Shown: positions 1 through 37,310 of the stretch, one piece after another
How positions within the stretch are numbered: position 1 is the first letter of the stretch
Layout of the letters: the number at the start of each line of letters is the position of its first letter
Source of the DNA: Bacteroidales bacterium
GTDB taxonomy: Bacteria > Bacteroidota > Bacteroidia > Bacteroidales > F082
NCBI GenBank assembly: GCA_017460915.1
Contig: JAFUAA010000043.1
Coordinates: 1-37,310 of the forward strand
DNA: 37,310 nucleotides
Reading direction: 5' to 3'
Position numbers and translations under genes: made by a program
The notes under the pieces: generated by a model
Database searches by the model: none
Told to the model about the DNA's origin: nothing
What the model saw: the letters and a program-made list of their open reading frames with translations, nothing else

Positions 1-190
1 ATCCTGTTCCGTATCCCGGATCCGCCTTCGCATCCTCGACCCCCAGCGCCTCCGCGCCTCGGGCCGCTTCCTTATCCCCCCCAAAGGACCACCTTGGCCC
101 CATGGGATGTCTTGTGCTGGCCTCAGACTGTCAAAGAACTTGCTTCCTTATCGCTTCAATTCTGCTCTTCTTTCCTTCGGAAGCGGATTG
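1..190 (-). other. Leader of a probable rRNA operon, cut by the window edge
   Basis: Read on the minus strand, this stretch begins at a strong Bacteroidota promoter and contains AAGTTCTTTGACA (129-141), which resembles the boxA antitermination element of rRNA leaders. It has no open frame of note and is GC-rich further on. In Bacteroidota a leader of this form precedes 16S rRNA, so an rRNA operon probably runs off the left edge. No 16S sequence itself is visible, so another stable RNA remains possible. Confidence 0.55.
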
Positions 191-229
191 CAAAAGTACA
201 ACCATTTTTGTTATTGGCAATCAAAAAAA
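191..229 (-). promoter_or_regulatory. Bacteroidota promoter of the leader at 1-190
   Basis: On the minus strand the -7 box TACTTTTG (191-198) lies 19 bases downstream of an ATTG -33 box (218-221). The upstream 16 bases TTTTTTGATTGCCAAT recur exactly, with the same 19-base spacer, in front of the Wzz-like gene at 9842-10915. Confidence 0.65.
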
Positions 230-321
230 TCAATTATTTTTAATCTGATATTGTAATTTATTATAAATCAATGTTTAATAAAATGAATAATAGTGATATT
301 TTGGCGAAAAAAGTACAGAAT

Positions 322-975
322 TTACTCGTTTTTAGGTGGCTCATTGAGCCTGAAATTGGTGTTTTGGCTGGTTTGTACAAGTTCAATTGTGCCCACGATG
401 ATGAAATCGGCGAGAATGGCTTCGGCTTTTCTTCGGCTGATGTGTGCCAATTCTTGGAATTCATGCAGGGTGATTTGTCCGTGTTCGGAAAGGAAATGGA
501 GGAGCTGGGTCTCAGTTTCGGTAAAAGTGATTTTGGCTGGACGGGAAAACTTCTCGTATTTCCACACCTTTATTAATACGCTGTCGGCAACCAGGTTTTC
601 ATCTTTCACTCTGACAAAGATCTTGTAGGTGCCTTGGCTGTCGGGAGCTTTGTGCTTGTGATGCTTGTCCTTGGGGATGATGACCTCAAGTACGGTCTTG
701 CCGTTGATTTCCCATTCTTCGGTGGAGTAGTCGACCTTGGGTTGGCAATACATTTCGGCGGCAGCCTGAATCATGTGGATTTCCTCGTCGGAGCGAACTC
801 CGGCAATGGCGCCGTTGTCTTTCACTCCTACCAGCAGGCGTCCGCCGTCGGTGTTGGCGAAGGCAGCCAGCGACCGAGCGATACGTCGGCTGTCGGAAAT
901 CTCAAACTTGAAGTCGAGCATCTGGTGTTCGCCTTCCAAAATCAGGTTCTGAATGTGGTTTTCTTTCTTTCTCAT
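322..975 (-). CDS. AlbA_2-domain putative ATP/DNA-binding protein
   Basis: About 217 residues. The N-terminal half carries the AlbA_2 (Schlafen-type, formerly divergent AAA-4) signature: an EGEHQMLDFKFEIS stretch followed by AAFANTDGGRLLVGVKDNG, the typical glycine-rich strand-turn-strand of this fold. The last 70 residues look like a winged helix (ETETQLLHFLSEHGQITLHEF and a following helix pair). Family members are annotated as putative DNA-binding or ATP-binding regulators, and the real substrate is not known. An upstream ATG at 1005 would add ten residues, but those codons contain a TATCTTTG -7 box, so the ATG at 975 is preferred, although the resulting 5' leader would be very short. The gene stands alone and converges on nothing. 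Confidence 0.7.
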   Translation of the reverse strand: MRKKENHIQNLILEGEHQMLDFKFEISDSRRIARSLAAFANTDGGRLLVGVKDNGAIAGVRSDEEIHMIQAAAEMYCQPKVDYSTEEWEINGKTVLEVIIPKDKHHKHKAPDSQGTYKIFVRVKDENLVADSVLIKVWKYEKFSRPAKITFTETETQLLHFLSEHGQITLHEFQELAHISRRKAEAILADFIIVGTIELVQTSQNTNFRLNEPPKNE

Positions 976-1005
976 TGGGGTGGCAAAGATACGGCTTTTT
1001 TCCAT

Positions 1006-1558
1006 GTGGAGGATGCTATATTAATAAGGTGTGAGAAAAACCTCTTCCAGGTAGAAGTGCAGAAAGACAAAAATGGCGGAGCGGGGAGGTGTGGTGAAAA
1101 AGGCCGTTTCGTGCGTTCTGAGCGGGTTTGGTTTTGGGATGAACCCAAGTTCGTTTGGGGTGCGAAAAACGCGAAATTTGCGATGTCCAAAACCGTTGTT
1201 TTCTAAAAGTCATGAAATTTACAAAAGTGAATAAATGAATTATAATAACTTAAATGTCAAGTAATTACAAATAGGTTTACATTGATAAACAATAATTGGT
1301 TACACATGTAAATAGTTTGCTTGAATAAAACAATGTTGATTTCTTCGAAATTATGTATTAACTACTTTAATATCAGAAATATAATTGATTCTATTTGAAG
1401 TTTTATACTAGAAATTGGCCTATTTTTATTATTTCGTTGTTGGTGTTACGTAATTCTATTTAATATTATTAAAATCAATGAAATAATATAATTGATTGAA
1501 AGTAGAATATCAAATTGATATATTAGTTTGTTGGATTTACAGAAATAAATTTTCAAGG
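1006..1558. other. Long AT-rich intergenic region with small inverted repeats
   Basis: No credible gene is seen in this stretch. The part from about 1214 is strongly AT-rich. It holds two small inverted repeats: GTTTA/TAAAC (1275-1290) and TTACA-CA-TGTAA (1300-1311). They are possible regulator sites for the divergent genes on either side, but this is a guess from symmetry alone. The part at 1040-1200 is GC-richer and has open frames on both strands, but none resembles a protein I know. Confidence 0.4.
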
Positions 1559-1592
1559 TTTGTGTTTTGTATCGCAATAATGTTTACTTTTG
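1559..1592 (+). promoter_or_regulatory. Promoter of the XRE regulator
   Basis: A TTTG -33 box (1559-1562) and a TACTTTTG -7 box (1585-1592) are separated by 22 bases. They imply a start near 1599 and a 40-base leader. The leader carries GGAGG nine bases before the ATG at 1640, which is unusually good for a phylum that mostly lacks Shine-Dalgarno sequences. Confidence 0.55.
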
Positions 1593-1639
1593 TCAACTCA
1601 AATAGAAGTAAAAAACGAGAATTTTTGGAGGTCACTGTC

Positions 1640-2068
1640 ATGGAATATGCAGAAATGAAAGATCGAATTGCCCATATCATTCGGGCGAAAAACTTGACCG
1701 CTGCGGAGTTTGCGCTTCGGCTTGGCATCCAGCCGTCGAATATTTCCCACTTGCTTGCGGGACGAAACAATCCAAGTTTGGAATTTGTGAAAAAGCTCAA
1801 GGAGACCTTCACCGAATATAATCTCGATTGGATTATTTTCGGCAAAGGTCCGATGACGGTGTCGGAACCTTTTGTCGAGCCATTCGCAGTTGTGTCACCT
1901 CGTGAAGCCGACCAACCGAAGCCGCTGGAGCGTGAACCTGAAACAACGTCTGATCCTTCGCAGCATGATACCTCTACGAAGGCTTCAGCACTTCCTTCGG
2001 TTTCGCTTCCGAAAGGCGTGATTTTGCTGTTTGAAGATGATACCTACAAGTTTTTGTCGCCCCGATGA
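1640..2068 (+). CDS. XRE-family helix-turn-helix transcriptional regulator
   Basis: 142 residues. Residues 5-70 form a Cro/C1-type helix-turn-helix (ALRLGIQPSNISHLLAGRNNPS is the recognition region, followed by LEFVKKLKETF). The rest is a Pro/Ser/Thr-rich linker and a short conserved-looking tail (LPKGVILLFEDDTYKFL). The frame is open upstream to 1496, but the promoter at 1559-1592 and GGAGG before 1640 fix the start at this ATG. Related small regulators are common in Bacteroidota and are usually of unknown target. It lies upstream of nrnA in the same direction, but a separate -7 box in front of nrnA suggests independent transcription. Confidence 0.8.
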   Translation: MEYAEMKDRIAHIIRAKNLTAAEFALRLGIQPSNISHLLAGRNNPSLEFVKKLKETFTEYNLDWIIFGKGPMTVSEPFVEPFAVVSPREADQPKPLEREPETTSDPSQHDTSTKASALPSVSLPKGVILLFEDDTYKFLSPR

Positions 2069-2111
2069 CGGGTTTCAATTAATTAAATAGGTGTTGAAAC
2101 AGAAAAATGTG

Positions 2112-2119
2112 TAATTTTG
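2112..2119 (+). promoter_or_regulatory. Probable -7 box of the nrnA-FKBP operon
   Basis: TAATTTTG matches the Bacteroidota -7 consensus. The best -33 candidate (GTTG, 2093-2096) is closer than usual at 15 bases. The box overlaps a TTG at 2117 that would otherwise extend the nrnA frame, so it argues for the ATG at 2138 as the true start. Confidence 0.5.
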
Positions 2120-2137
2120 CGGGCTTTAATTGAAGTT

Positions 2138-3160
2138 ATGCAAAGAGACATATTTTTCGAACGCTTTGATGCTGTAATTCAGTTGCCTAAACGCATTGTC
2201 TTGGTCTGCCATGTCAACCCTGACGGTGATGCCATCGGGTCGGTTTTGGCTTTGTCGGAGTTCTTGGAAATGCGAGGTCATGACGTTAAGATGGTGGTTG
2301 CCAATGATTTCCCTGGGTTCTTGCATTGGATGCCAGGTTCGGAGTCTTTTTTGGTCTTCGAGAAAGATGCCGATGCCTGCAAGAAGGCCATTGCCGAAGC
2401 CGAATGTATCATGATGTTGGATTTCAACAGTTTGTCGCGTAGTGGGATCTTGCATAATGAAATCGGGAAAACCCGTGTGCCGCGTGTGTTGATTGACCAT
2501 CATAGAGACCCAGACGAAGATAGCTTTTATTGCTCATATTCAGATGTTTGCGTTTCGAGTGCGTCGGAAATTGTGGCAGAGATCATCCTACATTATGGCA
2601 AGGAGAACTTGACGAGAAACATCGCCACCAACTTGCTGGTAGGCATCATGACCGACACGGGCTCATTTGCACATTCTGTCTACCATCCGCGCACATTCGA
2701 GCTTTGCGGCTTGTTGGTCGGGAAATCCATGCCTTATGTACTGATCCATCAGTTGGTTTACGATACCATGTCGGAAAACCGGCTGCGCTTGTTGGGCTTT
2801 TCCATCAGCGACAAATTGGAGGTGCTGGATGAGTTCTCCACTGCGATTATTGCATTGAGTAATAGTGATTTGGAGCGTTTCGACTATCACAATGGAGATA
2901 CAGAAGGCGTGGTGAATTTCCCGCTTTCGATGGATAAAATCACGATGTCGGTGCTTGTCACTGAAAGGCAGGACCAGATCCGCCTTTCTTTCAGGTCGAA
3001 GGGCGATTTCTCAGTGCACGAGGTGGCCAACAAGCATTTCAAAGGCGGTGGCCACGCCAATGCCGCCGGAGGCACGTTGACTTGTTCGTTTGAAGAAGCC
3101 ATCGCAAGGTTGAAGGCAGTGTTGCCTGAGTATAAGGATTTGTTGAACAAAAGGAAATGA
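2138..3160 (+). CDS. nrnA: DHH-family phosphoesterase, NrnA-type nanoRNase/pAp phosphatase
   Basis: 340 residues, normal for NrnA. The family degrades 2-5 nucleotide RNAs and dephosphorylates 3'-phosphoadenosine 5'-phosphate in the cytoplasm, using two Mn ions. The metal and phosphate motifs are visible: HVNPDGDAIGS (25-35), LDFN with Asp94, DHH (120-122) and a later TDTGSF. The C-terminal DHHA1 domain ends with the substrate-binding GGGHANAAGG near residue 305. The gene leads the lipoprotein operon, and its stop overlaps the next start (ATGA, 3157-3160). As far as I recall, a DHH phosphoesterase next to gldI is a recurrent arrangement in Bacteroidota. Confidence 0.92.
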   Translation: MQRDIFFERFDAVIQLPKRIVLVCHVNPDGDAIGSVLALSEFLEMRGHDVKMVVANDFPGFLHWMPGSESFLVFEKDADACKKAIAEAECIMMLDFNSLSRSGILHNEIGKTRVPRVLIDHHRDPDEDSFYCSYSDVCVSSASEIVAEIILHYGKENLTRNIATNLLVGIMTDTGSFAHSVYHPRTFELCGLLVGKSMPYVLIHQLVYDTMSENRLRLLGFSISDKLEVLDEFSTAIIALSNSDLERFDYHNGDTEGVVNFPLSMDKITMSVLVTERQDQIRLSFRSKGDFSVHEVANKHFKGGGHANAAGGTLTCSFEEAIARLKAVLPEYKDLLNKRK

Positions 3161-3684
3161 GAGTTTTTGCCAAATATTTGATTTTGTTGCTGTTGCTATC
3201 AGCATTTTCATGCGGTGAGCAACCTAAGAAGCCGTCCAGTCCTGTTTCAAAACAAGAGATGAAAAGCAGTATGGAGACGGCCAACCGTTATTTGCTGAAC
3301 GAGGAGGAAGAGGACATTGCCAATTACGTGAAGCGCCATGGCTTGGATATGGTTCAAACGGGGACGGGTCTGCGTTACCAAATCCTCAAGAAAGGCTCGG
3401 ACCGTTGGGTCGAAAAAGGGCGGGAGGTGACATTGGAATATGAGTTGCATTCCATCGCTGGAGACTTGATTTATTCGTCTGACAATGAAGGTGTTAAACG
3501 TTTTGTTGTGGGCAATGGAGCCGTTGAAACCGGCCTTGACGAGGTCATGACTTATCTGCATTATGGCGATGTCGCCAAAGTCATCATCCCGTTTCATTTG
3601 GGCTTTGGATTGCATGGCGACGACCAGCGGATTCCTGGATATGCGACTTTGGTATATACGATAAAAATAATAGATAATCAATAA
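3157..3684 (+). CDS. GldI-like FKBP-type peptidyl-prolyl isomerase lipoprotein
   Basis: 175 residues. The N-terminus is a lipoprotein signal ending at Cys19 (LLLLLSAFSC), followed by a charged linker and one FKBP fold from about residue 65 to the end. Several FKBP active-site positions are changed: the usual V-I-P-G-W is replaced by an AVETGLDE stretch, so the Trp is missing. GldI of gliding Bacteroidota has this size, the same lipoprotein anchor and a similar divergent FKBP domain. It is thought to fold periplasmic or outer-membrane proteins of the type IX secretion/gliding apparatus. The start overlaps nrnA by four bases, so it is translationally coupled. Non-gliding Bacteroidales also carry such proteins, so a role in motility cannot be claimed. 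Confidence 0.8.
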   Translation: MRVFAKYLILLLLLSAFSCGEQPKKPSSPVSKQEMKSSMETANRYLLNEEEEDIANYVKRHGLDMVQTGTGLRYQILKKGSDRWVEKGREVTLEYELHSIAGDLIYSSDNEGVKRFVVGNGAVETGLDEVMTYLHYGDVAKVIIPFHLGFGLHGDDQRIPGYATLVYTIKIIDNQ

Positions 3685-3687
3685 CTT

Positions 3688-4998
3688 ATGAAGAGAAATT
3701 GTTTCATTATGGCATCGGTTTGCCTCGGGGCAATGATGATGTTTTCGGCTTGTACCCAAAAATATCCGGGCTACAAGAAAACCCAGAAAGGCTTGTATTA
3801 CAAGTTTTACAACCGCTACACTTCGGCTGTTCAGCCTAAAGCGACGGACTTCCTGAAAGTCAACATGGCATGTTATCTGCATGATTCACTGTATTTTGAC
3901 TGGCAACAGTCGGCGAGTGAGGTGTATTCTCAGCTGAAAGCTCCGCAGTTTGCGGGCGATTTGATGGAGGCATACTCCATGATGCACGTGGGCGATTCGG
4001 CTTCGTTTTATGTCAAAGCGGATTCGATTGCAGTGAAATACTACGACCAGGACCCTGCCGCAGTGGGGCTGAAGGCCGACGATTATTTCCGCTATGAGGT
4101 GAAATTGGTGGAAGTGAAGACGGAAGAAGAGTTCCAAGCCAACATTGAGAAAATGAAGGATCAGCTATTGCAGGATTCGAGGAAGCTTTTGGCCGATTAT
4201 GTTGCTTCCAATCATGTCAGCGTAAGTCCCGAACCTTCTGGTATTTACATCATCCCAGTGGAGAAAGGGACGGGGCGTTGCCCAATGAAAGGAGAGAAGG
4301 TAGAACTCGACTTTTCGGCCAGGTTGCTCAATGGACAAGAGGTGGGCAGCACTTTCGACAGCCCCGACAAGTTCAGTTTTGTGTTGGGCGAGGGCTACAC
4401 CATCCAAGGTTGGGAGGAGATTGTCCCGAAGATGCACCTTGGCGAGCGTGTGACGGCCCTTATTCCCGCCGAAATGGCCTATGGCGAACATTCCGTTGGG
4501 AACATTCCCGCTTACTCAAACCTGATCTATGACATTAAACTGCTGAAAATCACTACGGCAGCGGAACTCCAGGCCGAAGCTGAAGAGGCCATGCAGGCAT
4601 TGAAAGCTGATTCAGATAAGGCTTTTTTGGACTATCTGGAGGTCAATAACATTACGAATCACACACCTTCTGGCTTGTTCTATGCCAAGACTTTGACGAC
4701 CGATGGCGAGCAGGCCCAGGTGGGCAAAACAGCTCAAATCAAGTTTGTGGCCACCTTCTTGGATGGTACGCCGTTGGGCGATTCCGATCAATTGGGTGGA
4801 CAATACGATGTGCCGGTGGGGCAAGGCAAGGTGCTGAAAGGTTTGGACGAAGGCATCGGCTTGATGCGCGTGGGCGAAAAAGCCCGTTTCGTCCTGCCTT
4901 ATACCCTTGCTTATGGAGCCAACCCTTACGGCAATATCCAAGCCTATTCCAATCTGGTCTTCGATGTGGAATTGTTAGGTCTTACTGATAATAAATAA
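3688..4998 (+). CDS. Multidomain FKBP-type lipoprotein with three FKBP-like modules
   Basis: 436 residues with a lipoprotein signal cut before Cys22 (MMMFSAC). Three FKBP-like modules can be traced: a degenerate one (about 25-140, starting with a YPGYKKTQKGLYYKF motif), a second (about 182-290, ending GYTIQGWEEIVPKM and NIPAYSNLIYDIKLL) and a third (about 327-432, VLKGLDEGIGLMRVGEK and NIQAYSNLVFDVELL). Charged helices join the modules. Only the second keeps the Trp at the base of the FKBP pocket. The likely role is periplasmic folding or holding of envelope proteins. It lies 3 bases after the GldI-like gene, in the same operon. Confidence 0.82.
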   Translation: MKRNCFIMASVCLGAMMMFSACTQKYPGYKKTQKGLYYKFYNRYTSAVQPKATDFLKVNMACYLHDSLYFDWQQSASEVYSQLKAPQFAGDLMEAYSMMHVGDSASFYVKADSIAVKYYDQDPAAVGLKADDYFRYEVKLVEVKTEEEFQANIEKMKDQLLQDSRKLLADYVASNHVSVSPEPSGIYIIPVEKGTGRCPMKGEKVELDFSARLLNGQEVGSTFDSPDKFSFVLGEGYTIQGWEEIVPKMHLGERVTALIPAEMAYGEHSVGNIPAYSNLIYDIKLLKITTAAELQAEAEEAMQALKADSDKAFLDYLEVNNITNHTPSGLFYAKTLTTDGEQAQVGKTAQIKFVATFLDGTPLGDSDQLGGQYDVPVGQGKVLKGLDEGIGLMRVGEKARFVLPYTLAYGANPYGNIQAYSNLVFDVELLGLTDNK

Positions 4999-5021
4999 CT
5001 CATAATCAAATAATTACTACA

Positions 5022-5933
5022 ATGAAAAAAAGTTTCATTTGGATGGCCGTAACGGCCTTGCTGGTCATAGGCACCATGAGTGCTTGCAGCGAAAAGAACC
5101 CTTATCCAGGGTATGAGAAAACACAGAACGGATTGTATTACAATTTCTTGACGAAGAATGACGGTGCCATGCCGCAACAAGGCGACTTGCTCGATGTGAA
5201 CATCAGCTGCACCGTGAACGACACCACCCCCGTCATTCCTGCCAACGACAATGTGATGCAATTGATGGAATCGCAGTTTGCAGGTGACCTTTTCGAGGGT
5301 CTCGCCATGATGCACAAGGGCGACTCCGCTTCCTTCATCGTGAACATCGACTCCACCTTCAGAAAACTGATGGGCCAGCCGAGCCTGCCCGAAGGCTTTG
5401 TTTCGACCGACGTGATGCGTTTTGAAATCCGTTTGGACGACTTCTATCCTGAAAGCGAGTATGCCCAACACTATGCCGTGAAGGTCAAGAAGATGGCCGA
5501 CGAACGCATCGCCAAGATGAAGTCCGAGCATCCTGAGGAGACTGCACAAGCTGCTCAAGCCTTGGCCGAGTATTTGGCCAAGAACAAGATTGAGGTTGTG
5601 CCTACCGCTTCGGGCCTGAACTATGTGATGTCTGTTGAAGGCAATGGCGAGAAGCCAGAGGTGGGACAAGTGGTGCAAGTGCACTATACGGGCAAGCTCC
5701 TTGATGGCACTGTTTTCGATTCGTCTATTGAGCGTGGCGAGCCTATCAGCTTCCCGCTTGGCGTCGGTCAGGTGATTCCTGGTTGGGACGAAGGCATCGC
5801 CTTGATGTCGAAGGGTGAGAAGGGTGTACTCTACATCCCTTATTATCTTGCTTATGGCGACCGTCAGGCGGGCGACAAGATCCAGCCTTACTCCAACCTG
5901 ATGTTTGAAGTGGAATTGGTTGACTTCGAATAA
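5022..5933 (+). CDS. FKBP-type peptidyl-prolyl isomerase lipoprotein with a canonical C-terminal FKBP domain
   Basis: 303 residues. Lipoprotein signal with Cys22 (TMSAC). The first module (25-145) is a degenerate FKBP-like domain sharing the PGYEKTQNGLYYNF start with its neighbours. A Lys/Glu/Ala-rich helix (about 155-190) follows, then an intact FKBP domain (about 195-302) with VQVHYTGKLLDGTVFDSS, GQVIPGWDEGIALMSKGEK and YGDRQAGDKIQPYSNLMFEVEL. This is the only member of the array whose catalytic pocket looks fully canonical, so it is the likeliest active isomerase. It follows the previous gene after 23 bases. Confidence 0.87.
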   Translation: MKKSFIWMAVTALLVIGTMSACSEKNPYPGYEKTQNGLYYNFLTKNDGAMPQQGDLLDVNISCTVNDTTPVIPANDNVMQLMESQFAGDLFEGLAMMHKGDSASFIVNIDSTFRKLMGQPSLPEGFVSTDVMRFEIRLDDFYPESEYAQHYAVKVKKMADERIAKMKSEHPEETAQAAQALAEYLAKNKIEVVPTASGLNYVMSVEGNGEKPEVGQVVQVHYTGKLLDGTVFDSSIERGEPISFPLGVGQVIPGWDEGIALMSKGEKGVLYIPYYLAYGDRQAGDKIQPYSNLMFEVELVDFE

Positions 5934-5934
5934 G

Positions 5935-7254
5935 ATGAAGAGGATCTTTAAGTTAGTTTCCCTGCTTTCCGTTTTCTTGGTTTTGGCTTCGTGTGGCAGC
6001 AATGGCATCTACTCGGGCTACCAGAAAACGGAAAGCGGTGCCTATATGCAATTTTACACCCAGAACAAGGAGGAGGTAATGCCTCGCATCGGCGATGAGG
6101 TGCGCATTGAGATGGCGCAGTATTTTGACGACACCTTGTTGTTCACCACCGCTGGTGACGAGCCGATTGAGTTGGTGCTGCGTGAGGCCGATTTCGTAGG
6201 CGACGTCGTCGATGGTCTGTTGATGATGCGCGTGGGCGACTCGGCTCGTCTGGTGGTTTTGGCCGACTCCGTGTTCGTCAAGATGTTGGGCATGGACGAA
6301 ATCCCTGAGGAATATGCAGGGAAGGCCATTTATTATGAGCTGAAGCTGCTGTCGGTGAAACCGTCCGAGCTGCTTGCTGTCGAATACCAAGCCGTGCTTG
6401 ACAGTTTGCAGATGGCTGAAAACGAGTTTCTTGCGCCTTTGAGAGAGGATCCGAAGAATATGATGACCGAGTCGGGACTCATCGTCATGGAAAAGACGGG
6501 AAAAGGCAAGGTGGCCAAGATGGGCGATTATGTTGATTTCGACTTCCTGATGTGCAGTCCGTTGGGCGACACGGTGATGAATTCGTTCGGAGTGGAGCCC
6601 GTCGACTTGCAATATGGCGAAGAGTTCATCTGCCGTGGCTTCAACGAGGCTATCGGCATGGCGCCCGAAGGCGGCACGATACGTTTCGTCATCCCTTCGG
6701 CATTGGGTTTCGATAGTGTTGGCTATGAGACGTTTATCATGCCTTACACCCCTTTGGTGGTGCAACTGACGATGAACGACGTGATGGACAAGGCGGAATA
6801 CGAGAAGAAGCAGGCTGCATTGGAAGCCCAGAAAGAGGCTGAGCGCCAACGCCTTCAAGCCTTGGAGTCATCGACTATCGAGAACTACCTCAAGGTGAAT
6901 GGCATTACCGAGATGCCCACTGAGACGGGACTGTACATCCTTCGCGAACAAGAGGGCGAAGGCGATTTGGCCCAATGGGGCGACAAGGTGGCTGTTCATT
7001 ACGTTTTGAGCAACTTGAATGGCGACTTGGTGGAATCGAGCTACGATTATGGAGAGCCGATGCGTTTCACGATAGGACAGGGCGAGATGATTCCAGCCAT
7101 TGAGGAAGCCTTGATGACGATGGCCTCGGGTGCCAAGGTCACCTTGGTGACGCCGTCGGAACTGGCTTTCGGTGAGTTTGAAATCGACAAGGAATTGCTT
7201 CCGGCATATTCGCCGATGAAGATCGAATTGGAGTTGGTTTCAATCGAAGAATAA
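5935..7254 (+). CDS. Multidomain FKBP-like lipoprotein, divergent
   Basis: 439 residues. The start at 5935 is chosen because it gives a clean lipoprotein signal (MKRIFKLVSLLSVFLVLASC, Cys20) one base after the preceding stop. The frame is open ten codons further upstream, inside the previous gene. Three FKBP-like modules are suggested: 25-145 (SGYQKTESGAYMQFY start), about 180-285, and about 340-438. A Lys/Gln/Glu-rich coiled segment lies near 285-320. All three lack the canonical VIPGW pocket, so a binding or chaperone role is more likely than catalysis. It is the last gene of the operon and is followed by a strong terminator. Confidence 0.78.
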   Translation: MKRIFKLVSLLSVFLVLASCGSNGIYSGYQKTESGAYMQFYTQNKEEVMPRIGDEVRIEMAQYFDDTLLFTTAGDEPIELVLREADFVGDVVDGLLMMRVGDSARLVVLADSVFVKMLGMDEIPEEYAGKAIYYELKLLSVKPSELLAVEYQAVLDSLQMAENEFLAPLREDPKNMMTESGLIVMEKTGKGKVAKMGDYVDFDFLMCSPLGDTVMNSFGVEPVDLQYGEEFICRGFNEAIGMAPEGGTIRFVIPSALGFDSVGYETFIMPYTPLVVQLTMNDVMDKAEYEKKQAALEAQKEAERQRLQALESSTIENYLKVNGITEMPTETGLYILREQEGEGDLAQWGDKVAVHYVLSNLNGDLVESSYDYGEPMRFTIGQGEMIPAIEEALMTMASGAKVTLVTPSELAFGEFEIDKELLPAYSPMKIELELVSIEE

Positions 7255-7273
7255 TGTTTTTGCGCAAGCATTG

Positions 7274-7310
7274 AAAAAACGCCGCCAAAAGTGCTTTGGC
7301 GGCGTTTTTT
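7274..7310. terminator. Bidirectional intrinsic terminator
   Basis: The perfect arms AAAAAACGCCGCCAAA and TTTGGCGGCGTTTTTT flank a short AGTGC loop. The A-tract on one side and T-tract on the other let it terminate both the FKBP operon (+) and the convergent polysaccharide operon (-). Confidence 0.9.
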
Positions 7311-7404
7311 GTTGATTATGCAAAGTTGTTCGCATTGCAAATGTGAGATTCAAAAAAATCAAACTTGCTTTTTTAATGACATTTCATTTACTTAAATGGG
7401 AATT

Positions 7405-8862
7405 CTAGGGCATGTTTTTGCAGTCCGTCTCTTCCTCAAACCTCTCCTTGTCAGCGTAGTATACGTCGATGGCGGCGATCAGGGCGGCGAGGCTCCACAC
7501 GGGGATGGCCAACTTGTCGGTGTCGAGGAAGTTGTTGAGGAAGCCGTGGATGAAATAACCGAAGAAAGCCAACGTCGCACCTAAGACAAGGACTTTGGCT
7601 TGCTTGTTTTTGCAGCGCGAATAGGTCTTGATACCGCAGTATACCGTCACGACAACAAGCACGACCATAAGAAGCGACCCCACCACGCCTTGCTCGGCCA
7701 ATGGGCCGAAATACTCGGAGTGGGCATTGCCTCCGTCGCCGGCGTTGGTGCTGATGATGGTCTTCTCCTTCGACATCTGGTAAGGGGCGTAGACGAATTG
7801 GTAAGTGCCAGGTCCCCAACCAAATACGGGGCGCTCGTTGAAGAGGCGGAAGGCCGACTGCCAACGGTTGATGCGCTCCAAGTTGGAGGCGTCGGTTGAG
7901 ATGTTGGTGATGGATTGGATGTTTTCGACAAGGTCGCCCGAAGCGTCTTGGTTGTTCTTCTCCAATGCATCGATGATTTGGTTTTGGAAGGCGAAGAACA
8001 GGCCCACCACGATGACCAGTGCGGTGGCGATCCAGCGGAACTTGATGCGGAGCAGCACGCAAATCAACACGGCCAGGGCGGCAATCATGCTGATCCATGC
8101 GGCACGGCAGTTGGACAGCATCAGGGCGACGCTAAGGAGTAGCACCACGCCAATTATCAAAAACCTTCTGCCTTTCTTGATGCCGGGCAAAAAGACATAA
8201 GTCAAGGCGAGGATGAGGTAGATGGCCAAAGCAGCACCGTAGGCCGTGTGGTCGTTATAGAAAGGTGTCATCACCCAGTGGGCTGAGTCGCCGTCGAAGC
8301 CGTATTGGGCATGATGGATGATGGTGTAGACGCACACAATGCAGAGCGCGGCGATGTAAAGCCAGACGAACCGATGGATGTTTTTAGGGCACTTGAAGAA
8401 GATGGCGCAAAGGAAGAACGCTGGAATGACGAACCACAGCCTCGACACCAGGAACTTGATGGAAACCACGGGCATCTCACTCGTGATGGTGGTGACGAGC
8501 ATCCACGTAAACATACAATAGATAACGATGGCGATGGGGTGGCGCGAGATGCGTCGGTCGTATTGTCCGTCGTAGAGCATCTTGGCGAGGAAAAGCACCA
8601 TGATGCCCATCAGCAGCGGCTCGGCGGGCAGCGAGATGGCCAATCCCGCATCCAAGGCTTTCAGGTTGACCGAGAGAGGAATGGTGAAAGCCGTGAGCAA
8701 CAGCACTTTGTCTAAAGAGAAGATGTAAAGCAACAGCACGCCCAGCACCACGGGCAAGGCAAAGAAGAGGTAAGTGTTCTTCTTCACGACGAAGAACAAA
8801 CCCACGGCCACAAAAAGCGCGGCGATGAGATAAAGCCAGGCTATTTTCGCTTTCTTCTCCAC
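7405..8862 (-). CDS. O-antigen ligase/polymerase (Wzy/WaaL) family membrane protein
   Basis: 485 residues, mostly hydrophobic, with about a dozen membrane segments. The O-antigen ligase domain is shown by the RAAWIS motif at the end of a central helix and, after a large periplasmic loop, RPVFGWGPGTYQF and NAHSEYFGPLAEQGVVG, which contain the conserved Arg and His region of WaaL/Wzy proteins. The family either polymerises lipid-linked repeat units or ligates glycans to a lipid or protein acceptor, and the sequence alone does not tell which. It is the last gene of a minus-strand operon, three bases after the Wzz-like gene. Next to a flippase and two Wzz-like proteins, a polymerase role is the simpler reading. 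Confidence 0.83.
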   Translation of the reverse strand: MEKKAKIAWLYLIAALFVAVGLFFVVKKNTYLFFALPVVLGVLLLYIFSLDKVLLLTAFTIPLSVNLKALDAGLAISLPAEPLLMGIMVLFLAKMLYDGQYDRRISRHPIAIVIYCMFTWMLVTTITSEMPVVSIKFLVSRLWFVIPAFFLCAIFFKCPKNIHRFVWLYIAALCIVCVYTIIHHAQYGFDGDSAHWVMTPFYNDHTAYGAALAIYLILALTYVFLPGIKKGRRFLIIGVVLLLSVALMLSNCRAAWISMIAALAVLICVLLRIKFRWIATALVIVVGLFFAFQNQIIDALEKNNQDASGDLVENIQSITNISTDASNLERINRWQSAFRLFNERPVFGWGPGTYQFVYAPYQMSKEKTIISTNAGDGGNAHSEYFGPLAEQGVVGSLLMVVLVVVTVYCGIKTYSRCKNKQAKVLVLGATLAFFGYFIHGFLNNFLDTDKLAIPVWSLAALIAAIDVYYADKERFEEETDCKNMP

Positions 8863-8865
8863 GAC

Positions 8866-9822
8866 TTATTGGTTTTCGGCCACGAAGCGCTTTCTGTTTT
8901 CGATGATGAAGATGACCACGATGGAGAGCAACAGCGTTCCCAAACCGCTCAGTGCGACCACCACCCAACGCACGGGGAAGGCTTTCTTGTCGGCAGGGAA
9001 AGGCTCGGTGATGATGTTGGAGTAGGTGAGCTGCGAGTTGTAGAAACGCAGGTTCTGTTCGTAGTCGCGTTTGATCAGCGAATAGGTGTTGGCCTCGGCG
9101 ATGATTTTGGTCTCTAGGTCGACGGCATCGGCACCGTATTGTTCGAGGTTGGTCTTCAGCTCGTTGGCCTTGTTGGAGCCGTTGATAAAACCACGGGTCA
9201 CTTCACGGAGCTGGCCCGAATAGTTGAGCACGCCGTAGTTGGTGGCGAGGTCGGTGAGGCTCTGTTTCAGCGAGTCGATGTCGTGCTGTTTCATCTTCAG
9301 TTGCAGGTCGTACATGGCAACCACTTCGCCAACTTTCTGTTTGTGGAGGTCATGCACTTTTTGGTCATAGCAATTCAAGATGTCTTTGGCGATGTTGCAG
9401 GCCACGAAGGGGTCTTGATCCATCACGGAGATGCTGACCGCCTCGTAGGGGGTCTTGTTGATCTTGATTTTGCTGCGGTACTCGTTGATCATGTAGGTCT
9501 TGGCGAACTTGTAGTTCTTGTCAATTTTGTAGTCGCTCCATAAGTCATACTTCTCGATGATGGAGTCCATAATCGACTGGGAGTTGATGATTTGCAGCAT
9601 CTGTTCGGTCTCGCTTTCGTCGGAATAGGGACTGATGTTGGCGGGATAGGCCACGGCTTCCGACTTGTAGAGTGGCGTGATGAACATGGAGCTCGAAAAA
9701 ATGGCACCGCAGAGGGCTGCCGCCACAGTGATGATGATAATGTGCCATTTCCATTTCAGGATGAGTTGCACTAAAGAAAGATTGTTGAAATTGTTATCCA
9801 TTGTATTGTTTGTTGTTTTCAA
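8866..9822 (-). CDS. Wzz/chain-length determinant family protein
   Basis: 318 residues. Two membrane segments lie near the ends (about 25-50 and 285-308), with a helical periplasmic domain between them. This is the Wzz/polysaccharide co-polymerase layout. The conserved start ITPLYKSEAVAYP after helix 1 and the Pro-rich FPVRWVVVALSGLGTLLLS before helix 2 are typical. No C-terminal tyrosine kinase domain follows, so it belongs with the kinase-free class. An alternative start lies seven codons in (MDNNFNNLSL). It would set polymer length together with the ligase/polymerase-like gene directly downstream. Confidence 0.82.
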   Translation of the reverse strand: MKTTNNTMDNNFNNLSLVQLILKWKWHIIIITVAAALCGAIFSSSMFITPLYKSEAVAYPANISPYSDESETEQMLQIINSQSIMDSIIEKYDLWSDYKIDKNYKFAKTYMINEYRSKIKINKTPYEAVSISVMDQDPFVACNIAKDILNCYDQKVHDLHKQKVGEVVAMYDLQLKMKQHDIDSLKQSLTDLATNYGVLNYSGQLREVTRGFINGSNKANELKTNLEQYGADAVDLETKIIAEANTYSLIKRDYEQNLRFYNSQLTYSNIITEPFPADKKAFPVRWVVVALSGLGTLLLSIVVIFIIENRKRFVAENQ

Positions 9823-9841
9823 TGGGTTGATATTTAATGTT

Positions 9842-10915
9842 TTATTTGATTCCTTCTTGGGTTTTGGTTTGGGCTTGGGTGGCCGAATGCGTTTCGGCCT
9901 CTCGCCGAAAAAAGCCCTTCGAGCGGTCGTAGAAGACGATGCAGAAAATGAGCAACAATAGGGTGCTTAGGACGGTGATGACCACGATGAGCCACCGCAC
10001 AGGATAGCTTTTGCGCTCGGCTTGGAAAGCCGAAGTGACAACGAACTTGCGCGGCACATATTGCGTGGCGTCCATCTTGGCTTCTTCGTATTTCATTTTC
10101 ACCAATGAGAGTTGCAGACGGTCGTTGTCCAAACGCTCGTTGATGGCGTAAGACGTTCCTCCATACTCAGCCAAAACGTCCAGCTGCTCTTGTATGTTCT
10201 TGATTCCTTGTGTGTTGCCTTTGCCAAGTTCGACGGCGAGTTGACGGCTGAGCATTTCCACTTGCGACTCGTAGTCGAACACACCGAGTTTGCGCAAGGT
10301 GTTGAGCGAGTCTTCCAGTTGGTGCATCTCGTTCCACAGCGTGGTGTATTCTTCTTCAACGAGTTTGAAGGCTTTCACGGCCACTTCCTTTTGGATTTGG
10401 TTCATCGTGCTGTCGAAAATCTCGGCAATGTCGTTGGCCATTTGCGCCGAAAGGGCAGGGTCGGCATCCAAAACGGTGATTCTCACGGCATTGTATTCCG
10501 TCCGGCGGAACTTGATGCGGCTGTCGTAGAGTTTGTTGAGCTTGGTGTATGGGTACTTGCTGTTCGCCTTGATGTTGTAATGCTCCATGAGGTTGAAGCG
10601 GCTGATCACCTTGTCGCGGACGCGGTTGGAATTCAAGACTTGGAGCATTTGTTCGGTTTGCTCGTCTTCGCCGAAGTTAAGAATGTCTTTTTCCGATTGG
10701 TAAGTGGTGCTAATCAGCACTTTGGAGGTGGAATTGCTGGAAGTGGGGTAGATGACGACCGTCGATTTGTAGAGCGGTGTAATAAAATAAGGTGCGCTGA
10801 AAATGACGGCGCATAACGCTGCCACTGCCAGGATGATGAGGATGGGCTTCCGATAATCCACCAAAAGTCTACATAAGTATTTGGAACTGTATGTGTTATG
10901 TTTTTGCTCTTCCAT
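9842..10915 (-). CDS. Wzz/chain-length determinant family protein (second copy)
   Basis: 357 residues from the ATG at 10915, 19 bases upstream of the first Wzz-like gene. The frame is open for 59 more codons upstream, but that stretch contains a well-formed promoter. The layout matches its neighbour: one membrane helix near 25-45 (RKPILIILAVAALCAVIFSA), ITPLYKSTVVIYPTSSNS, a long helical periplasmic part, then SYPVRWLIVVITVLSTLLLLI as the second helix. A variable polar tail follows. The two proteins are diverged paralogues, so they may form a mixed complex or serve different glycans. Confidence 0.82.
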   Translation of the reverse strand: MEEQKHNTYSSKYLCRLLVDYRKPILIILAVAALCAVIFSAPYFITPLYKSTVVIYPTSSNSTSKVLISTTYQSEKDILNFGEDEQTEQMLQVLNSNRVRDKVISRFNLMEHYNIKANSKYPYTKLNKLYDSRIKFRRTEYNAVRITVLDADPALSAQMANDIAEIFDSTMNQIQKEVAVKAFKLVEEEYTTLWNEMHQLEDSLNTLRKLGVFDYESQVEMLSRQLAVELGKGNTQGIKNIQEQLDVLAEYGGTSYAINERLDNDRLQLSLVKMKYEEAKMDATQYVPRKFVVTSAFQAERKSYPVRWLIVVITVLSTLLLLIFCIVFYDRSKGFFRREAETHSATQAQTKTQEGIK

Positions 10916-10938
10916 GTTTATGTTCGATAATAAGTCGT

Positions 10939-10976
10939 CAAAAATAGGGATTTTAGTTGAATTGGCAATCAAAAAA
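10939..10976 (-). promoter_or_regulatory. Promoter of the Wzz-Wzz-ligase genes
   Basis: On the minus strand the -7 box TATTTTTG (10939-10946) lies 19 bases after an ATTG -33 box (10966-10969). The upstream 16 bases TTTTTTGATTGCCAAT (10961-10976) are identical to those of the promoter at 191-229. It sits just after the flippase stop codon, so the Wzz genes can be expressed apart from the flippase. Confidence 0.6.
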
Positions 10977-10982
10977 CTTTGT

Positions 10983-12473
10983 TTAGGCTTTTTTTCCTTT
11001 AGGAACGACCAATGCGACAATCTCTTTAAGGCGCAATAGCCGCGTGGCGAAAATGGCGAGGCTGTTGGCGGCAAAGGCGATGACGAATCCAAGTATCCAA
11101 TTGTTAATCAAGTGTTTAGTTAGAAGTGTAATCACGATGATGGATGCGGAGAACAGCAGGATGTGGAGCCAATAGCGGCCACCCAATTTGAACTTGATGA
11201 TGCGCTTGGCGATGAGGTATTGCATAAAGGCCGTGACGGCTTGCACGCCGAGGTTGGTGAAGGCCGCGCCCACCGATTGGAATCGTGGTATCACGATGAG
11301 GTTCAGTAAGATATTGATGACCACACCAGCAGCCGACACCAGATTGAGTTGCTTGAGACTGCCGTTGGCAGTGAGTAAGGTGCCGAAGACATAAGTCGTT
11401 GAGAGACAGAAGAAACTGCCCATCAGTAATGGAAACACGTTGGCGTATAGCCCGATGCGTAGCAGGTAGGCGGCCTCGTTTTCGGCCTCTTCGGGGCGGT
11501 ACAACATCTGCATGATTTCCTGACGATAGAACACGCACATCACGAGGACAATGCCCGCCATCGCCACGATGACGTTGAACGAGGTCTTGACCAAATTGTT
11601 GAGTTCCAGCTTGTTTTTCAAAGTGGCGGCAAACATCGGCAACAGCATGATGGCGAAGAGGTTGGAGATGTTGTTGCCCGCGTCAAAAAGGCGATAGGCG
11701 CGGCTGTAAACGCCAGCCTGTACGCCATTGTCGTCAAGCAGACGCTCCAAAAGGAAAGGCTCGATGCGGCTATAGACGCTCATCAGTAGGACGAGTAGCG
11801 CAAAAGGAAGGCTTTGGCGCAGAATCTCCTTGAAAAATCGGAAGTTGATGCTGAAACTGAGTTGCTCGACATGGCGCAAAACGACAATCAGGGCAAAAAC
11901 AATGGTGCAGACGTAAGCCAACGTCTGTGCTTGCAGGTACCAGAGGATGTCGAACTTTTCCTTTGGGAACCAGCCGCTCCACAGCACGAGGCTCATCAGC
12001 AGGATGGCTAGCACGCGGTCGAAGACGGAGAGGATGCTGTCTTGCTTGAAGAGTAGCAGTCCTTGGACGTTCGATCTGAGATAGAGGATGAACGAAAGCA
12101 GGATTTGGTTCAGGCCACACCAGAACAACAGCTTGAGTTTCAGGCCTTCGTTGTAGCCCACGAAATAGCCGACCACGAAGATGACGACGGCATAAAGCAA
12201 CCCGAGCAGCAACTTGATTTCGGTTAGTCCGCCGAAGTGTTTCGATAGGTTTTTGGGGTCTTGAGCGACGCTGCGGCTGTTGAAGTTGGTGATGCCCAAG
12301 TCGAGCAGGATATAAAACAGGTAGGAGAAGTTGAAAATGGCCAGGTAGGTGCCGTAGGTGGCGTCGCCGAGCAGGTTTTGCACCTCGCGGTCGACGCCGA
12401 GAATCCAGAACGGCTTCACCAACAAGTTGAGGAAGAGTAGGAAAATGATATTTTTGATGAAGCGGTTTTGCAT
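10983..12473 (-). CDS. Polysaccharide flippase (Wzx/MATE-like, MOP superfamily)
   Basis: 496 residues with 12-14 hydrophobic segments spread through the chain and no large soluble domain. The N-terminus (IKNIIFLLFLNLLVKPFWIL, then the LLGDATYGTYLAIFNFSYLF region) and the segment LLMGSFFCLSTTYVFGTLL are typical of lipopolysaccharide/teichuronic-type MOP exporters in Bacteroidota. These proteins move lipid-linked glycan units across the inner membrane. It is the first gene of the minus-strand polysaccharide cluster. A -7 box lies about 30 bases before its start. Confidence 0.85.
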   Translation of the reverse strand: MQNRFIKNIIFLLFLNLLVKPFWILGVDREVQNLLGDATYGTYLAIFNFSYLFYILLDLGITNFNSRSVAQDPKNLSKHFGGLTEIKLLLGLLYAVVIFVVGYFVGYNEGLKLKLLFWCGLNQILLSFILYLRSNVQGLLLFKQDSILSVFDRVLAILLMSLVLWSGWFPKEKFDILWYLQAQTLAYVCTIVFALIVVLRHVEQLSFSINFRFFKEILRQSLPFALLVLLMSVYSRIEPFLLERLLDDNGVQAGVYSRAYRLFDAGNNISNLFAIMLLPMFAATLKNKLELNNLVKTSFNVIVAMAGIVLVMCVFYRQEIMQMLYRPEEAENEAAYLLRIGLYANVFPLLMGSFFCLSTTYVFGTLLTANGSLKQLNLVSAAGVVINILLNLIVIPRFQSVGAAFTNLGVQAVTAFMQYLIAKRIIKFKLGGRYWLHILLFSASIIVITLLTKHLINNWILGFVIAFAANSLAIFATRLLRLKEIVALVVPKGKKA

Positions 12474-12505
12474 TTCCTTCTGGCGAAATCCACAAAATGG
12501 AACGG

Positions 12506-12513
12506 CAAAAGTA
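12506..12513 (-). promoter_or_regulatory. -7 box of the flippase gene
   Basis: TACTTTTG on the minus strand, 32 bases before the flippase start. No good -33 box is seen. On the plus strand the shared 122-base gap also drives clpS, for which only a weak TATTTTTA (12564-12571) is seen. Confidence 0.45.
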
Positions 12514-12595
12514 GGAAAAAATTGTTTTCGGACGGTTTTCCTCCTGCATTTCAGAAATTATGTGTATTTTTACCCCCGAATTTTGATACGGAGCG

Positions 12596-12871
12596 ATGAA
12601 CAAAGAACAGGAATTTACCGATACCTTGGTCGATGAACTCGTTGAAAATGAGAAGAGTCTGATGCTCATCAACGACGATGTCAACACTTTTGAATATGTC
12701 ATCGACACCTTGATGAAAGTGTGCCACCATACCCACGAGCAGGCCGAAACTTGCGCCTGGATTACACACTATAAAGGCAAATGCGCCATCATGCACGGCA
12801 GTTTCGAGGAACTGAAACCTTACTACGACATCTTGCTCGCGCATCAGCTGACGGTCAAAATCGAAGATTAA
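12596..12871 (+). CDS. clpS: ATP-dependent Clp protease adaptor ClpS
   Basis: 91 residues, the usual ClpS size. The adaptor delivers N-end-rule substrates to the ClpA/ClpC unfoldase. The hallmark LMLINDDVNTFEYVIDTLMKVC region contains the N-x-D-x-N-T-F-x-x-V motif (with DD) that lines the N-degron pocket. It is followed by the helix with HTHEQAETCAWITHYKGKCA, where most ClpS proteins have A-x-x-x-m-x-x-v-H-x-x-G. A 15-residue flexible N-terminal extension is normal. It lies 15 bases upstream of the RelA/SpoT homologue and is probably co-transcribed with it. Confidence 0.9.
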   Translation: MNKEQEFTDTLVDELVENEKSLMLINDDVNTFEYVIDTLMKVCHHTHEQAETCAWITHYKGKCAIMHGSFEELKPYYDILLAHQLTVKIED

Positions 12872-12886
12872 CGGAGTCGCGCAAAC

Positions 12887-15103
12887 ATGGAAGGCTATTC
12901 CTCAATAGAGATTTTATCGATACAGCAGGCCTATGAGTCGATGCTTGCCGACATCCATCCCTTCGTCAACGCGCCAGAGCATTTGGCGTTGATTGACAAG
13001 GCGTTTCGCTATTGCATGGAGAAATATGACGGCAAGTATCTGGTTTCGGGCAAGGCCTATATGCTGCACCTGATTGAAATGGGGCGCATCGCCGTGCTTG
13101 AGGTGGGCTTGGGCTACATTTCGGTGGTGGCGGCCTTCCTTCACGGCATTGATTATAAGGAGGATGTGAGTTTCAAGGAACTGGAGCAACAGTTTGGCAA
13201 GACGGTGACCATCGTTCTGGAAGGCTTCACGCGCATCTCGAAGATGGACACCGAAAAGGTGGCCTACAATTCCGACAATTTCCAAGTGCTGTTCCTCTCG
13301 CTGATCGACGACATGCGGACGGTGTTGCTGAAAATCGTGCATCGTGTCTATGACGTTAGAAACCAAGGTGATGTGGACGCTGAGCGTCTGTCGCGTTATT
13401 TCCATGAAATCAAGTATATCTACATCCCGATTCTGCATCGCCTTGGATTGTACAAACTGAAATCCGAGCTTGAGGAGAAACAGATGCTCTACGAGAATCC
13501 TGAGGTTTACCATGAGATTGAGGCCAAAATCGAAGCGACCAGTGAGGCCCGAAGGCAGACGGCTGAGATGTTCATCGATCGCATCTCGGAAGGCCTCAAT
13601 GTCGAGGTGGAGCGAACCAAAAAGAACGGCAAGCCCAAGTTTGCCTATTCCATCAAGTGGAGGTTGAAGTCGATTCCGTCGATTTATGCGAAGATGAAGG
13701 CCCAAAATGTGCCTTTCGAGGAGGTTTATGACCTCATGGCGGCGCGTGTCATCATCCGATGCGCCTTGAAGGACGAGCAGGAATGCTGTTGGAGCGTGTA
13801 TTCGGTCATCAGCAACCTCTATGACCCTATGCCCGAGCGACTTCGCGACTGGATTACCAAGCCGAAGGCCACGGGCTATGAGTCGCTGCACACGACGGTG
13901 AAATACGACGACAAGTTGTGGTTTGAGGTGCAAATCCGAACCACGCGCATGGACGACATTGCCGAAACGGGACAGGCGGCGCACTATTTATATAAAGGTG
14001 AGAAACAGACCTCGGAGGAGTGGCTGCTGAATGTGCGCGAGGTGCTGGAAAACCCGGGCTTGGTGTCGTTCGAGAACAGTTACAAGAAAATCTACAAATC
14101 CGATAAAATATTCATTTTCACGCCCGAAGGCGACTTGAAACAGTTGCCCATGGGTTCCACGGTGCTCGATTTTGCCTACGAGGTGCATACCCATGTTGGC
14201 GAAACCTGCAACGGAGCCCGCGTCAACGGGCGTATGGTGCCCATCCGTCACGAGCTGACCAATGGCGACAAGGTGGAAATCATCACCAGCAAGAAGCAGT
14301 CGCCGCGTGCCGACTGGCTCAACGTGGTGGTCACGGAAAAGGCCAAGAACAAGATACGGCGCTACCTCAAGGAACAAGAACTGAAGGAGTCGGAGATGGG
14401 CAAGGGAATGCTGCAAAGGCGCTTGAAGAACTGGAAGTTACCCTTCTCTGAAACGGTGGTCGACATGCTGGTGAAGGAGTTTAAACTGGAAAACTCGTTG
14501 CAACTCTATCATCAGATTTCGACGGAGAAAATCGACATTGCCGACGTCAAGCATTTCCTGACTTCGAAGTTCGGAGTGAATGCCGAAAAACAGGAAAGGT
14601 TGGTTCCAGAGCTGATTGAGGCATCAAAAAAAGATGTGGCCAACGATGTGGAAGATAGCCTTTCCATTGGAGAGGACATCGACAACGTGACCTACAAGCT
14701 GGCCAAATGCTGCAATCCCATTCCGGGCGACCATGTGTTTGGCTTCGTTACCAACGAAGGCACCATTAGCATCCATCGCACCAACTGCCCCAATGCCAAG
14801 AGTATGCAACAACGTTACGGCTACCGCATCATCAAAGTGAAATGGAACGGCGTGGAAAGCAATGTGTCCCAAGCCACCATCCGTATCTATGGCCGTGACG
14901 TGTTGGGCTTGTTGGGCAAAATCACGAAAATTATCTCCGATGACATGGAGGTCAACATGAAGAACATCCAGTTCAACTCCGACAAGGAAGGTTATTTTGA
15001 GGGACGTATTGTGCTGCAAATCGCCGACGTGATGGCGCTGGAACAACTGATGGCGAAAATCAAAGCCATCGAAGGTATTATGGAGGTTGTTAGAATTGAT
15101 TGA
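12887..15103 (+). CDS. relA: RelA/SpoT-type (p)ppGpp synthetase with degenerate hydrolase domain
   Basis: 738 residues with full-length domain order: HD-type domain (about 30-190), synthetase (about 235-380), TGS (about 405-465), helical, zinc-finger (KLAKCCNPIPGDHVFGFVT) and C-terminal ACT domain. The synthetase looks intact: basic RLRD loop, ATGYESLHTTV and FEVQIRTTRMDDIAETG. The hydrolase site does not. The catalytic HD is His86-Gly87, the following E-D pair is replaced by Tyr-Lys, the upstream Arg is Leu52, and the DRLHN motif reads HRVYD. Only His61 and His86 remain. The protein should therefore make but not degrade (p)ppGpp. It follows clpS closely. Another hydrolase would be needed elsewhere in the genome. 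Confidence 0.9.
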   Translation: MEGYSSIEILSIQQAYESMLADIHPFVNAPEHLALIDKAFRYCMEKYDGKYLVSGKAYMLHLIEMGRIAVLEVGLGYISVVAAFLHGIDYKEDVSFKELEQQFGKTVTIVLEGFTRISKMDTEKVAYNSDNFQVLFLSLIDDMRTVLLKIVHRVYDVRNQGDVDAERLSRYFHEIKYIYIPILHRLGLYKLKSELEEKQMLYENPEVYHEIEAKIEATSEARRQTAEMFIDRISEGLNVEVERTKKNGKPKFAYSIKWRLKSIPSIYAKMKAQNVPFEEVYDLMAARVIIRCALKDEQECCWSVYSVISNLYDPMPERLRDWITKPKATGYESLHTTVKYDDKLWFEVQIRTTRMDDIAETGQAAHYLYKGEKQTSEEWLLNVREVLENPGLVSFENSYKKIYKSDKIFIFTPEGDLKQLPMGSTVLDFAYEVHTHVGETCNGARVNGRMVPIRHELTNGDKVEIITSKKQSPRADWLNVVVTEKAKNKIRRYLKEQELKESEMGKGMLQRRLKNWKLPFSETVVDMLVKEFKLENSLQLYHQISTEKIDIADVKHFLTSKFGVNAEKQERLVPELIEASKKDVANDVEDSLSIGEDIDNVTYKLAKCCNPIPGDHVFGFVTNEGTISIHRTNCPNAKSMQQRYGYRIIKVKWNGVESNVSQATIRIYGRDVLGLLGKITKIISDDMEVNMKNIQFNSDKEGYFEGRIVLQIADVMALEQLMAKIKAIEGIMEVVRID

Positions 15104-15126
15104 AAATGAACTAAATAGATTGTACA

Positions 15127-16764
15127 ATGAAACGAAACTTGGTTTTGACGACGTTGTCGTTGCTTTTCCCCTTGATTTATGCTTCGGCCCAAGATTCCCA
15201 ATTCAAGGGAGTGTTCGGCGTTGACCGTGAGAAAAAAATCGTCGTGGCCACGGGGCGACTTCCAGAAGGACTTAAATCGGACCAAAATACCATGGAATTG
15301 GATGGTGAGACCTATTCCTACTATCGGAGCGAGATGCCGTTGATAACGATTACGACCGATGGTCCCATCGTCAATTCGCCAGCCGTGCATGGCATTATCA
15401 CGGTGACCGATGCCGACGGTCATGCCATCACGATGCACGCTGGATTCAAGATCAGGGGAACCTCGTCGCAACAATACGACAAGAAGTCGTATCGTGTTGA
15501 ACTCTGGTCAGATGCGACTTGCGACGAGATGGCCGACACCACTTTCCTCGGAATGCGCAGCGACGACGACTGGAACCTCGAAGCCATGTGGGCCCAGCCT
15601 TTGCGCCTTCGCGACAAAGTGGCCAACGAGCTATGGATGGAGATGTATCAGTTGCCATACACCGAAAGCGAGCCCGACGCCTTGCCAGGTATTAGGATGG
15701 AATATGCCGACTTGTTCATCAACAACTCTTACCAAGGCGTTTATGCTTTGACCGAACGCATGGACCGTGTGCAATTGGGTCTGCGCAAGTTCAATGGCGA
15801 GATTCGGGGCGTGCTCTACAAAGGCAACGGCCCTGGTGCCCCAACCTTTGAAAGCCTGCCTGCCTACGACAACAACCAAGACATTTGGGACAACTACGAG
15901 TGGGTCTATCCCAACGAGGAGGAGGCCAACATCAATTGGGACCATCTTTACAGTTTCACCAACTTCGTGATGAATGCCTCCGACAATGCCTTCTATGCCC
16001 AATACGCTTCCCAGTTTGATAAGGACAATGCCATTGATTACTACTTGTTTATCAACGCTTTGAAGGCGATGGACAACATGGGACGCAACCTCTTCTTGGC
16101 GCGTTACAAGAAATCAGGAACCTATTTCTATCTGCCGTGGGACCTCGACGCCATTTGGGGCTTGGATACCGATGGCAACCCGACCTACAACACCGCTGGC
16201 CTGATGACCAACGGCTTCTTCGACAGGCTGGTAAATGATTGCAGTACAAATGGTTTCGTGGCCTCGACCAAAACACGTTACAACGCCTTGCGCAGTACTA
16301 TCCTGAACACGGATTATATCATGAAAATGGTTCAAAATCAGTATAATGACCTGGTTGAAATAGGTGCTTACGACCGTGAGCATGAAGCTTGGCCGACTTA
16401 TTCTGTGAATGAAGGGCAGCTCTGCTATATGCGCAGTTGGTTGGACGACCGTTTCAATTATTTGGATGGCGAAATCAATGCGCCTTGTGGCACTTGGGGC
16501 ATCGAGGACCATGAGCCTGTCGAAGGGCCGACCCAGTTCGTTGAAGTGTTCCCGAATCCTACCAAGGATTGTATCAATGTCCGCTTTGTGGAGGCAGGCG
16601 AGGCCGTCGTCAATTTGTATGACATGACGGGGCGTTTGGTTTATTCAAATAGCGGTGCGGCCCAAGCTATGGTCATCCCGACGCAAGGTTTTGTAAAGGG
16701 CGTTTACACTTTGGTAATCAACGCCTTGGAGCAACAGCAGGTGAGTAGGGTGGTGGTGGAGTAA
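15127..16764 (+). CDS. CotH-family protein kinase-like protein with type IX secretion sorting domain
   Basis: 545 residues. A Sec signal peptide (about 1-22, ending YASAQ) is followed by a CotH domain: FKIRGTSSQQYDKKSYRVEL (the nucleotide-binding-type R-G-x-S/K-Y region), DDDWNL, and YLPWDLDAIWGLD, which carries the catalytic Asp pair seen in CotH. CotH proteins are atypical secreted kinases. The last 75 residues (VEVFPNPTKDCINVRF to the end, with VNLYDMTGRLVYSN) form a type A T9SS C-terminal domain, so the protein is probably secreted across the outer membrane and attached to the surface. A dispersed repeat encodes the linker between the two parts. It follows the RelA gene by 23 bases and ends two bases from tatC, which converges on it. 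Confidence 0.88.
   Translation: MKRNLVLTTLSLLFPLIYASAQDSQFKGVFGVDREKKIVVATGRLPEGLKSDQNTMELDGETYSYYRSEMPLITITTDGPIVNSPAVHGIITVTDADGHAITMHAGFKIRGTSSQQYDKKSYRVELWSDATCDEMADTTFLGMRSDDDWNLEAMWAQPLRLRDKVANELWMEMYQLPYTESEPDALPGIRMEYADLFINNSYQGVYALTERMDRVQLGLRKFNGEIRGVLYKGNGPGAPTFESLPAYDNNQDIWDNYEWVYPNEEEANINWDHLYSFTNFVMNASDNAFYAQYASQFDKDNAIDYYLFINALKAMDNMGRNLFLARYKKSGTYFYLPWDLDAIWGLDTDGNPTYNTAGLMTNGFFDRLVNDCSTNGFVASTKTRYNALRSTILNTDYIMKMVQNQYNDLVEIGAYDREHEAWPTYSVNEGQLCYMRSWLDDRFNYLDGEINAPCGTWGIEDHEPVEGPTQFVEVFPNPTKDCINVRFVEAGEAVVNLYDMTGRLVYSNSGAAQAMVIPTQGFVKGVYTLVINALEQQQVSRVVVE
16506..16530 (+). repeat. Dispersed GAGCCTGTCGAAGGG repeat inside the CotH gene
   Basis: Matches 24 of 25 bases of the stretch at 23260-23284. 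Here it is read as EDHEPVEGP, in the linker just before the T9SS domain. The core CCTTCGACAGGCTCA is a familiar dispersed bacterial repeat. Confidence 0.6.
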
Positions 16765-16766
16765 GG

Positions 16767-17240
16767 CTATTTTTCCATCCTTCGCAGCACCAAAATGCTC
16801 ACTTCATAAAGCAAATACAGCGGAATGGTGACCAAGACGAGCGTCATCAAGTCGGGCGGAGTGATGACGGCGGCCACGACCATAATGACGAGAAACGCAT
16901 ACTTGCGGTATTGTGCCAACATACTTGCAGTTACGACATTCAATTTGCCTAAGAAAAACGCAATGACGGGCAACTCGCTGAAGGTAAAATTGTAGCCAAG
17001 CCTGTGCAAAAACCTCTCGATGTAGCGATAGGTCACGAAGTCCCATTGGCTGGGTGCGAGAAGCAGTTCGAAGGTCTTGTCCTTGAAGCAGAATATGGCC
17101 ACGGCCAGCACCATCACCACAGCGATGATGCGGAACAGCATTCGGCGGAGCACCTCAAGGTGCCCGCCGAAGGTCAGCAGGTTGGGGTCGGCGTTATTGT
17201 CCGGCTCCGTCTTCTTCTTTTGGCTCGGCTTGCGCTTCAT
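16767..17240 (-). CDS. tatC: Twin-arginine translocase subunit TatC, internally shortened
   Basis: 157 residues against about 250-280 for TatC of this phylum. The N-terminal part is normal: the cytoplasmic [15 protein letters not shown] signature with its Glu, the first membrane segment (about 36-52), and [22 protein letters not shown]. The C-terminal part is also normal: [35 protein letters not shown] and the last segment [10 protein letters not shown]. Between residues about 82 and 88 some 100 residues are missing without a frameshift, including membrane segments 2-4 and the second periplasmic loop. A protein of this form would not be expected to form the receptor for twin-arginine signals. 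The start overlaps tatA by 47 bases. It ends two bases from the CotH stop. Confidence 0.8.
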
Positions 17241-17415
17241 CCGTCACCTCTTCCGGTTTCTCTTCTTCCAAAGGCTCGTTCATGCCTTGCTTGAAACTTT
17301 GCACACCTTTGCCCAAGCCTTTCATCAACTCGGGCACCTTTTTGCCGCCGAAGATGAGCAAGGTCACGCCCGCGATGAGCAGCAGTTCCGTCGTTCCGAT
17401 GAATAGCAGTGTCAT
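17194..17415 (-). CDS. tatA: Twin-arginine translocase subunit TatA/TatE
   Basis: 73 residues, typical of TatA. A single N-terminal membrane helix ([20 protein letters not shown]) leads into the [16 protein letters not shown] amphipathic helix with the conserved F-G-x-x-K-x-P-E-L hinge, then a charged tail rich in Glu. TatA oligomers form the channel component for folded proteins. Its start codon overlaps the stop of the CXXX-system accessory gene (ATGA, 17412-17415) and its 3' end overlaps tatC, so the three are translationally coupled. This ties Tat to the peptide system upstream. Confidence 0.93.
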
Positions 17416-17681
17416 GATACGAGGTGGATTTCGTTGGTTTCGAAGTTGATTTCCCAGTTGCCGTTCTCAGCAGACTCCCATTGGTACTTCTGCGCCATGC
17501 GGTCCCACCAGCCTTGGAACTTGGTGCCGGTCTCGCCCATGTCCTTGACGAGTTTCTCGTAGAGTTCGGTGTTGTCGGCGTTGAGGATTTTCGCCAGTTC
17601 GTTCAGCCCGTTCCTTCTTTCGAAGAGCTGCTGGATTTCGTTCTTTTCTTCAGGGGTTACCTGACCTACTTTTTTCTTCAT
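17412..17681 (-). CDS. CXXX repeat peptide modification system protein (small accessory)
   Basis: 89 residues, soluble and helical. The sequence with [39 protein letters not shown] and the C-terminal [14 protein letters not shown] resembles the family that NCBI calls the CXXX repeat peptide modification system protein, as I remember it. It occurs only near radical SAM maturases and Cys-repeat peptides. Its biochemical role is unknown; a peptide-binding or chaperone role is possible. It lies 201 bases after the maturase gene, with dispersed repeats between them, and overlaps tatA by four bases. The identification rests on resemblance plus the neighbourhood. Confidence 0.72.
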
Positions 17682-17756
17682 TGTTGTATGATGTTTATTC
17701 TGTTTATTGTCTGTTTGCTGCTGCCGTAGGTCGCTGACCCACGGTTACTGTAGTGC

Positions 17757-17771
17757 CGCCCCTTCGGGGCG
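17757..17771. repeat. Short GC-rich palindromic repeat unit
   Basis: CGCCCC-TTC-GGGGCG hairpin, in a context (GTGCCGCCCC...) that recurs as a dispersed intergenic repeat in Bacteroidota. It sits in the gap between the maturase and the accessory gene. Confidence 0.5.
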
Positions 17772-17790
17772 AGGCTCTTGTCGTCGCTTT

Positions 17791-17872
17791 GCGTCATTGC
17801 GAACGAAGTGAAGCAATCCAGTATGCAAGCTGGTTTTCTGGATTGCTTCGTCGTACCTCCTCGCAATGATGC
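17791..17872. repeat. Inverted repeat element, about 80 bases
   Basis: The left arm GTCATTGCGA...GAAGCAATCCAG pairs with the right arm CTGGATTGCTTC...TCGCAATGATGC around a short centre. This is a familiar dispersed inverted repeat type in many bacterial genomes (arms with CATTGCGA and AAGCAATCCAG). It ends ten bases from the stop of the maturase gene and could form a large hairpin that uncouples the downstream genes. Confidence 0.75.
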
Positions 17873-17882
17873 GAAGCGTGTC

Positions 17883-18875
17883 CTAAAACTCCTTCCTGAC
17901 CTCAAATGGGTCCAAGTAGTTGATTTCCTTGATGTCGATTTGCGGCATGAATTCGCCAACCTTGCGGATGTCGCTCAGAAGGGCGCGGCTCGCGTTGCGC
18001 TCGATGTGCGCCATCACGCACTGCTGGCGCGAGGGCGTGTTGATGTCCCAAGTCAGGCGGCGGTTGAGCCATAGGCAACGACGGCATTGGAAGGTGTCGC
18101 AGTTGCGGCACAAAGGTGCGTGGTCGAGTTGGAGGAGTTGCGGATTTGGGATGTTCAATCCGTTGTCCAAGTCTCCTACGGAGCGGTCTGACGATGGCTG
18201 ATGATGGTTGAGTTGGTTGAACACCTGCATCTGCTCGTCGTAGTAGAAGGCGGGGCAGAGGTAGAACTTCCCGTTTGGAGCAAGGGTGATGTTGCTCACG
18301 CCCGCCTCGCAGTTGTGCATCTTGTCGAGCATCATCCTGTCCGTCAGCAGGTTGAACTGCGGCGACAGGCCTTGCTTGTAAAGGTCGAGCAAGACGGCGT
18401 TCCATTCCTCAAGCACCTTCTTGTAAGTTTCAATCTGCTCGTCCGAGAATTGCTCCACATCGGTGATGCAGAGGTTAATTCGTGCGCCCGAAGCGAACAG
18501 TTTGGCGATGTTGTCCTTTTGCTTCAGCATTTCGCTGAAGGTTAGGCGAAGGACCAAATTCTTGGCTTCCACCTTTTCGGGGACAGCATTGACGACTTCC
18601 ACATCAGCCTCGTTGCCATCCTCAATTCCCGTAACAGGCTTGCAGCCAACGGGATAGATCTTCACCTTATCGATGCTCTCAATGACCGAGGCGTATTCCT
18701 CAGGCAGGGCATAGTCGGGGAAGACATACTGAATCATTAGGTTCTGCTTCATCCCGAATAGGATGCCTTTCCGCAGGGTTTCAAGCGGCATTAAGTTGCG
18801 CTTTTTCAGCGGGTTGTCGGCGTGACAGTAGGCCACGCTCGTGTCGTCCAATAATATAACAAGGTATTGCAGCAT
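17883..18875 (-). CDS. CXXX repeat peptide maturase (SPASM-like, no radical SAM motif)
   Basis: 330 residues. The C-terminal half resembles a SPASM/twitch-type iron-sulfur region: HNCEAGVSNITLAPNGKFYLCPAFYYD, then CRNCDTFQCRRCLWLNRRL and CVMAHIERNAS. These give at least seven Cys placed like auxiliary cluster ligands. The N-terminal half (MLQYLVILLDDTSVAYCHA, about 1-190) has no C-x3-C-x2-C motif. This fits the family NCBI calls CXXX repeat peptide maturase, always found beside a true radical SAM partner. It may bind auxiliary clusters or the peptide. It starts a few bases after the radical SAM gene ends. A Ser/Asp-rich stretch (PSSDRSVGDLDNG) near residue 230 may be a small insertion. Confidence 0.75.
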   Translation of the reverse strand: MLQYLVILLDDTSVAYCHADNPLKKRNLMPLETLRKGILFGMKQNLMIQYVFPDYALPEEYASVIESIDKVKIYPVGCKPVTGIEDGNEADVEVVNAVPEKVEAKNLVLRLTFSEMLKQKDNIAKLFASGARINLCITDVEQFSDEQIETYKKVLEEWNAVLLDLYKQGLSPQFNLLTDRMMLDKMHNCEAGVSNITLAPNGKFYLCPAFYYDEQMQVFNQLNHHQPSSDRSVGDLDNGLNIPNPQLLQLDHAPLCRNCDTFQCRRCLWLNRRLTWDINTPSRQQCVMAHIERNASRALLSDIRKVGEFMPQIDIKEINYLDPFEVRKEF

Positions 18876-18878
18876 GGC

Positions 18879-20087
18879 TCAGCAGGTTTCGGGTTTGACA
18901 ATGCGTTTGTTGGCTTCGTACTGCTCGCGCAGGTCCTCGAGTTCGAGCTTGCGGTAGAGCTTGTTCCAATAGTAGTTGTTGGCTCTCACCCTTGCCTTGT
19001 GCATGAGGCAGATGGCCGTGGCGCGCTCGAACACGGTGTGCGTCTGCGCCGCGTCGAAGTTCTCGCCTTGGCACCAGGCGCAGCCGCTCGCCACCTCACA
19101 TTCGATGCACTTCTGCGGGCTTTGCGTGGTGCGGTCGAGGGTGAGGAAGGGGCGGAGCTTGTTCTTGTCGATGCCGTCGTGGATGTTGCCGATGGTCCAA
19201 GTCTCCTTGTCGCGGAGTGAGTATTGCGCAAAGCGGGTGCAGGGGTATAGGTTGCCCGCCGCGTCCACGCTGAGCATCTGCCTGCGCCGCACCAGTTCTG
19301 GTTGTCGTGCTCGGGGTCCAGCGGCTTGCCGATGTGCTCCGAGAAAAACGAGCAGGCGTAGTCCTGGTAATAGCCGCCGTCGATGATGGCATCGGCCAAC
19401 TGCATCAGCTGTTCTTCAAACTTGAGGTCGTCGCCTTCTTGCCACACGTCCTCGAACACCACATTGATGTTCACCTCGTGGATGCCCAGTGAATAAAGGT
19501 GCAGCACGCTCTCGGTGATATACGGAATGTCTGCCGACGAGATGGTGACCTTGGTGCCGTTATTTGGGAATTGTTTTAACCACAATGGAATGTTTTTTAC
19601 TACATCATTGTAACTCCCTTTTTCAGTGTTTTTATACACTCTATTGAGGTCGTGTTTGTTCTTAGTCCCATCAATAGTTATGCCGATACTTAATCTTTTT
19701 AATGAAATCCTGCACGGCTTTTTCATGATAGTTGATGCCGTTGGTGGAGAAGGAGAAGCGGTAGCTATTGAACCAATGGTGGTTACGGCAGAAAAGCTCC
19801 GTCTTGATGTAATCGCAAATCTTGTTGATAAGCTCTATCTCAAGGAACGGCTCGCCACCAATGAAGTCCCACACCACCGACTCATAGGCGAAATCGGGGT
19901 CGGTCTCATGGTCGAGCACATAGTCGATGAAGGTCTTGGCCACCTCCCAAGGCATCCGTTCCTTCACGTTCTTGCCCACGAGGTAACAATATTTGCAGGC
20001 CAACTGGCAGTCCTTCGTGACGATGAAGGTGATGTTCTTCGCCATACAGGATTGCCAACTGTTGTTGGAATCTTTAATGAAACTCAT
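18879..20087 (-). pseudogene. Radical SAM/SPASM peptide maturase for CXXX-repeat targets, with two frameshifts
   Basis: Three overlapping frames together give one protein of about 400 residues. The first part (20087 to about 19700) has the radical SAM motif C-QLA-C-KY-C (Cys27, 31, 34), VVWDFIGGEPFLE and SFSTNG. The second (about 19700 to 19290) continues LSIGITIDGTKNKHDLNRVY and ends NWCGAG. The third (about 19290 to 18879) gives QMLSVDAAGNLYPCTRF and the SPASM ligands KCIECEVASGCAWCQGE. One extra base in the AAAAA run near 19700 and one missing base near 19285 explain the breaks, and the first and third parts share a frame. The enzyme would generate a 5'-deoxyadenosyl radical and cross-link or otherwise modify the Cys-rich peptides. 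It begins six bases after the proximal precursor gene. Confidence 0.82.
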
Positions 20088-20093
20088 TGATTA

Positions 20094-20453
20094 TTAATGG
20101 CTCTGGTACGAATTACTTTTGCAACTACCATAACACGTTTGTCTGCACCCGCCACTGCAACTTGACCAACATTGTCTGGAACAATCCATGCAACCGTCGC
20201 TATTCGTGGTTACACTTTTGCAATTGATTGAGCAATCAGATTTGCAGCTTCGTTCACAACCGCTATTGCAACCACCATAGCAGGTGTATTTGCAGCCACT
20301 GCCACAATCACTACAACTGGTTGTATTGCTTACAATAGTATTAGCAATCACTGGATTGTTCATCAAAGCCACGACTCCGAGGATTGGCAGGGCTTTTTTT
20401 GCAGCTTCCTTGAAGAATTCTCTTCTTCCTTGAAAATTGTTGTCACTTTCCAT
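20094..20453 (-). CDS. CXXX-repeat precursor peptide with two Cys blocks and Tat-like leader
   Basis: 119 residues. The leader NFQGRREFFKEAAKKALPIL followed by GVVALMNNPVIANT has the Arg pair, Phe-Phe-Lys, a moderate hydrophobic stretch and an A-x-A-like end, all as in a Tat signal. The core has 16 Cys in two blocks. Block one has nine (C-x2-C, then seven C-x3-C steps, CGSGCKYTCYGGC...). After a KSVTTNSDG spacer, block two has seven (C-x2-C, then five C-x3-C steps, CWSSCSGGCRQTC...). The blocks look like a duplicated core. Positions between Cys are mostly Ser, Gly, Asn, Lys and Arg. It is the precursor next to the radical SAM gene, and probably its substrate. Confidence 0.85.
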   Translation of the reverse strand: MESDNNFQGRREFFKEAAKKALPILGVVALMNNPVIANTIVSNTTSCSDCGSGCKYTCYGGCNSGCERSCKSDCSINCKSVTTNSDGCMDCSRQCWSSCSGGCRQTCYGSCKSNSYQSH

Positions 20454-20517
20454 GTTTATGAGTTTTTAGTTTTGTTAATAATCAAATTTTGTTGTCAAAG
20501 AATTACTTGTTGATATA

Positions 20518-20538
20518 GGGTGTGCCTTTATGACACCC
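20518..20538. other. Small hairpin between the two precursor genes
   Basis: GGGTGT (20518-20523) and ACACCC (20533-20538) can pair around a nine-base loop. It lies 28 bases after the stop of the first precursor gene. No T-tract follows on the minus strand, so it may stabilise or process the precursor mRNA rather than end it. Confidence 0.4.
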
Positions 20539-20565
20539 CCTTTGATTTTGACCTTGTTTTAGTTC

Positions 20566-20841
20566 TTATTTACTATATTTCGTATAAGCATCTCTGCATG
20601 AGGCGCTGCATCCGCCCTTGCAGGAACCAGAACAGCCACCGCTGCATGCTCCTGAACAAGTACCTGAGCAAGTGTATGAACAACTGCCAGTACAACCATC
20701 ACAGGCATTTTTTTCTACTGCCTTTGCAATGACTGGATTGCTCATCAAAGCCATGACACCAAGAAGCGGAAGGGTTTTCTTGGCCGCCTGTTTGAAGAAT
20801 TCTCTTCTTCCTTGAAGATTTTTGTTTTCTCCGTTTTCCAT
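20566..20841 (-). CDS. CXXX-repeat precursor peptide with Tat-like leader (first gene of the operon)
   Basis: 91 residues. The leader NLQGRREFFKQAAKKTLPLL, then GVMALMSNPVIAKA, is nearly identical to that of the second precursor, while the cores differ. Ten Cys form one block: C-x2-C, then eight C-x3-C steps (CSYTCSGTCSGACSGGCSGSC and on). The spacers are almost only Ser, Gly, Thr, Ala and Lys. The tail RDAYTKYSK is short. It follows a long structured leader with a promoter at 21154-21183, so it should be the most abundant product of the operon. Confidence 0.87.
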   Translation of the reverse strand: MENGENKNLQGRREFFKQAAKKTLPLLGVMALMSNPVIAKAVEKNACDGCTGSCSYTCSGTCSGACSGGCSGSCKGGCSASCRDAYTKYSK

Positions 20842-21153
20842 TTTAGTTTGATTTTGTTTGCTTTCCTTGGCTCAAAGGGCAGCGTTATTCGATGGCAAAC
20901 AGAGCGGAGCCTCCCAAACTTATCCTTATTTCTGAAGGTTGGGCTTGGACTCCCATGATATAACAAAATAATGGATACGGTAAGCTCCACTGTTTATGTT
21001 AGGTATATAAAGGATACACAAACATTAAACAGTGAAAGCCGCCTCATCTCATTATTCCTCATATACCAAAGTGAATTGTCCAGATTCACAGCGAGGAACA
21101 AAGCGAAGAATGCGCTTTCTCTGGCCGTGCCGTTTTCTCTCGGCTTGGCGGGG
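20842..21153 (-). promoter_or_regulatory. Long 5' leader of the CXXX peptide operon
   Basis: About 310 bases between the promoter and the first precursor start, with no credible gene. Three inverted repeats are visible: GCCGTGCCG/CGGCTTGGC with two mismatches (21124-21149), AAAGCG/CGCTTT (21100-21118) and GTGAAT/ATTCAC (21071-21089). A second possible -7 box, TAAGTTTG, lies at 20915-20922, so a shorter transcript is also possible. The length and structure would suit control of the transcript, but no known riboswitch class is recognised. Confidence 0.45.
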
Positions 21154-21183
21154 CAAAGATACAAAGAAATTGGGATTTGCAAG
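21154..21183 (-). promoter_or_regulatory. Promoter upstream of the CXXX peptide operon
   Basis: The -7 box TATCTTTG (21154-21161) lies 18 bases after the TTG (21180-21182) of a CTTG -33 box, close to the Bacteroidota consensus. Transcription would start near 21147 and read through both precursor genes. Confidence 0.6.
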
Positions 21184-21209
21184 AGGAAAGATAGAAAAAA
21201 TAATTCGTG

Positions 21210-21540
21210 TTAGAAAAATTGTTGGTACGAATCTTCAGATTCATATATGGCAAGGTTGTTCTTGTTGCCATAGAAACAATCGTCTTCCCAACGGATTACA
21301 TTGTTTTGTATGTAATCGGCGATAAGGTTCATTTCGAGTTGGCTGCGGATGATGTGGTCGTGAAAACGAGGTTGCCATGCGAAAGAAAGGTCGTTTTCAT
21401 TCGCAAATTTGGTGACGCCAATCTTGAAACCACGGACGACAGAGGCCAGGTTTTTCGATTGCGGGCCGAATTTTTGTTTGGCCTGTTGTAGAGACGCAAA
21501 ATTTTGCGTCTCTACATTTGGTTGATATGTATGCGCTTCC
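21210..21540 (-). pseudogene. C-terminal remnant of a REP-associated (RAYT/IS200-like) tyrosine transposase
   Basis: About 110 codons are open on the minus strand and end with TAA at 21210. Recognisable family sequences are KFGPQSKNLASVVRGFK, FAWQPRFHDHIIRSQLEMN and ADYIQNNVIRWEDDCFY, typical of Bacteroidota Y1-type transposases. The N-terminal half with the HUH motif is absent, because the fragment runs into the end of the DUF1295 gene. In this frame the 30-base palindrome at 21487-21516 is read as VETQNFASL, just before the KFGPQSKN region. It cannot encode an active enzyme. Confidence 0.8.
21487..21516. repeat. Perfect 30-base palindrome, REP-like
   Basis: TGTAGAGACGCAAAA followed immediately by its exact reverse complement. 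A dispersed palindrome of this sequence is widely seen in Bacteroidota. Here it lies inside the frame of a REP-type transposase remnant, whose natural substrates are such palindromes. Confidence 0.85.
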
Positions 21541-21546
21541 TCTGAT

Positions 21547-22350
21547 CTATGCCTGCAACCATTTGTATTTGGCCAGACTGTAAATCGGGAGCAAAGGAAT
21601 CAAGATGGGTGTTTTCTTGACATAGGCCTGATATTCAGGATCATTGCCATAGACCTCGTTTTGACGCAATTCGAGACGGGGGGCGCCGCTGAACATCACA
21701 TAAAGGATGCCAACATAGCCGATGGCCGCGATGACCCATTGCCATACCGTCAGGCTCGCCCCGATGCCGCTGAGAAGGATGCCGGTCCAAATGACGACTT
21801 CGCCTAAATAGTTGGGACAACGGACGATACGGAACAACCCCGTGTCGACAAAACGCTTGGGGTTCTTTTTCTTGGCCGCCGACTTTTGCATGTCGCTGAA
21901 GGCTTCCAAGAGAATGCCGCAAAGCGTGACGGCAGCGCCAATCCAAGCCCAAAGCTCTGTGACGGGTTTCCCCTCTGTGGCATTGGCCAAACGGAAGACC
22001 ACAGGGCTCACTTGCGCCACATAAAGGATAGCACAAAACAGCCAAACCATGAGGATGGCGGTGATGGGTTTCTTCTTTTGCAACGACGGGTCGTAAAGGA
22101 TTTTGCGGTAGGCGGCGGCTTTCCGTTCGCGAATCAGCAGGTAGGTGCCCAAACGACAACCAAAGATGACCAGCAAAATGCAGAGAATGGCCGACGCAGG
22201 GGTGAGGGCTCCGAAAAACAGGATGGCGATGGTGATGGCAAGGGCAGCGATGCCGTAGCCATAGCCGAGGCTGAAGAAATAAATGAAGTATTTCCAACCC
22301 ACACTTGAGATGAGCAATGAAACGGCAAAAAGTATCAGCAGGTAAGTCAT
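21547..22350 (-). CDS. DUF1295 membrane protein (steroid 5-alpha reductase/isoprenylcysteine methyltransferase-like)
   Basis: 267 residues with six or seven membrane segments. The C-terminal region RFVDTGLFRIVRCPNYLGEV, then GAPRLELRQNEVYGNDPEYQAYVKKTPILIPLLP, is the signature of the DUF1295/ICMT-like superfamily (a G-L-F/W-x-x-x-R-x-P-N-Y-x-G-E motif and a terminal Tyr-Lys-x-T-P stretch). Family relatives reduce double bonds or methylate lipophilic substrates in membranes, but the substrate here is unknown. It has its own promoter and is not linked to the neighbouring genes by function. Confidence 0.82.
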   Translation of the reverse strand: MTYLLILFAVSLLISSVGWKYFIYFFSLGYGYGIAALAITIAILFFGALTPASAILCILLVIFGCRLGTYLLIRERKAAAYRKILYDPSLQKKKPITAILMVWLFCAILYVAQVSPVVFRLANATEGKPVTELWAWIGAAVTLCGILLEAFSDMQKSAAKKKNPKRFVDTGLFRIVRCPNYLGEVVIWTGILLSGIGASLTVWQWVIAAIGYVGILYVMFSGAPRLELRQNEVYGNDPEYQAYVKKTPILIPLLPIYSLAKYKWLQA

Positions 22351-22380
22351 GGTTTTACATTTTTATGGTGAATAATGGCG

Positions 22381-22411
22381 CAAAAATAGTTTTTTTTCTT
22401 GCTGACGCAAC
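22381..22411 (-). promoter_or_regulatory. Promoter of the DUF1295 gene
   Basis: A GTTG -33 box (22408-22411) and a TATTTTTG -7 box (22381-22388) are separated by exactly 19 bases on the minus strand, 30 bases before the start codon. Confidence 0.65.
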
Positions 22412-22430
22412 AAAAACTCATGTGAAAACA

Positions 22431-24593
22431 TCATAGTTTCCAAATCATCTCCACTTTCAAGTCTGTCTTGTGGTTGCCTTCAATTAGCGTCAATCCGCTG
22501 CCGATTTCGTCGCGGTCGCTGTAGATGGTGCGACCGATGCGGGCGTAAAGGGTCAGATTGCTGAAAGGCTTCCATTTTCCTAACAGATAGATTCTCATGC
22601 CTTTGCCATACAATGCAGGCACGCTGAACGAATACAGCACGTCGCTTTCGTAGGCGTAGATGCGGGCGTTGTAGTCCTTGGCATCGAAGAGGGCGTAGCG
22701 GAAGCTGAGGCTAAAAGGCTTGCTTTCAGGTTTGTAGGCGATGTCCTGACAGAGGAAGTAACCGTGTTCGTTCGTGCCGTCCTCGTTGTGATAGTGGGCG
22801 TATTCGGCTTTGTTGCTGCACTGGAAATCCCTGCCAATCTGATAGTTGATGTTGAATCTCACCGAGTTCTTCGTGTAGAGGATAGGGTAGTGGCTGAACA
22901 CCATCGCATCAGTGGAATTCTTCATCTTGGTCTTGGAACGGATTTGCAGGTAGGCGTTGGCTCGACGGCTGAAACTGTGGCTGACGCGCAGGTAGTAGTC
23001 GTGGCCGTTGCTTGGTGCGTTGACTTGCGAGGTCAGCCAGGTGTATTGGAACTGATCGACGTAGGCGAGGAGGTTCCAATAGGGCGCGGGAGCGGCTTCC
23101 ACGCCGAGATACACGCCGCGTTGACCTTGGTTGCGACTGCCTTCGCCAAAGGCATTGCCGAGAAGGTTCTGGTAGGCTTTGCCGTAATTGCGATACAGAA
23201 GCGTAAAGTTAAGATAACCAGCAGGTTTTACGGTCATTCCCACCAGGCCAGCGAACGAAGGACCCTGAGCCTGTCGAAGGGCCGTAGTGTCTGGATTGTG
23301 GCTCATCGCCGCTTCGCCAAAAATGGCAAATTTGCCTTTAACATACTTGAAATCAAGACCTTGGTCGGTGAGTTGCTGGCCTTGGAAATAGAATTGGTTG
23401 TAGTGGCTGGGCTTGAGTTGTAAAGGCACGCTGAGCCAAGTGTGGTGCAAGGTGTAGCCCACCTCGAAATGCGCGATGGCGTAGGCCAAATGCCCACCCA
23501 CCACCTGTTGCCGGATGGCGTGACGGTCTTGGATTTCGCCGATAGTGCGGTGATAGCCAGTCTCTTGCAGACTGCTGACGAGTTCGGCTTCATCCAAACT
23601 TTCGGCCACGCTCACGTTGGCGTCAATCTTTCGGTTGGAGTAGAACACCGTGCCGCTGAAAGGTCCGCCGCCCAAGGTGACCGCCGCGCCGCGCATATAG
23701 GAATACTCGCTGGCCGAGCCTTTGGGTGTGATGCCGCGCCCTTGTTTCATCACGCTGCTGCCTGCGCCCGCCTTGCCGAAACTCATCCCCGACCATAGCG
23801 TCAGCCCTTGGCCGTAAGCCAGTTGATAGTCACCGACGGCGGCGGCTTTCACAATGCCCAAGTCTTTGGCGTAGAGGTGGAAACCAGCAAAATCGAAGCC
23901 GCGTTGGTAGTTGTCGCCCAACAAGGCGCGAATCGTGTCGCTGACTTTGTCGGTGAAAAACATTTCTCCAGCGTCTTTTTCCAAAACAAAGCCCGCGCGG
24001 ACCTTGTTCCTATAATTATAGGTGTATTTGAGTTGGTATTTTTGCGGGCTGCCGAGATAGCGCGAGTTGGGCTTGACCAAAAGCGCGGAATCGTCGATGG
24101 GAGCGTAACCCTGCTGTTGCTCAAGGATTTGCTCGTAACGTCCCACAATTTGGTGCTTGCCATAACGCGCCAACTTGTTGAAAGTCAACTTGTCTTTGTC
24201 CTCGTCTTTCCCGATGCACACCACGGGATTGATGATGGCCAAGGTTTGTTCGTCGAAGCCTTCCACCATCTCCAGTTCTTCAAGGAACATGAAATCGCCA
24301 TAATAGCGACGGTATTTCTGGATTTCCTCGTATTGGAACACGCTGAGCAAGCGGAGTTCCACGAGTTGCATCACCTCGTCGCTGTTGAGGTTGACGGGAT
24401 TCTCGCTGAAAAAGATGTAATTGTCCAAAAGGTCCTCAAAATCAGCATCATCGTCACTGTCTTCGGCCAATCGCTCGATTTGTTCGATGAGCAACTGATC
24501 CAAAGCCTCGGTGCTGAGCGTGTCGATGGCGATTTGCGCCTTCGCAAACGAGAAACAGAAGAGGGATAATATGATGATTACCAGTCGTCTCAT
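22431..24593 (-). CDS. Helix-hairpin-helix domain protein with probable outer-membrane beta-barrel
   Basis: 720 residues. A signal peptide (MRRLVIIILSLFCFSFAKAQ) is followed by an acidic stretch and a helix-hairpin-helix region (about 60-125, NPVNLNSDEVMQLVEL and YYGDFMFLEELEMVEGFDEQ) like that of ComEA. The remaining 570 residues show alternating strands and many aromatic residues, such as GYTLHHTWLSVPLQL and a final LIEGNHKTDLKVEMIWKL. That is what a beta-barrel would look like. The family is widespread in Bacteroidota but has no assigned function; DNA binding or uptake at the surface is a speculation from the HhH part. The gene is one base downstream of the PorV/PorQ-like gene. A dispersed repeat is read in frame as ALRQAQGPS near residue 440. 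Confidence 0.75.
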   Translation of the reverse strand: MRRLVIIILSLFCFSFAKAQIAIDTLSTEALDQLLIEQIERLAEDSDDDADFEDLLDNYIFFSENPVNLNSDEVMQLVELRLLSVFQYEEIQKYRRYYGDFMFLEELEMVEGFDEQTLAIINPVVCIGKDEDKDKLTFNKLARYGKHQIVGRYEQILEQQQGYAPIDDSALLVKPNSRYLGSPQKYQLKYTYNYRNKVRAGFVLEKDAGEMFFTDKVSDTIRALLGDNYQRGFDFAGFHLYAKDLGIVKAAAVGDYQLAYGQGLTLWSGMSFGKAGAGSSVMKQGRGITPKGSASEYSYMRGAAVTLGGGPFSGTVFYSNRKIDANVSVAESLDEAELVSSLQETGYHRTIGEIQDRHAIRQQVVGGHLAYAIAHFEVGYTLHHTWLSVPLQLKPSHYNQFYFQGQQLTDQGLDFKYVKGKFAIFGEAAMSHNPDTTALRQAQGPSFAGLVGMTVKPAGYLNFTLLYRNYGKAYQNLLGNAFGEGSRNQGQRGVYLGVEAAPAPYWNLLAYVDQFQYTWLTSQVNAPSNGHDYYLRVSHSFSRRANAYLQIRSKTKMKNSTDAMVFSHYPILYTKNSVRFNINYQIGRDFQCSNKAEYAHYHNEDGTNEHGYFLCQDIAYKPESKPFSLSFRYALFDAKDYNARIYAYESDVLYSFSVPALYGKGMRIYLLGKWKPFSNLTLYARIGRTIYSDRDEIGSGLTLIEGNHKTDLKVEMIWKL
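23260..23284 (-). repeat. Dispersed CCTTCGACAGGCTCAGG repeat inside the HhH-barrel gene
   Basis: The minus strand reads CGGCCCTTCGACAGGCTCAG and onward, encoding ALRQAQGPS in frame. The opposite strand spells the LSLSKG hallmark of this repeat. It matches 24 of 25 bases with the copy in the CotH gene at 16506-16530. Confidence 0.7.
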
Positions 24594-24594
24594 A

Positions 24595-25419
24595 TCACTT
24601 TCCGAGGTTGAAAATCATACCGACTTGAACGGACGCGCCCAATTCGTTGTGCAGTTGCGCCGCCACGTTGATTTGTGCGAAGCGGATGGCATAGCCGACA
24701 CCGAAGCTGAGGATGCCCGGATTGGTTTGCACGCCGGCGCGGATATAGAAACTCTTGAAAGCCTCGTATTCCACCCCGCCGCGTAGGCTAACGCCTTCAC
24801 GTTCCGTGTCTTTCTCGATTTCGCATTGCCCGACGAAGTCCTTGGTGAACTTGTAGGCCAGGCCGAAGCGCAACACGATGGGAATCTTCTCGTGGTTGAG
24901 CGTTTGCTCGAAACTGAAGTTGACGGGGTTGAAGATATAGGTTCCAATGGCCAGTTTGTCAGTGACTTGCGATTGTAGGCCCAACTCAAAGGTGACCGCG
25001 CTGAAACTGCCGTAGTCGTTGCCGATTTTCAGCAGCAGATAATCCAGTTGCAGCCCGATTTGCAGGTAGCGACCGAAATCCTTGGCGTATGCCAGCCCAA
25101 TTTTGTTTTCGTTGTATTTCGATGAGCCGAACTGATTGAAGCTCAGTCCCAAAGTACCAAGCTTGGTGGGCAGGGCGAAGGCCCCGCATTTGTAGGCGGT
25201 TTCGGGTAACAGCCAGCGGTTCTCGTAATACAGCCCAAGACTCATTTTTTCGAGGTTCGCCATGCCTGCGGGGTTGTTTTGCAAAGCCCAAAGTCCCTGC
25301 GAGGCCACAGACGAGCCGCCCATGGCTGCGGCGCGACCTCCCATAGGATGGATGAAGTCATAGGCGAAAATCGTTGAGGTTGAAATGATTAGCGTTATGA
25401 GAAGTAGCAGTTTCTTCAT
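24595..25419 (-). CDS. PorV/PorQ-like outer-membrane protein
   Basis: 274 residues. The signal peptide (about 1-19) is followed by GGRAAAMGGSSVASQGLWALQNNPAGMA, the conserved start of the PorV/PorQ/FadL-like family in Bacteroidota, where a lid-like N-terminus precedes a 14-strand barrel. The rest is strand-rich and ends with Phe-Asn-Leu-Gly-Lys. PorV shuttles T9SS cargo and PorQ is less well known, and the sequence does not decide between them or a third paralogue. One base separates it from the HhH-barrel gene, suggesting a functional pair. Its promoter is shown separately. Confidence 0.72.
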   Translation of the reverse strand: MKKLLLLITLIISTSTIFAYDFIHPMGGRAAAMGGSSVASQGLWALQNNPAGMANLEKMSLGLYYENRWLLPETAYKCGAFALPTKLGTLGLSFNQFGSSKYNENKIGLAYAKDFGRYLQIGLQLDYLLLKIGNDYGSFSAVTFELGLQSQVTDKLAIGTYIFNPVNFSFEQTLNHEKIPIVLRFGLAYKFTKDFVGQCEIEKDTEREGVSLRGGVEYEAFKSFYIRAGVQTNPGILSFGVGYAIRFAQINVAAQLHNELGASVQVGMIFNLGK

Positions 25420-25439
25420 ACATAAATGATTTTATGGCG

Positions 25440-25470
25440 CAAATGTAAGGCTGATTTTCATAAAAACAAA
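25440..25470 (-). promoter_or_regulatory. Promoter of the PorV-like/HhH-barrel operon
   Basis: The -33 box TTTG (25467-25470) and the -7 box TACATTTG (25440-25447) are exactly 19 bases apart on the minus strand. On the plus strand a TATTTTTG -7 box (25491-25498) serves the divergent DUF456 gene. Confidence 0.7.
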
Positions 25471-25516
25471 GCAAAATTCGGCTTTTTTACTATTTTTGCA
25501 TCCCAAACGGACTAAA

Positions 25517-26017
25517 ATGCTGTATGTACTTGTAATTGTTGCTGTCGTTTTAGCACTCATCGGGATTGTCGGTGCCGTTGTGCCAGGCATTGCCGGAACG
25601 CCATTCAGTTTCTTGGCGTTGTTGGCTTTGTCGTTTGTCGATGGCATCGACTATTCCACACGTTTTTTGGTGATTATGGGTGTCGTTGGAGCCATTGTCT
25701 TCGCGTTGGATTATGTCGTCCCGGTGTGGGGCACGAAGAAGTTCGGCGGCAGCAAATCGGGTGTCCGTGGCAGCACGATAGGCCTGTTCGTGGGGCTGCT
25801 CATCACCTTGTTTTTCCCGATTGGCTTCATCGCCGTTTTGTTGGGGCCTTTCATCGGGGCCTATCTCGGCGAGAAATCAGCTGGCACCGCTGACCATTTG
25901 GCGTGGCGTTCGGCCTTCGGCTCGTTTGTCGGTTTTTTGTTTGGCACTGGCATTAAGATTATCTATGCTTGTGTTTGTATCTACTTCATCGTCAAGGATT
26001 TAATTTCAATCATATGA
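25517..26017 (+). CDS. DUF456 family membrane protein
   Basis: 166 residues, with four or five membrane segments and two glycine-rich zipper-like stretches (SGVRGSTIGLFVGLLITL and LGPFIGAYLGEKSAG). This is the layout of DUF456 proteins, whose function is unknown. The frame is open to a TTG at 25496, but that codon is inside the -7 box, so the ATG at 25517 is the start. It overlaps the LOG-family gene by four bases (ATGA, 26014-26017), so the two are coupled. Confidence 0.85.
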   Translation: MLYVLVIVAVVLALIGIVGAVVPGIAGTPFSFLALLALSFVDGIDYSTRFLVIMGVVGAIVFALDYVVPVWGTKKFGGSKSGVRGSTIGLFVGLLITLFFPIGFIAVLLGPFIGAYLGEKSAGTADHLAWRSAFGSFVGFLFGTGIKIIYACVCIYFIVKDLISII

Positions 26018-27045
26018 ATACCAAAGAAGATAAAACCATGGATGCTGTCGCTGAAATGGCTGGCACGAATGCGCAAAAGGATTTTGAGCGCATGTTGGAG
26101 CAAATGAGCACCGACGAACTCGCGACCGTTATCCCCAACCTGGGGAAGCCGTTCTCTACGTGTCCTAAGTGTTTGTATAACAGCAAAATCCTATATCAAG
26201 GTTATGATTTTCATAATGAGAAGACCTTCGAGGATTGCTATGATACCAAGGTGTATCGTCACTACATCGCTCAGGGCAAATATGACCACACGCTTAACGA
26301 GACGTTGGCGCGTGCCCTGCATGACCATTTCATCACGCATGCCTTGTATAAGATGCTCGAGAATTACGACGAGAAGGACATCGTCGGCGTTATGGGCGGT
26401 CATGCCAAGCGGCGCGACGACCCAGGCTATCGCCAGATCGTATTCCTGAGCAAGAAACTCACCGAGATGGGCCGCTTGATGGTCACCGGCGGCGGTCCGG
26501 GTGCGATGGAAGCCACGCACCTCGGCGCTTGGATGGCGGGTAGGAGCGAGGCCGAGACCAACGAGGCCGTGGATATGCTCATGTCGTCGCCTACGTTCAA
26601 GGATGAGGGGTGGTTGTGCCGTTCGTTCGAGGTGATGGAGCGTTTCCCGTTGCAAACCGATTACCGTAGCCTCGCCATCCCGACATGGTATTACGGCCAT
26701 GAGCCCACGGCGCCTTTTGCCACCGACATCGCCAAGTATTTCGACAACAGCGTGCGCGAGGATGGCATCGTTACCATCGCCAAGGGCGGCATCATCTACA
26801 CGCCAGGCAGCGCCGGCACGATGCAGGAGATTTTCCAAGACGCGGGCCAGAACCACTACGAGAGCGTAGGCTTCGCCAGCCCGATGATCTTCATGGGCAA
26901 GGACTATTACACCAACTACATGCCTGCCTACACGCTGCTGAAAGACCTCAGCGACCGCGGTGTGTTCAAGAACATGCTCCTCACCATCAGCGACGACAAC
27001 GACGAGATTATCGACGCGATTGTGCGGTTTAGGGAAGGGAAGTGA
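26014..27045 (+). CDS. LOG family (lysine decarboxylase-like) Rossmann-fold protein
   Basis: 343 residues. The Rossmann core carries VMGGHAKRRDD, LMVTGGGPGAMEATH (the G-G-G-x-G-x-M-E motif) and IYTPGSAGTMQEIFQD in place of the usual P-G-G-x-G-T-x-x-E. LOG enzymes hydrolyse nucleoside monophosphates to release the base. The N-terminal 100 residues contain FSTCPKCLYNS and extend beyond the basic domain, as in the longer LOG class of Bacteroidota. The second Gly of the phosphate-binding motif is Ser here. It is coupled to the DUF456 gene by overlap. Another start 24 bases later (26038) is possible. Confidence 0.8.
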   Translation: MNTKEDKTMDAVAEMAGTNAQKDFERMLEQMSTDELATVIPNLGKPFSTCPKCLYNSKILYQGYDFHNEKTFEDCYDTKVYRHYIAQGKYDHTLNETLARALHDHFITHALYKMLENYDEKDIVGVMGGHAKRRDDPGYRQIVFLSKKLTEMGRLMVTGGGPGAMEATHLGAWMAGRSEAETNEAVDMLMSSPTFKDEGWLCRSFEVMERFPLQTDYRSLAIPTWYYGHEPTAPFATDIAKYFDNSVREDGIVTIAKGGIIYTPGSAGTMQEIFQDAGQNHYESVGFASPMIFMGKDYYTNYMPAYTLLKDLSDRGVFKNMLLTISDDNDEIIDAIVRFREGK

Positions 27046-27056
27046 GAAAGGTTGCT

Positions 27057-28568
27057 TTAGCTATGCATCACCTTCAGCAAGTCGTTCACCGTCTTCACGG
27101 GGTTGAAGGTCTCAATCGGTACTTCGACGAACACCGTGATCCAGTCGGCCATGGCGCCGTTCCAGAGGCCAGGCAGTTCGAGGGCTTTCAGCTCGCGGCC
27201 GTCTTTTGACTTGTTGGAGACGAAACCCGTGTTCGTGTCCACATAGTCGGTCAGGTTGAAGCCCTCGTCTTTGTAGTTCCAGCAACCGCAGACAAGGTCG
27301 ACGGGATTGAAGTGGGTCGAGGCTTGGAAAAGGGCTTCCTGTTTTGGGTCGTTGTGGTCGATTTGCGAGGACTCGATGATTTGTAGTGAAACCTCGTCGT
27401 CGTCGTTCTTCACCCAGAAAGGACCTCCGCCGGGTTCGCCTTCGTTTTTCACCATGCCGCACACGCGCATCGGGCGGTTGAGCTTGTTGTACAGATAGTC
27501 GATTTTCTCGATGGCGGTGTAGCCTTTCACGAAGTCGGGAATCTCAATCATCAACTCATTTTTGGCGAAATCGGCGATTTCATTCAATTCCTCGTCGCTG
27601 ACCATGCCATCGTCCAACATTTCCAAGTAGTCGAAGGCGCGTTGTTGCAAGTGGAGTAGGAGCCCAGCCAACACCTTTTTATATATAATGGTGGTATCGG
27701 CCTTAGCCTCAGGCACGATGTTATCGATGTTCTTGATGAAGACGATTTCCTCGCCGAGGTCGTTCAAGTTCTCGATGAGCGCGCCGTGACCGCCAGGACG
27801 GAACAGCAGCCTGCCGTCTTTCTCGCGGAAGAGTTCGCCGTTGATGTCGATGGCCACCGTATCAGTGGAAGGCTTTTGGCACGAGAAAGTGATGTCGTAA
27901 CGCACACCGTATTTCTTTTCATAGCTGTCTTTCAGCTTGTTGACGGTCTCCACAAAGAATTGCTCATGTTCGGGCGAGACGGTGAAATGCAGTTTGGCGC
28001 AGCCTTCGACATCGGTGGCATAACGGGCGGCCTCCACCAAATGTTCTTCCAACGCCAGACGGTTGAATCCCTCATAATGGTGAAATTTGAGCAAGGCTTT
28101 GGGCAACTTGCCGTAGGCCAATCCCTCGTCCAGAAGCAAAGCTTTCACTATGTCGACTTTGCGGCCTTCTTGCAGCAAAGAGTCTATGTTGTTGTCATAG
28201 AGGCGTTTTACGGCTGTGCCAAGGTCGTCGAAAAAGGCGAAATTGTGGATGTGGGCGAAAAAAATGTCGGTGAAGTTGGTCTCTGCGCCGTTTTCAATGA
28301 AAGCGAACAAATCCTTGAACATGCGCGAAGCCGCGCCCGAAGCGGGGACGAATTTGGTGAACTGGTAGAACTCCTTGTCGGCCTCAAAAACGGCTGTCAT
28401 CATGTTTTTCACTTCCTCGTCGATGCGCATGATGCCGTCGCCAAGGGTGGCTGGACGCATCAGTTGAACATATTTTGTGCCGCGTTTCAGCTGGGCAACT
28501 TGCTGTATTACTTGATTTTCGGAGATGTTGCGTTCCGAAAGTTGAAGGGTGTCTTTGTCAGTAAGCAT
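27057..28568 (-). CDS. DUF4301 family protein
   Basis: 503 residues, soluble, with no signal peptide. It contains FTKFVPASGAASRMFKDLFAF, YDITFSCQKPSTDTVAIDIN, LFRPGGHGALIENLNDLGEE and CGMVKNEGEPGGGPFWVKN. These match DUF4301, a family nearly confined to Bacteroidota; the GGHGALIENLN region and the GSxM-like start recall sugar-nucleotide transferases, but the activity is unproven. The frame stays open to 28877 through the antisense of two tRNA genes, which is why the start is placed at 28568. Its 3' end lies 11 bases from the LOG gene stop, in convergent orientation. Confidence 0.87.
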   Translation of the reverse strand: MLTDKDTLQLSERNISENQVIQQVAQLKRGTKYVQLMRPATLGDGIMRIDEEVKNMMTAVFEADKEFYQFTKFVPASGAASRMFKDLFAFIENGAETNFTDIFFAHIHNFAFFDDLGTAVKRLYDNNIDSLLQEGRKVDIVKALLLDEGLAYGKLPKALLKFHHYEGFNRLALEEHLVEAARYATDVEGCAKLHFTVSPEHEQFFVETVNKLKDSYEKKYGVRYDITFSCQKPSTDTVAIDINGELFREKDGRLLFRPGGHGALIENLNDLGEEIVFIKNIDNIVPEAKADTTIIYKKVLAGLLLHLQQRAFDYLEMLDDGMVSDEELNEIADFAKNELMIEIPDFVKGYTAIEKIDYLYNKLNRPMRVCGMVKNEGEPGGGPFWVKNDDDEVSLQIIESSQIDHNDPKQEALFQASTHFNPVDLVCGCWNYKDEGFNLTDYVDTNTGFVSNKSKDGRELKALELPGLWNGAMADWITVFVEVPIETFNPVKTVNDLLKVMHS

Positions 28569-28648
28569 AATGAAGGTTTTTAAACGCTTCAAAAATAAGA
28601 AATTAAGCAATGCGGTGAAAAAAAACGACAAAATTTTTCCGAAAAAGC

Positions 28649-28678
28649 ATTGCGGTAATGAAAAAAGCTGTATCTTTG
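28649..28678 (+). promoter_or_regulatory. Promoter of the tRNA-Leu pair
   Basis: A TATCTTTG -7 box (28671-28678) lies 18 bases after an ATTG -33 box (28649-28652), 13 bases before the first tRNA. Confidence 0.7.
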
Positions 28679-28691
28679 CAGCCGATTTCAA

Positions 28692-28775
28692 GCCCAGGTG
28701 GTGAAATTGGTAGACACGCCACTTTGAGGGGGTGGTGCCGATTACGGCATGCAAGTTCGACTCTTGTCCTGGGCA
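28692..28775 (+). tRNA. tRNA-Leu (GAG)
   Basis: 84 bases. The acceptor arms GCCCAGG/CCTGGGC, D-loop AATTGGTAGACACG, anticodon stem CCACT/GGTGG with loop TTGAGGG (anticodon GAG), a long variable arm (TGCCGATTACGGCA) and GTTCGACTC T-loop are all present. The long variable arm marks a type II tRNA. CCA is not encoded. Confidence 0.95.
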
Positions 28776-28785
28776 CAAATTCCAA

Positions 28786-28867
28786 GCCCCGATGGCGGAA
28801 TTGGTAGACGCGTACGTTTCAGGTGCGTATATCGAGAGGTGTGCAGGTTCGACTCCTGTTCGGGGCA
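28786..28867 (+). tRNA. tRNA-Leu (CAG)
   Basis: 82 bases, ten bases after the first. The acceptor arms GCCCCGA/TCGGGGC, D-loop AATTGGTAGACGCG, anticodon stem TACGT/GCGTA with loop TTCAGGT (anticodon CAG), the variable arm and GTTCGACTC T-loop all fit. CCA is not encoded. Together the pair reads CUU/CUC and CUG leucine codons. Confidence 0.95.
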
Positions 28868-28875
28868 CAAAAAAC

Positions 28876-28901
28876 AAAGCCGACTTTTAGTCGGCTTTTT
28901 T
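28876..28901. terminator. Intrinsic terminator after the tRNA genes
   Basis: The stem AAGCCGAC/GTCGGCTT with a TTTTA loop is followed by a T-tract. Read from the other side it also has an A/T-rich tail, so it can also end the minus-strand RluA gene that stops at 28905. Confidence 0.87.
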
Positions 28902-28904
28902 CGT

Positions 28905-29840
28905 TTATTCTTCCCATTGTAGCATCGGGAATGGTTTCTTGAACACCGATGGAAATGGCGTATCAAACTCCAAGTCCTTGTGTTTCAGTGGGTGATGGAA
29001 ACAGAGCTTGTAGGCATGAAGGCAAAGGCGTCCCAACGAATTGTCGTAGGCTCCTGAAGCTGAGAGGCCGTATTTCGAATCGCCCACCACGGGATGCCCG
29101 ATGTCGGCCATGTGGACACGAATTTGGTTCTTGCGGCCGGTCTCAAGGCTCAGCTCCACTAATGAATAGCGTGAGGTGGAATGCAAGGTGCGGTAGTAGG
29201 TCTGGGCAAACTTCCCGCCATTGTCGACAGGACTTGAATAGGTGATGAACGCCTTGTTGTCTTTCAGCCACGACTCCACAACGCCATCTTTTTTCTCCAT
29301 GTTGCCGCTTACAACGGCTACATAACGGCGGTCGTAGACGGTGTTTTTCCAGTCTTCCTCAAACATCAGGGCGACTTCTTTGCTCTTGGCGAAGAGCATC
29401 AGGCCGCTGGTGTCGCGGTCGAGGCGATGGATGGTGTGGGCGCGACAACGTTGTTGCGTGTATATAAAATATTGGTTCAAAATGCTTTGGGCCGTGTCTT
29501 TTTCCTTTGTGGGACTGTTAGTAAGCAGGCCTTCTTTCTTGTCGATGACGAGCAGGTACTTGTCCTCATAAACGATATTCAGCCAAGGGCTGCGAAAGCG
29601 TTCTTTGGCCGTGGGCTTCCCGATTTCCACCACCATGCCAGCCTCAAGCGGAAAGTCGAATTGCGTGGTACGTTTGCCATCGACAGCGATGGTGTTGTTA
29701 GCCAGCATCCTTTTGGCCTTGTTGCGGCTGATGCCATCCAGTTTCTGCATGAGGAAATCCATCAGTTGTGTCGATTCTACAACGTTGAATTTCAGAGGGT
29801 TCTTTTGTGAATGGGGCGTTCTTTTTACGTTTTTTTTCAT
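28905..29840 (-). CDS. RluA-family pseudouridine synthase
   Basis: 311 residues. An S4 RNA-binding domain (about 22-75, LMDFLMQKLDGISRNKAKRM) is followed by the catalytic RluA domain. The catalytic motif HRLDRDTSGLMLFAKS carries the essential Asp (near residue 140), and GRKNQIRVHMADIGHPVVGD is the other conserved stretch. The enzyme isomerises uridine to pseudouridine in rRNA or tRNA, but the exact target cannot be read from sequence. The N-terminal Lys-rich extension is common in this phylum. It lies 18 bases downstream of dnaB, probably in one operon. Confidence 0.92.
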   Translation of the reverse strand: MKKNVKRTPHSQKNPLKFNVVESTQLMDFLMQKLDGISRNKAKRMLANNTIAVDGKRTTQFDFPLEAGMVVEIGKPTAKERFRSPWLNIVYEDKYLLVIDKKEGLLTNSPTKEKDTAQSILNQYFIYTQQRCRAHTIHRLDRDTSGLMLFAKSKEVALMFEEDWKNTVYDRRYVAVVSGNMEKKDGVVESWLKDNKAFITYSSPVDNGGKFAQTYYRTLHSTSRYSLVELSLETGRKNQIRVHMADIGHPVVGDSKYGLSASGAYDNSLGRLCLHAYKLCFHHPLKHKDLEFDTPFPSVFKKPFPMLQWEE

Positions 29841-29858
29841 AAGAAAGTTTTTTGAGGG

Positions 29859-31415
29859 TTAGAACGGAACGGGTTCATCTGAGGTAATGGAAGGGTAGGA
29901 GCTCATGCCTTCGTCGTCGTTCAGTTTCGAGCTGTAGACGCGCTGCGGATTGTCGAAACTGTTGTTGGGACCGATGTTGGTGAACTCGTTGTTGTCAAAG
30001 CCTTGCTCAAACTCCTCAAAACGAGCGTATTGTCCAACAAATTTCAACTCCACTTCGCCCAGTTTACCGTTACGGTGCTTGGCGATGTCAATAATGGTAT
30101 AGCCCTTGGGCTTGTCTTGCTCTTCTGCGCTATCTTTGTAATACTCGGGACGATAGATGAACATTACCATGTCGGCGTCCTGCTCAATGGCACCTGATTC
30201 GCGCAAGTCGGAAAGAATGGGTTTCTTGGATCCGGGACGTTGTTCCACGCTACGGCTCAGTTGCGACAGTGCCAAAACGGGGATTTCCAATTCCTTGGCC
30301 AAACTCTTGAGCGAGCGAGAAATGGTGCTGATTTCCTGCTCGCGGTTGAGGCCTTTGTCGCCTTTTGCCGTCATAAGTTGCAGGTAATCAATGAAAATCA
30401 TCTGAATGTCGTGTTGTTGTTTCAGTCGGCGGCATTTGGCGCGTAGCTCGAAGATGGAGAGCTGCGGAGTGTCGTCGATGAAAATAGGGGCGTCAGTCAA
30501 TGGGGTGACCTTGGTGTTGAGTTGCTGCCATTCGTATTCGGCCAAGTCGCCGGAACGGAGTTTATCGGCAGTGAGCGATGTTTCAGTGGAAATCAGACGC
30601 GTAACTAATTGAACTGACGACATTTCCAGCGAGAAGAAAGCAATGGGTCTGTTGAACTGGACGGCGGCGTTGCGAGCCAGATTCAGCGCAAAAGCGGTTT
30701 TACCCATGCTGGGACGGGCGGCCAAAATGATGAGATCCGACTTCTGCCATCCCTGCGTGATGTTGTCGAGGGCGGTATAGCCAGAGGGGACGCCACGCAG
30801 CTTGTTGTCGGCGTTTTTGGCGGTTTGGATTTCCTTGATGGCCTTGCTGACCAAGTCTTGCATCGAGTCGTAGCTGCGGCGCAGGTTATTCTCGCTGATT
30901 TGGAAGAGGTTGTTCTCTGCCTTGTCGAGCAGGTCAAAGACATCGGAGGTGTCCTCAAAAGCCTCGTGAATCATGTCTGACGAAATCAGAATCAGCTGAC
31001 GCTGAATGTGTTTCTGCATGATGATGCGCGCGTGATATTCGATGTTGGCCGCCGAAACGACGCGGTTGGTGAGTTTGGAGATATAATAGGCTCCGCCCAC
31101 CATCTCCAATTCTCCACGCATCTTCAATTCGTTGGTAACAGTCAGGATATCAATGGGCTCCGATTTTCCGAAGAGGTCTTTGATAGCGGCGAATATCTTT
31201 TGGTGCTTGTCCAAATAAAAGGCCTCGGGCGTGAGGATGTCGATGACTTCGTTGACAGCTTCCTTCTCCAGCATCAAGGCACCGAGCACGACTTCTTCGA
31301 GGTCGGTGGCTTGGGGCGGGATACGGCCTTGATTGGCAAAGATTTGCTCTGGCGTAGCCAAATTGCGCTTGGCTTGGTCGCCAAAAGGACGGCGTATGGT
31401 GGTTTCGTTGGGCAT
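29859..31415 (-). CDS. dnaB: Replicative DNA helicase DnaB
   Basis: 518 residues. The N-terminal helical domain (about 35-135, QATDLEEVVLGALMLEKEAV) and linker lead into the RecA-like C-terminal domain. Walker A is AARPSMGKTAFALN (about residue 230), followed by FFSLEMSSVQL, Walker B IQMIFIDYLQLM, ALSQLSRSVEQRPG and the arginine-finger region DADMVMFIYRPEYY. No intein is seen at Walker A. It loads and drives the replication fork. The C-terminal tail is longer and more acidic than in E. coli. It is likely transcribed with the RluA-type gene. A TAATTTTG -7 box lies at 31436-31443. Confidence 0.97.
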   Translation of the reverse strand: MPNETTIRRPFGDQAKRNLATPEQIFANQGRIPPQATDLEEVVLGALMLEKEAVNEVIDILTPEAFYLDKHQKIFAAIKDLFGKSEPIDILTVTNELKMRGELEMVGGAYYISKLTNRVVSAANIEYHARIIMQKHIQRQLILISSDMIHEAFEDTSDVFDLLDKAENNLFQISENNLRRSYDSMQDLVSKAIKEIQTAKNADNKLRGVPSGYTALDNITQGWQKSDLIILAARPSMGKTAFALNLARNAAVQFNRPIAFFSLEMSSVQLVTRLISTETSLTADKLRSGDLAEYEWQQLNTKVTPLTDAPIFIDDTPQLSIFELRAKCRRLKQQHDIQMIFIDYLQLMTAKGDKGLNREQEISTISRSLKSLAKELEIPVLALSQLSRSVEQRPGSKKPILSDLRESGAIEQDADMVMFIYRPEYYKDSAEEQDKPKGYTIIDIAKHRNGKLGEVELKFVGQYARFEEFEQGFDNNEFTNIGPNNSFDNPQRVYSSKLNDDEGMSSYPSITSDEPVPF

Positions 31416-31489
31416 GTTTTCTCGTTTTGGAATGGCAAAATTACGGATAATTTCGCGACCCTTTGGGACGGATTCGATGAAGTTATCAA

Positions 31490-32896
31490 CTACTTGAATA
31501 GATGTTGATAAGTTTTTGCAACCATTTCGTTTTCAGCGATTAAGTCCTCTCGTGCCTGTTGATAACCCAAGAGGTCGTTACTGGTAGCCTCGAGGATGAT
31601 TCGGCTGTGTTCGAACAGTTTGCATTCCTCAAAAAGGGCTTCAGAAAGGTTTTGCAAGGAGAGTCCTCGCTTGATTTTTGGGTGGTAGAATGAAGTCTGC
31701 TGAAGCACGTCGAAAAGGTTGAGGACCTTGTGTCCGATGGTCTGGTTCTGGATGATTTCGTGACGCAGCAACGCGGTGCTGAGGTTTTGCGGTGTGAAGC
31801 ATACAATCAGCTCATAATGAGAGAGTTTCTCAATCAAAAGCGTTATGGCTTCTTTCCATCGACTGTGGTCGTCGAAGCAGTCCCATACGAAGTTGCCTTC
31901 GGGTTCGTGTTCTCCTTGCAAGGCAAAAGCCAAAATCATTTCCTCGTAAGGCTTCGTTCCATCGATTTCGGGCACGGCGGGACGATGGAGCAATAGGTTC
32001 AGATAAGCCACCGATTTGGGCTTGGGCTGGGGTGACAAAGCGTAAAGCGTCTTGTAATCAATGTAATACGAGTTAGTCTCTAGGGCTTCTATTTGGTGCG
32101 CTTCCAACGATTCGAGAGCCACTTTTTGCAGCATCTTGGCGTTGGTGTTCACGCCGTTGAAGTAGTTCTGGAACAGTGTTTCGTCATCGATGGCGTTGGT
32201 GAACAGGAAACTGTCTTTGGGGATGTGTTTCCAGCAATGCCCTTGAAAATCACAAGGGTAGGGGTTGTGGCATTGCGTCCCGATGTCGACCAAAGGCGAA
32301 TGCGGCAGGGCGACCACGGCCTTCAATCGCTCCACGTTTTGTGCGACAAAAGCCTCACGTTCAACGACATATTCCATCGCCGACTCCAATTTGAAAAGTT
32401 GTTGCACGTCGATGGGGCCGTTTTTCACGTAATCGGCGTTGAGGTACATCAGTCGGAAGTCGCTGAGGGGCACTTGGCAGCCGTGCAGCACATAATATTG
32501 GAGGGCGGCATCGTTATAATAGGTGTCGCTGAGGCGTAACGAACTCTTCACTTCCACGGCCAGCCATTTATCGCCGTCGCGAACGAGCATATCCAACATG
32601 ATGAGCGTGTCATTATATTGAAACACAGCTTCATACATCACGTTAACTTCGGGGTTGTTGAGGTTGTCCATCGTTTCCTTCACCTTCTTGGGGAACTGCG
32701 AAGGAGCGTTGGGCGACATGTCGATGCCGCCAGGGAAATAGTCGTGGGCCAACACACCCACATCGGTGCCACGCTGGAATTTGGCGCGTTGTTCGATGCT
32801 GAGTTTGTCGCGCAGATAGGGATGCTTTTTTTGCATGTACAAGGCTTTCTCGCATTGCAAGCCCTTGATATAGGTCGATTTGGAGAGGATGTGCAT
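31490..32896 (-). CDS. DUF2779 protein with Cas4-like PD-(D/E)XK nuclease domain
   Basis: 468 residues. The N-terminal half is a Cas4/AddB-like nuclease: YIKGLQCEKALYMQKKHP, IMLDMLVRDGDKWLAVEVKSS (the D and E-x-K catalytic set), LQYYVLHG, and TQCHNPYPCDFQGHCWKHIP, whose Cys with Cys15 probably bind a 4Fe-4S cluster. The C-terminal half is the DUF2779 domain. In the members I remember, it begins with a YLDFET motif of an RNase H-like exonuclease; here that position reads YLNLLLHRPAVPEIDGT, so both acidic residues are lost. The gene starts one base after the PolB-like exonuclease gene, whose product has an intact DIET motif, so the two probably work together on DNA or RNA ends. Confidence 0.82.
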   Translation of the reverse strand: MHILSKSTYIKGLQCEKALYMQKKHPYLRDKLSIEQRAKFQRGTDVGVLAHDYFPGGIDMSPNAPSQFPKKVKETMDNLNNPEVNVMYEAVFQYNDTLIMLDMLVRDGDKWLAVEVKSSLRLSDTYYNDAALQYYVLHGCQVPLSDFRLMYLNADYVKNGPIDVQQLFKLESAMEYVVEREAFVAQNVERLKAVVALPHSPLVDIGTQCHNPYPCDFQGHCWKHIPKDSFLFTNAIDDETLFQNYFNGVNTNAKMLQKVALESLEAHQIEALETNSYYIDYKTLYALSPQPKPKSVAYLNLLLHRPAVPEIDGTKPYEEMILAFALQGEHEPEGNFVWDCFDDHSRWKEAITLLIEKLSHYELIVCFTPQNLSTALLRHEIIQNQTIGHKVLNLFDVLQQTSFYHPKIKRGLSLQNLSEALFEECKLFEHSRIILEATSNDLLGYQQAREDLIAENEMVAKTYQHLFK

Positions 32897-32897
32897 G

Positions 32898-33608
32898 TCA
32901 GTTGGTGTAGTCCACTTGGTCTTCGCTGATGAGCGGCATGTAGTTGTAGCGGCGCATTAGTTGCGCGATGGCCAGCACGTCTTTTTGGCAGTAGATCTTG
33001 ATGCGTTCGAGGTCGTTCTCTTGCCAGTACACGCGACCCACCTCGCTGCCGTTGATGTCGTCTTTCGGCGTCGGTATGTCGAGGATGGCGCATAGCAAAT
33101 CCAAAGAGGTGTAGCTCTTATAGTCGCCGAATTTCCAGAACTCCATCGTGTCGATGAAGTTGGTCTCCCAAGGTTTCTTTCCCGCAACTTGCAGAATGTG
33201 TGGGATTTTGATGCCGTTGATAAGCATCCGTCGGGCGATGTAGGGGAAGTCGAACTCCTTGCCGTTGTGGGCGCAAAGTTGGGCTTCGGGATAGTCGTAA
33301 TAGCGGTTGAGCATATTGGCGAAATCGGTGAGCAAGGCTTTCTCGTCGTGACTGTAGAATGATTTCAGGCGGAAGCGCTTGTCGTTGAAGAAGCCCATTG
33401 AGATGCAGATGATCTTGCCAAATTCGGCATAGATGGCAGCGCGGTCGTATATGTCGGCAGGCGTGAGTTCGGCATTGTCGCGGTTGAGTTGTTCGGCCTT
33501 TTTGGCCCATAGTTTTTGCATCCTTTCACTCAGATGGTCGAAGGACTTTTCCTGCGATACGGTCTCGATGTCGAGGAACAGGATTTTGGAGAAGTCGGGA
33601 TATGTCAT
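32898..33608 (-). CDS. Predicted 3'-5' exonuclease, PolB-like DEDD family
   Basis: 236 residues. It contains the three exonuclease motifs: LFLDIETVSQ (D-x-E), LCAHNGKEFDFPYIARRM (Asp in the F-D-F-P segment) and IKIYCQKDVLAIAQLM (Tyr...Asp). This is the RNase H-like fold of PolB proofreading-type exonucleases found as stand-alone proteins in Bacteroidota. No polymerase domain follows. The gene precedes the DUF2779 nuclease by one base and probably forms an operon with it. A role in repair or RNA maturation is possible. Confidence 0.87.
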   Translation of the reverse strand: MTYPDFSKILFLDIETVSQEKSFDHLSERMQKLWAKKAEQLNRDNAELTPADIYDRAAIYAEFGKIICISMGFFNDKRFRLKSFYSHDEKALLTDFANMLNRYYDYPEAQLCAHNGKEFDFPYIARRMLINGIKIPHILQVAGKKPWETNFIDTMEFWKFGDYKSYTSLDLLCAILDIPTPKDDINGSEVGRVYWQENDLERIKIYCQKDVLAIAQLMRRYNYMPLISEDQVDYTN

Positions 33609-33634
33609 ATTTTTTTATTGTTTATTTGTTGTAG

Positions 33635-33653
33635 GGGCGCATTGAATGCGTCC
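33635..33653. repeat. Short GC-rich inverted repeat
   Basis: CGCATT-G-AATGCG, extended by GG/CC pairs, inside GTAGGGGCGCATTGAATGCG. The GTAGGGGCGCATT core resembles a dispersed intergenic repeat of Bacteroidota. It fills most of the 49-base gap between the exonuclease and acylphosphatase genes. Confidence 0.55.
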
Positions 33654-33657
33654 GCAA

Positions 33658-33936
33658 TTATCGTATTTCCTGAAAATCATCATATTTCCCTTTCGGTTCC
33701 ACCGCCTCAATCTTCATGTCCGTAATGTACGAATATGGTGTGCCCTCGCCGCAAAGCAGGGTGAAGCGTTCCAGATTTTTTTCCTCGCCTTCTGCCATGA
33801 TGTGGACGCAGTCGTCGGCATAGTCGTTTTCCACGAAGCCGTTCACCTCGCATTGCAGTCCGTAGCGATGCACGTAACGCCGGAACCCGACATTGAACAC
33901 GCGACCGTAGATCCTTATGTCATACGCTTTTGTCAT
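33658..33936 (-). CDS. acyP: Acylphosphatase
   Basis: 92 residues, the normal size. The active-site region IYGRVFNVGFRRYVHRYG carries the catalytic Arg (V-G-F-R) of the phosphate cradle, and GFVENDYADD carries the conserved Asn. The usual G-R-V-Q-G-V-G-F-R has F-N in place of Q-G, a mild deviation. The enzyme hydrolyses carboxyl-phosphate bonds. The frame extends upstream inside the DUF493 gene, but the ATG at 33936 fits the domain. It overlaps the DUF493 gene by four bases and is coupled to it. Confidence 0.88.
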   Translation of the reverse strand: MTKAYDIRIYGRVFNVGFRRYVHRYGLQCEVNGFVENDYADDCVHIMAEGEEKNLERFTLLCGEGTPYSYITDMKIEAVEPKGKYDDFQEIR

Positions 33937-34199
33937 AATGCAAACTTGATTTCGGGCACGGTCTTCAGGCCATCGTAAACGGCGTTCATCTGTTCCTGGT
34001 TCTCGAGGTCGATGTTGTAGGTGTAGGTGATGTAAGTTCCTTTGGCGCTGGCTCTTGCGCTGACATAGCTGTGTATCGTCTGGCAATCGGCAAACACGCG
34101 GCTGATGTTGGCCTTGCTGTCCTCGATGGGGACGGAGGCGGCCACGATGACCTTGATGTCGAAGTTCTGCGGGAAGATGAGTTTTTCTTGGTCAGACAT
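33933..34199 (-). CDS. DUF493 (YbeD-like) family protein
   Basis: 88 residues. It has the alpha-beta ferredoxin-like pattern of DUF493: FPQNFDIKVIVAAS, a helix (NISRVFAD), then SARASAKGTYITYTYNIDL and a last helix (EQMNAVYDGLKTVPEIKFAL). E. coli YbeD is a known member without a clear role; small ACT-like regulators share the fold. It has a TATCTTTG -7 box at 34222-34229 on the minus strand and is coupled to the acylphosphatase gene downstream. Confidence 0.88.
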   Translation of the reverse strand: MSDQEKLIFPQNFDIKVIVAASVPIEDSKANISRVFADCQTIHSYVSARASAKGTYITYTYNIDLENQEQMNAVYDGLKTVPEIKFAL

Positions 34200-34221
34200 T
34201 TTTCGTGAAATTTATGCGATG

Positions 34222-34310
34222 CAAAGATAGTGATTTTGGGATAGAAAAACGATTTTTGTGGAATGAAACGTCAAATGTTGTCTCTGGCAACAATATTTCT
34301 CGTAATTTTG
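34222..34310. promoter_or_regulatory. Divergent promoters of DUF493 and DUF368 genes
   Basis: On the minus strand TATCTTTG (34222-34229) faces the DUF493 gene. On the plus strand TAATTTTG (34303-34310) with a TTG 22 bases upstream (34278-34280) faces the DUF368 gene. The second would start transcription about 18 bases before the DUF368 ATG. Confidence 0.5.
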
Positions 34311-34334
34311 CGCTATGTAAACAAATTGTAGCAT

Positions 34335-35273
34335 ATGCTGAACTTGTGGCTATCAATCAAAGTGTTCATCAAGGGCATGATTATGGGGGCGGTCAACGTG
34401 TTTCCCATTTCAAGCGGTACCATTTCGCTCGTTTTGGGCGTTTTTGAACGCTTTGTCAATTCGATTAAATCATTGAACCACAAGAATTTCAAGTTGCTTC
34501 GAAAAGGTGAGGTGACAGAATTTGCACAACGCACCGATATCAAGTTTTTGGGCATCATTATGTTGGGATTGGTCGTGGGAATGGTGCTTGCCGCCATTTT
34601 CCTGAAACAGACGCTGCAATCGTATGAAGTGTACACGTGGTCGTTTTTCATCGGCTTGATTTTGGCTTCGGTGGTATATGTGATGAAGCGAGTCGAGAAA
34701 AAAAATCTCAAGAACGGCCTGTTGGTTTTGGCAGGGTTCATCATCTCGTTTGTGCTGTCCATCAAGTCGAATCCATATTCCAACGACAATTTCTTCTACC
34801 TGTTTCTTTGTGGCGTCATTGGAGCAACGGGGATGGTGGTGCCTGGCGTCTCAGGCTCACATCTCATGCTGCTAATGGGCAACTACGAGCTGATTGTCAC
34901 CGAGGCAATCCCCGCGTTGACCAAGGCTTCAACGTTCCTTCACGGCGCAAAGATATTGCTGCCATTCGTTTTAGGCGCCATAGTGAGTATCGTCTCATTT
35001 TCCTATCTGCTCTCGTGGCTTATGCGTGATTACCGCGATGCGACGCTATCCGTCCTTGCGGGATTCATGTTGGGCAGCTTGCCTGTTGTTTATCCTTGGA
35101 AGGAGCCCACGCCCGACATGCTGGATTATGTTTTCCATCTCCCTTCGTGGAATGCCGAGTTTCTGATTGCCGTCGTGATGGCGGTTTTAGGTGCGGTGGC
35201 GGTTTATGTTTTGGAAGTGCTGGCACGCCATAGCGAGAGGAAAATAGCTGAAAGACAATTAAAAACAAAATGA
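34335..35273 (+). CDS. DUF368 polytopic membrane protein, probable polyprenyl-phosphate transporter
   Basis: 312 residues with about eight membrane segments. DUF368 proteins (PopT) have been shown to recycle undecaprenyl phosphate across the inner membrane. The two inverted halves each contain a Gly/Pro-rich re-entrant motif. The second, GATGMVVPGVSGSHLMLLMG, is typical. The first reads KGMIMGAVNVFPISSGTISLVLG, where most members have N-V-I-P-G-V-S-G-G-T, so the Gly-Val pair is changed. This would supply lipid carrier for the wall and for the polysaccharide genes of 7405-12473. The next gene starts two bases after its stop. Confidence 0.85.
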   Translation: MLNLWLSIKVFIKGMIMGAVNVFPISSGTISLVLGVFERFVNSIKSLNHKNFKLLRKGEVTEFAQRTDIKFLGIIMLGLVVGMVLAAIFLKQTLQSYEVYTWSFFIGLILASVVYVMKRVEKKNLKNGLLVLAGFIISFVLSIKSNPYSNDNFFYLFLCGVIGATGMVVPGVSGSHLMLLMGNYELIVTEAIPALTKASTFLHGAKILLPFVLGAIVSIVSFSYLLSWLMRDYRDATLSVLAGFMLGSLPVVYPWKEPTPDMLDYVFHLPSWNAEFLIAVVMAVLGAVAVYVLEVLARHSERKIAERQLKTK

Positions 35274-35274
35274 T

Positions 35275-35514
35275 ATGGCAAGAAAACTGAACAGAATCGA
35301 ATTCACCCTTCGCGAAAGCGAAGACTTCATCCCGCTTATCTCATTGCTCAAGGCCTGCGATGTGGTGTATTCTGGCAGTGAGGCACAAGAGGTCGTCACG
35401 GCAGGCATGGTGCTCCGCAACGGCGAAGTGGAGACGCGCAAGCGCGCCAAGATTACTGCTGGCGAGGTGATTGTGTTTGAGAATTATGAGATTTTGGTTG
35501 AGGGGTGGGATTAA
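35275..35514 (+). CDS. Small S4-domain RNA-binding protein (YbcJ-like)
   Basis: 79 residues. Nearly the whole chain is one S4 domain: FIPLISLLKACDVVYSGSEAQ, VVTAGMVLRNGEVETRKRAK and TAGEVIVFENYEILV, the helix-turn-strand arrangement of YbcJ and other ribosome-associated S4 proteins. A role in ribosome or tRNA handling is likely, but the target is unknown. It starts two bases after the DUF368 stop, in an operon. Confidence 0.88.
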   Translation: MARKLNRIEFTLRESEDFIPLISLLKACDVVYSGSEAQEVVTAGMVLRNGEVETRKRAKITAGEVIVFENYEILVEGWD

Positions 35515-35539
35515 TTAAAATACTACCAATACAATAAAC

Positions 35540-35561
35540 TTTTCGAATAGTTTGTCGAAAA
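35540..35561. promoter_or_regulatory. Inverted repeat upstream of the DUF4160 promoter
   Basis: TTTTCGA (35540-35546) and TCGAAAA (35555-35561) are perfect arms around an eight-base spacer, just upstream of the -33 box. It may be a second operator or an end of the preceding transcript. No T-tract follows directly. Confidence 0.4.
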
Positions 35562-35565
35562 ACAC

Positions 35566-35596
35566 TTGCGGGTAATAAAATTATTACCTATTTTTG
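35566..35596 (+). promoter_or_regulatory. Promoter with an inverted repeat in its spacer (probable operator)
   Basis: A TTG -33 box (35566-35568) and a TATTTTTG -7 box (35589-35596) are separated by 20 bases. Almost the whole spacer (35571-35588) is the perfect inverted repeat GGTAATAA-AA-TTATTACC. A protein bound there would block transcription. The second gene of this operon ends in a helix-turn-helix domain, so self-repression is the natural reading. Confidence 0.65.
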
Positions 35597-35614
35597 CGGT
35601 CAAATCGAACACCA

Positions 35615-35854
35615 ATGCCAACGATATTTACGCTTTTCGGATACAGGTTTCTGTTCTATTCCAATGACCATGCGCCCATTCATGTGCATGTGGTAAAAGG
35701 GAATGCAAAAGCCAAGTTCAACTTGTTTCCTGTGGAACTTGTAGATAATCATGGATTTAAATCAACGGAATTGAAAATGATAGAATCCATTATCGAAGAG
35801 AATGTGGAAACTATCGCCCTGCATTGGAACATGTTTTTCAACTATAGCAAATAA
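35615..35854 (+). CDS. DUF4160 domain protein (toxin-like partner)
   Basis: 79 residues, one compact domain: PTIFTLFGYRFLFYSNDHAP, IHVHVVKGNAKAKFNL and a final ALHWNMFFNYSK. It has the conserved D-H-x-P-x-H-V-H-V motif of DUF4160. The family is small, regularly paired with DUF2442, and is thought to form a toxin-antitoxin-like module, though activity has not been shown to my knowledge. The frame extends to a TTG at 35594, which lies in the -7 box, so 35615 is the start. It is followed after 12 bases by its partner. Confidence 0.8.
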   Translation: MPTIFTLFGYRFLFYSNDHAPIHVHVVKGNAKAKFNLFPVELVDNHGFKSTELKMIESIIEENVETIALHWNMFFNYSK

Positions 35855-35866
35855 GGAGGGAAAACG

Positions 35867-36265
35867 ATGAAAATAGAGAAGATTTGGCTGACGCAGAATG
35901 CCGTTTGGATTCGGACGGAAGATGGCAAAGAGGCTTGCGAGTTGTTTGTGGATTATCCGAGGTTGAGAGATGCAACAGTGGACCAATTGGTCAATTACGA
36001 CTATGACGATTTTGGCATCCATTGGGAGGATTTGGATGAGGATTTGAGTTTTGAAGGCTTTTTCGACAAACAAGAACCGACTTCGCTATACAAACTTTTC
36101 ATGTCCCATCCCGAATTGAATGTCTCTGCTTTGGCGAGGAGAATGGGTATCTCTCAAAGCCTGATGGCGCAATACATCAGCGGCAAGAAGAAAGCCAGCA
36201 AAGCCCGCACCGAATTGATTTTCGATACGATTCACGAAGTAGGGCGGGAGTTGACGACGGTGTGA
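35867..36265 (+). CDS. DUF2442 domain protein with C-terminal helix-turn-helix (antitoxin-like)
   Basis: 132 residues. The N-terminal part (about 1-70, KIEKIWLTQNAVWIRTEDGK, ELFVDYPRLRDAT, FGIHWEDLDEDLSFEGF) is DUF2442. The C-terminal part (about 78-132, LNVSALARRMGISQSLMAQYISGKKKASKAR) is an XRE-type helix-turn-helix. The combination suits an antitoxin that also represses its own promoter through the inverted repeat at 35571-35588. A GGAGG-like sequence (AAGGAGGGAAAACG) precedes the start. Confidence 0.82.
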   Translation: MKIEKIWLTQNAVWIRTEDGKEACELFVDYPRLRDATVDQLVNYDYDDFGIHWEDLDEDLSFEGFFDKQEPTSLYKLFMSHPELNVSALARRMGISQSLMAQYISGKKKASKARTELIFDTIHEVGRELTTV

Positions 36266-36274
36266 AAATAGAAA

Positions 36275-36308
36275 AATCGCCCGTCAGGCTATTTTATGGC
36301 GGGCGATT
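36275..36308. terminator. Hairpin after the DUF4160/DUF2442 pair
   Basis: AATCGCCCG (36275-36283) and CGGGCGATT (36300-36308) form a nine-base stem with a 16-base loop, ten bases after the stop codon. The T-tract behind it is weak (ACTTGTTTT), so it may stop transcription only in part. Confidence 0.55.
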
Positions 36309-36363
36309 ACTTGTTTTGGTCAAATTTGATCAATTACATGCTCCTTTATAAGTAGTACTTGCA

Positions 36364-36675
36364 TCATAAACCAGTTACATAGTAAAATCTTCCGCCATCC
36401 ATTTGACGTCCCAATCTTCTTTCTCCACTTCTTGAGCATGCCGTACTGCATTCGGATTTTGCTTCATCTTTTGCTGCTTCAGGCGTGTCTTTACAAACTG
36501 GGAAGATTTCGCTTTTAAATGAGTCTTTTGTTTTGACTTGGTGACACAAATCTTCATCCTCATAATAATGAGTGGTTACTTTGACACTAACAGTAACTTC
36601 ATAGAGGTTTTGAGCTTTTGTTGTTGAAATTCAGATTCCTGCAAATAACAGGATTGCTAAAAACACTTTCTTCAT
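36364..36675 (-). pseudogene. Small exported Cys-containing protein, broken by a stop in the signal peptide
   Basis: 103 codons read on the minus strand. The start MKKVFLAILLFAGI is a normal signal peptide, but codon 15 is TGA (36631-36633), after which ISTTKAQNLYEVTVSVKV continues without interruption to the natural stop. A single base change (TCA to TGA) would explain it, and the restored signal would end at TKAQ. The mature part has Cys in LCHQVKTK, PVCKDT, SECSTAC and about 80 residues in all. I do not recognise the family. A TAATTTTG -7 box lies upstream. It could be a recent pseudogene, a sequencing error, or the stop may be read through at low level. Confidence 0.6.
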
Positions 36676-36721
36676 TTTTCTTTGTTTTAAGTTAGACTTT
36701 AGACTGGATGATTTTACGCCG

Positions 36722-36729
36722 CAAAATTA
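36722..36729 (-). promoter_or_regulatory. -7 box of the broken small exported-protein gene
   Basis: TAATTTTG on the minus strand, 47 bases before the ATG at 36675. No convincing -33 box. Just upstream lies an inverted repeat, TTTCCAC/GTGGAAA (36771-36790), of unknown role. Confidence 0.4.
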
Positions 36730-36857
36730 CGCACATCCCTCAAATCAATTATTATCAAAACCGTCGAAGCTTTCCACATTTCCGTGGAAACTTTTCACGG
36801 CTGGATAGCGGATACTGCATTCAACATTTCGGCTAATTGAAGGACAGTTTCAGGAGA

Positions 36858-37118
36858 TTAGTTGTCAAGATGAATCGTGAGCGATGAAGTTTGCGGAATC
36901 AATCCGTAGTGCCGTTTCACATCGGTCAGGAAATTGTGTTTCAACACCAAGGATATTTTGGCCAGCTGTATGGAATCAATACTGGGACGCTCGAAGATGC
37001 TGTAAACCGTGGTGCGTTCCAGATGGATTTGCCGCGCAAACTCCGAAATGCTCATCCCGCTCTCGTCGAAGACGGCTTTGATCATTTGTCCGATATGGAG
37101 TTGGTTTTGCGTGGCCAT
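36858..37118 (-). CDS. XRE-family helix-turn-helix regulator
   Basis: 86 residues. The helix-turn-helix spans about 8-65 (LHIGQMIKAVFDESGMSISE, FARQIHLERTTVYSIFERPS, IQLAKISLVLKHNFL). This is a small Bacteroidota type that carries little more than the DNA-binding domain and a short tail (PQTSSLTIHLDN). Its target is not known. It reads toward the small broken gene. Confidence 0.8.
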   Translation of the reverse strand: MATQNQLHIGQMIKAVFDESGMSISEFARQIHLERTTVYSIFERPSIDSIQLAKISLVLKHNFLTDVKRHYGLIPQTSSLTIHLDN

Positions 37119-37310
37119 GGTGCAGTGTCGTTTTGGGTGATGACACGAAAAAAGCGTGGAATTTATTTCGACTTATAGGTCATTTTGCAGGCTGAGACAG
37201 CATCGAAAAGGCGATAGACACTGGCGATTCCAACGATTGAAACGTTTCAGTAGCAAAATCGAGCTTTGGGATTGCTCTAAGGGTCAAAATGCAGGCTGCG
37301 ATATGGCCGA
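37119..37310. other. Upstream region of the XRE regulator, to the window edge
   Basis: No gene is seen. A perfect 12-base palindrome, TGAAACGTTTCA, lies at 37238-37249 and could be a regulator site. Two similar sequences, TTTTGCAGGCTG and AAATGCAGGCTG, occur 100 bases apart; no significance is claimed. Confidence 0.35.

Follow-up and report, generated by a model that had tools for sequence, protein, structure and literature searches.

A widespread Bacteroidales operon predicted to make and export Cys-X-X-X repeat RiPPs, present in an apparently damaged copy

Gene content of the locus

The window, which is the whole stretch of DNA that was analysed (37,310 nucleotides of a Bacteroidales contig), contains the following features of a Cys-repeat peptide system:

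20566..20841, minus strand: precursor peptide 1, 91 aa, with a Tat-like leader GRREFFKQAAKKTLPLLGVMALMSNPVIAKA followed by Cys-X-X-X repeats (TIGR04117, 58.2 bits, cut-off 50)
20094..20453, minus strand: precursor peptide 2, 119 aa, with the leader GRREFFKEAAKKALPILGVVALMNNPVIANT followed by Cys-X-X-X repeats (TIGR04117, 44.3 bits, under the cut-off of 50)
18879..20087, minus strand: radical SAM/SPASM peptide maturase, broken (TIGR04115, pieces of 189.5, 217.6 and 178.4 bits)
17883..18875, minus strand: pseudo-SAM protein of 330 aa (CXXX repeat peptide maturase), intact (TIGR04119, 226 bits, cut-off 150)
17785..17878, no strand: interspersed hairpin repeat with 18-base inverted arms, in the gap from the pseudo-SAM gene to the accessory gene
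17412..17681, minus strand: CXXX system accessory protein, 89 aa (TIGR04116, 100 bits, cut-off 50)
17194..17415, minus strand: tatA, 73 aa (PF02416, 52.2 bits, cut-off 21; TIGR01411, 57.3 bits, cut-off 53.9)
16767..17240, minus strand: tatC remnant, 157 aa (PF00902 in pieces; TIGR00945, 61.6 bits, cut-off 132.7)

The original prediction of a Cys-repeat radical SAM locus with tatA and tatC stands as to the positions of the genes but not as to their intactness, the maturase and tatC being damaged. The two precursors with GRREFFK leaders were found as proposed on the minus strand (20841-20566 and 20453-20094), each having the RR motif and a hydrophobic stretch. The gene overlaps are also exact: the accessory gene and tatA share an ATGA at 17412-17415, and tatA and tatC share 47 bases (17194-17240). 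The pseudo-SAM protein has a SPASM-like C-terminus.

Damage in the window copy

The profile search with TIGR04115 (cut-off 350 bits) found the maturase gene in three pieces and two reading frames with stops in between. The pieces at 20087-19671 and about 19292-18879 share one frame, and the piece at about 19699-19262 lies in another; compared with the near relative L047, the frame breaks near 19694 and 19280. The best single piece reaches 217.6 bits, whereas the same-frame pieces, read through two stops, reach 358.6 bits. In complete relatives of the genus, the maturase is one open frame, with the exception of L042, which has a second short frame that also matches.

A full-length TatC was not found in the window, where the 157-aa product scores 61.6 bits against the 132.7 of TIGR00945. 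It keeps profile positions 2-61 and 155-208 of 208 and lacks 62-154, with 351 bases missing compared with L047 and the frame preserved. Of the 27 genus relatives having the gene, 26 have an open tatC frame of 263-297 aa, and L035 has an internal stop. About 174 bases between the pseudo-SAM and accessory genes, absent from L047, include the hairpin repeat, which recurs at many sites in the window genome. A 131-base probe gave 74 match rows there, many of which pair up as opposite strands of a single palindrome and some of which come from duplicate contigs. A separate intact tatC is present on contig C72 of the same genome.

It is unlikely that this damage is an assembly or sequencing fault over a truly intact copy. 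Faults of such kind are common in assemblies. The genome is split over 79 contigs and includes a duplicate contig (C51) with the same locus, one mismatch in 6978 bases and the same breaks. C51 is a duplicate of the window locus and gives no independent evidence. Against a fault, however, the genes adjoining the damage are long open frames, one of the losses measures 351 bases and is in frame, and the breaks recur on the duplicate contig, though maybe from the same reads. The locus is best read as a damaged version of an operon widespread in Bacteroidales and predicted to make and export Cys-X-X-X repeat RiPPs. With both the maturase and tatC disrupted, the copy is probably wholly or partly silent. 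For the same reason, the proposal that the system has its own Tat genes, while it holds for the family, probably fails for the window genome, whose locus tatC is internally deleted.

Precursor leaders as Tat-like signals

Among 142 distinct Cys-repeat precursors, 137 have RRx(F/Y/L), with the consensus SRREFFK; positional frequencies of the leader were taken from these 137, already picked by the RR pattern. A Tat-like rule is passed by 134 of the 142. By pattern, the leaders have the features of Tat substrates (RR motif, hydrophobic stretch, and cleavage site or lipobox), with an AxA-like end in 96/137 and a lipobox in 40/137, about six of the 40 appearing false by eye. The strict motif RRxF(F/I/L)(K/R) was found in 96 of 105 precursor-like genes versus 2 of 918 other genes. 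The looser rule is passed by 3 of 3660 shuffled leaders, by 72 of 2493 other frames and by 33 of 918 other genes, many of which are TatC itself; the counts on frames and genes take in near-duplicate or cut-off loci. Nine precursor-like frames fail the rule, four having RRxFF and failing the charge or hydrophobicity limit, and five lacking a leader or probably not being precursors. Five further frames with no ATG before the repeats were left out of this test. In locus L148, a Cys-repeat precursor lacks the Tat leader, though a TatC is present in its genome. Pfam scans of precursors and leaders gave nothing useful.

The claim that the leaders look like Tat signals is therefore supported by the pattern rule (134/142) but not by the general Tat-signal model TIGR01409, which calls none of eight leaders. 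One leader was listed at 14.6 bits against a cut-off of 16.7; another matched a formate-dehydrogenase Tat model far under its cut-off. TIGR01409 is a detection aid and does not define Tat substrates.

A different role for the leader has to be weighed here, namely that its arginines serve merely for recognition by the maturase, with the peptides leaving by Sec or staying and tatAC serving another substrate. RiPP leaders are normally read by their maturase, the NCBIfam precursor model TIGR04117 covers the leader region, and all eight leaders are under the cut-off of the general Tat model. Nevertheless, the leader is built like an export signal, with the RR motif, the hydrophobic stretch and the AxA-like end or lipobox; neither RK nor KR variants of the motif occur among the precursor-like frames listed as misses; and no other gene fit to be a Tat substrate is conserved in the locus. 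This explanation is accordingly rather improbable, although the conserved leader could be read by the maturase too, or by the maturase alone.

Association of tatA and tatC with the accessory gene

The count of tat genes near the accessory gene, proposed as a check on the original prediction, was made on 97 distinct loci, of which three were too short and 94 testable (L059 and L060 were left out because they duplicate L153 and L154). The set includes the scan loci, which are the best 80 of 324 ranked by closeness to the query. In 78 of the 94, both tatA and tatC were found downstream of the accessory gene. The tatC frame is at most 350 bases from the accessory gene in 75 of these 78, the other three being at 439, 744 and 1762 bases. 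Neither tat gene is present in 15/94 loci, and tatA alone in 1/94. Besides the core families, no neighbourhood gene family occurs in more than 11 of 94 clustered loci, a count that takes in some near-duplicate or cut-off loci. An even draw over the order gave 14 genomes, from which two of the genus and G739 (a weak match under the cut-off) were left out; the other 11 provided 12 loci, and tatA and tatC were found in 7 of the 10 that also have the maturase.

Genomes of the genus (1.4 to 3.8 Mb) have just 0 to 3 TatC each, the broken pieces of the window genome aside, so adjacency of tatAC to the accessory gene by chance is negligible. With the pair at 78 of 94 loci and Tat-like leaders on 134 of 142 precursors, the Tat link is not accidental, and the refutation proposed along with the original prediction fails.

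TatC copy number, lineage and exchange

At least two TatC were found in 20 of the 27 genus genomes that carry the accessory gene and in 2 of the 72 that lack it (Fisher p 4e-13). The tat pair of the locus is thus mostly an extra copy; this test partly follows from the adjacency itself, and genome completeness ranges from 58 to 100%. TatC is absent from none of the 27 and from 14 of the 72 (p 0.01). In five genus genomes (G008, G011, G021, G028 and G041), the locus TatC is the only TatC seen. Of 18 genomes with the locus but no tatC seen there, 16 have a TatC.

The TatC tree has four label changes between locus and non-locus sequences against 34.4 with shuffled labels, the program warning of long branches, and suggests that the TatCs of the loci belong for the most part to a lineage of their own. 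Within the main locus group sit three non-locus TatCs of the genus (G090, G031 and G072). The idea that the family relies on housekeeping Tat only was rejected on this largely separate lineage, with the three non-locus genus TatCs inside it.

Loci L026 and L047 are 91% identical in the maturase, 85% in the pseudo-SAM protein and 84% in the accessory protein, against 44% in TatA and 42% in TatC. L026 and L054 show the opposite, with 97% in TatA, 96% in TatC and 50% in the pseudo-SAM protein, and in the pair L026 and L038 the accessory gene moved along with the Tat pair (97%). These identities show swapping of the tatAC pair between otherwise different operons with the same slot retained, and the pair therefore looks selected. 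That it is simply neighbouring DNA co-inherited with the operon and functionally unlinked is very improbable: many loci are kin by descent with the same gene order and the scan loci are the best 80 of 324, but distinct TatAC pairs occupy the same slot, the pair was exchanged between operons, and in the order-level draw 7 of the 10 maturase-bearing loci still have it.

Accessory protein and distribution

The predicted fold of the accessory protein is strand-helix-helix-strand-strand (mean pLDDT 93). Foldseek searches with it for a known Tat chaperone or RiPP recognition domain gave no match with E below 0.001, fold matches had middling Z only (best 7.4, to a helical hairpin), and its sequence had no match in the PDB better than E 0.1.

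In an even draw over the phylum of the window, 3 of 392 genomes matched, the window's own among them; among 398 genomes drawn from the phylum of G879, G879 alone matched. The hosts of the operon are gut and rumen bacteria, including at least two named Xylanibacter strains, Xylanibacter rarus (L113) and X. caecicola (L124), both cultured and with the operon intact.

Proposed pathway

The gene content, adjacency, leader type and tatAC exchange are read directly in the sequences; the order of the steps, the kind of cross-link, the need for folding, the final location and the function are inferred. The best reading, and a likely one, is that the Cys-repeat peptide is modified in the cytoplasm and exported folded by the dedicated TatAC or, where the pair is missing, by another Tat. 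The twin-arginine signal of the precursor would double as the RiPP leader, and the SPASM radical SAM enzyme, assisted by the pseudo-SAM and accessory proteins, would act in the cytoplasm on the repeat region, most likely introducing sulfur cross-links. The folded product would then be moved by the TatA-TatC pair encoded in the same operon and freed into the periplasm by signal peptidase I. In the lipobox minority, the product would receive a lipid and probably reach the cell surface, and for operons without tatAC another Tat of the genome would take over. Cross-linking ahead of export, as predicted, would agree with the biology of both systems.

More tentatively, and with somewhat less than even confidence, the operon may represent a class of RiPPs with a dedicated Tat, in which the signal peptide is the maturation leader, the folded-cargo checkpoint of Tat passes only the cross-linked peptide, and part of the products is lipid-anchored on the surface. 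A study of bufferins describes export signals of any kind as rare among RiPP precursors, and the delay of export until modification is complete as an open question (PMC12452194). An operon pairing a modifying enzyme with a folded-protein translocase would be a simple, testable answer to the latter and, if true, would give gut and rumen bacteria a Tat system that serves a single class of small substrates.

Comparison with known systems

The locus shares its maturase, accessory, precursor and pseudo-SAM families with the CXXX-repeat radical SAM RiPP system of NCBIfam (TIGR04115, TIGR04116, TIGR04117 and TIGR04119). In the window, the accessory and pseudo-SAM proteins and precursor 1 exceed the cut-offs of their models, and tatA that of the TatA/B/E model (PF02416). 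The names of the NCBIfam models, by contrast, mention neither a TatA-TatC pair next to the system nor a Tat-type leader. No Tat-linked RiPP operon, nor a description of either feature, was found among the matches listed in searches of the open-access literature on the system, which leave out the probable family-defining paper.

Like the freyrasin-type ranthipeptides (PapA/PapB, CX3D), the system combines a SPASM radical SAM maturase with periodic Cys, and the PapB model NF047865 ranks second or third among the matches of all three window maturase pieces. PapB links Cys to Asp by thioethers (PMC10470005). In contrast to freyrasin, the next Cys here is four residues on in 87% of the Cys-Cys spacings (in the 137 RR-picked precursors), and the precursors have a Tat-type leader.

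Bufferins, copper-binding RiPPs modified by MNIO enzymes, likewise have an export signal on the precursor in place of a plain leader, and lipoproteins are predicted to make up about 16% of the Buf2 group (PMC12452194). Bufferins use Sec and another enzyme class, whereas Tat-type signals and a radical SAM enzyme are found here. QhpD is the thioether-forming radical SAM enzyme for QhpC of quinohemoprotein amine dehydrogenase. QhpC is also thioether-cross-linked in the cytoplasm and then transferred to the periplasm (PMC7876137). In that system, however, the leader is cut by the protease QhpE and export proceeds via the ABC transporter QhpF instead of Tat.

Gene content and condition of the operon

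The CXXX-repeat operon has seven genes, for which the coordinates and overlaps of the original prediction were exact on re-check.

Genes of the CXXX-repeat operon in the window, in order of transcription
20841-20566, minus strand: Cys-repeat precursor 1 (TIGR04117)
20453-20094, minus strand: Cys-repeat precursor 2 (TIGR04117, below cut-off)
20087-18879, minus strand: radical SAM/SPASM maturase (TIGR04115, pieces below cut-off)
18875-17883, minus strand: pseudo-SAM protein (TIGR04119)
17681-17412, minus strand: accessory protein (TIGR04116)
17415-17194, minus strand: tatA (NCBIfam TatA match)
17240-16767, minus strand: tatC (NCBIfam TatC match, below cut-off)

Compared with the locus of a near relative (L047), the maturase reading frame is broken near 19694 and again near 19280, with stops between these points, which leaves three pieces spread over two frames. 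The tatC gene has lost 351 bases with the frame kept, leaving a TatC of 157 aa that lacks profile positions 62-154 of 208. From the known TatC topology, this gap presumably takes out roughly membrane helices two to four, and this TatC is therefore probably inactive; a full tatC is found elsewhere in the same genome (contig C72). The gap between the pseudo-SAM and accessory genes has about 174 extra bases, including an interspersed hairpin repeat, a palindrome of about 94 bases (17785-17878) with 74 matches across the genome, both strands and duplicate contigs counted. Contig C51 duplicates window positions 16243-23220 (G000:C51, G000:C16); the two copies differ by a single mismatch over 6978 bases, and C51 does not count as separate evidence for the locus. 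Apart from this duplicate, no TIGR04117 precursors beyond the two in the window were found in the genome. Contigs C33 and C47 gave equal matches in searches of this genome and may be another duplicated pair.

Distribution of tatAC next to the accessory gene

The accessory family was found in 27 of 99 genus genomes, including that of the window, with tatA and tatC downstream at 27 of 29 genus accessory matches (all those outside the window's genome). The genus locus tatC frames are 263 to 297 aa long, except for L035, which has a stop inside. An even draw over the order gave an accessory match in 14 of 393 genomes; two of these are genus members and one weak match (G739) was left out, the other 11 genomes giving 12 loci. 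A scan of genome contigs gave 324 relatives, of which the closest 80 were used. Deduplication resulted in 97 distinct loci, three of them too short and 94 testable. The proposed proximity of tat genes to the CXXX accessory gene was borne out, as both tatA and tatC lie downstream in 78 of these 94 loci, tatA only in one and neither in 15. By source, the pair is present in 26/28 genus, 7/12 order, 45/52 scan (from the closest 80 of 324) and 0/2 phylum loci. In 75 of the 78, the tatC frame starts no more than 350 bases from the accessory gene; the remaining three have distances of 439, 744 and 1762 bases. At the order level, 10 of 12 loci have the maturase, and seven of those 10 have tatAC. No other neighbour family approaches this frequency: among 94 clustered loci, the next clusters, after the core families and their antisense frames, occur in at most 11.

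Two distant genomes (L059/L153 and L060/L154) encode the pseudo-SAM and accessory proteins as a fusion, and in L148 the maturase is fused to the pseudo-SAM protein (725 aa), which supports the core proteins working jointly. Genome G719 has two accessory-family genes (L146, L152), close to which neither a maturase nor a tat gene was found. Loci L090 and L106 come from genomes with the labels Clostridia and Lachnospiraceae, yet are similar to those of Bacteroidales (accessory proteins 85% identical), and their contigs are perhaps wrongly binned.

Precursor leaders

A Tat-like rule (RR, then hydrophobic residues, then an uncharged hydrophobic stretch) was passed by 174 of 183 precursor frames with ATG, compared with 72/2493 other frames and 3/3660 shuffled leaders. 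As a control, the rule recognised all four E. coli Tat signals given to it and none of the three Sec signals. With duplicates removed (n = 142), RRx(F/Y/L) occurs in 137 precursors. Counting the first R of these as 0, F is at 3 in 133, F at 4 in 129 and K at 5 in 123, and S precedes RR in 89. Among called genes, the strict RRxF(F/I/L)(K/R) is found in 96/105 precursor-like versus 2/918 others, while the looser rule passes 33 of the 918, many being TatC itself. The predicted resemblance of the leaders to Tat signals holds under the rule (134 of 142 distinct precursors), but not under the general Tat model TIGR01409, whose cut-off was reached by none of eight leaders.

By pattern, 96 of the 137 leaders end in an AxA-like site and 40 in a lipobox (about six of the latter false by eye). 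Twelve of the 40 lipobox leaders carry C-X-K-(D/E)-(D/E), also by pattern, a form given in PMC5080379 as optimal for lipoprotein surface export in Capnocytophaga. Upstream of the operon, L069 encodes a 340-aa protein (3874-4893) with weak fn3 similarity, the same RREFFK leader and a lipobox, a possible second Tat passenger; L067:3054-4538 resembles it, with a weaker motif.

Origin of the Tat pair

At least two TatC were found in 20/27 genus genomes with the accessory gene versus 2/72 without it (p 4e-13, the window's genome entered as having fewer than two), an excess partly due to the locus tatC adjoining the accessory gene. Genomes with zero TatC number 0/27 and 14/72, respectively (p 0.01). 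The first of these counts indicates that the locus pair is mostly additional to another copy; in five genus genomes (G008, G011, G021, G028, G041) the sole TatC found is that of the operon. Eighteen genomes have a locus at which tatC was not seen, and TatC is present in 16 of them. The 18 include three whose contigs end about 1 kb or less from the accessory gene (L097, L099, L105), G719, in which the accessory genes are isolated, and G042, which has tatC at its other locus; for neither of the genomes lacking TatC (G878, G879) is a completeness stated.

In a tree of 119 TatC sequences (78 locus and 41 from elsewhere in genus genomes, housekeeping TatC of other genera left out), the locus label requires 4 changes versus 34.4 when shuffled, with a program warning of long branches. 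Three non-locus TatCs (G090, G031, G072) fall inside the main locus group. Locus L026 shares 91, 85 and 84% identity with L047 in maturase, pseudo-SAM and accessory proteins, and 44 and 42% in TatA and TatC; with L054 the values are 79, 50 and 72%, and 97 and 96%. As judged from these sequences, the tatAC pair moves independently of the rest of the operon, and the occurrence of differing pairs in one slot argues for selection.

Proposed export route and comparison with known systems

Radical SAM chemistry is cytoplasmic. The maturase has profile likeness to PapB-type thioether formers, and the core peptide has a median of 14 Cys, with four-residue spacing in 87% of Cys-Cys spacings. Because a cross-linked repeat would be hard to thread via Sec, while Tat accepts folded cargo, the most likely order is that the peptide would be modified in the cytoplasm by the maturase, would then fold, be checked as a folded product before leaving, and finally be exported by Tat; gene content, leaders and adjacency are the parts read directly from the DNA.

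In the open-access literature, no description of a Tat-linked CXXX system was found among the matches listed, nor any paper on the CXXX repeat peptide or its TIGR families, nor one that treats Tat signals together with radical SAM enzymes and RiPPs. Term searches of PMC10352776 (Bacteroidales RiPPs) and PMC5682303 found no Tat or CXXX passage. According to PMC12452194, RiPP precursors rarely have Sec signal peptides, with experimental proof of Sec use for bufferins only, and how premature export is avoided is posed there as a question. QhpC, as described in PMC7876137, is cross-linked in the cytoplasm, as proposed here for the Cys-repeat peptides, but exits by an ABC transporter instead of Tat.
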